The notes beneath the pieces were generated by a model. It ran no database searches. It saw nothing but the letters and a program-made list of their open reading frames with translations, and was not told the origin of the DNA. Source: Enorma burkinafasonensis (GTDB taxonomy: Bacteria; Actinomycetota; Coriobacteriia; Coriobacteriales; Coriobacteriaceae). Taken from it: a stretch of 36,502 nucleotides of DNA. The DNA lies in NCBI RefSeq assembly GCF_902150035.1, contig NZ_LR597515.1, positions 1 through 36,502 on the forward strand. Direction: 5' to 3'. How positions within the stretch are numbered: the first letter of the stretch is position 1; each line of letters begins with the position of its first letter. Below, piece by piece: positions 1-36,502 of this stretch. A program made the translations under genes and the position numbers.

Positions 1-1
1 G

Positions 2-109
2 CTGCTGGACGCCTACGGCGTGGAGGACGTGCCGCTCGGCGATCTCGACCTGACGCCGGGGCTCATCGAGAGGGCGCGCGCAGAGAGGGGCGATGCCCCG
101 CTGGCCTAG
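2..109 (+). CDS. C-terminal end of an unidentified protein (partial, 5' end outside window)
   Basis: An open frame enters from the left edge and encodes 35 residues (beginning LLDAYGVEDVPLGDLDL, ending RGDAPLA) before a TAG stop. It has the codon bias of its neighbours: almost every third position is G or C. The residues are acidic and Leu/Gly/Pro rich, with no motif I recognise, so no function is given. It is convergent with the long leftward operon ending at dnaG. The call rests only on codon use and the uninterrupted frame. Confidence 0.55.
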   Translation: MLDAYGVEDVPLGDLDLTPGLIERARAERGDAPLA

Positions 110-396
110 CCTAGGAGAAAAACGGAATAGACGGACCGACCGTCCGGCTGAGTCTGGGAAGAGGTGCCGGGCGGCGGGCGGAGCATGGCCACCGGACCCA
201 TCGAAACACATCTCCACCATTCCTTCAACTGGGAAAATGCCGCCCCCGGGGCCCGGATAGGACCTCGGGGGCGTTCGGTTAACTGCGGGAGCGTGCCGTC
301 AGCTCAATGTGTTCGGTTGGGATCGGAAATCAACCTTTCCGCCCATTTCACGCTTGGCTCCCGGGAAGCGGATCCCGCAGTGAAGCGGTAGCTGCC
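110..396. other. Convergent intergenic region with several hairpins, no gene seen
   Basis: This 287-bp gap lies between the stop of the rightward partial gene and the stop of dnaG. I see no convincing ORF. It contains a small hairpin at 132-146 (CGGAC/GTCCG), the GC-rich stem at 241-272 listed separately, a perfect 6-bp stem at 324-341 (CGGAAA/TTTCCG, 6-nt loop) and a short stem at 362-377. I compared it by eye with RNase P, tmRNA, SRP and 6S signatures and recognised none. It is most simply a shared 3' region for two converging transcripts. Confidence 0.4.
241..272. terminator. Candidate bidirectional terminator between partial gene and dnaG
   Basis: CGCCCCCG (241-248) pairs with CGGGGGCG (265-272), a perfect 8-bp GC stem with a 16-nt loop. 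On the minus strand the stem is followed within a few bases by a short T stretch (ATTTT), which suits dnaG termination. On the plus strand only TTCGGTT follows. The convergent gene layout supports a shared terminator, but the weak U-tracts keep confidence moderate. Confidence 0.45.
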
Positions 397-2361
397 TTAG
401 GACGCGCGGAACGGGTCGGCGATGCCCTCTACGGCCTTCTGGAGCTCGCGCTGGCGCGCCGCGTCGCGCGTCGCCTGGATGGTGAGGGCGCGCCGCTCGT
501 CATGGTCGAGCGAGCGGTCCTGGCGGAGCCTCGCCTGCACCTGGCGGAGGCGCCGCTTCACGGTGTAAAGCTCGAGCGTGTCGATGAGAAAGCCGATGTT
601 CGCCTCGACGGAATGGCTGCTCGTGGATGCGATGGTGCCGCTCGAGACGAGCTCGGCCGCCTCGGGGCACACGGCGCGCGCGGCGTCCATGGCGTCGCGC
701 GGCGAGGTCCCCTCGGGGGTGGCGAGCACCGCCCAGGCGATGGTCTCGTGCCTGGGGTCGACCCAGTCGATCGCGGTGATGCGCTCGGCGAAGGGCCTGA
801 AGACGTCGGGTGAGCTCGTGAGCAGGGTCAGAAGCTCGCGCTCCCCCGCGAGCGCACGGCGCTCGGTATCGGTGAGGAGCTCCTCGCCCGGGGCCTGCCC
901 CCCGTCAGCCGACGGGGCGACCGGTACCGGCGCCGAGCCGCCCTCGTAGGCGTCGAGCGGCACGTAGTCGTAGGGCGCGCCCTCCTCCTCGGGATACTCC
1001 GGCGCAGGCTCGGGCCCACGGCCGCCGCGGGCGCGCTCGCGCTGCTGCTCGCGGCGCTGCTGGGCCGCCTCCTCGTCCTGCACCTGCCGGAACACGCGGC
1101 GCGACGCGGTACGGACCGCCTCGACGTCCAAGCCGAGGAGGTCGGCGATCTGCATGAAGTAGGAGTCGATGAGAAAGCTCGACCGCAGCGGGTAGATGAG
1201 CCGGCACGCATCGTCGAGCGCGGCGGCGCGCCCACCGGGCGTGGAGGTGTCGCAGCGCTCGCCGAGCTTGCGGAACACGAAGTCCATGAGCGGCTCGGCG
1301 CCGTCGAGGAGCGCCCGCAGGGCGTCGCCGCCCCGTGCCGAGATGAACTCCATCGGGTCCATGCCGTCGGGGAGCACCACGCAGCGCAGGTCGGCCGAGC
1401 TCTGCTCGATGAAGCCGATGGCGCGCTCGGCCGCCTTCTGCCCCGCCGCGTCGCCGTCGAACAGGTAGATGATGCGCTTGGCGAAGCGCGTGAGGGTCTT
1501 CACGTGCTGTTCGGTGAGGGCCGTGCCGAGCGTGGCCACGACGTTGCCGATCCCGGCCTCGTAGCAGGCGATGGCGTCGGTGTAGCCCTCGACGACGATT
1601 GCCTGGCCCTGGGCGACGATGTGCTCCTTGGCCCAGTTGAAGCCGTACAGGTTGCGCTTCTTGTGGAAGAGCGCGGTCTCGGCGGTGTTGAGGTACTTGG
1701 GCTGGCCGTCGCCCATGACGCGGCCGCCGAAGCCGATGCAGCTGCCCCGCTCGTCCATGATGGGGAACATCACGCGGTCGAAGAAGCGGTCGGCGAGGTT
1801 GCCGCGGTCGCGCACGACGGCGACGTTGGCGTCGACCATCTCCTGCGGGGTGAAGCCCTTCTGCCCCAGATGCGCGACGAGCGAGCCGCGGCCGGGTGCG
1901 TAACCGAGCCGGTAGCGCCGGCAGACCTCGCTGCCCATGCCGCGCGACGCGAAGTACTCCCGGGGCGCGCCGTTGCGCCCGCGCATGAGCTGGACGTGGT
2001 AGAACGCGGCGGCCTCCTCGCACACCTCGATGAGGCGCGAGCGCTTGGTGCCGCGCTCGTAGCGGTCGCGCGTGTCCTGGATCTCGACGCCTGCGCGGTC
2101 GGCGAGGTAGTGGATCGCCTCGGGGAACGAGAGGTTTTCGCGCTTCATCACATAGGTGAAGCAGTCGCCGCCCTCGCCGCAGCCGAAGCAGTGCCAGACC
2201 TGCGTGGCGGGGATGATGTGGAACGACGGGGTCTTCTCGCCATGGAAGGGGCAGCAGCCCCAGAACTCCTGGCCGCGCTGCTTGAGCTGGACGGTCTCCT
2301 GCACGAGCTCCACCAGGTCGGTCGCCGCGCGGACGCGGTCCTTGTCCTCATCGGTGATCAT
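397..2361 (-). CDS. dnaG: DNA primase DnaG
   Basis: The protein (654 aa) synthesises the RNA primers used by DNA polymerase III at the replication fork. Its N-terminal CHC2 zinc-binding domain has ligands Cys37, His40, Cys58 and Cys61 (CPFH...CFGC). The TOPRIM catalytic core follows, with VVEGYTDAIA and YLFDGDAAGQKAA carrying the metal-binding acidic residues. A low-complexity linker rich in Gln, Arg and Glu leads to the C-terminal DnaB-binding region. The start at 2361 is chosen because MITDEDKDRVR is a typical DnaG start and its ATG overlaps the ribF stop as ATGA; a longer in-frame extension reads into ribF and is not real. dnaG is usually grouped with rpoD or rpsU. Here it is the last gene of the rimP-nusA-infB operon. 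Confidence 0.96.
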   Translation of the reverse strand: MITDEDKDRVRAATDLVELVQETVQLKQRGQEFWGCCPFHGEKTPSFHIIPATQVWHCFGCGEGGDCFTYVMKRENLSFPEAIHYLADRAGVEIQDTRDRYERGTKRSRLIEVCEEAAAFYHVQLMRGRNGAPREYFASRGMGSEVCRRYRLGYAPGRGSLVAHLGQKGFTPQEMVDANVAVVRDRGNLADRFFDRVMFPIMDERGSCIGFGGRVMGDGQPKYLNTAETALFHKKRNLYGFNWAKEHIVAQGQAIVVEGYTDAIACYEAGIGNVVATLGTALTEQHVKTLTRFAKRIIYLFDGDAAGQKAAERAIGFIEQSSADLRCVVLPDGMDPMEFISARGGDALRALLDGAEPLMDFVFRKLGERCDTSTPGGRAAALDDACRLIYPLRSSFLIDSYFMQIADLLGLDVEAVRTASRRVFRQVQDEEAAQQRREQQRERARGGRGPEPAPEYPEEEGAPYDYVPLDAYEGGSAPVPVAPSADGGQAPGEELLTDTERRALAGERELLTLLTSSPDVFRPFAERITAIDWVDPRHETIAWAVLATPEGTSPRDAMDAARAVCPEAAELVSSGTIASTSSHSVEANIGFLIDTLELYTVKRRLRQVQARLRQDRSLDHDERRALTIQATRDAARQRELQKAVEGIADPFRAS

Positions 2362-3368
2362 GCCAGCGCCACCCCGCTCTCCCCCAACGCATCGCGCACT
2401 TCCTCTATATTGCCCAAAACCGTGGCGATCAGATCGTCGAGCGACGCGAACTCCACGAGGCCCCGGATGCGCCACAGGAAGGCGAGCGAGATCGCAGACC
2501 CGTAGATGTCGCCGGAAAAGCCGATGAGGTTCGCCTCGAGCGAGGCGGAGGCCGCCCGGTCGCGGAAGGTCGGCGGCTTGCCGACGTTGATGGCCGCGGG
2601 CCAGACCATGCCGTCGACGAGCGCGAGCCCGCCGTAGACGCCCTCGGCGGGCACCTGCAGCTTGGGCGCCACGGCGACGTTTGCCGTGGGGAAGCCCATA
2701 CCCGTCCCCTCTCCGCGCCCGGTGTTCACGGTGCCGCGAAGCATGGGTCGCCTCCCGAGCAGCCGGGTGGCGCGCTCGAGCTCGCCAGCGGCAAGGTGCC
2801 CGCGGATGTGCGTAGACGAGACCACCTCGCCGTCGACGTTCAGAAGCTCGTGCCCCGCAAGGTCGATACCCTCGCCAGCGCACCAGGCCCGCATGACCGG
2901 AACGGTCGAGGCCCCGCGGTACCCGAGCCTGAAGTCGGTGCCGACATGGATGGAGCGCACGTCGCAGGCGGGAAGCAGGATGCGCTTGAAGAACTCCGCG
3001 TGCGTGAGCCGCGAGATCGAGCGGGTGAAAGGGACCACCAGCACCGCATCGACACCGGAGCGGGCGAGCAGCTCGAGGCGGTCGTCTGCCGTGCAGAGCT
3101 TGAGGTCAGGACGGGGCGAAACCACCTCGTCTGGATCGGGCAAGAAGGTCACCGCGACGGAAGCCATGCCGCGCTCGGTGGCCTCGCGCACGGCGGCGTC
3201 GATGAGCGAGCAGTGGCCCAGGTGCACGCCGTCGAAGGCCCCGATCACCGCGACCGAAGGACCGAGGTCTGAGAGCACCCCCGGGCGCCAGCCCTTGACC
3301 GGCGCCGGCACCTCACCGGGGGCGCCGACGATGAAGTCGCGCCTGAGCTCCTCGAGGGCGGGCATCAT
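2358..3368 (-). CDS. ribF: Bifunctional riboflavin kinase / FAD synthetase
   Basis: RibF (336 aa) phosphorylates riboflavin to FMN and then adenylates FMN to FAD in the cytoplasm. The N-terminal nucleotidyltransferase half shows GAFDGVHLGH, the family nucleotide-binding HxGH-type motif, and STHIRGHL near its end. The C-terminal flavokinase domain shows GMGFPTANV and AINVGKPPTF, matching the GxxxPTAN ATP/Mg site. The length is slightly above the usual 305-320 aa. The start at 3368 is an ATG doublet (ATGATG); the first ATG overlaps the truB stop as ATGA, and the ribF stop in turn overlaps the dnaG start, so all three genes are probably translationally coupled. Confidence 0.95.
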   Translation of the reverse strand: MMPALEELRRDFIVGAPGEVPAPVKGWRPGVLSDLGPSVAVIGAFDGVHLGHCSLIDAAVREATERGMASVAVTFLPDPDEVVSPRPDLKLCTADDRLELLARSGVDAVLVVPFTRSISRLTHAEFFKRILLPACDVRSIHVGTDFRLGYRGASTVPVMRAWCAGEGIDLAGHELLNVDGEVVSSTHIRGHLAAGELERATRLLGRRPMLRGTVNTGRGEGTGMGFPTANVAVAPKLQVPAEGVYGGLALVDGMVWPAAINVGKPPTFRDRAASASLEANLIGFSGDIYGSAISLAFLWRIRGLVEFASLDDLIATVLGNIEEVRDALGESGVALA

Positions 3369-4336
3369 CGGAAGCCACCCCCTCGCGAGGCGGCCTCACC
3401 GGATACGCCCTCGATGGGCTGCGGGAAGACGTCCGTGGGCACGAAGCACCCGCCCTCGAGCGACCCCAGGGCGACGAGCCGCGCCGCGCACACGAGGGCG
3501 ACCGGGCGGCCCCCGGGCTCGCCCTCCTCGATACGCTCGAGCGCCGAGGACGGGATTCGCTTGCCGCAGAGCACGTCGGCCATGGCCGCTTCCGCGCAGC
3601 GGACCGGATAGGCGCCGAGCGCCCGCACGGGATCGAGCGCCGCGGCGCGCGCCGCCTCGGCCGTGAGGGCGTCGAGCTCGAGGCAGTCCCCGCGCGTGAC
3701 GGACCCGGACGCGGTGCGCACGAGGCCGGCGAGGTGGGCGGCAGAGCTGAGGGAGCGCCCCAGGTCGCGCGCCAGGGCGCGGATGTAGGTCCCCTTGCTC
3801 ACCGTGAACGACACGGTCCAGATAGGCGACGGGCCCTGCGCGCGGATGGAGATGAGCTCGGCTTCGTGCACGGTGATGGGCCGGGCCTCGAGCTCGACCT
3901 CCTCGCCCGCGCGGGCGCGCGCATACGAGCGGACGCCGTCCACCGATATCGCGGAATAGGACGGCGGCACCTGCATCTGCTCCCCGAGGATGCCCGCGAG
4001 CGCGCCGCGGGCGAACGTCTCGTCGGTAAGCTCGGCGGGAACCTCCGCCTCGCGGGTCACCGCCCCCTCGGCGTCATCGGTCGCGGTCTCGTAACCGAAG
4101 GCGATCTCGGCGAGGTAGCGCTTCGTGTCGAGCGTGAGCCTGCCCAGGAGCCGGGTGGCCTGGCCGATACCTACCACAAGCACCCCGGACGCCATGGGGT
4201 CGAGCGTGCCCGCATGGCCCACCCGGCGCTCGCCGACGGCGCGCCGCACACGGGCGACGACGTCGTGCGAGGTGCATCCGCCGGGCTTATCGATTGCGAT
4301 GAGCGCGTTCAGCTGCGCGACGCGACGCTTAGCCAT
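3365..4336 (-). CDS. truB: tRNA pseudouridine(55) synthase TruB
   Basis: TruB (323 aa) converts U55 of the tRNA T-loop to pseudouridine and also acts as a tRNA folding chaperone. The catalytic core is visible as GHAGTLDPMASGVL, with nucleophile Asp46, preceded by the family start LIAIDKPGGCTSHDVV. Further conserved segments are TKRYLAEIAFG, PPSYSAISVDG and TYIRALARDLG. The C-terminal part resembles the actinobacterial extended PUA-like tail. Its start lies 6 nt after the nrnA stop and its stop overlaps ribF, so it is inside the operon. Confidence 0.96.
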   Translation of the reverse strand: MAKRRVAQLNALIAIDKPGGCTSHDVVARVRRAVGERRVGHAGTLDPMASGVLVVGIGQATRLLGRLTLDTKRYLAEIAFGYETATDDAEGAVTREAEVPAELTDETFARGALAGILGEQMQVPPSYSAISVDGVRSYARARAGEEVELEARPITVHEAELISIRAQGPSPIWTVSFTVSKGTYIRALARDLGRSLSSAAHLAGLVRTASGSVTRGDCLELDALTAEAARAAALDPVRALGAYPVRCAEAAMADVLCGKRIPSSALERIEEGEPGGRPVALVCAARLVALGSLEGGCFVPTDVFPQPIEGVSGEAASRGGGFR

Positions 4337-4342
4337 GGGCCC

Positions 4343-5401
4343 TTACGCCCCGTCGCGCTCGCCCGCGAGCTCCTCGACGTCGCGAACGCAGTCGACGAGC
4401 TCGATGAGCATAGGTAGCGCCGCGCGCAGGGTATCCTCCACGGTGCCCTCGTACGTGAAGCCCGCCGCGGCGGCGTGCCCGCCGCCGTTGAAGGCCGCGG
4501 CGATCCCGGACACGTCGAGCTCGCCCTTGGAGCGCAGGTTGCCGCGCACCTGGCCGTCCTCGATCTCCTTCAGGAAGAGGCAGACCTCGACGCCCATGAC
4601 GGAGCGGACGATGTCCACGAGGCCGTCGCACTCGTCCTGCGACACGCCGTGCTCGGCGAGGTCGGCGGCGCGGGCGTAGCTGTAGGCGACGCGCCCGTCC
4701 GCGACGAGCCGGATGCGGCTCATCACGACGGACTCGAGCTTTAGGTAGTCGAGCCGCTGGCTCTGGTAGACCTCGAGCGAGATGCGCGCGGGGTCGGCGC
4801 CGGCAGCGACCAGCCCGCTCGCCACGCAGAAGCTCTCGGGGTCGGCGTTCTGGTACTGGAAGCGGCCGGTGTCCGTCACGATGCCGCAGAGCAGGTCCGT
4901 GGCGACGCCGGCGTCGATGGTGATGTTCACGAACGAGAGGAACTCGGCGATGAGCACCGACGCGGCAGCCGCGTCCGGCCGGCGCACGGCGATATCGGCG
5001 AACTCCTCGCGGGCGGGATGGTGGTCGAAGCAGACCACCTTGCCCGCGCGGCGCAGGACCTCCTCGCCGTCGGCCAGGCGGTCGAGCACCGGGCAGTCGA
5101 CGGAGATGAAGAGGTCAGGGTCGTCCGCATAGCGGGCCGCCGGCACGAGCTCGTCGGCACCGGCGAGGAAGCGGTAGATGCGCGGCACCGGGGCGTCGTC
5201 GGCGATGAGGAAGGCGATCTCCTTGGTCGGGAAGCGCCCGCGCAGGGCGAGCCCCAACCCCAGAGTCGAGCCCAGGGCGTCGCCGTCGGGCGAGGTGTGC
5301 CCGCAGATGGCGATGGTCTCGGCCTCGTCGATGAGGTCGAGGATGCCCCAGTACTCGTCGGCGTACGCCGGCAGGTCGATACTCGCCGTGTCGCTATCCA
5401 T
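4343..5401 (-). CDS. nrnA: DHH/DHHA1 phosphoesterase, NrnA-type oligoribonuclease / pAp phosphatase
   Basis: The protein (352 aa) belongs to the NrnA family, which degrades very short RNA (nanoRNA), dephosphorylates pAp and in some bacteria hydrolyses cyclic dinucleotide products. Mn-binding motifs are in order: ICGHTSPDGDALGS (His35, Asp39, Asp41), SVDCPV, the DHH signature in VCFDHHPAREE, and the DHHA1 substrate motif FNGGGHAAAAGF near the C terminus. The start at 5401 (MDSDTASIDL) overlaps the end of rbfA by 8 nt and follows a GAGGAG site; a longer in-frame start at 5455 would lie deep inside rbfA and is rejected. nrnA between rbfA and truB is the common arrangement in Gram-positive genomes. 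Exact substrate is inferred from family. Confidence 0.92.
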   Translation of the reverse strand: MDSDTASIDLPAYADEYWGILDLIDEAETIAICGHTSPDGDALGSTLGLGLALRGRFPTKEIAFLIADDAPVPRIYRFLAGADELVPAARYADDPDLFISVDCPVLDRLADGEEVLRRAGKVVCFDHHPAREEFADIAVRRPDAAAASVLIAEFLSFVNITIDAGVATDLLCGIVTDTGRFQYQNADPESFCVASGLVAAGADPARISLEVYQSQRLDYLKLESVVMSRIRLVADGRVAYSYARAADLAEHGVSQDECDGLVDIVRSVMGVEVCLFLKEIEDGQVRGNLRSKGELDVSGIAAAFNGGGHAAAAGFTYEGTVEDTLRAALPMLIELVDCVRDVEELAGERDGA

Positions 5402-5834
5402 CGAGCTCGCCGCCCTCCTCGACATCGGCCTCGCTCCCATCGGCGGAAACGGCATCCGCGATGGGATAGCCCTCCTCGTCCTTCTCGACGCCGATGGTCG
5501 GCGGGACGTTCTCCAGGGCCGCCGCGATGCGCTGCGCCTCGTCGGTGGACTTGTCGATGCGGAAGTCGAGCTCGGGCACGATGCGCCAGTCGAGCGAGCG
5601 CGCGAGCAGGCTGCGGATGCGGCCCTTGGCCGAGGCGAGGGTCTCGAGCACCTCGTCGTAGCGGTCCCCGTCGCACGAGACGAAGATGCGCGCGTACGAG
5701 CGGTCCTGGGTGACCTCGACGCCCGTCAAGGTCACCAGGTCGAGCCTCGGGTCGGCGATCTCGAACAGCAGGATGTAGCCGAGCTTCTCGCGCAGCTGCT
5801 CCGAGAGCCGGCGCGTGACGTTGTTCTGCTTCAC
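5394..5834 (-). CDS. rbfA: 30S ribosome-binding factor A
   Basis: RbfA (146 aa) binds the immature 30S subunit and assists maturation of the 16S rRNA 5' end, notably in the cold. The KH-like fold is indicated by the N-terminal VTRRLSEQLREKLGYIL, the segment IADPRLDLVTLTGVEVTQD and ARIFVSC, followed by the helix RIRSLLARSLDWRIVPEL and the strand ending LDFRIDKS. An acidic Asp/Glu/Gly tail follows. The start is GTG at 5834 with an AAAGG site upstream. It is 15 nt downstream of infB, within the operon, and its last codons overlap nrnA. Confidence 0.94.
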   Translation of the reverse strand: MKQNNVTRRLSEQLREKLGYILLFEIADPRLDLVTLTGVEVTQDRSYARIFVSCDGDRYDEVLETLASAKGRIRSLLARSLDWRIVPELDFRIDKSTDEAQRIAAALENVPPTIGVEKDEEGYPIADAVSADGSEADVEEGGELDG

Positions 5835-5849
5835 GAAGACGACCTTTCG

Positions 5850-8522
5850 CTACTCGGTGCGGGCGACCTCGACGATCTTGTAGGCCTCGAGCTGGTCGCC
5901 CACGTGGACGTCCTGGAAGCGCTCGATGCCCAGACCGCACTCGTACCCGCTCTTGACGGTCTTGACGTCATCCTTGAAGCGGCGCATGGAGGCGAACACG
6001 CCGTCGAACACCACGACGCCGTCGCGCACGACGCGCACGCGGTCGTTGCGCTCGATCTCGCCTTCGGTGACCATGCAGCCGGCGATGACGCCGACCTTGG
6101 GCACGCGGAAGAGCTCGCGGACCTCGGCGATGCCGGTCTGGACCTCCTCCTCCGTGGGCTTGAGCATGCCGATGCGCGCGGCGTCGATGTCCTCGATCGC
6201 CTTGTAGATGATGGAGTACGTCTTGATCTGCACGTTCTCCTTCTCGGCCATGTCGCGGGCCTTGGCCTGCGGGCGCACGCCAAACCCGACGATGATGGCG
6301 TTCGAGGCGGCGGCCAGGATGACGTCGGTCTCGGTGATCGCGCCGACGGCGGAGTGGATGATGTTGATGCGGACCTCGGACTGGTCCATCTTGCCGAGCG
6401 CGTCGGCGAGCGCCTCGATGGAGCCCTGGACGTCGGCCTTGACGACGAGGTTGAGCTCCTTGAGCTCGTTCTCGCTCATCTCGGAGAAGAGGGTCTCGAG
6501 CGTGACGTGCTTGACCTTGTTCTGCTCCTCGATGCGGGCCTTGAGGGCGCGCTCGTCGGCGAGCTTGCGCGCGTCGCGCTCGTCCTCGAAGACGCGGAAC
6601 TCGTCGCCCGCGTTGGGCACCGAGTCGAGACCGAGGATCTCGACGGCGTCGGACGGGCGCGCCTCGTCCTTGTGGTCGCCGTGCTGGTCGAGCATGGCGC
6701 GGACGCGGCCGAAGCTCATACCGGCGACGAGCGCGTCGCCCACGCGGAGCGTACCGCGGTTCACGAGCACCGTGGCCACGGGACCGCGGCCGCGGTCGAG
6801 CTTGGCCTCGATGATGTAGCCCGAGGCGAAGGTGTCGGGGTTGGCCTTGAGCTCGAGAACGTCGGCCTGGAGCAGGATCGTCTCGAGCAGCTCGTCGATG
6901 CCCTCGTGCGTGCGCGCCGAGACGTTGACGAACATGTTCTGGCCGCCCCACTCCTCGGGGATGACGCCGTGCTCGACGAGCTCCTGGCGCACGCGGTCGG
7001 GGTTCGCATCGGGCTTGTCGCACTTGTTGACGGCGACGACGATGGGCACGCCGGCGGCCTTGGAGTGGTTGATGGCCTCGATGGTCTGGGGCATCACGCC
7101 GTCGTCGGCGGCGACGACCAGCACGACGACGTCGGTGATCTTCGCGCCGCGGGCGCGCATGGCCGTGAAAGCCTCGTGGCCGGGCGTGTCGACGAAGGTG
7201 ATCTGGCGGCCGCCGATCTCGACCTGGGAGGCGCCGATGTGCTGCGTGATGCCGCCCGCCTCGTGCGCGGCGATGCCGGTGTGGCGGATGGCGTCGAGCA
7301 GGCTCGTCTTGCCGTGGTCGACGTGTCCCATGACGGTGACCACGGGCGGGCGCGGCTTGAGGTCGGCCGGGTCGTCGTAGAAGGTGAAGGAGTTCTCCTC
7401 CTCGGGGCTGATGATCTTGATCTGGCGCCCGAGGTCGTCGGCGACGAGCTCGACGAGGTCGTTCGACATGGACTGCGTCATGGTGAGCGGGGTTCCGAGC
7501 AGGAACAGGCGCTTGATGATGTCGTTGGCGGGGACGTCCAGGGCCTCGGCGAGCTCGGCGACGGTCACGCCCTCCGAGACGCGCACCGCGTCGAGCTCCT
7601 CGACGCTGATGCCCTGGGCCTTGGCCTGCTCGAGCTTCTGCTCCTCGCGGGCGGCCTCGGCCTCGCGCATGCGCTTCTCCTTGCGCTTGCGGCGGCGTCC
7701 GCCGTCGCCGCGCGACGCCTCCTCGACGGCCATGCGGGCCTCCTCGAGCACGCGCTCGCGGCTGTACTCCTCCGCCTCGCGCGCCATGCGGCTGTAGCGG
7801 TCCTCGTCGGCGTGCTGGGCGCCCTTGCGGCCCTTGCGGCCCTTGCCGGCCTTCTCGGGCGCGGGGACGTCCATGGCGGCCGGCATCGAGGGCGCCTGCG
7901 AGCTGCGGTGCTGATGGCCCGAGCCGGCATGCTCCTCGCGGCGGCCGCCGCGGCGCTCGCCCTTGCGCGCGGGGCGCTCGGCGGCGTTCTCGCTGCGCTT
8001 GGCCTCCTCGGCCTTCTTGCGCTCCTCGAGCACGGTCTCCTGGGCCGCGATCTGGTCGAGCAGCGACCGGAAGCGCGAGCCGGAGTCCGACGCGGGGACG
8101 GCGCGGCGCTTGGCCTCGAGCTCCTCGGCGGCCTTGCGCTCGCGCTCCATGCGCTCGGCCTCGCGGGCGCGCTCTGCCTCCTCGGCGCGGGCGGCCTCCT
8201 CGGCGGCGCGCATGGCGCTCGAGAGCCGGCGCTCCTCCTCGCGACGGGCCTCGACGGCCAGGCGCTCGGCCTCGGCCTCGCGGGCGCGCTCGGCCTCCTC
8301 GGCGGCGGGCGCCTCCTCCTCGGCCTTGCGCTTCGCCTCGACCTCGGCGGCGCGCGCCTCGATAACCGGTGCGAGCTTCTTGCGCACCATGGAGATATAG
8401 GCGTCCTCGAGCGCGGACGACGCCGATTTGACGGGGATCTTCATCTCCGCAAGGTAGCCCATGAGCTCCTTCGAAGTCATCCCGAATTCCTTGGCAAGGC
8501 TTGATACGCGGGTCTTAGCCAT
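5850..8522 (-). CDS. infB: Translation initiation factor IF-2
   Basis: IF-2 (890 aa) is the GTPase that places fMet-tRNA on the 30S subunit and promotes subunit joining. It begins with an IF2_N domain ([20 protein letters not shown]), then a very long charged Glu/Arg/Ala coiled-coil-like region (about residues 60-290), a second IF2_N-like segment ([16 protein letters not shown]), the G domain with G1 [15 protein letters not shown] near residue 396, G3 [15 protein letters not shown] and G4 [10 protein letters not shown], and the C-terminal domains that bind fMet-tRNA. The ATG at 8522 is chosen over a TTG two codons upstream because AGGTAGGTGA is better spaced from it and MAKTRV is the usual start. 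An 83-nt gap separates it from nusA. Confidence 0.96.
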
Positions 8523-8605
8523 GTGCAATCACCTACCTCTCGCGCGCCCTCGCGCGCAGAACATCCAACGGACCACCTTCATGCGGGGCTCGCGCCCCCG
8601 ATCCG

Positions 8606-9844
8606 CTAGATCAGATCCTCCGCCGACTCGATGGCGTCCGACTCGTGCACACCGCAGTAGCGCGAACCGGGACGGGCCTGGTTGCGGCAGCGGATGCCGT
8701 CCTCGCTCACGTACGCGCAGCGGCCGGGCTCGTCGTCGTCCAGAAGGTCGTCTGCGGGCTCCTGGTGCACCGGCATGTTGCGCAGGATGTCGGCGGCGAG
8801 CGTCTCGTTCTTGATGTCGATGTGCCAACCGGTGAGACGGGCGGCGAGGCGGGCGTTCTGGCCCTCCTTGCCGATCGCGAGCGAGAGCTGGTCGTCGGGC
8901 ACGATGACGCCGGCGTAGCGCTTCTCCTCGTCGATGAGCACGCGCGTCACCTTGGCCGGCGACAGGGCGTTCGCGACGTAGCGGGCCGGGTCCTCATCCC
9001 AGAGGATGACGTCGACGCGCTCGCCGCGCAGCTCGGAGACGACGGTGCGCACGCGGCTGCCCTTGGGGCCCACGCAGGCGCCCACCGGGTCGAGGCGGCT
9101 GTCGAGCGAGTGCACGGCGACCTTGGAGCGCTGGCCGGGCTCGCGGGCGACGGACTTGATCTCGACCGAGCCCTCGTAGATCTCGGGCACCTCGAGCTCG
9201 AAGAGGCGGCGCAGCAGCGCCGGATGCGTGCGGGAGATGACGATGGGCGGGCGGGAGTGCTCGCCGCGGACGGGCTGCACGTTGGCGTCCGGGTCGCGCA
9301 CGTCGATGATGACGGCCTTGATGCGGTCGTTGTGGCGGTAGCGCTCGCCCACCGGGCGCTCGTTGCGCTCGTTCTCGTAGCGGCGCTGGTCGAAGTGCGG
9401 GAGCTCCGCCTCGACGCCCTCACGGATCTTCACGATGGTGAAGTCGGGCGTGGACTGCAGCACGGTGCCGGTGATGATGTCGCCGATGCGGTCGGAGAAC
9501 TCCTCGAAGATCTGGCGGCGGGCGGAGTTGCGCACGATCGCGTTGATCTCGGCCTTGGCGTGCTGGGCGGCGATGCGGCTCGTGTCCTTGGGGGTCACGT
9601 CGCGCTTGGTGAACTCGGTGTACTCGCCGGTCTCCTCGTCGAAGGAGTCCTCGACGGGGATGAGCTCGTAGACGTAGACCTTGCCGGAGGCGCGGTCGAT
9701 GGTAACCTCGGCGCCGTGCGGCAGGTGCAGGATGTCCTCGTAGCTCTTGGCGAGCGACTTCTCGAGCTGGTCGATGAGGAACAGCTGGTCGATATGCTTC
9801 TCCTGGCAGAGCTCCATCAGAGCTTCCATCATCTGAGATGCCAT
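8606..9844 (-). CDS. nusA: Transcription termination/antitermination factor NusA with C-terminal Cys3His tail
   Basis: NusA (412 aa) binds RNA polymerase and modulates pausing, intrinsic termination and antitermination. It shows the NusA N-terminal domain, an S1 domain (GDIITGTVLQSTPDFTIVKI), and two KH domains (DPVGACVGPKGSRVRTVVSEL and LSLAIGKEGQNARLAARLTG). Unlike standard NusA, the protein continues past KH2 into an acidic linker and a tail with Cys376, Cys386, Cys397 and His400, spaced Cx9Cx10CxxH with Gly and Arg between. This pattern resembles small zinc-binding modules found at the ends of unrelated proteins; zinc binding is inferred. It starts 1 nt after the rimP stop. I see no ylxR gene in the 83-nt gap before infB. 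Confidence 0.95.
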   Translation of the reverse strand: MASQMMEALMELCQEKHIDQLFLIDQLEKSLAKSYEDILHLPHGAEVTIDRASGKVYVYELIPVEDSFDEETGEYTEFTKRDVTPKDTSRIAAQHAKAEINAIVRNSARRQIFEEFSDRIGDIITGTVLQSTPDFTIVKIREGVEAELPHFDQRRYENERNERPVGERYRHNDRIKAVIIDVRDPDANVQPVRGEHSRPPIVISRTHPALLRRLFELEVPEIYEGSVEIKSVAREPGQRSKVAVHSLDSRLDPVGACVGPKGSRVRTVVSELRGERVDVILWDEDPARYVANALSPAKVTRVLIDEEKRYAGVIVPDDQLSLAIGKEGQNARLAARLTGWHIDIKNETLAADILRNMPVHQEPADDLLDDDEPGRCAYVSEDGIRCRNQARPGSRYCGVHESDAIESAEDLI

Positions 9845-9845
9845 G

Positions 9846-10340
9846 TTACTTCTTCCCTTCCTTGCGCTTGAAGTCGATGACCGGCTTCAAGGTGCACTTC
9901 TTCACCTGGTCGAACGGGATCGTGACGGGGTCCTCGCCCTCGAGCTCGAGCGTGACCGCGTCGTCGGTCGCCTGGGCGATGACGCCCTTGTAGCGGCGGC
10001 GCCCCTCGGTCGCGGTGGTCGTGAGCTCGCAGCGCTCGCCCGTGAAGCGGGCGAAATCGCGCGGGCGGCGCAGCGGCCGATCGAGACCGGGCGTCGAGAC
10101 CTCGAGCGTGTAGGACCCGCTCACCGGGTCGAGCGCCTCCACGACATCGCCCACCCAGCCGGTATGCTCGGTGACCGCATCGAGCGAGAGCGACTCGCCA
10201 TCGGCGCCCTCCAGGCGCACGCGCACGCACGGCGCCTTCGTGGCGCCGGTGAGCTCGACATCGACGATATCGACGCCGTGATCGGCGGCGACGCCCTCGA
10301 GCGCGTCGATGATGGCCTGCTCCTGAGCGCTCTTGACCAT
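9846..10340 (-). CDS. rimP: Ribosome maturation factor RimP
   Basis: RimP (164 aa) is a 30S assembly factor acting early in small-subunit maturation. The N-terminal domain has VDIVDVELTGATKAPCVRVRLEG, followed by the SYTLEVSTPGLDRPL signature and RPRDFARFTGERCELTT, then an SH3-like C-terminal domain ending in a Lys-rich tail. The ATG at 10340 is chosen because AAGGGGGTG lies 5-6 nt upstream; a longer frame would run through a terminator hairpin. As first gene of the operon it is the entry point for rimP-nusA-infB expression, and it sits directly after the attenuator-like hairpin at 10354-10388. Confidence 0.95.
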   Translation of the reverse strand: MVKSAQEQAIIDALEGVAADHGVDIVDVELTGATKAPCVRVRLEGADGESLSLDAVTEHTGWVGDVVEALDPVSGSYTLEVSTPGLDRPLRRPRDFARFTGERCELTTTATEGRRRYKGVIAQATDDAVTLELEGEDPVTIPFDQVKKCTLKPVIDFKRKEGKK

Positions 10341-10353
10341 GTCACACCCCCTT

Positions 10354-10388
10354 GTAAGAAAAAGGAAGCGCGGGCGAACCCGCACTCC
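10354..10388 (-). terminator. Intrinsic terminator in the rimP operon leader (attenuator candidate)
   Basis: On the minus strand GGAGTGCGGG, a UUCG-type loop (TTCG) and CCCGCGCTTCC form a 10-bp stem with one bulge, followed at once by TTTTTCTT. The U-tract ends about 15 nt before the rimP start codon and only the ribosome-binding site lies between. No promoter fits downstream of it, so operon transcription must pass through. It may instead be a second terminator for leuS, but position favours a readthrough control point. Confidence 0.75.
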
Positions 10389-10390
10389 CT

Positions 10391-10421
10391 TCACTTCACG
10401 TCAATTACCTCCGATAGCTTA
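10391..10421 (-). promoter_or_regulatory. Candidate rimP operon promoter -10 and short leader
   Basis: TGTGCTAAGCT at 10416-10426 resembles an extended -10 element (TAAGCT at 10421-10416); no good -35 hexamer is visible. Just downstream GGAGGT (10412-10407) precedes GTG-AAG-TGA (10399-10391), a possible two-codon leader reading frame ending at the terminator base. The predicted transcription start nearly coincides with this GGAGGT, so the mini-frame may be accidental. Confidence 0.3.
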
Positions 10422-10532
10422 GCACAGGCAGGTCAGAAGCGGAAAACGCGGCGGCGCGACCGCTCCGGGCACCCGATTCTCTTCGCAATAGCTCCACAAT
10501 TGGCGTCTTGCGGGCACGTTCACCGGGCGCAT

Positions 10533-10571
10533 AAAGACGACGCGGCCCCGCACCGTGTACGGAGCCGCGTC
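10533..10571 (-). terminator. leuS intrinsic terminator
   Basis: On the minus strand GACGCGGCTCCG and CGGGGCCGCGTC form a 12-bp stem with one G-U pair and a 9-nt loop, then GTCTTT. It lies 28 nt after the leuS stop codon, the expected place for its terminator. Confidence 0.8.
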
Positions 10572-10598
10572 GCTGAAGGCGACGTTTTGCGCGGGCGC

Positions 10599-13181
10599 CT
10601 ACTTCACCACGAGGTTCACGAGCTTGCCGGGCACGCAGATCGCCTTGACGACGGTCTTGCCCTCGAGCCACCTCACCGCGACCCGCTCGGCGGCGGCGCG
10701 CATCTCGTCCTGGGTCGCCGTGGTCGAGACCTCGACGCGGGCGCGCAGCTTGCCGAGCACCTGGACGGCGATCTCGACGGTGTCGCTCGCGGCCTCGGCG
10801 AGGTCGAACTCGGGCCACGGGGCGGTGTAGACGCTCTCGGTGTGGCCGAGCGCCGCATGCCAGAGCTCATCGGCCCAGAACGGGCAGATGGGCGCGAGCA
10901 CGCTCACGATGTCGGTGGCGACGAGCCACGAGAGAGCGGCGTCGCGCCGGGCGGGGTCGTCCTCGGTGGCGTTGATGTACGCGCTCGCGGCGTTCACCAG
11001 CTCCATGATCGAGGAGATCGCGGTGTTGAACTGCTGGCGGTCGAAGTCCTCGGTGCACTTGGCGAGCGTGCGATGGCGCTCGCGGTAGAGCTGCTTGGCG
11101 GCCGCGTCGAGCGCGCCGGGGTTGAGGCGCGCCTCGGCGGAGCCGGAGCCGGCGAGCTGCCAGACGATGCGCCAGGCGCGCTTGATGAAGCGGTTGGCGC
11201 CGGCGACGGCGTCCTCGTCCCAGTCGAAGTCCTTCTCGGGCGGTGCGATGAAGAGGATCGCGAGGCGCATGGTGTCGGCGCCGTACGGCTCGATGACCGA
11301 GCTCGGCGGCACGACGTTGCCCTTCGACTTGGACATGGTCTCGCCGTTGGCGTCCTTCACCATGCCCTGGCAGAGCAGGTTGGTGAAGGGCTCGTCGACG
11401 TCGAGCATCCCCATGTCGCGCAGGGCCTTGGTGAAGAAGCGCGAGTAGAGCAGGTGCAGGATCGCGTGCTCGATGCCGCCGATGTAGTTGTCGACCGGCA
11501 TCCAGCGGTCAGCCGCCTCCTTGGAGAATGGCAGCTCGGTGTTGTGCGGGTCGCAGTAGCGCAGGTAGTACCAGCTGGAGCACGTGAAGGTGTCCATGGT
11601 GTCGGTCTCGCGGCGCGCAGGGGCCCCGCAGACCGGGCAGGTGGTCTCATAGAACTCGGCGCACTCGGCGAGCGTCTCGCCCGCGCCCAGGTCGAGGTTC
11701 GCGGGCAGCATGACCGGCAGCTGGTCCTCGGGCACCGGAACGATGCCGCAGTGCTCGCAGTGGACGGCCGGGATGGGGTTTCCCCAGTAGCGCTGGCGGC
11801 TGATGAGCCAGTCGCGCAGGCGGAACTGCACGCTCCGCCGTCCGGTGCCGGCGGCCTCGAGGTCGGCGACGATGGCCGCCTCGCCCTCCGAGTGCTTGCC
11901 GCCGCGCATGCCGGTGTACTTGCCGGACTGCACGAGCGTGCCCTCGGCCGCGTGCGCCGAGTCCCAGTCGACGGTCTCGGCGTGGTAGGTGTCGATGGAC
12001 TCCCCCGCCTCCTCGTCGCCGGCGCGCTCGTCGTCCATGAGGATGATGGGCACGATGGGCAGGCCGTACTTGCGGGCGAACTCGAAGTCGCGCTGGTCGC
12101 CGCAGGGAACGGCCATGACGGCACCCGTGCCGTAGTCGGAGACGATGTAGTCGGCGACCCACACCGGCACCTTCTGGCCGGAGACCGGGTTCACCACGTA
12201 GCGGCCGGTGAAGGCGCCGTGCTTCTCGAGCGTGCCCTGGGCGCGCTCCACGGCGGACACCTTCTCCGCGCCGGCGATGACCGCGCGGACGTCCGCCTCG
12301 TACTCGGTTCCTTGGACGAGCTCGATGAGCCCCTTGTACTCGGGCGCGAGCAGGAAGAACGTGCAGCCGAAGAGCGTGTCGGCGCGCGTGGTGAAGACGG
12401 TGATCTTGCCCTCGTCGCCCGGAACGGGGTTCCCCTCGGCGTCGCAGAGGGTGAAGTCGACCTCGGCGCCCTCGGAGCGGCCGATCCAGTTGGCCTGCAT
12501 CTGCTTCACGCGCTCGGGCCAGCCGGGCAGCTTCTCGAGGTCGTCGAGGAGCTCCTGCGCGTAGTCGGTGATCTTGAAGTACCACTGCTCGAGCTCGCGC
12601 TTCTCGGGCACCGAGCCGCACCTCCAGCAGTGGCCCTCGGTCACCTGCTCGTTGGCGAGCACGGTGTTGCAGCCGGGGCACCAGTTGACGGGGCTCTTCT
12701 TGCGGTAGACGAGGCCGCGCTCCCACATCTTCTCGAAGATCCACTGGCCCCAGCGGTAGTACTCGGGGTCGCAGGTCCTCTGGAGGCGGTCCATGTCGTA
12801 GGAGAAGCCCATGCGGCGCATCGTGGCGAGCGCCTGGTCCATGTTCTTGTAGGTCCACTCGCCCGCCTGGGTGTTGTGCTTGATGGCGGCGTTCTCGGCC
12901 GGCAGACCGAAGGCGTCGAAGCCGATGGGATGCAGCACGTCGAAGCCGCGCATGCGCGCTTGGCGCGCCATGGCGTCGCCGATGGTGTAGTTGCGCGCAT
13001 GGCCCATGTGCAGGTCGCCCGAGGGGTACGGGAACATCTCGAGCACGTACTTCTTGGGCTTGGAGGCGTCCTCATCGACGGCGAAGAGGTTCTGCTCCTC
13101 CCAGGCCCTCATCCACTTGGACTCGATGGCCTGGGCGTCGTAGGCCGGGATCTCATGGGTACGGTCGTGCTGGTCGCACAT
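10599..13181 (-). CDS. leuS: Leucyl-tRNA synthetase
   Basis: LeuRS (860 aa) charges tRNA-Leu with leucine and edits mischarged tRNA. The class I signature HMGH (residues 58-61, in [17 protein letters not shown]) and [11 protein letters not shown] (about residue 614, the KMSKS loop) are both visible. A zinc ribbon ([12 protein letters not shown]...CWRCGS), the CP1 editing domain and a second cysteine cluster (HCEHCG, TCPVCG) are present. The length fits the bacterial family. The start at 13181 has GAGGAG 7 nt upstream; the frame stays open beyond it but with no conserved sequence. It stands alone, followed by its own terminator and then the rimP operon. Confidence 0.97.
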
Positions 13182-13204
13182 AGGATGGCTCCTCGATAGA
13201 CGGG

Positions 13205-13245
13205 GCCGCGCCAAGCGCGGCGAAACGGTAACGTTCGATATTCTA
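13205..13245 (-). promoter_or_regulatory. leuS upstream region: -10-like TAGAAT and 7-bp leader hairpin
   Basis: TAGAAT (13245-13240) is a plausible -10 box, without a clear -35. The following leader contains GCCGCGC (13221-13215) paired with GCGCGGC (13211-13205) over a 3-nt loop, ending shortly before the GAGGAG site. No T-box core sequence is seen, so leucine-responsive control is not claimed. Confidence 0.35.
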
Positions 13246-13261
13246 GCAGGCTTGGCCGCTT

Positions 13262-13295
13262 CGTTCCCCCGCCGTGGCGCGAAAGTTGGGGAACG
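13262..13295 (-). terminator. Possible terminator hairpin downstream of the YARHG gene
   Basis: CGTTCCCC (13262-13269) is the exact inverse of GGGGAACG (13288-13295), giving an 8-bp stem about 57 nt after the YARHG gene stop. There is no U-tract, so this may be a 3' stabilising structure instead. Confidence 0.35.
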
Positions 13296-13351
13296 GGCGG
13301 CGCGCCCGGCTTGCGCCCGAAGGCGCGTCCTTGGCGGCGAGGCGCGGCCGC

Positions 13352-14476
13352 CTACGACACGTACTGGGACCCGCGCTCCTGCTCGTAAGCGTAGATGGTG
13401 TCGATGTTCGCGAGCTCGAGGTCGCTCAGCTGCGCCCGCTCGTCGAAGTCCGCGGGCGCGAAGACGGGCTCGTACCAGTCCTGGCCATCGAAGTACGCCT
13501 GGATCTCGGCGTTGTTGAACATGCGGCCGTGGCGCGCGTAGATCTCGTTGCGCGCGAGGCAGAGCTCCCAATCCGAGAGGCCCTCGAGGTCGGAGGCGTC
13601 GATCTCGCGCGTTGAGCTGGCGGGCACGAGGTAGGTGCCGGCACCTTCCTCGGGGCGTTCGGCCTGCTCATCGGCATCCGTGACCATGAACTGGACCGAG
13701 GTGCTCGCGGTATAGCCCGTATCCGGGTCGAGCGAGACCTCCAGGATGTGCGTCCCGGCGCCGGCCGAATCGGTAGCGGTGCACTCGATCCGCCAGGAGG
13801 AACCGGCGTCGAGCAGCCTGAAGTCCTCGATCTCGACGGAGGCCGCCTCCCCGCCGTCGAGGGAATCGGTCACCACGAACGAGGCGTCGTCGAGCTGGGC
13901 GAGCACCTCCTGCCCCTCCTCGGTGAGCGACAGGTCGTGCGTATCGGCGGCAGAGAGGGTGAAGTCAACGGTCATGTGCGGGTACTCGCTGCTGTCGAGC
14001 GCGTCGATGGAGAGCGCGAGCGCCACGGGCTCTTGGACGTCGTCCTCCTCGACCTCGGCGCTCCCCTCGATGGGGACGGGCTCGACCGGCTCGGGCTCGC
14101 TGAAGAGCCCGCCGAGTGCGAACGCCCAGAAGAGGAAGCCGAGCAGCGCGAAGCCGGCGACTGCCGCCGCGATGGCGCCGACGACCTTGAGCCGCCCGTC
14201 CCGGCGCGGAGCCGGGCCGGGGTCCGGGGTCCGCGCCGCATCGGGAGCCGTCGGGTGCATCGCGGCGGGGATGGGCGCGGTGACCTCGGGCGCCGGGGGC
14301 TCCTGGCGCGCAGATCCGCCGATCACGGTCGTGACGTCGGCCGCGTCCTCGGCAGGCGCGCCCCCAGCCCGGGGGACCCGGTTGCCGGCGCGCAGCTCCG
14401 GCGTGATACGTGCGCCGCAGGCGCTGCAGTACTCGAGGCCGTCCTCGAGCTCGGCGCCGCATTTCGTGCAGAACAT
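13352..14476 (-). CDS. Zinc-ribbon, single-pass membrane protein with C-terminal YARHG domain
   Basis: The product (374 aa) starts with a zinc ribbon ([13 protein letters not shown]...YCSACG; Cys3, Cys6, Cys17, Cys20). A Pro/Ala-rich linker and one hydrophobic membrane helix (about residues 95-122, [20 protein letters not shown]) follow, then an extracytoplasmic region with an Ig-like beta segment and a YARHG domain near residues 300-350 ([14 protein letters not shown], then WYEP). YARHG domains are extracellular and thought to bind cell-wall or peptide ligands; the function is unproven. The start at 14476 is preferred because GGGAGG lies 9 nt upstream. An ATG at 14485 would overlap the amidase stop as ATGA but abuts the same GGGAGG. 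It is probably cotranscribed with the amidase. Confidence 0.85.
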
Positions 14477-14481
14477 ATCGA

Positions 14482-15255
14482 TCATCCTCCCGTGCCGTCA
14501 TGGGTACGGTCGATTCGGTATCGCTCCAAGTATACGGCGAATTCGGGCGAGGTATCGGAGTTGCCCGAGCGCCATGCCTTGTGGTCGATGATCTCGCTCT
14601 CGAACCCGTAGTGCGCGTCGATGAGGGCGATGACCCCGTCGAGGGCGTCGAGCTGCTCGGGCGTGTAGTCCTCCGCGCCCCCGCGGTGGACGAGCTCGAT
14701 ACCGATGGAGTACGAGTTCATGCCGTAGTCGCCCGCCCAGCTGTGCCCGGGGCCGGTCCCCACGCGGTCGTCACGCGACTCGTCGGTGACGCCATAGCGC
14801 TCGTTGTGGCCGTTGTCGCCGAACCCCGCATGGTGCGCGATCGCGTCGAGCGGCACGCATTGGACCACCGTGCCGTCGCGCCCGATCACGAAGTGCGCCG
14901 CCACGCCCTCGCCTGCCGCATCCCACGAGGCGACGACCGCCTGCGGCGAGCCGGACCCCTCGGTATCGTGGATGACGATGTAGCCCTGGTACGCGGCGGG
15001 CTTGGGTCCATGCACGAACGATGCGCGGTAATCCTCGATGACGCCCAGGCGGAGCCGGATCGCGGGCTCAGACGACACCGTCCACGCGTGGGCGCACTCC
15101 ACGAACGCGCGCGGTCCCAGGACCGCCGCCGACGCCGCGGGGGCATCAGCGATTATCGAGCCGACAACGGAACCCGCCCCCGAGGGGGCGGGCGCGCAAC
15201 CGGCAAGCGCGATCAGCGCGACGCATGCCAGCGCGATGACCCTGGACCTCATCAT
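14482..15255 (-). CDS. N-acetylmuramoyl-L-alanine amidase (Amidase_2 family) lipoprotein
   Basis: The product (257 aa) probably cleaves the amide bond between MurNAc and the stem peptide of peptidoglycan. It has a lipoprotein signal with lipobox LAGC (Cys20), so it is likely anchored to the outer face of the membrane. The Amidase_2 zinc fold shows YIVIHDTEGSGSP (first His), AAHFVIGRDGTVVQCVP, IAHHAG, SIGIELVH and IIDHKAWR (last zinc His). This is the AmpD/AmiD-like order. The start has GAGAGGGG 9 nt upstream. It is followed after 5 nt by the YARHG gene, and lies 63 nt downstream of the LPXTG surface protein gene, forming a cell-envelope cluster. Confidence 0.88.
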   Translation of the reverse strand: MMRSRVIALACVALIALAGCAPAPSGAGSVVGSIIADAPAASAAVLGPRAFVECAHAWTVSSEPAIRLRLGVIEDYRASFVHGPKPAAYQGYIVIHDTEGSGSPQAVVASWDAAGEGVAAHFVIGRDGTVVQCVPLDAIAHHAGFGDNGHNERYGVTDESRDDRVGTGPGHSWAGDYGMNSYSIGIELVHRGGAEDYTPEQLDALDGVIALIDAHYGFESEIIDHKAWRSGNSDTSPEFAVYLERYRIDRTHDGTGG

Positions 15256-15318
15256 GAGCGCGCACCCCTCTCCCGACGTGTCCTTCTAGGATACGACAAG
15301 GATGCGCGTGGGCGCCCC

Positions 15319-16953
15319 TTAGACGCTGGCGCGCCTGGCCCATCTCGCCACCAGGGCGCAGAACCCGACGGCCGAGAGCACCGCGACCGCTGCCGTCGAG
15401 GCGTCGCCGGTCGCCGGCAGCGTGCCGGTGGAAGGCCGCTCCGCCGCCGCCTGGCAGTCGCCTGTGGCATCCTCCACCGGCTCCCCGGGAACCGTGCCGC
15501 CGCCGGACGAGCCCTCGTCTCCGGGCCCCGACCCCTCCCCTTCCTGCGGCGCGCGCGTCACCCGCACGGAGTAGGTCGCTTCCGTCCCGTCCTCGGCGGT
15601 CACGGTGAACGTCCAGGTCGCTCCCCCGTTAGCCGACACCGGAGCCGACACGGACGCCGCCGGATCGACCGCCTCGATCTCGAACTGGGACGCCTCGGGC
15701 ACGGGCGCGCCCACGGGAAGCTCGACGGCGAAGGCGCCCGCGCCCGCGGCCTTGGCCTCGATGCCCGCCACGGTCACGCGCTTCACCCCGGTATCCGCGC
15801 TCGGCGGCGTGATCACGACCGTCCCGCCCACAGGGTCGGCGTCCTCGTGCTCCGAGATGAACTCCCCCGCCTGCTCGACATGCGCGCTCCCCTGTCTCAC
15901 GAGGTCGCGCTCGAGCGTCACGTGTCCCGTAGCGACCACCTCAACCGCCTTGGCGCCACCTGCGGCCAGGGCCGTGACCCTGCTTCGTGCTATCACGATA
16001 TCGGCATGGCTGCGCAGACCCGACACGACCGAGACGCGCGGGTCGAGCGAGCGGGCGGTAACATCCACCTCGCTGTTCCAGATGCCTATCGAACCCTCGC
16101 TGTACAGGGCGTTCGTGCCGCGCACGGAAAGCGCACCGGAGGTCCCCTGGGTGGCGTCCGCACTGTCCTCGATAGCGATGTTGACACGGCTGTTCTCGAT
16201 GGAGATCTCGCCCGCGTGCTCCGAGGGCGTGAGGTCGGTCGCGTAGAGGGCGGCCATCCCATCGGCCATGCGGATGTCCAGGTCGCTGTCGACGACGCGC
16301 AGCCAGCCCGAGGTGCTGAGCATCCATTGGTGCGGGGCGCACAGGGAGCGGCCGCCGACGCTGGATGCACCGGCCGTGAGGGTGACTCCTTCCAACGTGA
16401 GGGCGGCATCGGAGCAGATCCCGGAACCGAAGCCCGAAAGGCTGAGCGGGAGACCCCGAACCTCAGTCGAACCGAGCGCGTGGTAGATCGCGTAGCATGC
16501 TGTCCTCGTCACCTCACCGGGGACCGCAGCCGAGGCGATCGTGAGAGATCCGCCGCCGGCTGCGGGCGCAAACGTCAGCGTGGAGCCCTCCTCGTACGCG
16601 GTGTTGGCATCGAAGGCGGCCATCACTCCGGGTTGCGCCGGCGCCTCGCCGAGCCCGGTCCGGAGCGTGCAGTCGCCCGCAACGGTGACGGAGCTCATCG
16701 GCGGCAGGATGAACCCGCTCCCCGAGAAGGCGAGGTCGCAAGACGAGAGGCTGAGCTCACGGTCCGCCGCCGTCCACGCCCAGCCATCGCCCGCGACGTC
16801 GCCGCCCGACGTGAGGTCGATCGGCGCGAGGAGGGCCGTTCCGCCACCGGAATCCCCGCTCGTGCCCTCAAGCGCCCAGGCATAGGGACTCCAGGCGAGC
16901 GCGAGCAGCGAGAGGAGGAGCGCCGCGCCAAGCCTTCGCAGCGAAACGGCCAT
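15319..16953 (-). CDS. LPXTG-anchored surface protein with parallel-beta-like and cadherin-like regions
   Basis: The protein (544 aa) has a signal peptide (MAVSLRRLGAALLLSLLALA, likely cleavage after AWA27) and a sortase sorting signal: LPATG at 512-516, a hydrophobic helix and the Arg-rich end RWARRASV. The middle (about 40-380) has short Ser/Thr/Gly strands with repeated isolated turns, as in carbohydrate-type beta-solenoids. It is followed by a beta-sandwich ending FTVTAEDGTEATYSVRVTR, typical of cadherin-like modules in gut surface proteins. A Gly/Ser/Pro linker spans the wall. The start at 16953 is chosen for GGAG 5 nt upstream and the signal peptide. No sortase gene is nearby. The ligand is unknown. 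Confidence 0.85.
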   Translation of the reverse strand: MAVSLRRLGAALLLSLLALAWSPYAWALEGTSGDSGGGTALLAPIDLTSGGDVAGDGWAWTAADRELSLSSCDLAFSGSGFILPPMSSVTVAGDCTLRTGLGEAPAQPGVMAAFDANTAYEEGSTLTFAPAAGGGSLTIASAAVPGEVTRTACYAIYHALGSTEVRGLPLSLSGFGSGICSDAALTLEGVTLTAGASSVGGRSLCAPHQWMLSTSGWLRVVDSDLDIRMADGMAALYATDLTPSEHAGEISIENSRVNIAIEDSADATQGTSGALSVRGTNALYSEGSIGIWNSEVDVTARSLDPRVSVVSGLRSHADIVIARSRVTALAAGGAKAVEVVATGHVTLERDLVRQGSAHVEQAGEFISEHEDADPVGGTVVITPPSADTGVKRVTVAGIEAKAAGAGAFAVELPVGAPVPEASQFEIEAVDPAASVSAPVSANGGATWTFTVTAEDGTEATYSVRVTRAPQEGEGSGPGDEGSSGGGTVPGEPVEDATGDCQAAAERPSTGTLPATGDASTAAVAVLSAVGFCALVARWARRASV

Positions 16954-17013
16954 CTTGACTCCGATCGGTCCGGTGCCGCCCCAGCGCGGCGCCGTCGCCA
17001 TCGTTGCACGCAA

Positions 17014-17043
17014 GAAGGCCCGATGCCGCAGCACCGGGCCTTC
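17014..17043 (-). terminator. guaB terminator hairpin
   Basis: GAAGGCCCG and CGGGCCTTC form a perfect 9-bp stem with a 12-nt loop. On the minus strand it is followed by TTGCG. It lies about 109 nt after the guaB stop and ahead of the surface protein gene, separating the two transcripts. Confidence 0.65.
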
Positions 17044-17151
17044 TCAAGCTCTTCGTAATCGAATGCTATGCCGCGCTTCAGCGGTTCAGAGCCGAGTCCC
17101 TCCCGCGCGGGCCCATGGACCGCCCGCAGCACTCGAAACCCGAAACCTCGC

Positions 17152-18666
17152 CTACTGGTAGCTCACCATCTGGTGGTTGCGGTCCTTGACGACGACGTCG
17201 TGCGCGCCGCCCTCGACGATCGAGGTCGCCGACACGAGCGTGAGGCGCGCCTTCTCCTGCAGCTCCTTGATGGAGAGCGCGCCGCAGTTGCACATCGTGG
17301 ACTTCACCTTGTAGAGCGTGGCGCCCACGCCGTCCTTGAGCGAGCCGGCGTAGGGCACGTAGGAGTCCACGCCCTCCTCGAACGCGAGCTTCGCCGCGCC
17401 GCCGAGGTCGTAGCGCTGCCAGTTGCGCGCACGCGCGGAGCCCTCGCCCCAGTACTCCTTCATGTACTGGCCGTTCACGTTGACGCGGGCCGTGGGGCTC
17501 TCGTCGAAGCGCGCGAAGTAGCGGCCGAGCATGAGGAAGTCGGCGCCCATGGCAAGCGCGAGCGTCATGTGGTAGTCGTAGACGATGCCGCCGTCGGAGC
17601 ACACGGGCACGTAGATGCCGGTCTCCTCGAAGTACTCGTCGCGCGCGCGGCACACGTCGATGAGCGCCGTGGCCTGACCGCGGCCGATGCCCTTGGTCTC
17701 GCGCGTGATGCAGATCGAGCCGCCGCCGATGCCGACCTTGATGAAGTCGGCGCCGCAGTCGGCGAGGAAGCGGAAGCCCTCGGCGTCGACGACGTTGCCG
17801 GCGCCGACCTTGACCGAGTCGCCGTAGTTCTCGCGGATCCACGCGAGGGTGCGCTTCTGCCACTCCGAGAAGCCCTCGGAGGAGTCGATGCACAGCGCGT
17901 CGGCGCCGGCCTCGATGAGCAGCGGCACGCGGGTCTCGTAGTCGCGCGTGTTGATGCCCGCGCCCACCATGTAGCGCTTGTTGGCGTCGAGCATCTCGTT
18001 GGGGTTGGTCTTGTGCGAGTCGTAGTCCTTGCGGAACACGATGCCCACCAGGTGGTCGTTCTCGTCGACCACGGGCAGGGCGTTGAGCTTCTTGTCCCAG
18101 ATGACGTCGTTGGCGCGCTTGAGCGTGATGTCCTTGTCGCCGACGATCAGCTGCTCGCGCGGGGTCATGAAGGTCGCGACCTTCATGTTGGGGTCGTCGC
18201 GCGAGGGGCGGTAGTCGCGGCTCGTCACGATGCCGAGCAGCTTGCCGTGGGCGGTGCCATCCTCCGTGACGGGCATGGTGGAGTGCCCGGTGCGCTGCTT
18301 GAGGTCCATGACCTCGGCCATCGTCATGTCAGGCGTGAGGGTGGAATCGGAGATCACAAAACCGGCCTTGTGGTCCTTCACGGCCTTGACCATCGCGGCC
18401 TCCTGCTCGGGGGTCTGCGAGCCGTAGATGAACGACATACCGCCCTCGGTCGCGAGCGCGATGCCCATCTCCTCACCGGAGACGGACTGCATGATGGCGG
18501 AGACCATGGGGATGTTCAGCGTGATATCGGGCTCCTCGCCGCGCTTGAAGCGCGTGAGCGGGGTCTTCAGCGAGACGTTGTTGGGCACGCACTCCGAAGA
18601 AGAGTAGCCAGGCACCAGCAGGTACTCGGAAAACGTATGGGACTCGCCGGGGAAAAACATCGCCAT
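17152..18666 (-). CDS. guaB: IMP dehydrogenase
   Basis: IMPDH (504 aa) oxidises IMP to XMP, the committed step of guanine nucleotide synthesis. The (beta/alpha)8 barrel is interrupted by a CBS-domain pair (about residues 95-225, with TMPVTEDG and [15 protein letters not shown]). The catalytic Cys loop is [20 protein letters not shown], and the mobile flap carries the Arg-Tyr pair in ARNWQRYD. The SICITRE loop and 504-aa length match the branch that includes the bacterial-type enzyme of the protist Tritrichomonas foetus, rather than the common 485-aa GuaB; this is from memory of the family. The start at 18666 (MAMFFPG) follows AGAGGAG by 4-5 nt. Confidence 0.94.
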
Positions 18667-18724
18667 GATACTCCTCTTTTCTCTTTGGGTGCGGGCCCTC
18701 CCCGGGCGCAGCGGCTGCGAGGAG

Positions 18725-18783
18725 GTCCACACGGCGGCGTGGACGGAACCGTTTGGCGATACGGTTCTTGACGAGCCATTGTA
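18725..18783 (-). promoter_or_regulatory. guaB promoter (-10 TACAAT) with two tandem leader hairpins
   Basis: TACAAT at 18783-18778 is a near-consensus -10; the -35 is weak. The resulting leader of about 105 nt holds two consecutive perfect hairpins: GAACCGT/ACGGTTC (18767-18761 with 18752-18746, 7 bp) and GTCCAC/GTGGAC (18744-18739 with 18730-18725, 6 bp). No purine riboswitch core is recognised. The paired hairpins may be a post-transcriptional control element. Confidence 0.5.
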
Positions 18784-18840
18784 GCTCAGGTAAGGGCGAT
18801 AGTCTCCGCACGAAATCGCCTGCGAAAAACATGCATCTTT

Positions 18841-18891
18841 GGGGGCCGCACGTGGCGCCGAGCCGGCTCGCAGGCTCGCGATGAGGCCCCC
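18841..18891. repeat. GC-rich inverted repeat with inner palindrome, guaB upstream region
   Basis: GGGGGCC (18841-18847) and GGCCCCC (18885-18891) flank a loop containing the perfect 12-bp palindrome CGAGCCGGCTCG (18859-18870). No gene ends here. Both strands can form the structure and neither has a good U-tract. Confidence 0.5.
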
Positions 18892-18920
18892 TCACCCGCA
18901 CGCGTCCGCCTCGCCATGCC

Positions 18921-19019
18921 ATTCGGTCTTCAAATGAATAGCTTTCGGCGCGTTTTCTGCAATTCGCTCTTCAAATGAATGTCGAATGTCACTCAATTCC
19001 ATTCGATAGAAAAATGAAC
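18921..19019. repeat. Three ~40-bp-spaced copies of an ATTCG...AAATGAA repeat in an AT-rich patch
   Basis: ATTCGGTCTTCAAATGAAT (18921-18939) recurs as ATTCGCTCTTCAAATGAAT (18962-18980) with one mismatch and a 41-bp step. A third, degenerate copy with the same ends, ATTCGATAGAAAAATGAAC, is at 19001-19019 (39-bp step). Each contains TTCANNTGAA or a relic of it, an inverted core. TCGAAT/ATTCGA (18982-18987, 19001-19006) adds a further inverted pair. The spacing is close to four DNA turns, which suits a protein binding the same face. The patch to about 19200 is far more AT-rich than its surroundings. Confidence 0.6.
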
Positions 19020-19236
19020 AAATCACAACCTGAGGTCGCAGCTTGCCTATAGTCTCTACCTGCATGTTTTACCTGCCGAACGATTGTGACTGCAATTCGA
19101 AAAAGAAATGTAGGGCGATTATTCTTCATTTTTCAATCGGATGGATTTCCCTGTCGCGATACATACATTCGTTCATCGGATTGCATCGCTTCAACTCGCC
19201 GTGGCACGCGAGCAGACGGCGCCCCGACGGTTCTGG

Positions 19237-19242
19237 TATGAT
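19237..19242 (+). promoter_or_regulatory. Candidate -10 element for the orphan PD-(D/E)XK-like gene
   Basis: TATGAT at 19237-19242 matches the -10 consensus in five of six positions and would give a leader of about 37 nt to the start at 19286. No convincing -35 is present, so transcription may need an activator acting from the repeats upstream. Confidence 0.45.
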
Positions 19243-19285
19243 GGGCACCCCTCTCCTGTGCATGCCTCCGGGAGGAGACATCTGC

Positions 19286-20293
19286 ATGGACAATTCATCG
19301 ACGTTTATCTGTGGCAGATCGGCGCTTGAGATATACCGGTCGCCAACGGATGGAGTCCGGCTCGCGCGTCTGCTGAGCCAAGAGCGATCAGGACTTGTTT
19401 CGCCTTGCACCGGGCCGGGATGCCGTGTCAGACCCCAGGCCCCAAAGCGCGATCTCGCCAGCGCCCTTGCGGAGATGTTCGGCTTGCCGCTCCCCCTCGT
19501 GACCCTCGTCTGCGAACCGGGACGGCGCCGCCTCTCGACGTATACGCGCACGGTGCTCGATACGGACCCCTTCCATCTCACAGCGTTCATCGAGATCGAG
19601 CACGGCGTCTTCGTGGCAAGGCCCGAGCTTGTGTACTACCAGCTGACCAAGGGCGCAAGCATCGCGCAAGCCTGGATGCTCGCCTCGGAGCTCTGCGGCA
19701 GGTACGCCCTGGATCCCCATGCGGAGAGCGGGATGCGCAAGCGCCCGCCGCTGACCTCGCCGGAGCACCTGGCGTCATTCTTTCGCCTGTCGCGCTCGTG
19801 CCGCTCGCCATCTGCCGCGCGCCGCGTGATCGAGCACATGAGGCCGGGCGCGCGCTCGCCGAGGGAAGCCGAGCTCGCCGCGCTCATAGCGCTGCCGCGG
19901 CGGATGGGCGGGCGCGGAATCCCCGGCGTGACGCTCAACCGCGAGATCGAGCTCTCACCCGAGGCGGCGCTCATCGCGCGCAGGGAGAAACTCGAAGGCG
20001 ACGTCTTCATAGAGTCCATCATGCAGGACGTGGAATACGACAGCAACGCGCACCATCTCTCGCGCGAGGCGCACGAGCGCGACGGGCGCAAGGCGAACGC
20101 GCTGAGGATGATGGGCATCGGCCTCACCACCATAACGGAAGGCCAGCTCATGAGCTGGAACACCATCAACACGATACTCGCCGACCTCTGCGCTAGGGGC
20201 CGTTTCCACCGGCATCCCGAAACCCAGGGCATCCGTGACGCCCAGCAAAGGCTGTGGCGCGAGCTGCTTTCGCTCGATGCGACCGCCCGTTAA
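19286..20293 (+). CDS. Orphan protein with C-terminal PD-(D/E)XK / DUF559-like nuclease-fold domain
   Basis: The product is 335 aa; I do not know its function. The N-terminal half has ALEIYRSP, then YTRTVLDTDPFHL, GVFVARPELVYYQL and MLASELCGRYALDP, a layout I associate with many unnamed Coriobacteriia proteins and with AbiEi-type proteins. The C-terminal half has SPREAELAALIALPRRMGGRG, then DVFIESIMQDVEYDSNAHH and RDGRKANALRMMGIGLTTIT. Asp239, Glu250, Asp252, His256/257, Asp266 and Arg268 match the pattern of DUF559/Vsr-like endonuclease folds; the usual catalytic Lys is not obvious. The ATG at 19286 has GGAGGAG 8 nt upstream. It stands alone, divergent from guaB and convergent with mntP, behind an AT-rich repeat-bearing region. 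Nuclease activity is inference. Confidence 0.75.
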   Translation: MDNSSTFICGRSALEIYRSPTDGVRLARLLSQERSGLVSPCTGPGCRVRPQAPKRDLASALAEMFGLPLPLVTLVCEPGRRRLSTYTRTVLDTDPFHLTAFIEIEHGVFVARPELVYYQLTKGASIAQAWMLASELCGRYALDPHAESGMRKRPPLTSPEHLASFFRLSRSCRSPSAARRVIEHMRPGARSPREAELAALIALPRRMGGRGIPGVTLNREIELSPEAALIARREKLEGDVFIESIMQDVEYDSNAHHLSREAHERDGRKANALRMMGIGLTTITEGQLMSWNTINTILADLCARGRFHRHPETQGIRDAQQRLWRELLSLDATAR

Positions 20294-20370
20294 CCGGTGC
20301 GCCGCGGCAAGCAGCTGCGGTGCGGCCGGCGGGCGGCGCAGGCGGGCACCGGGGCGGGGGGGCGCCCCTC

Positions 20371-20946
20371 CTATCCCAGAAACGCCTTGAGGCCGATGAG
20401 GACGAGCACGACGCCGCCCGCGATCTCGGCGCGCGGGCCGAAGTGCGCGCCCAGGCGCCGGCCGACGACGAGCACGGCGCAGCAGCAGGCGAAGGTCGTG
20501 ATTCCGATGGAGGCGCCGTAGAGCACGATGTTCGCCCCCGCGGCGGCGAGCGAGACCCCGACCACGAAAGCGTCGATCGAGGTCGCGACCGCCTCGAGCA
20601 TGATGGTCGGGTACGTGAGCCCCGTGGCGGGGCACTCCTCGGGCTCGCGCAGCTCGCGCACCGCCTCGACGATCATCTTGCCGCCCACGAACGCGAGGAT
20701 CGCGAGCGAGACGATGCCCGCGTACGCCTCGATGACAGGCGCGATGAGCGTGCCGCCGAAAAAGCCCAGGATGGGCATGGCCATCTGAAAGACGGCGAAC
20801 GCCACGGGCATGGCGAGCTTCTTGGAGGCGGGCATATCGGGCTCGCAGAGCGAGTTGGAGAGCGTCACGGCCATGGCGTCCATGGCGAGCGCGACGCCCA
20901 GAAGCAGGCTCTGAACGAGGTCAGCGCCGGTGAAAGCGAAATCCAT
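20371..20946 (-). CDS. mntP: MntP-type manganese efflux pump
   Basis: The membrane protein (191 aa) belongs to the MntP family that exports Mn2+. Six hydrophobic helices are visible in two three-helix repeats, each with the family acidic motif: ALAMDAMAVTLSNS in the first helix (Asp23) and AVATSIDAFVVGVSLA in the fourth. FFGGTLIAPVI and IGLKAFLG are also typical. The length matches the family (about 185-190 aa). GGAGG lies 11 nt upstream, a rather long spacing. It is 100 bp downstream of the Cys/Met-family gene and may be cotranscribed. I see no yybP-ykoY manganese riboswitch in front. Confidence 0.92.
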   Translation of the reverse strand: MDFAFTGADLVQSLLLGVALAMDAMAVTLSNSLCEPDMPASKKLAMPVAFAVFQMAMPILGFFGGTLIAPVIEAYAGIVSLAILAFVGGKMIVEAVRELREPEECPATGLTYPTIMLEAVATSIDAFVVGVSLAAAGANIVLYGASIGITTFACCCAVLVVGRRLGAHFGPRAEIAGGVVLVLIGLKAFLG

Positions 20947-21046
20947 GGGTAAGGGTTCCTCCCCGAGTCCCTACGTTAGGCTGGCCGTCCCACCCGGGAC
21001 GGGCGCCCGCGCACGGGCGGCCGCCTCCCCCAGGCAGAGGGCACCA

Positions 21047-22201
21047 TCAGGGCTGCGGAGGATTGCAGAAGAGGCGAAGCGCCTGGTCGAGGCTGTCGGT
21101 AACCTCGAGCGGGTCGTCGAGCCCGGCGTAGATCCTCAGGTAGGCGAGGTTGCCCGCCTTGATGCAGGACACCGCGCTCACTGGGCGGGCGTCGGCAGCC
21201 TTGGGCCGGACCGACTCGAAGAGCTCGATCAGGCGGCGGGCACGCCCCTCGCACGACGCGAGCGGGGCGCCCGTCAGGCAGAAGTCGATCACGGGGCCGA
21301 ACCCGTGCTCGAGCGTGACCGTCGCGACGCCGTGGTCGACATGCGAGGCGATACCCGGATACCAGACGTAGCCGACGCTCGGATGGCAGCCGAGGTACGC
21401 GGCGATCGCGCGCGCGGAGTCCATGCGCTGCTGCATCGCGGCGGGCAAGGTACCCAGCACGCTCGCGATACGGTCGAGCTCGTCGCCGTCGAGCGCCGCG
21501 GAGCCGCTCGGGGCGGCAGCGGGGTCGCCCAGGCGGAACGTAAACAGGCGGTAGGCATCCTCCGCCTCGGGATGGACCAGGCGCTTGCGCCCGCGTCCGG
21601 TGCATGACGGGGCGATGCACACGGCGTAGGACTTAGGCCGTTGCGCGTTCAGGCACCCCGCGTCATCGGAGCCGATCGCCTCGAGGCACACCTGGGCGCC
21701 AAGGGCCAGCGGCTTGCAGGCGAACGAGGTCGCGCGCGAGCAGTCGACGATGAGGAGCGCCCCCACCGAGCGGGCGGCGCGCGCGAGGGCGCGGATGTCC
21801 GGCAAGCGCACGCCGGGCGCGCCGAGCATATCGACGAACCAGAACAGGCGCGCCGAGCTCATGCCCGAGCCGAACGCGTACGAGGCGGGCGAGCCATGCG
21901 CGGCCAGGCCGTCATCGCTGCAGGTCGAGAAGCGCGCGAGATAGTCGGGGTCGCCCCAGCCGGACTGCGCGAGGAACGCCTCGGGCGCCGGGTCGTCGAC
22001 GGTCACGACGCTCCCCCACGTGAGGACATCGGGCACGGCGTCGCAGCAGGCCGCCGTGAACGCGACGAGATGGTCCTCGGGCCCGATGACGCCGAGCTTG
22101 GTGAGGAGGTCGAGCGGGCAGGTGGCGCGCATCAGCCATGCCGCCCGCGCCCCGTGCATGCGGGCGATCTGTCCGGCGAGCTCAACTTGGCGAGAAGCCA
22201 T
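21047..22201 (-). CDS. Cys/Met metabolism PLP-family protein lacking the Schiff-base lysine (probable pseudoenzyme)
   Basis: The protein (384 aa) aligns by eye with cystathionine gamma-synthase / methionine gamma-lyase enzymes. It has AFGSGMSSA (usual FxSGMAA), DIRALARAARSVGALLIVDCSRAT (usual D-N-T-F-A-T at Asp153), KPLALGAQV, WYPGIASHVDH, GFGPVIDFCLTG and LRIYAGLDDPLEVTDSLDQAL at the end. At the place of the PLP-binding H-S-x-T-K-Y motif it reads VCLEAIGSDDAG (171-182), with no lysine. The later S-x-T-H stretch is also altered. The frame is intact with normal codon bias, so it is under selection as a protein. Its role is unknown; a non-catalytic or regulatory function is inferred. The start at 22201 follows AGGGG by 6 nt. 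Confidence 0.82.
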   Translation of the reverse strand: MASRQVELAGQIARMHGARAAWLMRATCPLDLLTKLGVIGPEDHLVAFTAACCDAVPDVLTWGSVVTVDDPAPEAFLAQSGWGDPDYLARFSTCSDDGLAAHGSPASYAFGSGMSSARLFWFVDMLGAPGVRLPDIRALARAARSVGALLIVDCSRATSFACKPLALGAQVCLEAIGSDDAGCLNAQRPKSYAVCIAPSCTGRGRKRLVHPEAEDAYRLFTFRLGDPAAAPSGSAALDGDELDRIASVLGTLPAAMQQRMDSARAIAAYLGCHPSVGYVWYPGIASHVDHGVATVTLEHGFGPVIDFCLTGAPLASCEGRARRLIELFESVRPKAADARPVSAVSCIKAGNLAYLRIYAGLDDPLEVTDSLDQALRLFCNPPQP

Positions 22202-22232
22202 CTCGTTCCCCTCTCTCACGTCAACTCCAAGA

Positions 22233-22238
22233 ATTATA
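22233..22238 (-). promoter_or_regulatory. Promoter -10 for the Cys/Met-family gene and mntP
   Basis: A perfect TATAAT (22238-22233, minus strand) lies about 32 nt before the start codon at 22201. The -35 region (CGCACA) is poor. It follows the thrS terminator, marking a new transcription unit. Confidence 0.55.
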
Positions 22239-22310
22239 CCGGTTGTCGCCCCTCCTGTGCGGCGATATGTCGCGTCAACGCGCCCTCAAGCCCCGCGAGG
22301 GCGGCACATA

Positions 22311-22350
22311 CGAAAAAGGACCGGGGCGCAAGGATGCTGCGCTCCGGTCC
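22311..22350 (-). terminator. thrS intrinsic terminator
   Basis: GGACCGGAGCGC and GCGCCCCGGTCC pair with a single mismatch around a 9-nt loop, followed by TTTTTCG on the minus strand. It lies 23 nt after the thrS stop. Confidence 0.88.
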
Positions 22351-22372
22351 CCTGCGGTCTATGTGGCGCCCG

Positions 22373-24136
22373 CTAGCGGCGCTCGGCGATCTCAGCCTTC
22401 ACCTGCGCGATGAACTCATCGAGCTCGGCGGCGTGCGTCTCGTTCGAGCGGTCGCGGACCGAGATGGTGCCCGAGGCGACCTCCTGCTCGCCGATGATGA
22501 GCATGTACGGCGGGCGGTCGATGTTGCGCGCCTCGCGGATCTTGTAGCCGATCTTCTCGTCGCGCTCGTCGCATAGGGCTCGGATGCCGGCGTCCTCGAG
22601 ACGGCGCGTGACGTCGAGCGCGTAGTCGCGGCTCTTCTCGGACACGGGCAGGACCTTGACCTGGCAGGGCGCGAGCCACGTGGGGAACTTGCCCGCGAAG
22701 TGCTCGATCAGGATGCCGATGAAGCGCTCAATGGAGCCGAAGCACACGCGGTGCAGCATGATGGGGCGGCGCTTCTCGCCGTCGGCATCGGTGTACTCGA
22801 GGTCGAAGTTGAGCGGCATCTGGAAGTCGAGCTGCACCGTGCCGCACTGCCAGGTGCGGCCGAGCGAGTCCTCGAGGTGGAAGTCGATCTTGGGCCCGTA
22901 GAAGGCGCCGTCGCCCTCGTTCACCACGTAGTCCTTGCCCAGGCGCTCGAGCGCCTCGCGCAGGCCCGCCTCGGCGGCTGCCCAGTCCTCGTCAGAGCCC
23001 ATCGAGTCCTCGGGGCGCGTGGAGAGCTCGAGGTGGTAGGTGAAGCCGAACTTCTGGTACACGGAGTCGATGAGGTTCACCACACCCACGATCTCATCGG
23101 TGAGCTGGTCGGGGCGCACAAAGAGATGGGCGTCGTCCTGGTTGAAGCAGCGCACGCGGAAGAGGCCGTGCAGCGCGCCGCGCATCTCGTGACGGTGCAC
23201 GAGGCCGATCTCGCCGGCGCGGATGGGCAGCTCACGGTAGCTGTGGGGACGGCTCTTGTACACGAGCACGCCGCCGGGGCAGTTCATGGGCTTGATGCAG
23301 TACTCCTCGTCGTCGATCGTGGTGGAGTACATGTTGTCCTTGTAGTGGTCCCAGTGGCCGGAGGTCTCCCACAGGTGCTTGCTCATGATCTGCGGGGTCG
23401 AGATCTCGACGTAGCCCGCCTCGTGGTGGATCTCGCGCCAGTAGTCGAGCAGCTCGTTCTTCAAGATCATGCCGTTGGGCAGGAAGAACGGGAAGCCCGG
23501 GGCCTCGTCGCGCATCATGAAGATGTCCATCTCGCGGCCGATCTTGCGGTGGTCGCGCTTCTTGGCCTCCTCGATGAGGCGCAGGTGCTCGTCGAGCTCC
23601 TCCTTCGTGGCGAAGGCGGTGCCGTTCACGCGCGTGAGCATCTTGTTGTCCTTGTCGCCCTTCCAGTAGGCGCCCGAGACGCCCGTGAGCTTGAAGGCCT
23701 TGAGCGCCTTGGTGTAGGTGAGGTGCGGGCCCACGCACATGTCGATGTACTCGCCCTGCTGGTAGAACGTGATGCGGGCGTCGTCGGCAAGGTCGCCGAT
23801 GTGCTCGACCTTGTACTTCTCGCCGCGCTCCTCCATAAGCGCGATAGCCTCGGCGCGCGGGAGCTCGAAGACCTGGAACTTGAGGTTCTCCTTCACGATC
23901 TTCTTCATTTCCGCCTCGATCGCGGGGAAGTCCTCCTCGGAGATCTTGGTGCCCTCGGGCAGGTCGATGTCGTAGTAGAAGCCGTTGTCGGTGGCGGGGC
24001 CGTAGGCGAAGTCCGCCTCCGGGTACAGGCGCTTGATCGCCTGCGCCATGATGTGCGCGGCGCTGTGGCGGACGACGTGGGTGACCTCGTCTGCCGGGCA
24101 CTCGTCGATGTGGCCGTCGTTGTACAGGACCTTCAT
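22373..24136 (-). CDS. thrS: Threonyl-tRNA synthetase without TGS domain
   Basis: ThrRS (587 aa) charges tRNA-Thr. The N-terminal TGS domain found in E. coli-type enzymes is absent: the editing (N2) domain motif RHSAAHIMAQAIKRLYP begins at about residue 27. The SAD-type editing segment, class II motif 1 (YVEISTPQIM), motif 2 (YRELPIRAGEIGLVHRHEMRG), zinc ligands in MNCPGG and HRHE, motif 3 (LHRVCFGSIERFIGILIEH) and an anticodon-binding domain (VKVLPVSEKSRDYA...IGYKIREA) follow. The start at 24136 is fixed by GAGGAG 6 nt upstream; the upstream frame extension lacks any TGS-like sequence. TGS-less ThrRS of about 580 aa are known in several Gram-positive lineages. Confidence 0.95.
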   Translation of the reverse strand: MKVLYNDGHIDECPADEVTHVVRHSAAHIMAQAIKRLYPEADFAYGPATDNGFYYDIDLPEGTKISEEDFPAIEAEMKKIVKENLKFQVFELPRAEAIALMEERGEKYKVEHIGDLADDARITFYQQGEYIDMCVGPHLTYTKALKAFKLTGVSGAYWKGDKDNKMLTRVNGTAFATKEELDEHLRLIEEAKKRDHRKIGREMDIFMMRDEAPGFPFFLPNGMILKNELLDYWREIHHEAGYVEISTPQIMSKHLWETSGHWDHYKDNMYSTTIDDEEYCIKPMNCPGGVLVYKSRPHSYRELPIRAGEIGLVHRHEMRGALHGLFRVRCFNQDDAHLFVRPDQLTDEIVGVVNLIDSVYQKFGFTYHLELSTRPEDSMGSDEDWAAAEAGLREALERLGKDYVVNEGDGAFYGPKIDFHLEDSLGRTWQCGTVQLDFQMPLNFDLEYTDADGEKRRPIMLHRVCFGSIERFIGILIEHFAGKFPTWLAPCQVKVLPVSEKSRDYALDVTRRLEDAGIRALCDERDEKIGYKIREARNIDRPPYMLIIGEQEVASGTISVRDRSNETHAAELDEFIAQVKAEIAERR

Positions 24137-24186
24137 GGGTGACTCCTCAAGGTAAGCGGCCGCACGGGCCGCGGCGGATACAAGAA

Positions 24187-24262
24187 GCGCCCGGCCACCA
24201 GGGACCGAGCGCGCATGCGGCGCCTGCCCGCGACCGCGCGGTCGCCGGGAGGGACAGGCGCC
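24187..24262 (-). promoter_or_regulatory. Two strong hairpins in the thrS leader (terminator or attenuator)
   Basis: Reading leftward, GGCGCCTGTCCC (24262-24251) pairs with GGGCAGGCGCC (24229-24219) around a perfect 16-bp palindrome GCGACCGCGCGGTCGC. Then GCGCTCGGTC (24212-24203) pairs with GGCCGGGCGC (24196-24187) over CCTGGT, followed by TTCTTGTAT. The second could terminate the zinc-ribbon gene upstream or attenuate thrS. The canonical T-box core is not present. Confidence 0.5.
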
Positions 24263-24320
24263 TAGATAGTCTGGGTGAGGCCGCCAAGGGCGATGAGGCA
24301 CATGATCGAGCTAACCCTCG

Positions 24321-24752
24321 TTACTGGATGTGCGTACGGCAGTACGGGCACACCTTCCAGTGCGCGTCGAGCGGGCGATGGCAGCCGGGGCAGACGTTGC
24401 GCACCTGGGTGTTGCAGACCGGGCAGACGATGAAGTCCTTCTCGATGGGGCCGCCGCAGTTGGGGCAGGTGCCGTACTGGGCGAGCTGGCGCTCGCGCAG
24501 GGCGACGTCGAGCTCCTGCTCCTCGCGGTCCGTGAGGTACGAGCTCGGGCGCAGCACGTTATACGCGATGAGGCCCACGAACGGCAGGAGCGCAAGCAGG
24601 CCCCAGGCCCAGAAATACTGCGAGCCGCGGCGACGGGCGTCGACGAAGACGTAGACGACCGAGAGGACGTAGAGCGCGACGATGAACGCGATGAAGAGAT
24701 AGATGGCGAACATGAGCTGCGGAGACATGAGCTCCTGGATGTACTGCATCAT
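24321..24752 (-). CDS. Small two-helix membrane protein with double zinc ribbon
   Basis: The product is 143 aa. Two membrane helices come first (about residues 12-37, LMFAIYLFIAFIVALYVLSV, and 48-66, FWAWGLLALLPFVGLIAYNV) around a short basic loop DARRRGSQ. The second half is a cytoplasmic double zinc ribbon: CPNCG/CPVCN and CPGCH/CPYCR, eight cysteines in four knuckles. This resembles phospholipase_D-nuclease N-like or zinc-ribbon membrane proteins of unknown role. The first of two adjacent ATG codons is used; the ribosome site (AAAGG, 12 nt away) is weak. It has its own promoter at 24808-24836. Confidence 0.85.
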   Translation of the reverse strand: MMQYIQELMSPQLMFAIYLFIAFIVALYVLSVVYVFVDARRRGSQYFWAWGLLALLPFVGLIAYNVLRPSSYLTDREEQELDVALRERQLAQYGTCPNCGGPIEKDFIVCPVCNTQVRNVCPGCHRPLDAHWKVCPYCRTHIQ

Positions 24753-24807
24753 ACGGCATCAATACCTTTCAGTCTCCGTATGCGAATCTAAGCGAAACCA
24801 GCACGTT

Positions 24808-24836
24808 ATTGTATACCGATGATGCCCATACGCCAA
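24808..24836 (-). promoter_or_regulatory. Promoter of the zinc-ribbon membrane protein gene
   Basis: TTGGCG (24836-24831) and TACAAT (24813-24808) are separated by exactly 17 nt, a good sigma-70/SigA-type promoter. The predicted leader is about 50 nt. Confidence 0.65.
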
Positions 24837-24920
24837 AGGTGACTTCATCCGGGACGCGCAGGCGCCGCCCGCGTCCATATTCCCGGCACACCTCGATGCG
24901 GCACCGCGCCCCTTACGCGC

Positions 24921-26681
24921 CTAGTCCGCGAGCACCCAGGCGCTCGCATCCCGGGGCAGCAGCCCGTCTGCGACCTCGACCGAGGAGAGGAGGAGCTCGC
25001 CGGCGGGAAGCGCGAGCGGCGCGGCGCCGAAGTTGGTCAAGCTCACCAGGGCTCCCCGCGTGCCCAGGCCGCGCGCGAACGCGATGACCTGCTCGGGTTC
25101 AGGACCCAGGGTCGCGGGGTCCACCCAACAGAAGGAGCCCGGGTCGGCCGGGGCCAGGTACTCCCGGCGCAGGCGCAGCGCCGCGCGATAGAGCGCAAGC
25201 ATCGAGGTGGGGTCAATCTCCTGGAGATCGGCGGCGAACTCGCCGAACCAGAGCGGTTGGGGCAGATGGGGCGCCACCGCGCACCCCGCCGGGGAGAACC
25301 CGAAGCTCCCGGTCGCGCCGTCGCCGAACGACGGGTTCCACGCCGCCGGGCGGGGGCGGTCCCCGGCGCTCCAGGGCAGGGGCACGCGGCAGCCGTCCCT
25401 CCCCTTGCTCGTGGCCGGACCCGCAGTGTTCCGCGAGGTCGGGTCCTCGAGGCGGTCCCACGGGATGTCGGCGACCTCGAAGAGGCCGAGCTCCTCGCCC
25501 TGGTAGATGTAGGCCGACCCGGGAAGCGCGAGCTCCATCAGCACCGCCGCGCGGGCGCGGCGCGTCCCCAGCGCACGGTCCTCGGCGTAGCTCGCGCCGT
25601 CGCGCAGGATCCAGTCGTTCGCGAGCTGATGGTGCGCACGAGCCCTGACCTGGGGCAGACCGTAGCGCGAGGCATGGCGCGGCACGTCGTGGTTCGACAT
25701 GACCCAGGTGCCCGTCGAGCCGGCGGCACGCGCGCTCGCGATGCCCTCCTCGATCGCCGCCCGGAAGCTGTCGGCGAACCAATCCGCCTTGGCGAACTCG
25801 AAGTTGAACACCTGGCCCAGCTCGTCGGGCGCGGCGTAGAGATGCTGGTGCTCGGGGCACACCCAGGCCTCGCCCACCGCGAAGCGCGGAGGATCGTACT
25901 CGTCGAACACCTGTCGCCACGTGCGGTAGATCTCGTGCACCTCGGGACGGTCCCAGAGGGGATGGGGCTCATCCGGGGTCGCCATGCCGCTCACGGGCAC
26001 GCGCCCGAGCTCCTCGAGCGTGGCGCTCTCGAGATCCTTGACAAGCGCGTGGGCGACGTCCACGCGGAAGCCGTCGACCCCGCGGTCGCTCCAGAACCTG
26101 AGCGTCCGCTCGAAATCGGCCCGCACTGCAGAGTGGTTCCAGTTGAGGTCGGGCTGCTCCTTGGCAAAGAGGTGCAGGTACCAGCTGCCGTCGGGCACGC
26201 GCTCCCACGCCGGGCCGCCGAAGGTCGACTGCCAGGCGTTGGGCGGGAGCTCCCCTGCCGCGCCGAGGCCGGGGCGGAAGATGTAGCGGTCGCGCATGGG
26301 AGATGCGGGCGAGGCGAGCGCCTTCTGGAACCAGGCGTGCCTGTCTGAGGTGTGGTTGGGCACGATATCGACCATCACCTTGATGCCCGCCGCATGCGCC
26401 GCGCGCACCAGGTCGTCGAAATCGTCGAGCGTGCCGAGCCGGGGGTCGACCGCTCGGTAGTCGATGACGTCGTACCCGCCGTCTGCGAGCTCCGAGGGGT
26501 AGAAGGGCGAGAGCCAGATGGCATCCACGCCAAGCTCCGCCAGATAGCCGATGCGCTCGGTCACCCCGCGGATGTCCCCGAGGCCGTCGCCGTCGGCATC
26601 GCTGAAGCTCCTCGGATACACCTGGTAGACCACCGCCTGGCTCCACCATGCGCCCGCGCGCTCCTGTCCTGAGGTTCCCAT
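24921..26681 (-). CDS. GH13 alpha-glucosidase (oligo-1,4/1,6-glucosidase type)
   Basis: The cytoplasmic enzyme (586 aa, no signal peptide) should release glucose from short alpha-glucosides. All four GH13 regions are visible: DIVPNHTSD (105-113), DGFRVDVAHAL with nucleophile Asp208, VGEAW with acid/base Glu271, and MSNHDVPRHASRYG with Asp332. The opening WWSQAVVYQVYPRSFSDADGDG is characteristic of actinobacterial alpha-glucosidases of the AglA/GH13_30 type. The Asp-rich DADGDGLGD stretch is the usual Ca2+ site. The start at 26681 follows AAAGGAGG by 4 nt. Substrate linkage (1,4 or 1,6) cannot be fixed by eye. It stands as a single gene; a possible LacI-like operator lies upstream. Confidence 0.92.
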   Translation of the reverse strand: MGTSGQERAGAWWSQAVVYQVYPRSFSDADGDGLGDIRGVTERIGYLAELGVDAIWLSPFYPSELADGGYDVIDYRAVDPRLGTLDDFDDLVRAAHAAGIKVMVDIVPNHTSDRHAWFQKALASPASPMRDRYIFRPGLGAAGELPPNAWQSTFGGPAWERVPDGSWYLHLFAKEQPDLNWNHSAVRADFERTLRFWSDRGVDGFRVDVAHALVKDLESATLEELGRVPVSGMATPDEPHPLWDRPEVHEIYRTWRQVFDEYDPPRFAVGEAWVCPEHQHLYAAPDELGQVFNFEFAKADWFADSFRAAIEEGIASARAAGSTGTWVMSNHDVPRHASRYGLPQVRARAHHQLANDWILRDGASYAEDRALGTRRARAAVLMELALPGSAYIYQGEELGLFEVADIPWDRLEDPTSRNTAGPATSKGRDGCRVPLPWSAGDRPRPAAWNPSFGDGATGSFGFSPAGCAVAPHLPQPLWFGEFAADLQEIDPTSMLALYRAALRLRREYLAPADPGSFCWVDPATLGPEPEQVIAFARGLGTRGALVSLTNFGAAPLALPAGELLLSSVEVADGLLPRDASAWVLAD

Positions 26682-26756
26682 GGTGCCTCCTTTCCCGGTT
26701 CCGGGTCCGTTCCCTATGCGTGATGGTACGCCCTCCCGCGCGGCAGCGCGGCAGAA

Positions 26757-26772
26757 GTTGAAAGATTGCAAG
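26757..26772. promoter_or_regulatory. Possible LacI-family operator between alpha-glucosidase and hisK-like gene
   Basis: CTTGCAAT/CTTTCAAC forms an imperfect inverted repeat with TTGCAA halves, resembling LacI-type sites of maltose regulators. It is 76 bp upstream of the alpha-glucosidase start. Only five of eight positions are symmetric. Confidence 0.28.
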
Positions 26773-26844
26773 CAGGTTACCGTGCGCGCCGGGTGCTAAG
26801 GTAGGGCCGTCATGTTCGGGCGGGGCAAAGGGAAAGGGGCCTTC

Positions 26845-27681
26845 ATGCTTGCGGACTTCCACGTGCATTCCGAGTTCAGCGACGACTCGACCTATCCAGT
26901 GAGGGAGGTCTGCCGCGACGCCGTGAAGCGCAACCTCGACGAGATCTGCTTCACCGACCACGTCGACTACGGCGTCAAGCCCGATAGCGACCACCCCGAG
27001 CTCGCTCGCGTGGTCGACGGCATCCCGCTCACCAACGTCGACTACGAGCGCTACTTCCCCACCGTCGAGGCGGCGCGCGACGAGTTCGCCGGCGACCTCA
27101 CGGTCCGCGTCGGCCTCGAGCTCGGCGTGCAGGCGCATACCGTCGAACGCTACGAACAGCTGCTCGAGCGATGGGGCGATCGGCTCGACTTCGCGATCCT
27201 CTCGATCCACCAGGTCGGTGACCTCGAGTTCTGGGACGGCTCCTTCCAGGAGGGGCGGACGCAGCAGGAGTACAACGAGGCCTACTACCGCGAGCTGCTC
27301 TCGGTCGTGGAGCGCTTCCACGGCTACTCGGTGCTCGGGCACCTCGACCTCATCAAGCGCTACGACCCCGCGGGCATCTACCCGTTCGAGCGGACGCGCG
27401 ACATCGTCGCCGCGATCCTCGAGCGCGTCATCGCCGACGGCAAGGGCATCGAGGTCAACACCTCGTCGTTCCGCTACGGCCTGCCCGACCTGCAGCCCGC
27501 GACCGAGATCCTTAAGCTCTACCGCGACCTGGGCGGCACGATCGTGACCATCGGCAGCGACTCGCACGAGCCCGACCACCTGGGGAGCTACCTCCGCTAC
27601 GTGCAGCGCCGCCTCGCCGACATGGGCTTCGAGACGTTCTGCACCTTCGAGGGCAAGGAGCCGCGCTTCCACGAGCTCTAG
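26845..27681 (+). CDS. hisJ: PHP-family histidinol-phosphatase (HisJ/HisK type)
   Basis: The protein (278 aa) is a PHP-domain phosphoesterase, most like the Gram-positive histidinol-phosphatase that removes phosphate from L-histidinol phosphate. Metal-binding motifs occur in order: DFHVHSEFSDDS (His6, His8), CFTDHVDYG, VGLELGVQ, LSIHQVGDLEFW, VLGHLDLIKRY and IGSDSHEPDHLG. The start at 26845 (MLADFHVHS) follows AAAGGGG by 5 nt; an in-frame ATG at 26812 adds 11 basic residues with no family counterpart. It is the only rightward gene between 20 kb and 30 kb and converges with folC 15 bp away. No other his gene is here, so the exact substrate is less certain. Confidence 0.85.
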   Translation: MLADFHVHSEFSDDSTYPVREVCRDAVKRNLDEICFTDHVDYGVKPDSDHPELARVVDGIPLTNVDYERYFPTVEAARDEFAGDLTVRVGLELGVQAHTVERYEQLLERWGDRLDFAILSIHQVGDLEFWDGSFQEGRTQQEYNEAYYRELLSVVERFHGYSVLGHLDLIKRYDPAGIYPFERTRDIVAAILERVIADGKGIEVNTSSFRYGLPDLQPATEILKLYRDLGGTIVTIGSDSHEPDHLGSYLRYVQRRLADMGFETFCTFEGKEPRFHEL

Positions 27682-27696
27682 CGCGAACGGCCGGCC

Positions 27697-29073
27697 CTAC
27701 CCGCGCAGGAGCCCCGCGACCTCGCCCGCGAGCGTGATGGTGCCCGCTGCGACCACGGGCATGGCGCGCTCCGTGGCGAACGCGAGCGCCTCGGCCACGG
27801 AGTCGAAGGAGGCGATAAGGTCGCCCGCCGGGCGGCCCTCCCGCTCGAGCTCCGCCGCGACGGCGCCGGCGAGCTCGCTTGTGGCAAGCGCGCGCGGCGA
27901 GGCGGTGCGGGCCACGATGATGCGGGGGAACTCCGGCACGAGGGCGCGGACGATCCCCTGCGAGTCCTTATCGGTGAGCGTGGCTATGAGAAGGGCCGGG
28001 CGCGACGCGCGCTCGGGGGCGATCTCGCCGATCGAGGAGATGAAGGTCTCGCACGACTGGGGGTTGTGACAGGCGTCGATGAGCACGAGCGGGTCTGTGC
28101 GCACGATATCGAAGCGGCCCGGCGTGGGGCACGCGGCGAGGCTCCGACCGAGCGCGGCCGCATCGAGCGCCCGGCCGAGGTAGCACTCGGCGATATCGAT
28201 AGCGCAGGCGACGTTCTGGGCCTGGTAGGCGGGCTTTTTGACCGACACCTCGTAGGTGGCGAGCGGTGCGGGCACCCGAACCGCAAGGGCATCGCCCAGA
28301 TGGGCGGGCTCGCGCAGGACCTCGTGGCAGACGACGACGGGCTCGACGCCGCACGCGCGGCAGCGCCCGTCCATAACCGCCTGCACCTCGGGATGGTGCG
28401 TCCCCTCCCCCAGCACGCAGAAGCGGCCCGGCTGGATGACCGCCGCCTTCTCGGCCGCGATCTCGCCGAGCGTGTCGCCCAGGATGCGCATGTGGTCGAG
28501 GCCGATCCCCGTCACCGCGACGCCCACCGGGTGCGTGGCGCTCGTGGCGTCCCAGCGCCCGCCCAGGCCCACCTCGAGCACGGCCACATCGACCTCGGCC
28601 TCGGCGAACACCACGAGCGCGGCGACCGTCAAGAGGTCGAAGGGGGTGATCGTGTAGAGCGCCTCGCCCGCGGCGGCGCGGCGGGCGTTCACGCGGCGGC
28701 CAGCCTCGAGCGCGGCGGAGACGCCGTGGGCGAACGCCGCGTCCGAGATGACACGCCCGCAGACCTCCATCCGCTCGGGATAGCGGACCAGATGGGGCGA
28801 GGTGTAGAGCGCGCAGCGCAGCCCCTCGCCGCCGAGGATGGCGGCACAGAAGCGCACCGTGGAGCTCTTGCCGTTGGTGCCCGCCACCTGGAGCACGTCA
28901 AAGTGCCCGTCGGGGCGATCGAGCTCGTCGAGCATCTCGACGACGGTCTCGAGCAGGGGCCCGGCATCGCCGGAGACGGTGCCGGTATCGGCAGCGAGCT
29001 CGACCGCCCGCGCGAAGGGCAGCTCGTCGAACTCGAAGGGGACCGTATAGCGTTCGCTCGCGCGTGGGCTCAT
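27697..29073 (-). CDS. folC: Folylpolyglutamate synthase / dihydrofolate synthase
   Basis: FolC (458 aa) adds glutamate to folates and, in many bacteria, also makes dihydrofolate from dihydropteroate. The Mur-ligase-type ATP site VAGTNGKSSTVRF (Lys69) is present, followed by YTSPHLVRYPERM, VDVAVLEVGLGGRWDAT and GLDHMRILGDTLGEIAAEKA. The C-terminal ligase domain has TPGRFDIVRTDPLVLIDACHNP. These are FolC signatures rather than Mur ones. The ATG at 29073 has AAAGAGAG nearby; the frame upstream runs into the cyclo-ligase gene in another phase. It follows the 5-formyltetrahydrofolate cyclo-ligase gene by 88 bp, making a small folate cluster. Confidence 0.94.
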   Translation of the reverse strand: MSPRASERYTVPFEFDELPFARAVELAADTGTVSGDAGPLLETVVEMLDELDRPDGHFDVLQVAGTNGKSSTVRFCAAILGGEGLRCALYTSPHLVRYPERMEVCGRVISDAAFAHGVSAALEAGRRVNARRAAAGEALYTITPFDLLTVAALVVFAEAEVDVAVLEVGLGGRWDATSATHPVGVAVTGIGLDHMRILGDTLGEIAAEKAAVIQPGRFCVLGEGTHHPEVQAVMDGRCRACGVEPVVVCHEVLREPAHLGDALAVRVPAPLATYEVSVKKPAYQAQNVACAIDIAECYLGRALDAAALGRSLAACPTPGRFDIVRTDPLVLIDACHNPQSCETFISSIGEIAPERASRPALLIATLTDKDSQGIVRALVPEFPRIIVARTASPRALATSELAGAVAAELEREGRPAGDLIASFDSVAEALAFATERAMPVVAAGTITLAGEVAGLLRG

Positions 29074-29161
29074 AGCGCTCTCTTTCAGACGGGGCGCACG
29101 GGCGCCCGCGGATGACAACCGACGATGGTAGCACGCCGCGCCCTCCACGGCGCGGGCATCC

Positions 29162-29731
29162 CTACCCGCACACAACCTGCCGGACGGGGACGTCATGCGC
29201 CTCCACGGCCCCAAGGGCGGCAAGGCTTTCCACGAGCTCGGCGGCGCGGCAGACGCCGATCGAGCGGCCCGCGAAAGAGCCGAGGAAGACGTCGTAGTAC
29301 CCGCCGCCGTACCCGATCCTGAAGCCAGCGCGGTCGAAGGCGAGCCCGGGGACGATGGCGACGTCGCCGGCCCGCCCGCGACCGTCCACGCGGCATGCGG
29401 GGTCTGGCGCGGGCTCCTCGATGCCGAAGGGACCGGGCACGAGGCCCTCGAGGCCGTCGACGGCATACCACTCCAGCGTGCGCGAGCCGGGCACGCAGCG
29501 CGGCAGCGCGACCTTCTTGCCCGCATCCAGGCACCAGGTGATGAGGAGGCTCGTGTCCACCTCCGCACCGAACGAGCGGTAGGTGTAGACGCACGGCGCC
29601 TCCAGCACATGAGGAAGCACCTTGAGGGCAGCGAGGATCGCACGGTCCGCACAGGCCCGCTCTGCGGCGCCCAGCGCGGCACGTGCCGCCTTGAGCTCCC
29701 GGCGCAGATCCTTCTTGGCAGGTGCGCCCAT
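29162..29731 (-). CDS. 5-formyltetrahydrofolate cyclo-ligase (MTHFS / YgfA family)
   Basis: The enzyme (189 aa) converts 5-formyl-THF to 5,10-methenyl-THF using ATP, recycling a stored folate. It shows the basic N-terminal helix KKDLRRELKAARAAL, VYTYRSFGAEVDTSLL, KKVALPRCV, PGPFGIEEP and the hallmark IGYGGGYYDVFL (140-150) that binds substrate phosphate. The start at 29731 has GGGAGG 8 nt upstream; a longer frame would reach 29785. It is likely cotranscribed with folC, and both act on the folate pool. Confidence 0.92.
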   Translation of the reverse strand: MGAPAKKDLRRELKAARAALGAAERACADRAILAALKVLPHVLEAPCVYTYRSFGAEVDTSLLITWCLDAGKKVALPRCVPGSRTLEWYAVDGLEGLVPGPFGIEEPAPDPACRVDGRGRAGDVAIVPGLAFDRAGFRIGYGGGYYDVFLGSFAGRSIGVCRAAELVESLAALGAVEAHDVPVRQVVCG

Positions 29732-29855
29732 ACTGCAAGCCTCCCTCGGAACGAGACGGCGCGGGAACGCGGCGCCTGCCGGCAAGCCGCGATGGCGATG
29801 CGCCCGGTGGCAAGCGGATGGGGTCCCGGCGGGCGCAGGAACCGCTACATAGTAT

Positions 29856-29882
29856 AAGGGGCCCGCATGACGCGGACCCCTT
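29856..29882 (-). terminator. aqpZ terminator hairpin
   Basis: AAGGGGTCCGC and GCGGGCCCCTT form an 11-bp stem with one G-U pair and a 5-nt loop, starting 34 nt after the aquaporin stop. The tail TATACTATG has few T residues and also resembles a -10 element (TATACT) that could serve the cyclo-ligase gene. Confidence 0.65.
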
Positions 29883-29915
29883 GCGAGTCGATGAAGGGCA
29901 TGTGGCAGGCGGCCT

Positions 29916-30629
29916 TTACGCCTCCTGCTGGTAGAACGCCTTGAAGACGCCGAAGAGCACCGCGGCGAGGGCGGCGCCGGCGAGCGGGGCGAAGATGAAG
30001 ACCCAGACCTGCTCGAGGGCGACGGTGCTGCCCTGCGTGGCCATCGCGAGCGCGGGGCCGAAGCTGCGGGCGGGGTTCACCGAGGTTCCCGTCAGGGGGA
30101 TGCCCATGATGTGCACGAACGTGAGCGTGAGGCCGATCACGATGCCGCCGAAGTGGCCGGTCTTGCCGTCGGCGGTCACGCCCAGGATGGTGAGCACGAA
30201 GACGCAGGTCAAGATGACCTCGACGATGAACGCGCCGACCATGGAGATGCCCGTGGTGGAGGCGTCACCATAACCGTTGCAACCGAGCCCGGTCTCGGCC
30301 ACGCCGCCGAGGGCGCCGCACTGGGTCACGATGAGCAGCAGCGCGAACGCGGCCGCGATTCCGCCCACGAACTGGGCGATCCAGTAGGCGTAGAGCTCCT
30401 TCAAGGAGATGCGGCCGTCGATGTAGCAGCCGAAGGTCACGGCCGGGTTGATGTGGCAACCGGAGACGTTGCCGATGGCGAAGGCCATGCAGACGATGGA
30501 CAGGCCGAACGCGAAGGCGATGCCGAGGGTGCCGAGCGTGGAGCCGGCGATGGCGGCACTGCCGCAGCCGAAGAGCGTCAGCGTGAAGGTGCCGAGGGCC
30601 TCGGCGAGGTACTTCTTCCAGGAATCCAA
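29916..30629 (-). CDS. aqpZ: AqpZ-type aquaporin
   Basis: The channel (237 aa) lets water, and perhaps small neutral solutes, cross the membrane. The two hemipore signatures are GCHINPAVTFG (Asn-Pro-Ala 61-63) and TSVNPARSFGPAL (185-187, with selectivity Arg188), within six hydrophobic helices. The short loops and the RSFGPA segment favour an AqpZ-like water channel over GlpF. The start is taken as TTG at 30629 (MDSWKKYLAEALGTF) because AGGAG lies 7 nt upstream and the protein then begins like its family; the open frame upstream is an unconserved Arg-rich run. It is divergent from the solute-binding lipoprotein operon. Confidence 0.92.
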   Translation of the reverse strand: MDSWKKYLAEALGTFTLTLFGCGSAAIAGSTLGTLGIAFAFGLSIVCMAFAIGNVSGCHINPAVTFGCYIDGRISLKELYAYWIAQFVGGIAAAFALLLIVTQCGALGGVAETGLGCNGYGDASTTGISMVGAFIVEVILTCVFVLTILGVTADGKTGHFGGIVIGLTLTFVHIMGIPLTGTSVNPARSFGPALAMATQGSTVALEQVWVFIFAPLAGAALAAVLFGVFKAFYQQEA

Positions 30630-30704
30630 AGGTCTTCTCCTTTTCGTCGTGGCCGCGCGCCGGCCGGCGCACGGGCCGCCCCGGGTGCGGGCGCGAGCCG
30701 GGCC

Positions 30705-30734
30705 ATTGTGAGGGAAGCTCCTCAGGCTTGGCAA
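30705..30734 (-). promoter_or_regulatory. Candidate aqpZ promoter
   Basis: TTGCCA (30734-30729) and CACAAT (30710-30705) are 18 nt apart on the minus strand, each matching four of six consensus positions. The leader would be about 70 nt. Confidence 0.4.
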
Positions 30735-30780
30735 GAAAACGTCATGGTATCAATCATCTTTTGAACCACTTAGAGAAACC

Positions 30781-30847
30781 TTACGAAATCATGGCAATGG
30801 CGTCTCGACTTTCGTAAACTTGCAAACTCGGTGCGCTTCGGGCGCAC
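30781..30847 (+). promoter_or_regulatory. Operator-like inverted repeat, -10 and leader hairpin of the SBP-MscS operon
   Basis: TTACGAAA (30781-30788) is the exact inverse of TTTCGTAA (30810-30817), with 21 bp between. The right arm overlaps a -10-like TAAACT (30815-30820). Just after the predicted start, GTGCGC (30831-30836) and GCGCAC (30842-30847) form a leader hairpin. An operator covering the promoter would explain regulated expression of the lipoprotein and channel genes. Confidence 0.45.
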
Positions 30848-30883
30848 GCTGGATTCACATCGATTCGATGGGGAGAGATGACT

Positions 30884-31741
30884 GTGAACTACACGCGAAG
30901 AGAGTTCGGCAAGCTCGCCTGCTCCTGCGCGGCACTGCCCTTGGCCGCCCTGCTCGGCGGCTGCACCGGTGGCGCCACCGCGAGGTCGGGCAGCTCGGCA
31001 GCTGCAGCAGCACCCTCAAGCGGCGCGCTCCGCGCGGGCGTCCGCGCTGACGTCATGGGCTTCGGCTACCTGAACGAGCACACGGGCAACTACTACGGCC
31101 TCGAGATCGACCTCGTGAACGAGCTCGCGGACCGTCTGGGCTACCAGGACGTCGAGTACGTGACCGTCCTGCCCGAGAACCGCAAGGAGATGCTCACAGG
31201 CGGCAAGATCGACCTCATCGCCGCGTGCTACTCCATCGCCGACACGCGCCTCGAGAACTTCGACTTCTCGCCCGCCTACTACGACGACAAGGTCATCGCC
31301 GTCGTGCAGAACACCTCGATGATCACCACCATCGAGGACATGCGCGGCCGCACCTTCGGCACGATGGCCGGCGCGAACGCGGCGCCTTTGCTCTCCATCA
31401 AGCTCTACGAGATCGGCTTCTCGAACGGCGAGGCGTCCTATCTGGGCGCCGACAACACCGAGGCCGTGTTCGACACGTGGAAGCTCCTGCAGTTCCCCTC
31501 CTACCAGGAGCTCTCCGACGCGCTCGAGGAGGGCGTCGTCGACGCCATGGTGCTCGACGGCGCGATCGCCCAGACCTATATGGACGACAAGCGCACCTAC
31601 ATCGAGGACTTCGTGGTCGCCGAGCAGTCGTTCGGCATCGCCACGCAGAAGGATTCCGACCTGTCGCAGCCCGTCGCCGACGCGGTGCAGGACATGCTCG
31701 ACGAGGGCTTCATCGCCCGGCTCGTCGACAAGTGGGACTAG
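30884..31741 (+). CDS. Extracellular solute-binding lipoprotein (SBP family 3) with Tat-type signal
   Basis: The product (285 aa) has an N-terminal TRREFGK twin-arginine motif (residues 4-10), a short hydrophobic helix and a lipobox ending in Cys27 (LLGGC), so it is probably exported folded and lipid-anchored. The mature part is a family-3 periplasmic-binding fold, the kind that binds amino acids: DVMGFGYLNEHTGNYYGLEIDLVNE, KEMLTGGKIDLIAACYSI, FDFSPAYYDDKVIAV and EEGVVDAMVLDGAIAQTY. No ABC permease or ATPase gene is near. The start is GTG at 30884, with GGGGAG 8 nt upstream; ATG at 30878 is only 2 nt from that site. It is 12 nt upstream of the sensor-channel gene. Ligand unknown. Confidence 0.88.
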   Translation: MNYTRREFGKLACSCAALPLAALLGGCTGGATARSGSSAAAAAPSSGALRAGVRADVMGFGYLNEHTGNYYGLEIDLVNELADRLGYQDVEYVTVLPENRKEMLTGGKIDLIAACYSIADTRLENFDFSPAYYDDKVIAVVQNTSMITTIEDMRGRTFGTMAGANAAPLLSIKLYEIGFSNGEASYLGADNTEAVFDTWKLLQFPSYQELSDALEEGVVDAMVLDGAIAQTYMDDKRTYIEDFVVAEQSFGIATQKDSDLSQPVADAVQDMLDEGFIARLVDKWD

Positions 31742-31753
31742 GAGGCGATGCAT

Positions 31754-34700
31754 ATGTCACGCAGACTCAAGCGTAAGATCGCCCTGCTCATCGCCGTCGT
31801 GGCCGTGAGCATGGCCGTGATGGGCGTGCTCCTCTCCCAGATGCAGGAGCGCCTCTCCATCGCGAGCTACGACACCGAGATGGCCCAGGAGTCCGAGCAG
31901 CTCGTGCAGCTGCTCGAGGACGCCGACGAGGAGACCGCGCAGAACAAGGAGACCTTCGACGCGGTCTACCAGTCCAAGGCGCAGTCCGTCTCGTTCATGG
32001 CCGCCAACAACGTGGGCTTCGAGGCGACCGACGCCAAGATGGCCGAGTACCAGCAGCTGCTGGACGTCGACAACATCATGATCGTCAAGGCCGACGGCAC
32101 CATCGTCGCTCGCGCCGCCGACACGCGCGCCAACTTCAGCTACGCGCGCTTCAACTACCTCCGCGAGTGCCTCAGCACCGGCGAGCCCTCGCGTGCCGTC
32201 GAGATCGAGCTGCCCGATGAGGACTGGCTCATGCGCTACTACGCGGCCAAGATCGACGACGAGACCATGGTCGTTATCGAGCAGAGTCCCGCGGAGCTCC
32301 GCGAGCTCATCGAGACCACCGGCTCGACCGAGAGCGTGCTGCGCAACATCTCCGTCGGCCAGGGCGGCTACGTCTTCGCCCTCTCGGCCCAGACCTATGT
32401 GATCGAGTACCACCCCGACGGGGAGCTCGTCGGCGACGACGCGCTCGATCTGGGTATCGACGTCAACGACCTCGAGGACGGCACCACCTGCTGGATGGAG
32501 CTCGACGGGCAGAGCCTCTACTGCCGCGTCGCGCTCATCGGCGACACGTACTACATCTGCGCCGTGCCCGCCTCCGACATGGCGGCCTCCCGGAACGTCA
32601 CCGTCGCGGTCATCATGTTCGTCTTCTTCGTCGTGATGGCCACCGTCGCCCTCTACGGCATCTTCGTGATGCGCGAGGAGGAGCGCGACGGCGACGTGAA
32701 GAGCCACTTCGTCAAGCTCGGGGCGCTGCGCTACAACCGCACGATCGGGCGGCGCGCGCTCGTGCTCGCGCTCGTGGGCGTGATCGCCATCGTGGGCGTC
32801 TCGTTCTACATGCAGACCCTCTTCGCGCTCTCCTCGCAGTCCGTCGCCAACAAGGAGCGCGCGGCGACCATCGCCGAGACCATCGACCGCACCAACCAGC
32901 GCGCCGACGACCTCACCGAGCAGTACAACGAGCGCTACCTCTCGAAGGCGCGCGTCGCGGCCTACATCCTGGAGCGCAACCCCGAGCTCCTCACCAAGGA
33001 GAAGATGCAGGAGCTCGCCGACGCGCTGCAGATCGTGAACGTGTACCGCTTCGACCTGAACGGCGACATGGTCGCGTCGAACGCGCCCTACGAGCACTTC
33101 TCGATCTCGGACGACCCCGAGGACCAGTCCTACGAGTTCCACCAGCTCCTCCAGGGCGTCGATGAGTTCATCCAGGAACCGATGCACGATGACACCACCG
33201 GCGCGCTCCGCCAGTACATCGGCATCGCCACCTACGACGACGCGGGCTATGTCGACGGCTTCGTGCAGATCGGCATCCGCTCGAGCCGTCTCGAGAACCT
33301 GCTCGCGACCGTCCAGATCGACACCGTGCTCGACGGCGTCCAGGCCGGTGCCGGCGGCTTCGCCTTCGCCATCGACAAGGACGACGAGACCTTCGCGTAC
33401 TATCCCGACGAGATGGTCCAGGGCAAGGCCGCGACCGATATGGGCCTCACCGAGAAGCAGATCAGGGGCGGCTACGACGACTACCTGACCATCGACGGCG
33501 AGACCTACTTCGCCTCCTCGGTCGAGACCGACGACTACTACGTCTACGTCGCCGGCCCCGAGGGCGAGCTCATGAGCCAGCGCGTCCCGCTGACCGTGAC
33601 CACGGCGGGCATCGCCATCGCGTGCATGGTGCTCGTCTACGCCCTCATCGCGCTCGAGCCCGCCGAGGGCACGGTCGCCTCCCGCATCGTCTCCGCCGAC
33701 CGCGGCGACGGGCGCGTCTTTGACGTCGTCACCCCGTCCGGCCGTAAGGCGAAGACCGAGTCGGCCGCGAGCCGCTGGCTCAACCGCTCGCTCGATTGGG
33801 AGTCCATGACGCCCGAGCAGAAGCTCGGCTACGTGCTGCGCATCTTCCTCGGCATCGGCGTCCTCGCCGTCTTCGTTGCCGTGCTCTTCCGCGACCGCAT
33901 CTTCGGCAGCGACTCCGTCTTCGGCTACATCCTCGGCGGCGGCTGGGAGCAGGGCCTCAACATCTTCGCCATCACGGCGAGCATCATGACCGCCTGCGTG
34001 ATCTTCACGGTCTCCTGGGTCCTGCAGAAGATCCTGCACCTGCTCTCCGGCGTGCTCTCGACCCGCGGCGAGACCGTCTGCCGCCTGCTCGTGAGCCTCG
34101 TCAAGTACGGCGCGATCCTGGGCACCCTCTACTGGTGCCTCGCGACCGTGGGCGTCGACACCGCGACGCTGCTTGCCAGCGCCGGCCTGCTCACGCTCGC
34201 CATCAGCTTCGGCGCGAAGGACCTCGTGACCGACCTTCTGTGCGGCCTCTTCATCATCTTCGAGGGCGAGTTCCGCGTGGGCGACACCATCTCGGTGGGC
34301 GCCAATACCGGTACCGTCATGGAGATCGGCATCCGCACGACCAAGATCAACGACGGCAGCGGCAACGTCATCGTGCTGCGCAACAGCGCCATCTCGAACG
34401 TCATCAACCGCACCAAGCTCGACTCTTTCGCCAACGTCGACGTCAACATCACCGTGGGCGAGGACCTGCCCTACATCGAGAACATGCTCAAGCGCGAGCT
34501 CCCCATCATCGCCGAGCGCCAGCCGATGGTCCTCGATGGCCCGTTCTACCGCGGCGTGGTGAACCTCACCGAGAGCACCATGACGCTCCGCATCGTGGCG
34601 CGCTGCTCCGAGAAGAACCGCGCCGCGCTCGAGCGCAACCTCAAGCGCGAGATGCGCCTGCTGCTGACCCGCCACAACATCGCCCCCTACCAGCTCCAGT

Positions 34701-34834
34701 TCGAGCACGAGGACGAGGTCAAGCCCGACAAGGCCAAGGAGGCCGAGGAGGCGCGCGAGCTCAAGGAAGCCGACAGCTTCGTCGAGAGCCAGGACGAGTC
34801 CCTGAGCAAGCTCAAGGGCGAGGACAAGGAGTAG
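31754..34834 (+). CDS. Tandem dCache-sensor / MscS mechanosensitive channel fusion protein
   Basis: This 1026-aa protein combines extracellular sensing with an ion channel. Helix 1 (about 8-30) leads to a first dCache-like domain (31-280: NIMIVKADGTIVARA, then GQGGYVFALSAQTYVIEYHPDGE). Helix 2 (281-306) and helix 3 (334-358) bracket a basic loop, then a second dCache-like domain (359-612: NVYRFDLNGDMVASN, then GAGGFAFAIDKDDETFAYYPDE). Helices follow near 612-634, 690-711, 735-757 and 778-801. The MscS pore helix (802-837, LLASAGLLTLAISFGAKDLV) and beta domain (FRVGDTISVGANTGTVMEIG, VLRNSAISNVINRT) complete it, with a Lys/Glu tail. The ATG at 31754 is 8 nt after AGGAGG. Ligand gating is inference; neighbouring lipoprotein may take part. 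Confidence 0.9.
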   Translation: MSRRLKRKIALLIAVVAVSMAVMGVLLSQMQERLSIASYDTEMAQESEQLVQLLEDADEETAQNKETFDAVYQSKAQSVSFMAANNVGFEATDAKMAEYQQLLDVDNIMIVKADGTIVARAADTRANFSYARFNYLRECLSTGEPSRAVEIELPDEDWLMRYYAAKIDDETMVVIEQSPAELRELIETTGSTESVLRNISVGQGGYVFALSAQTYVIEYHPDGELVGDDALDLGIDVNDLEDGTTCWMELDGQSLYCRVALIGDTYYICAVPASDMAASRNVTVAVIMFVFFVVMATVALYGIFVMREEERDGDVKSHFVKLGALRYNRTIGRRALVLALVGVIAIVGVSFYMQTLFALSSQSVANKERAATIAETIDRTNQRADDLTEQYNERYLSKARVAAYILERNPELLTKEKMQELADALQIVNVYRFDLNGDMVASNAPYEHFSISDDPEDQSYEFHQLLQGVDEFIQEPMHDDTTGALRQYIGIATYDDAGYVDGFVQIGIRSSRLENLLATVQIDTVLDGVQAGAGGFAFAIDKDDETFAYYPDEMVQGKAATDMGLTEKQIRGGYDDYLTIDGETYFASSVETDDYYVYVAGPEGELMSQRVPLTVTTAGIAIACMVLVYALIALEPAEGTVASRIVSADRGDGRVFDVVTPSGRKAKTESAASRWLNRSLDWESMTPEQKLGYVLRIFLGIGVLAVFVAVLFRDRIFGSDSVFGYILGGGWEQGLNIFAITASIMTACVIFTVSWVLQKILHLLSGVLSTRGETVCRLLVSLVKYGAILGTLYWCLATVGVDTATLLASAGLLTLAISFGAKDLVTDLLCGLFIIFEGEFRVGDTISVGANTGTVMEIGIRTTKINDGSGNVIVLRNSAISNVINRTKLDSFANVDVNITVGEDLPYIENMLKRELPIIAERQPMVLDGPFYRGVVNLTESTMTLRIVARCSEKNRAALERNLKREMRLLLTRHNIAPYQLQFEHEDEVKPDKAKEAEEARELKEADSFVESQDESLSKLKGEDKE

Positions 34835-34876
34835 CCTCCCGAACCCGCGCCCCCCGCTGCGCGCCTTACACGCACG

Positions 34877-34924
34877 ACGCCCCGTCTCAGCCGCATAGCG
34901 GATCTGAGACGGGGCGTTTTCGTT
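34877..34924 (+). terminator. Strong terminator of the SBP-MscS operon
   Basis: ACGCCCCGTCTCA (34877-34889) pairs perfectly with TGAGACGGGGCGT (34905-34917) over a 15-nt loop, a 13-bp stem followed by TTTTCGTTTCTTTT. It is 42 nt after the channel stop. Confidence 0.92.
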
Positions 34925-35039
34925 TCTTTTGCGGGAAGCAGCGAGACCGGATGACGCGACGATGCGACGCAACCGGCGGTCCCGCAGCGGCACGCCGCGC
35001 GGCACGGCACTCGTTTTTTTCTCACCAAACGGCCCAATC

Positions 35040-35223
35040 TGGCCGTCCAGTTCAGATATGTACGATTGCTCCCCCGATAAAGCTGGGCTACTGCAGCTGC
35101 AGACTCGCGAATCCTGCGCTTTTGTTATGACGCACGGTTGACCGGCGCTATGATTCGAGCAAGATGGCGTGGCCGGCACCCTTCAACAGCCGTCCAATCG
35201 TACATATCTGAACTGGACGGCCA
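35040..35223. repeat. 184-bp element bounded by 29-bp perfect inverted repeats (MITE-like)
   Basis: The 29 bases at 35040-35068 (starting TGGCCGTCCAGTTCAG, ending ATGTACGATTG) are repeated in exact inverse at 35195-35223. The element therefore runs TG...CA, like many transposon ends. The 126-bp interior carries no transposase and no convincing ORF; it contains a 12-bp palindrome CTGCAGCTGCAG (35091-35102) and a TATGAT. I find no obvious target duplication in the flanks. It could be a miniature transposable element, or a long regulatory hairpin between the operon and the LysR gene. Confidence 0.6.
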
Positions 35224-35324
35224 AAAATGAGATGTTGGAAAGGATTTCTACGCGCGGCATAGGACCCCGAGCGCACCTCTCTCATCTCAGTGCCCCGTAG
35301 ACTCCTTGGAAATCCAAGGGGCGA
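35224..35324 (-). other. Downstream region of the LysR gene with a weak terminator hairpin
   Basis: CCTTGG (35304-35309) and CCAAGG (35314-35319) form a 6-bp stem with a 4-nt loop beginning 6 nt after the LysR stop; GCCCC (35292-35296) can alternatively pair with GGGGC (35318-35322). No U-tract follows. Together with the 184-bp element and operon terminator, the 490-bp gap from 34835 to 35324 shows no gene. Confidence 0.35.
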
Positions 35325-36239
35325 TTAGGACCCGATAACTCCCATGAGCTGGGAGAACTCCTTGAGCATGAAGCGCTCGAAGATGCGGTAGCACTCGGTC
35401 TTCTGGTTCTTGATGGTGATGGCGCACACCGGGATCGCCAGGTTGTCGGGCGCCTTGAAGCGCACCATCCCCCACTCGGGAGAGGTCGAGAACGCCTCGA
35501 TGCCGACGCCCATCGCGAAGCCGTTCTCGCGGTTGAGCAGGCGCTCGAACTCCTCGCCGTTCTGGACGGGAATGATCGGCGACTTCATGCCGTGCTTGCG
35601 GTAGATGTTGACGATGGTCTCGTTGAAGTCGTCGAGCCCGATGATGTAGCCCGTCGGGTACGGCTCGAGGTCCGCGAGCGTGACGCCGCCCTTGGCGTAG
35701 AGCGGATGCGCCTTGGGCAGGAAGACCCCGGCCGGAAGCGTGCCCACCGGCAGGCAGTCGCATGCCGGGTTGTCGTAGGCGCCCACCGTGAGCAGCACGT
35801 CGAGGCTCCCGTCATAGAGCTGGCCGAGCGCCTGGTGCCCCGAGCAGAGGCCCAGGCTCACCTTCATGTTGAGCTGGCGCCCCAGGAATCGCTCGAGGCC
35901 GGTGCAGACGGCCTGCCAGTTGTTGAAATGCGGGACCGTGAGCAGGACCCGCAGGCCCTCGTGGCCCTCGGGCGAGCCCGCGCGATGGCCCTCGGCGTAG
36001 CGCTCGATCCGATCGATCCCCTCGAGGGTGTTCTGGACGAGCGGCTGCAGGCCCGAGCAGAAGGACGTGGGCGTGGCGCCCTTGCTGTCGCGGATGAACA
36101 GGGTGTCCCCGAGCTCGGACTCGAGCTCGCCGAGCGCCTTTGAGACGGCCTGGACGGACACGTGCTCCGATCGCGCGGCACCCGAGAAGCTCCCGGATCG
36201 CAGCACGGCACGTACGTATCGAAGTTGTTGGATGTTCAC
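35325..36239 (-). CDS. LysR-type transcriptional regulator
   Basis: The protein (304 aa) has the LysR winged helix-turn-helix at residues 1-60 (MNIQQLRYVRAVLRSGSFSGAARSE in two parts, then VSVQAVSKALGELESELGDTLFIR). Two substrate-binding subdomains follow (about 92-300), with LRVLLTVPHFNNWQ and GSLDVLLTVGAYDN. Such regulators bind an effector and often control the divergently transcribed neighbour plus their own gene. The start is GTG at 36239, with AGGTGG 6 nt upstream. A rightward gene begins at 36494, so the divergent layout fits. Effector and targets cannot be named. Confidence 0.9.
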   Translation of the reverse strand: MNIQQLRYVRAVLRSGSFSGAARSEHVSVQAVSKALGELESELGDTLFIRDSKGATPTSFCSGLQPLVQNTLEGIDRIERYAEGHRAGSPEGHEGLRVLLTVPHFNNWQAVCTGLERFLGRQLNMKVSLGLCSGHQALGQLYDGSLDVLLTVGAYDNPACDCLPVGTLPAGVFLPKAHPLYAKGGVTLADLEPYPTGYIIGLDDFNETIVNIYRKHGMKSPIIPVQNGEEFERLLNRENGFAMGVGIEAFSTSPEWGMVRFKAPDNLAIPVCAITIKNQKTECYRIFERFMLKEFSQLMGVIGS

Positions 36240-36276
36240 CCGGTACCACCTAGCGGATACGCCTGAATCAAAACGG

Positions 36277-36350
36277 GCGAATCACTCAGAGATTCGCTTC
36301 CCTGAGATTCATTATACAAATGAGCGCTATCGGGTCCCGTCGATGACGGG
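36277..36350 (-). promoter_or_regulatory. LysR gene promoter with symmetric site on the -10 element
   Basis: A perfect TATAAT (36316-36311, minus strand) lies inside TCATT-ATACA-AATGA (36309-36323), an inverted repeat of the T-N11-A kind bound by LysR proteins, so autorepression is plausible. Flanking stems are GCGAATC/GATTCGC (36277-36283, 36291-36297) in the leader and CCCGTC/GACGGG (36336-36341, 36345-36350) over the -35 region, which itself is weak. Confidence 0.55.
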
Positions 36351-36403
36351 CCGTCAACTCCGCTTTGAATCATTCCCTTGATTATCAACTTTATCCGAAC
36401 ACC

Positions 36404-36441
36404 TCCCACATTCATCCGCACATGTGCGGATGAATGTGGGA
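36404..36441. repeat. 38-bp perfect palindrome in the divergent LysR intergenic region
   Basis: The left half (TCCCACATTCATCCGCACA, 36404-36422) is repeated in exact inverse with no spacer at 36423-36441, centred on ACATGT. It lies about 52 bp before the rightward start at 36494. There is no U-tract after it, so it looks more like an operator or cruciform than a terminator. Confidence 0.75.
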
Positions 36442-36493
36442 ACCCGATACCCTGAGGGCCGGATCGGCCGGCCCCGGGAGATCGGAGGACGGC

Positions 36494-36502
36494 ATGTCCG
36501 GA
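36494..36502 (+). CDS. Start of an unidentified rightward gene (partial, 3' end outside window)
   Basis: ATG TCC GGA at the window edge follows CGGAGGA with 4-5 nt spacing, a strong ribosome-binding site. Only Met-Ser-Gly is visible, so nothing can be said about the product. It is divergent from the LysR gene and preceded by the 38-bp palindrome, which makes it the likely target of that regulator. Confidence 0.5.

Follow-up and report, generated by a model that had tools for sequence, protein, structure and literature searches.

REPtrons and TIRtrons are, as described in PMC3733652, units in which palindromic or inverted repeats stand on either side of a RAYT gene encoding a HUH tyrosine transposase and related repeats are scattered over the genome. 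I-Bth0305I (PDB 3r3p) is an EDxHD homing endonuclease which, according to a review (PMC3943268), dimerises on a target near 60 bp. It is described as intron-associated, with other DNA-binding parts. Further points of comparison are the very-short-patch repair endonuclease Vsr (1cw0), the AbiEi antitoxin of the AbiE type IV system (6y8q), and the AbiEi_4-DUF559 proteins of other Actinomycetota (PF13338 together with PF04480 or PF18741). In the literature searched, pairing DUF559 with AbiEi and pairing extragenic palindromes with flanking Vsr or nuclease genes both returned nothing, a search for Coriobacter palindromic repeats and endonucleases gave nothing on topic by title, and no tested function for proteins of the AbiEi-DUF559 kind was seen.

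The gene studied here belongs to a family that resembles the REPtrons and TIRtrons in two respects: at family level a single gene is flanked by repeats (in the window upstream only), and related repeats are dispersed in the genome; the enzyme differs, having a PD-(D/E)XK-type nuclease fold. The window, meaning the whole stretch of 36,502 nucleotides analysed, carries the gene at 19286..20293 on the + strand, where translation gives an open frame of 335 aa that starts with the ATG at 19286 and reaches its stop at 20293, with GGGAGGAG as a ribosome-binding-like stretch 8 bp ahead of the start. It is a single gene amid ordinary genes, flanked by a guaB-like gene (17152..18666, − strand) and an mntP-like gene (20371..20946, − strand), both on the opposite strand, which, named from their sequences, would be IMP dehydrogenase and the MntP-like manganese efflux protein. 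The GC3 of the window gene is 0.815, and codon use in the family is odd: GC3 averages 0.695 over 24 family genes and 0.874 over 155 conserved neighbours. Among the window neighbours there is no AbiEii toxin partner gene beside it, and among the called window genes, judged by eye, no cytosine methyltransferase. Rfam gave no match at 18600-20500, and the output of a promoter and terminator scan of the window was near shuffle expectation.

Domains and conservation of the protein

The protein comprises two parts, namely an AbiEi-like half without the winged helix (residues 2-186; 19289..19843, + strand; VIA-align and hhalign) and a nuclease domain (residues 188-307; 19847..20206, + strand; VIA-align, hmmsearch and conservation). 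In a structure model built from 24 aligned sequences (mean pLDDT 90.1), VIA-align matched residues 188-307 to I-Bth0305I (3r3p, the best structural match) with Z 10.5, to the DUF559-kind endonuclease-like protein 3hrl with Z 9.5 and to Vsr with Z 9.0, the three alignments spanning 92-100 residues. Foldseek alone on the model gave no match at E ≤ 0.001, and the fold was assigned from VIA-align as a second look together with profile evidence from hmmsearch and hhalign. A profile of 22 relatives (alignment A1) searched against the PDB by hmmsearch matched 3hrl (E 1.1e-5) and 3r3p (E 5.9e-4), so that the matches at E ≤ 0.001 are exclusively nucleases of the Vsr/DUF559/EDxHD group. VIA-align also matches model residues 188-322 to Toxoplasma and Tetrahymena mitoribosome chains (Z 6.8-8.9), and we presume that these apicomplexan and ciliate matches of the nuclease domain are perhaps to RAP-type domains.

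Against a set of 15 DUF559 proteins from actinobacteria, 12 with a Pfam match to AbiEi_4, hhalign gave probabilities of 98.6% and 98.9% (E 5.9e-16 and 2.1e-17), the match beginning at template column 131 or 143, beyond the winged-helix part of the AbiEi-DUF559 proteins. In the comparison with wHTH-AbiEi-DUF559 proteins the N-terminal winged helix of AbiEi is absent from the window protein. Residues 2-186 align with residues 64-195 of the 6y8q chain, its C-terminal part, at Z 7.4, a value below 8 and weak alone. From the AbiEi-like fold and the start of the hhalign match past the winged helix, it follows that the window protein is an AbiEi-DUF559 protein that lost the winged helix or never had it. 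The AbiEi_4-DUF559 proteins share the domain order and are homologous over residues about 56-304, whereas the Coriobacteriia proteins start at an SHxSAL-like motif and are without the N-terminal winged helix; from the AbiEi antitoxin the window protein differs further in its extra nuclease domain and in having no AbiEii partner. Matches to PF04480 or PF18741 were obtained for 8 and 9 of the 22 family members (E ≤ 0.01) and for the window protein itself at that threshold none, nor did a single-sequence Pfam search or a PADLOC search of the window protein return any match; a hit to EutC (NCBIfam, E 0.053) was taken as chance.

The window protein contains D239-x10-E250-Y-D-S-x2-H256-H257 followed by R265-D266-x-R268-x2-N-A-L-x3-G277, and the residues E194, D239, E250, H257 and D266 were mapped by sequence alignment onto what we take to be the EDxHD motif. 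E194 is conserved in 77/77 family sequences, D239 and H257 each in all 76 that have a residue there, D266 in 73/76 and E250 in 69/76, and the five catalytic-type positions are all intact in 66/76. The earlier note, made from the sequence without database searches, had read this same nuclease pattern, which is present exactly as it was listed and is conserved across the 77 family sequences; it had also proposed a C-terminal domain of Vsr/DUF559 type, borne out by the structural and profile matches, and an N-terminal half with AbiEi-like features, which the 6y8q alignment and the hhalign matches to AbiEi_4-carrying proteins uphold, less the winged helix. No confident match to a non-nuclease fold turned up for the C-terminal domain. 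The gene evolves under purifying selection, as judged from G055 against G058 (dN 0.074, dS 0.418).

Hairpins around the family genes and their positions

Shared repeats in the two flanks (E ≤ 1e-3) were found at 22 of the 52 family loci with enough flank and were missing at the other 30, two further loci having been left out for too little flank. Bracketing was then compared with other genes in tests devised after the pattern was seen, whose counts are not independent, loci coming from related species and several of the bracketed genes being orthologous: a shared flank repeat at E ≤ 1e-5 occurred in 16/40 family genes and 4/314 other genes of the same loci; where both intergenic flanks are at least 150 bp, in 16/32 family genes and 0/81 controls; and matched hairpins, with the same stem on both sides, in 15/53 family genes (38/53 unbracketed) and 1/286 controls. 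Read off the trees, the bracketed genes represent about ten distinct branches. The one control bracketed by matched hairpins is thrS (L142, 2859-4622) in G028, a genome of the same bacterial family. Long hairpins of about 62-146 bp are frequent among the bracket repeats, alongside some of small size or weak fold. As in terminators, a T-run closes several of the hairpins, and convergent gene pairs flank many of the dispersed ones. By these comparisons, many family members have a copy of a long hairpin on each side. The idea that all clades share a single hairpin was rejected, as the flanks of different clades mostly mismatch.

Clade-specific stems were also observed away from the genes. G001 has six hairpins with the stem AAAGCGTCGCATAACTC (≤3 mismatches per arm), 2 of them bracketing the gene, and G002 likewise. 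In four Adlercreutzia-type genomes a 24-bp arm gave 28, 31, 22 and 20 matches (control 0), mostly as inverted pairs, and two arm pairs surround the gene in 3/4 of these genomes, the fourth having one arm on each side; in G105 a palindrome recurs in pairs and is present on both gene sides. Hairpin arms of G055, G058 and G059 flank the family genes of those three genomes and occur in 0 of the remaining 31 mntP-guaB gaps. The paired stem AAGCRTCGCA...TGCGAYGCTT occurs in 6/65 genomes (control 0) and brackets the gene of one clade in 5/6 of the genomes that have it. Two of the genes so bracketed, in G005 and G025, were located solely via the hairpin, the second hairpin being in each a relaxed match only, and both cluster with the genes of G000, G001 and G002 (support 99). 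G007 has three such hairpins, which bracket 0/4 of the family genes examined there (of 8), and the sister gene in G003, of the same clade as the bracketed genes, has a different stem.

Upstream of the window gene lies a composite palindromic array (18917..19144, + strand) of three direct copies spaced by about 40 bp (18917, 18958 and 18997) together with an inverted arm pair at 18999 and 19125; it can also be described as about 36-bp hairpins 41 bp apart plus the CCATTCGATTGAAAAATGAAC arm pair. The array is found at about 10 intergenic places in the window genome, the window copy counted (16 matches at ≤3 mismatches, reversed control 0), and 165.5 kb of window-genome DNA not chosen for the array holds a single copy, the one upstream of the window gene; about 380 kb from four congeners holds none. 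Repeat and matched-hairpin tests found no repeats on both sides of the window gene besides this upstream array, and the 77 bp between the gene and mntP contain no downstream palindrome copy. The closest relatives, at L057/L093 and L058, likewise have no matched repeat on both sides. With palindromes upstream only, the window copy may be decayed, rearranged or domesticated.

Positions were compared over 34 mntP-guaB intervals from 33 genomes (L058 and L165 being the same place). An intact family gene is present in 5/34 (the window, L057, L159, L162 and L163) and no family gene in 28/34; the locus thus varies among relatives. The one remaining interval, L158 in G054, holds a truncated remnant, the N-terminal about 62-69 residues of a family gene, which is evidence of loss in place. 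Two more loci at contig edges, L059 and L167, have a family gene beside one of mntP and guaB. The gene and guaB point in opposite directions in the window, L159, L162 and L163 and in the same direction in L057 and L059; in L167 the gene points the same way as mntP. The window gene shares clade and interval with that of Enorma massiliensis on the opposite strand, and it is possible that it flipped in place, although breakpoints of such a flip were not found. The copies at the mntP-guaB neighbourhood come from one clade comprising the window, L057, L058 and L059 (support 99), a second comprising L159, L162, L163 and L167 (support 99), and a third comprising L139, L145 and L152, downstream of guaB; in E. 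phocaeensis (L058) the gene of the window's clade is two intervals off, beside thrS. Elsewhere, a single clade uses two slots that lie about 15-20 kb from each other: its gene is in slot A in G000 and G003, where slot B is empty, and in slot B in G001 and G002, with slot A empty in G001. Other family copies keep the same slot across several species, as vertically inherited genes would. The slot changes, empty slots and low identities show that family genes shift locally, get lost and diverge fast.

At one empty site G001 has a single 68-bp hairpin and no gene where G003 has hairpin-gene-hairpin, and the single hairpin is 91% and 81% identical to the two hairpins of G003; this one case fits either a gene inserting at a hairpin or a gene lost from between a pair. 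No hairpin is kept at the empty slot B of G000 and G003, so the single-hairpin pattern at empty sites is not general. Between G058 and G059 the family gene has a dS of 0.016, against 0.49 for mntP, 0.19 for thrS and 0.076 for guaB, and hairpin 1 marks a step in identity, about 88% before it and 99-100% after it; the opposite boundary is gradual. This single case, a recent exchange that is sharply bounded at that hairpin, was weighed against the conversion of empty alleles expected of a free-standing homing endonuclease.

A proposed palindrome-targeting nuclease unit and its rivals

The hairpin-bracketed nuclease genes suggest an undescribed small selfish or domesticated mobile unit. At family level we favour a palindrome-targeting, REPtron-like nuclease unit built on a different enzyme, a reading that we judge to be evenly poised between right and wrong and in which binding, cutting, dimerisation and mobility are all inferred. 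For the window gene the same reading is an extension, made from its fold and the upstream dispersed array with no downstream copy. Recognition would differ by family clade, each having a long palindrome of its own, and would probably involve a dimer whose two proteins each take one palindrome arm; the AbiEi-type half probably binds or reads the DNA, and the nuclease half, to go by its intact catalytic positions, should cut DNA, so that the palindrome would be nicked or cut. Repair from another copy would then spread or convert the palindrome, and repair would sometimes move, replace or lose the gene held between two palindromes. The target near 60 bp on which I-Bth0305I dimerises, as given in the review cited above, is close in length to the 62-70 bp hairpins here, which makes a dimer on such palindrome arms plausible; the likeness of the family to that enzyme is one of fold. 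A wider version, which we hold as tentative and rather doubtful, is that Vsr/EDxHD-type nucleases with clade-specific recognition mobilise class-wide the dispersed 60-140 bp hairpins of Coriobacteriia, as an independent parallel to RAYT and REP with a PD-(D/E)XK nuclease in place of the HUH transposase, hairpin-gene-hairpin being the autonomous form and the scattered hairpins its non-autonomous offspring or scars.

Several other readings were weighed against the palindrome-targeting unit. The proteins might be AbiEi-descended, self-regulated DNA-binding proteins with the palindromes as operators, those beside the gene controlling it and the dispersed ones marking a small regulon, and the nuclease retained for binding or rarely used. 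The AbiEi-like half would suit this, as would the one cognate hairpin sequence per clade and, in the window, the immediate upstream position of the three array copies with their spacing of about 40 bp, together with the array's about 9 other intergenic places in the genome; against it, brackets are present on the downstream side as well, many dispersed hairpins lie beyond gene ends and not in promoters, the winged helix is absent and the catalytic residues are conserved in 66/76 sequences, and we find regulation of this kind unlikely. Somewhat less likely still are ordinary two-way terminators, copied or kept as insulation of weakly expressed genes while the nuclease acts elsewhere. The same stem sequence on both sides of a gene, a stem almost exclusive to genomes with that protein clade, the single hairpin at the empty site and the 0/81 control genes with long intergenic flanks that are bracketed all speak against terminators, even though several hairpins have an A-run/stem/T-run shape and lie between converging genes.

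An anti-phage or restriction-type defence gene varied through strain exchange seems improbable to us. It would agree with presence or absence at one slot, with the low GC3, with fast divergence (42.5% identity of the nuclease gene between the window and L057, where guaB has 95.0% and thrS 89.2%) and with weak PADLOC matches among 24 members (mREase_II in 4, DpdF in 1), yet the window protein itself has no PADLOC match, no partner gene stands in the window and the slots are single genes among housekeeping-type genes. For a Vsr-like mismatch or DNA repair enzyme we see very little chance: the Vsr fold (Z 9.0) is set against 3-9 divergent copies per genome, the fused AbiEi-like half and the missing methyltransferase beside the window gene, and in copy number, fusion and the adjacent methyltransferase the family departs from Vsr itself. 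The earlier note had considered a defence, mobile or toxin-antitoxin link as possible; of these the mobile link gains real though indirect support from the hairpin brackets, which the note did not foresee, and the toxin-antitoxin link lacks support, with neither a partner gene beside the window gene nor a winged helix. The AT-rich upstream region that it pointed out is confirmed: GC falls to 0.457 over 18930-19240, where most of the surrounding window has about 0.67-0.70. Conservation of the gene at this locus in all relatives, which it gave as a refuting outcome, is not what the 34 intervals compared show.

Should the nucleases of the palindrome-targeting reading act on the hairpins, REP-like repeats would have a second class of enzyme behind them, and the palindromes scattered in Enorma, Olsenella, Adlercreutzia and other common gut bacteria would be accounted for. 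The cognate palindrome of each clade is a concrete candidate substrate. If they do not act on the hairpins, the cognate pairing would still indicate DNA-binding specificity.

Spread and divergence of the family

The family is fast-evolving and spread through Coriobacteriia. Copies are present in 64/65 genomes of the window's bacterial family, with 3-9 in each, and in a scan of named genomes 26 of 111 stretches were confirmed as family loci, every one in a record whose title gives a Coriobacteriia genus or bin, in keeping with the earlier note's mention of many similar unnamed proteins in this class. The window genome holds 7 family copies; with 7 paralogues in the same genome the window gene is not the lone orphan it had been called. 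In the wider phylum, DUF559-type proteins were found in 22/41 sampled Actinomycetota genomes.

Between the window and L057, mntP is 81.1% identical, and the PLP-type neighbour 43.3%, diverging as fast as the nuclease gene, so that divergence speed alone proves little. This PLP-enzyme-like gene (21047-22132), adjoining mntP, shows 43-51% interspecies identity while guaB and thrS stay at or above 89%. A phage or viral origin was considered and rejected, there being no phage match and 0 confirmed among 26 pattern stretches in viral contigs; two Collinsella records, one of 899,693 bp, were not accepted as plasmid carriage. Two contigs of one Atopobiaceae bin (L061 and L074) carry a near-identical family locus, 96% over 479 bp upstream, representing either strain mixture or duplication. 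The contig of L059 is titled Candidatus Olsenella pullicola, and its gene, beside guaB, is 93% identical to the Enorma massiliensis copy; that title may be misplaced.

Follow-up and report, generated by a model that had tools for sequence, protein, structure and literature searches.

Introduction

Two of the closest described systems pair a solute-binding protein (SBP) with a membrane receptor. In NspS-MbaA, known from Vibrio cholerae and Sinorhizobium, adjacent genes encode an SBP and a receptor with an extracytoplasmic sensor, and the ligand-bearing SBP docks on the receptor and alters its output, which is that of a GGDEF-EAL c-di-GMP enzyme (PMC9993111). In GlnH-GlnX-PknG of mycobacteria, whose signalling is a proposed model, an actinobacterial SBP_bac_3 lipoprotein shares an operon with its membrane partner GlnX, which bears two extracellular sensor modules (four-helix bundles), has no pore and signals to a protein kinase (PMC6069109). 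By analogy, both may be taken as precedents for an SBP acting on a membrane receptor. The outputs recorded in a census of Cache sensor domains are kinases, cyclases, phosphatases, serine/threonine kinases and transcription factors, and its only ion-channel cases are the accessory domains of calcium channels (PMC4822843). Our literature search, which left most subscription journals outside, so that an earlier description is possible, gave no link between MscS and Cache apart from one false stem-cell match, and in the literature searched chemical opening or tuning through such outside sensors is not described for the MscS family.

Here we describe an operon that resembles both systems in its gene arrangement and differs from both in its output. 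As in NspS-MbaA, the genes for an SBP and a receptor with extracytoplasmic sensors are adjacent, but NspS is a PotD-like polyamine SBP whereas the SBP here belongs to SBP_bac_3, and the output is an MscS channel with no kinase or cyclase/phosphodiesterase; with GlnH the SBP shares its type of Asp/Glu pocket. We hold, with rather more confidence than doubt, that the two genes encode a chemically tuned MscS-type channel and its separate receptor, a predicted Asp/Glu-binding SBP that would dock on Cache modules and act through them on the pore.

Results

A predicted receptor gene and a channel gene in one operon

The window analysed, a stretch of 36,502 nucleotides of Enorma burkinafasonensis (NZ_LR597515.1), contains the following features:

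29916..30629, minus strand: AqpZ-type aquaporin, divergent, recurrent partner (Pfam MIP, NCBIfam); probable TTG start at 30629, frame open to 30734
30630..30883, no strand: intergenic region separating the divergent aquaporin and SBP genes, which must contain the promoter(s); the search for a conserved operator gave none
30884..31741, plus strand: SBP_bac_3 lipoprotein, predicted Asp/Glu-type receptor (Pfam; PEB1a is the best PDB match)
31754..34834, plus strand: double-dCache MscS channel, 1026 aa (Pfam and fold matches; alternative ATG at 31748)
31838..32581, plus strand: Cache module 1 with stalk helix, residues 29-276 (AlphaFold2, Foldseek; extracellular by topology)
32822..33562, plus strand: Cache module 2 with stalk helix, residues ~357-603 (Pfam dCache_1, fold; extracellular by topology)
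33827..34687, plus strand: MscS core, with an extra TM helix, the TM1-TM3 pore and the beta and alpha/beta domains, residues ~692-978 (Pfam; matches to 3t9n/3udc and E. coli MscS)
34877..34930, plus strand: rho-independent-type terminator after the operon, with a perfect 14-bp stem (34877-34917) and then a T-rich tail

The SBP reading frame (30878-31741, plus strand) has an alternative ATG start at 30878, from which our 287-aa numbering is counted, but the GTG at 30884 (MNLTRR...) is the better start because homologues begin there, as the original prediction had it. The channel could start at ATG 31748 or 31754, of which 31754 agrees with homologue starts and ribosome-site spacing, and from it follow the gap of 12 nt between the genes and the channel length of 1026 aa that had been predicted. 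The stem and tail bear out the terminator after the operon. An 'operator-like repeat' proposed upstream is short, is not conserved in five relatives, and is not supported. Rfam gave no match within 29500-36502. The downstream LysR gene was considered as a member of the system and rejected: it is frequent in Coriobacteriaceae, but its position and identity vary. The SBP and channel genes are in frame with a TAG between them, and read-through would create a six-residue linker; this would hold the SBP at the cytoplasmic end of TM1, so read-through is unsuited as a model of the complex. No natural SBP-channel fusions were found, the long open frames at some loci being stop-free stretches only.

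The SBP matches Pfam SBP_bac_3 (E 7.5e-23, 81.2 bits against a cut-off of 26.4) and, weakly, Lig_chan-Glu_bd (E 0.006), and its signal combines an RR motif with the lipobox LLGGC, whose Cys is invariant among homologues; it is, as predicted, a family-3 solute-binding lipoprotein. The further claim of a Tat-type signal holds for the window SBP, which has the RR motif, but among relatives it holds mainly in Coriobacteriaceae and Atopobiaceae, Sec-type lipoprotein signals occurring in many Eggerthellaceae and Lachnospiraceae SBPs. In the channel, Pfam MS_channel_2nd (E 2.9e-14, 53.3 bits; cut-off 20.2) and MS_channel_1st (E 7e-7, 29.5 bits; cut-off 23.1) both score above their cut-offs, the beta domain is found in 36 of 36 channel homologues, and the fold of the MscS part matches solved MscS channels (3t9n by Foldseek, E 1.2e-12; 3udc by VIA, Z 14.7 over 249 residues, rmsd 16.2) as well as E. 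coli MscS, YbiO and MscK, confirming the MscS pore and beta domain. Pfam listed no bCNG-type cyclic-nucleotide-binding domain in the channel at E up to 10.

Two dCache modules precede the pore

Hydropathy places membrane helices at residues ~9-27, 282-300, 335-353 and 615-633, followed by the channel's own, and these four bracket the two sensor modules. For module 2, Pfam dCache_1 matched at E 2.3e-8 (34.3 bits, under the Pfam gathering score of 45) and recurred at 0.01 or better in 35/36 channel homologues, and the fold matches 4wy9, 6mni and 6iop (Z ~12 over ~219 residues). For module 1, Pfam gave nothing significant on the window sequence (only dCache_3 at E 0.038), and the module modelled alone (AlphaFold2, pLDDT 86) has dCache ligand-binding domains as its top Foldseek matches, the best being PscC (6mni; E 2.4e-10, Z 15.0). 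In the models of both, two PAS-like lobes sit on a long helix. Searched against PDB sequences, the sensor alignment returned weak, mostly unrelated matches only. The original prediction had placed dCache-like modules, each between membrane helices, at residues 31-280 and 359-612, and Cache matches were obtained for both, by fold in the former and by Pfam and fold in the latter.

Amino-acid-binding dCache_1AA domains carry the motif YxxxRxWY ... Y ... D (PMC9901441). YxxxRxWY is absent from the window channel and is not conserved among 60 channels, the sole loose full match (L123) lying in the second TM region, outside the modules; ligand sensing may therefore be handed to the SBP. Even without the amino-acid motif, the Cache modules may take another ligand. 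They might bind small ligands of their own and gate the channel directly, with the SBP as a secondary modulator or ligand buffer, an arrangement that we regard as unlikely. It accords with dCache domains usually binding ligands in their own right, with invariant residues of module 1 (R132, N134, R161, Y162, Y163) that could form a pocket, and with the existence of more distant double-dCache MscS channels that have no SBP gene beside them (L056, L058, L207-L215); these also count against the preferred reading, in which the SBP is the channel's receptor, since they show that the channel architecture can do without an SBP. Besides the absent motif, the conservation of the SBP, which is stricter than an accessory would require, argues against direct gating by the Cache modules.

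The pair is inherited together, with an acidic-amino-acid pocket and an aquaporin

That the SBP and the channel form one dedicated system, as originally predicted, is well supported by gene linkage. Across 298 Coriobacteriia genomes the SBP lies directly upstream in 39 of 39 orthologous channels, usually at a spacing of 9-32 nt, and only one of the 259 channel-less genomes carries the SBP, which is broken there (G227); the co-occurrence is significant when kinship is ignored (Fisher p 3.5e-48). A GTDB-wide scan found 58 of 60 loci paired, among them Lachnospiraceae and a Bifidobacterium, the other two having broken channel genes, and pairing is kept down to 27-34% channel identity (L057, L202, L205, L206). 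The pair is tightly conserved, and the gut bacteria that carry it belong to two phyla. Co-inheritance of this kind would also arise from any function that the two have in common, and the distance correlation of 0.70-0.77 between the SBP and parts of the channel is no evidence of contact, because co-inheritance by itself predicts such values. No recurrent amino-acid ABC genes (permease, ATPase) surround the loci. The two genes nearly always adjoin and no permease stands next to them, so that the gene arrangement named as refuting the original prediction did not occur.

Among 56 SBP homologues, R56, R102, R124, Y209 and D227 are invariant. Positions of the Asp-binding site of M. tuberculosis GlnH (PMC6069109) are filled by S119/R124/D227 and R102/C or T117/Y209, and the pocket, for alpha groups and side-chain carboxylate, matches the Asp/Glu sites of GlnH and PEB1a, with Cys in place of Thr and Tyr in place of Trp in the window SBP. 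From this match across the 56 SBPs, the ligand is predicted to be one of the acidic amino acids, Asp or Glu; one SBP paired with a channel (L202) has lost the ligand residues, a point against the preferred reading. A Glu/Asp-type ABC SBP elsewhere in the same genome has identical pocket residues, so the pocket by itself is no argument for signalling.

The divergent gene (Pfam MIP, 1.6e-49; NCBIfam aquaporin Z, 1.1e-63, slightly below its cut-off) represents a recurrent third partner, an AqpZ-type aquaporin, which neighbours the pair at many loci, in several gene orders and across phyla; AqpZ is found in 32 of 39 channel genomes vs 37 of 259 others. This linkage points to water or turgor control. 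Neither the pocket nor the AqpZ association formed part of the original prediction.

Alternatively, the SBP could feed an unlinked amino-acid ABC transporter, the channel could be an independent osmotic valve, and the two could merely be co-regulated. ABC transporters are the usual clients of SBP_bac_3 proteins, the genome holds a Glu/Asp-type ABC system whose SBP shares those pocket residues, and AqpZ would suit a purely osmotic operon. However, each of the three amino-acid permeases over cut-off in the genome adjoins another SBP, none of the 298 genomes has an intact SBP without the channel or an orthologous channel without the SBP, and MscL and a small MscS are already encoded, all of which makes this quite improbable.

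Glutamate is exported by MscS-type channels such as MscCG (PMC6110860, PMC12541555). Together with the glutamate/aspartate-type site of the SBP, this would fit a transport partnership free of signalling, the SBP passing its amino acid to the pore or recapturing leaking glutamate. We doubt this strongly: it leaves two large dCache modules without a role, we know of no passive channel that depends on an SBP, and MscS pores are wide and of low selectivity. That the large protein is a receptor but no working channel, with its MscS part as scaffold or signalling platform, is most improbable, for although the MscS superfamily is diverse and the conductance of some members unproven, conservation in this protein is highest in the pore helix and beta domain, which match solved MscS channels.

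Discussion

Our preferred reading remains a channel tuned through its separate receptor. Of the ligand-gated system originally proposed, the dedicated pair stands on gene linkage and the domain content was found as described, and gating of the channel by ligand via the SBP is the reading that we favour. The domain content, the near-absolute co-inheritance and adjacency, the intact acidic-amino-acid pocket, the lack of an attached permease and the recurrent AqpZ linkage were established directly; docking, ligand, direction of the gating effect, pore cargo and physiological role we infer. The lipoprotein, anchored on the outer face of the membrane, would close round its predicted acidic ligand, Asp or Glu, and, once liganded, dock on one or both dCache modules. 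By way of their long stalk and the TM helices, these would relay the signal to the MscS pore, either shifting its opening tension or opening it outright. Ions and small osmolytes, possibly glutamate, would then pass, and turgor or solute/water flow might be matched to the amino acids outside the cell. In its fullest form, a two-protein glutamate/aspartate-gated channel whose lipid-anchored SBP opens an MscS-type pore via dCache transducers and, with the aquaporin, controls cell water by extracellular amino acids, the proposal is tentative and falls somewhat short of an even chance.

With the MscS superfamily (small MscS; MscK, MscM, YbiO) the channel shares its pore helix, beta domain and alpha/beta cap, and long N-terminal extensions occur in the large members too; here, however, a pair of dCache modules bracketed by TM helices makes up the extension, and the channel gene is preceded by that of a dedicated lipoprotein receptor. 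If the proposal is true, the most thoroughly studied family of pressure-gated channels would gain an extracellular chemical input via a separate receptor protein. The system is compact, the cultured gut bacteria that have it include Collinsella, Enorma, Gordonibacter, Eggerthella and Bifidobacterium panos, and its Asp/Glu prediction is sharp, which makes it directly testable.

Two dCache domains are also associated with an ion channel in the alpha2-delta subunits of calcium channels, but these are accessory subunits of an unrelated channel and have the canonical amino-acid motif (PMC9901441), whereas here the modules belong to the pore protein itself and the motif is absent. The ionotropic glutamate receptors and GluR0 likewise couple an SBP-type ligand-binding fold to the opening of an ion channel. 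The likeness is one of analogy only, since in them the binding domain and a K+-channel-like pore form one fused protein, while here receptor and pore are separate proteins and the pore is of the MscS type; if our reading is true, this operon would be an independent bacterial counterpart to the glutamate receptors, with the identical binding fold on a different pore.

A conserved lipoprotein-channel gene pair

The original prediction had placed a solute-binding lipoprotein (SBP) gene 12 nt ahead of a channel gene, with two dCache sensor modules (Cache1 and Cache2) preceding an MscS pore and beta domain and a dedicated terminator closing the unit, and all of these elements were recovered:

29916-30629, minus strand: AqpZ-like aquaporin (E 1.1e-63 against NCBIfam aquaporin Z, short of that profile's cut-off)
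30884-31741, plus strand: SBP gene (frame open from 30878; SBP_bac_3, E 7.5e-23; RR motif, lipobox)
31754-34834, plus strand: channel gene, 1026-aa membrane protein, 12 nt after the SBP gene
34877-34917, plus strand: strong terminator 3' of the channel gene
35325-36239, minus strand: LysR regulator, convergent to the channel gene

Pfam matched MS_channel_1st/2nd at channel residues 782-887 and, below its gathering score, dCache_1 (Cache2) at 370-597. In a full-channel AlphaFold2 model (36 sequences, mean pLDDT 76, pTM 0.52), about 720-986 matched MscS structures and 357-610 matched dCache structures. Cache1 was recognized by its fold: modelled alone (residues 29-276, 60 sequences, pLDDT 86), it best matched PscC (6mni; E 2.4e-10, Z 15.0 over 206 residues, rmsd 9.1), then Mlp24, PctA and Tlp3, with dCache domains all through the top of the list, and it resembles Cache2 (24%, BLAST). 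Hydropathy places membrane helices at about 9-27, 282-300, 335-353, 615-633, 694-712 and 735-761, followed by the pore helices; given an N terminus on the inner side, both Cache modules would therefore be extracellular.

Among 298 Coriobacteriia genomes, the channel was present in 43 (E <= 1e-20), comprising 39 orthologues, three divergent double-Cache channels (G190, G234, G278) and one plain small MscS (G221), and the SBP in 40 (E <= 1e-45), namely the same 39 and G227, whose copy is broken. By gene coordinates the SBP lies directly upstream of the orthologous channel in 39/39 genomes; the Fisher p of their co-occurrence (3.5e-48) is a description and not a significance level, because the genomes are related. 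When the sensor alignment was run against 84,980 species genomes, it yielded 60 loci, distributed over Coriobacteriia, Lachnospiraceae and other Clostridia, and Bifidobacterium panos (some taxon names come from metagenome bins and may be wrong), 58 of them with the SBP directly upstream; in the remaining two, L131 and L132, the channel genes are broken. Broken copies of either or both genes (stops, truncations) occur in G120, G160, G227, G262, G282, L131, L132 and L134: the system has thus been lost repeatedly.

The predicted lack of an ABC permease also held: genes for amino-acid ABC systems are not recurrent neighbours of the pair. ABC-ATPase motifs near the pair in some Eggerthellaceae belong to exporter-like proteins of about 600 aa. 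The genome itself (GCF_902150035.1) has three amino-acid permeases over cut-off, adjoining SBPs at C22:9072 and C22:162812.

Neighbouring genes and elements

An AqpZ-type aquaporin, recurring across phyla in several gene orders, is likely a third member of the system. In Coriobacteriaceae and Atopobiaceae it is the divergent neighbour of the pair; in L057 and Lachnospiraceae (L122, L124-L126, L128, L129) it adjoins the pair upstream in the same orientation, in L135 and L196 downstream in the same orientation, and in Bifidobacterium it lies at a distance of two to three kb. L133 also has one near the pair. Genome-wide, 32 of the 39 channel genomes encode it versus 37 of the 259 others, and the window's copy scores 2e-11 against the aquaglyceroporin profile. 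The linkage has arisen anew in different gene orders, which points to a common osmotic task. Since the genome also encodes MscL and a small MscS, and four other genomes checked each carry one small MscS besides the large one, the latter can be regarded as a specialised supplement.

The window further holds a perfect 29-nt inverted repeat (35040-35223, with arm starts 155 nt apart), with copies on contigs C17, C19 and C41 (exactly 155 nt) and C4 (175) whose arms are conserved and whose middles have diverged; it had no Rfam match, and we regard it as a MITE-like or regulatory element. A perfect 38-nt palindrome, TCCCACATTCATCCGCACATGTGCGGATGAATGTGGGA (36404-36441), lies upstream of the LysR gene. 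LysR genes often adjoin the pair in Coriobacteriaceae, in varying place and identity.

Sensor-MscS channels beyond the pair

In Lachnospiraceae, 45 of 397 genomes matched, many through small MscS proteins, and also through a set of 930-1170-aa channels of 26-43% identity. Among these channels and nearer relatives of theirs, the SBP is retained in L196-L198, L202, L205 and L206. In L200 (3608-6298) and L201 (3018-5924), an SBP_bac_3 hybrid histidine kinase lies directly upstream of a divergent sensor-type channel, another link of SBP_bac_3 sensing to this channel type. Neither SBP nor such a kinase was found next to the channel in L199 and L207-L215, which means that the sensor-MscS architecture predates the pairing or extends beyond it. 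The divergent channels of L207-L215 (930-1150 aa) have varied neighbours.

Ligand and mechanism

Among PDB sequences, the SBP comes closest to PEB1a, an Asp/Glu binder of C. jejuni. M. tuberculosis GlnH holds the alpha groups of Asp through Ser164/Arg169/Asp250 and its side chain through Arg147/Thr162/Trp232, a second trio that SBPs sharing this specificity conserve (PMC6069109). The predicted equivalents, in a register set by constant spacing (offsets), are S119/R124/D227 and R102/C117/Y209 (287-aa form, from ATG 30878). R56, R102, R124, Y209 and D227 are invariant in 56/56 SBPs and S119 is kept in 55, with Cys (47), Thr (7) or Ala (2) at 117; the residues of the ABC-linked SBP at C22:162812 agree except for Lys/Thr/Thr at 56/117/119, and the SBP at C22:9072 lacks R102. 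From these pocket residues, the SBP probably descends from a Glu/Asp receptor and still binds like one. In L202, the SBP gene (400-1158) keeps its place, overlapping the divergent channel gene; R102, R124 and D227 are lost, and this SBP may bind another ligand or none.

Chemoreceptors and kinases usually transduce their signals through dCache modules, carried on long stalk helices beside membrane helices. On the most economical view, the SBP would sense Asp/Glu, and the Cache modules would read the liganded SBP and determine the tension at which the pore opens; beyond probable Asp/Glu binding, we infer every step. The dCache amino-acid motif YxxxRxWY (PMC9901441) was found in neither Cache1 nor Cache2 of the channel.

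Taken singly, the parts of the system all belong to known types; the combination of SBP, dCache and MscS channel was not found in the literature searched, and a census of Cache-domain protein outputs holds no prokaryotic channel (PMC4822843). The system belongs within the MscS superfamily and combines it with the SBP-receptor principle, in which docking of an SBP on such a Cache receptor is established for NspS-MbaA (PMC9993111) and docking on a membrane receptor is proposed for mycobacterial GlnH-GlnX (PMC6069109).
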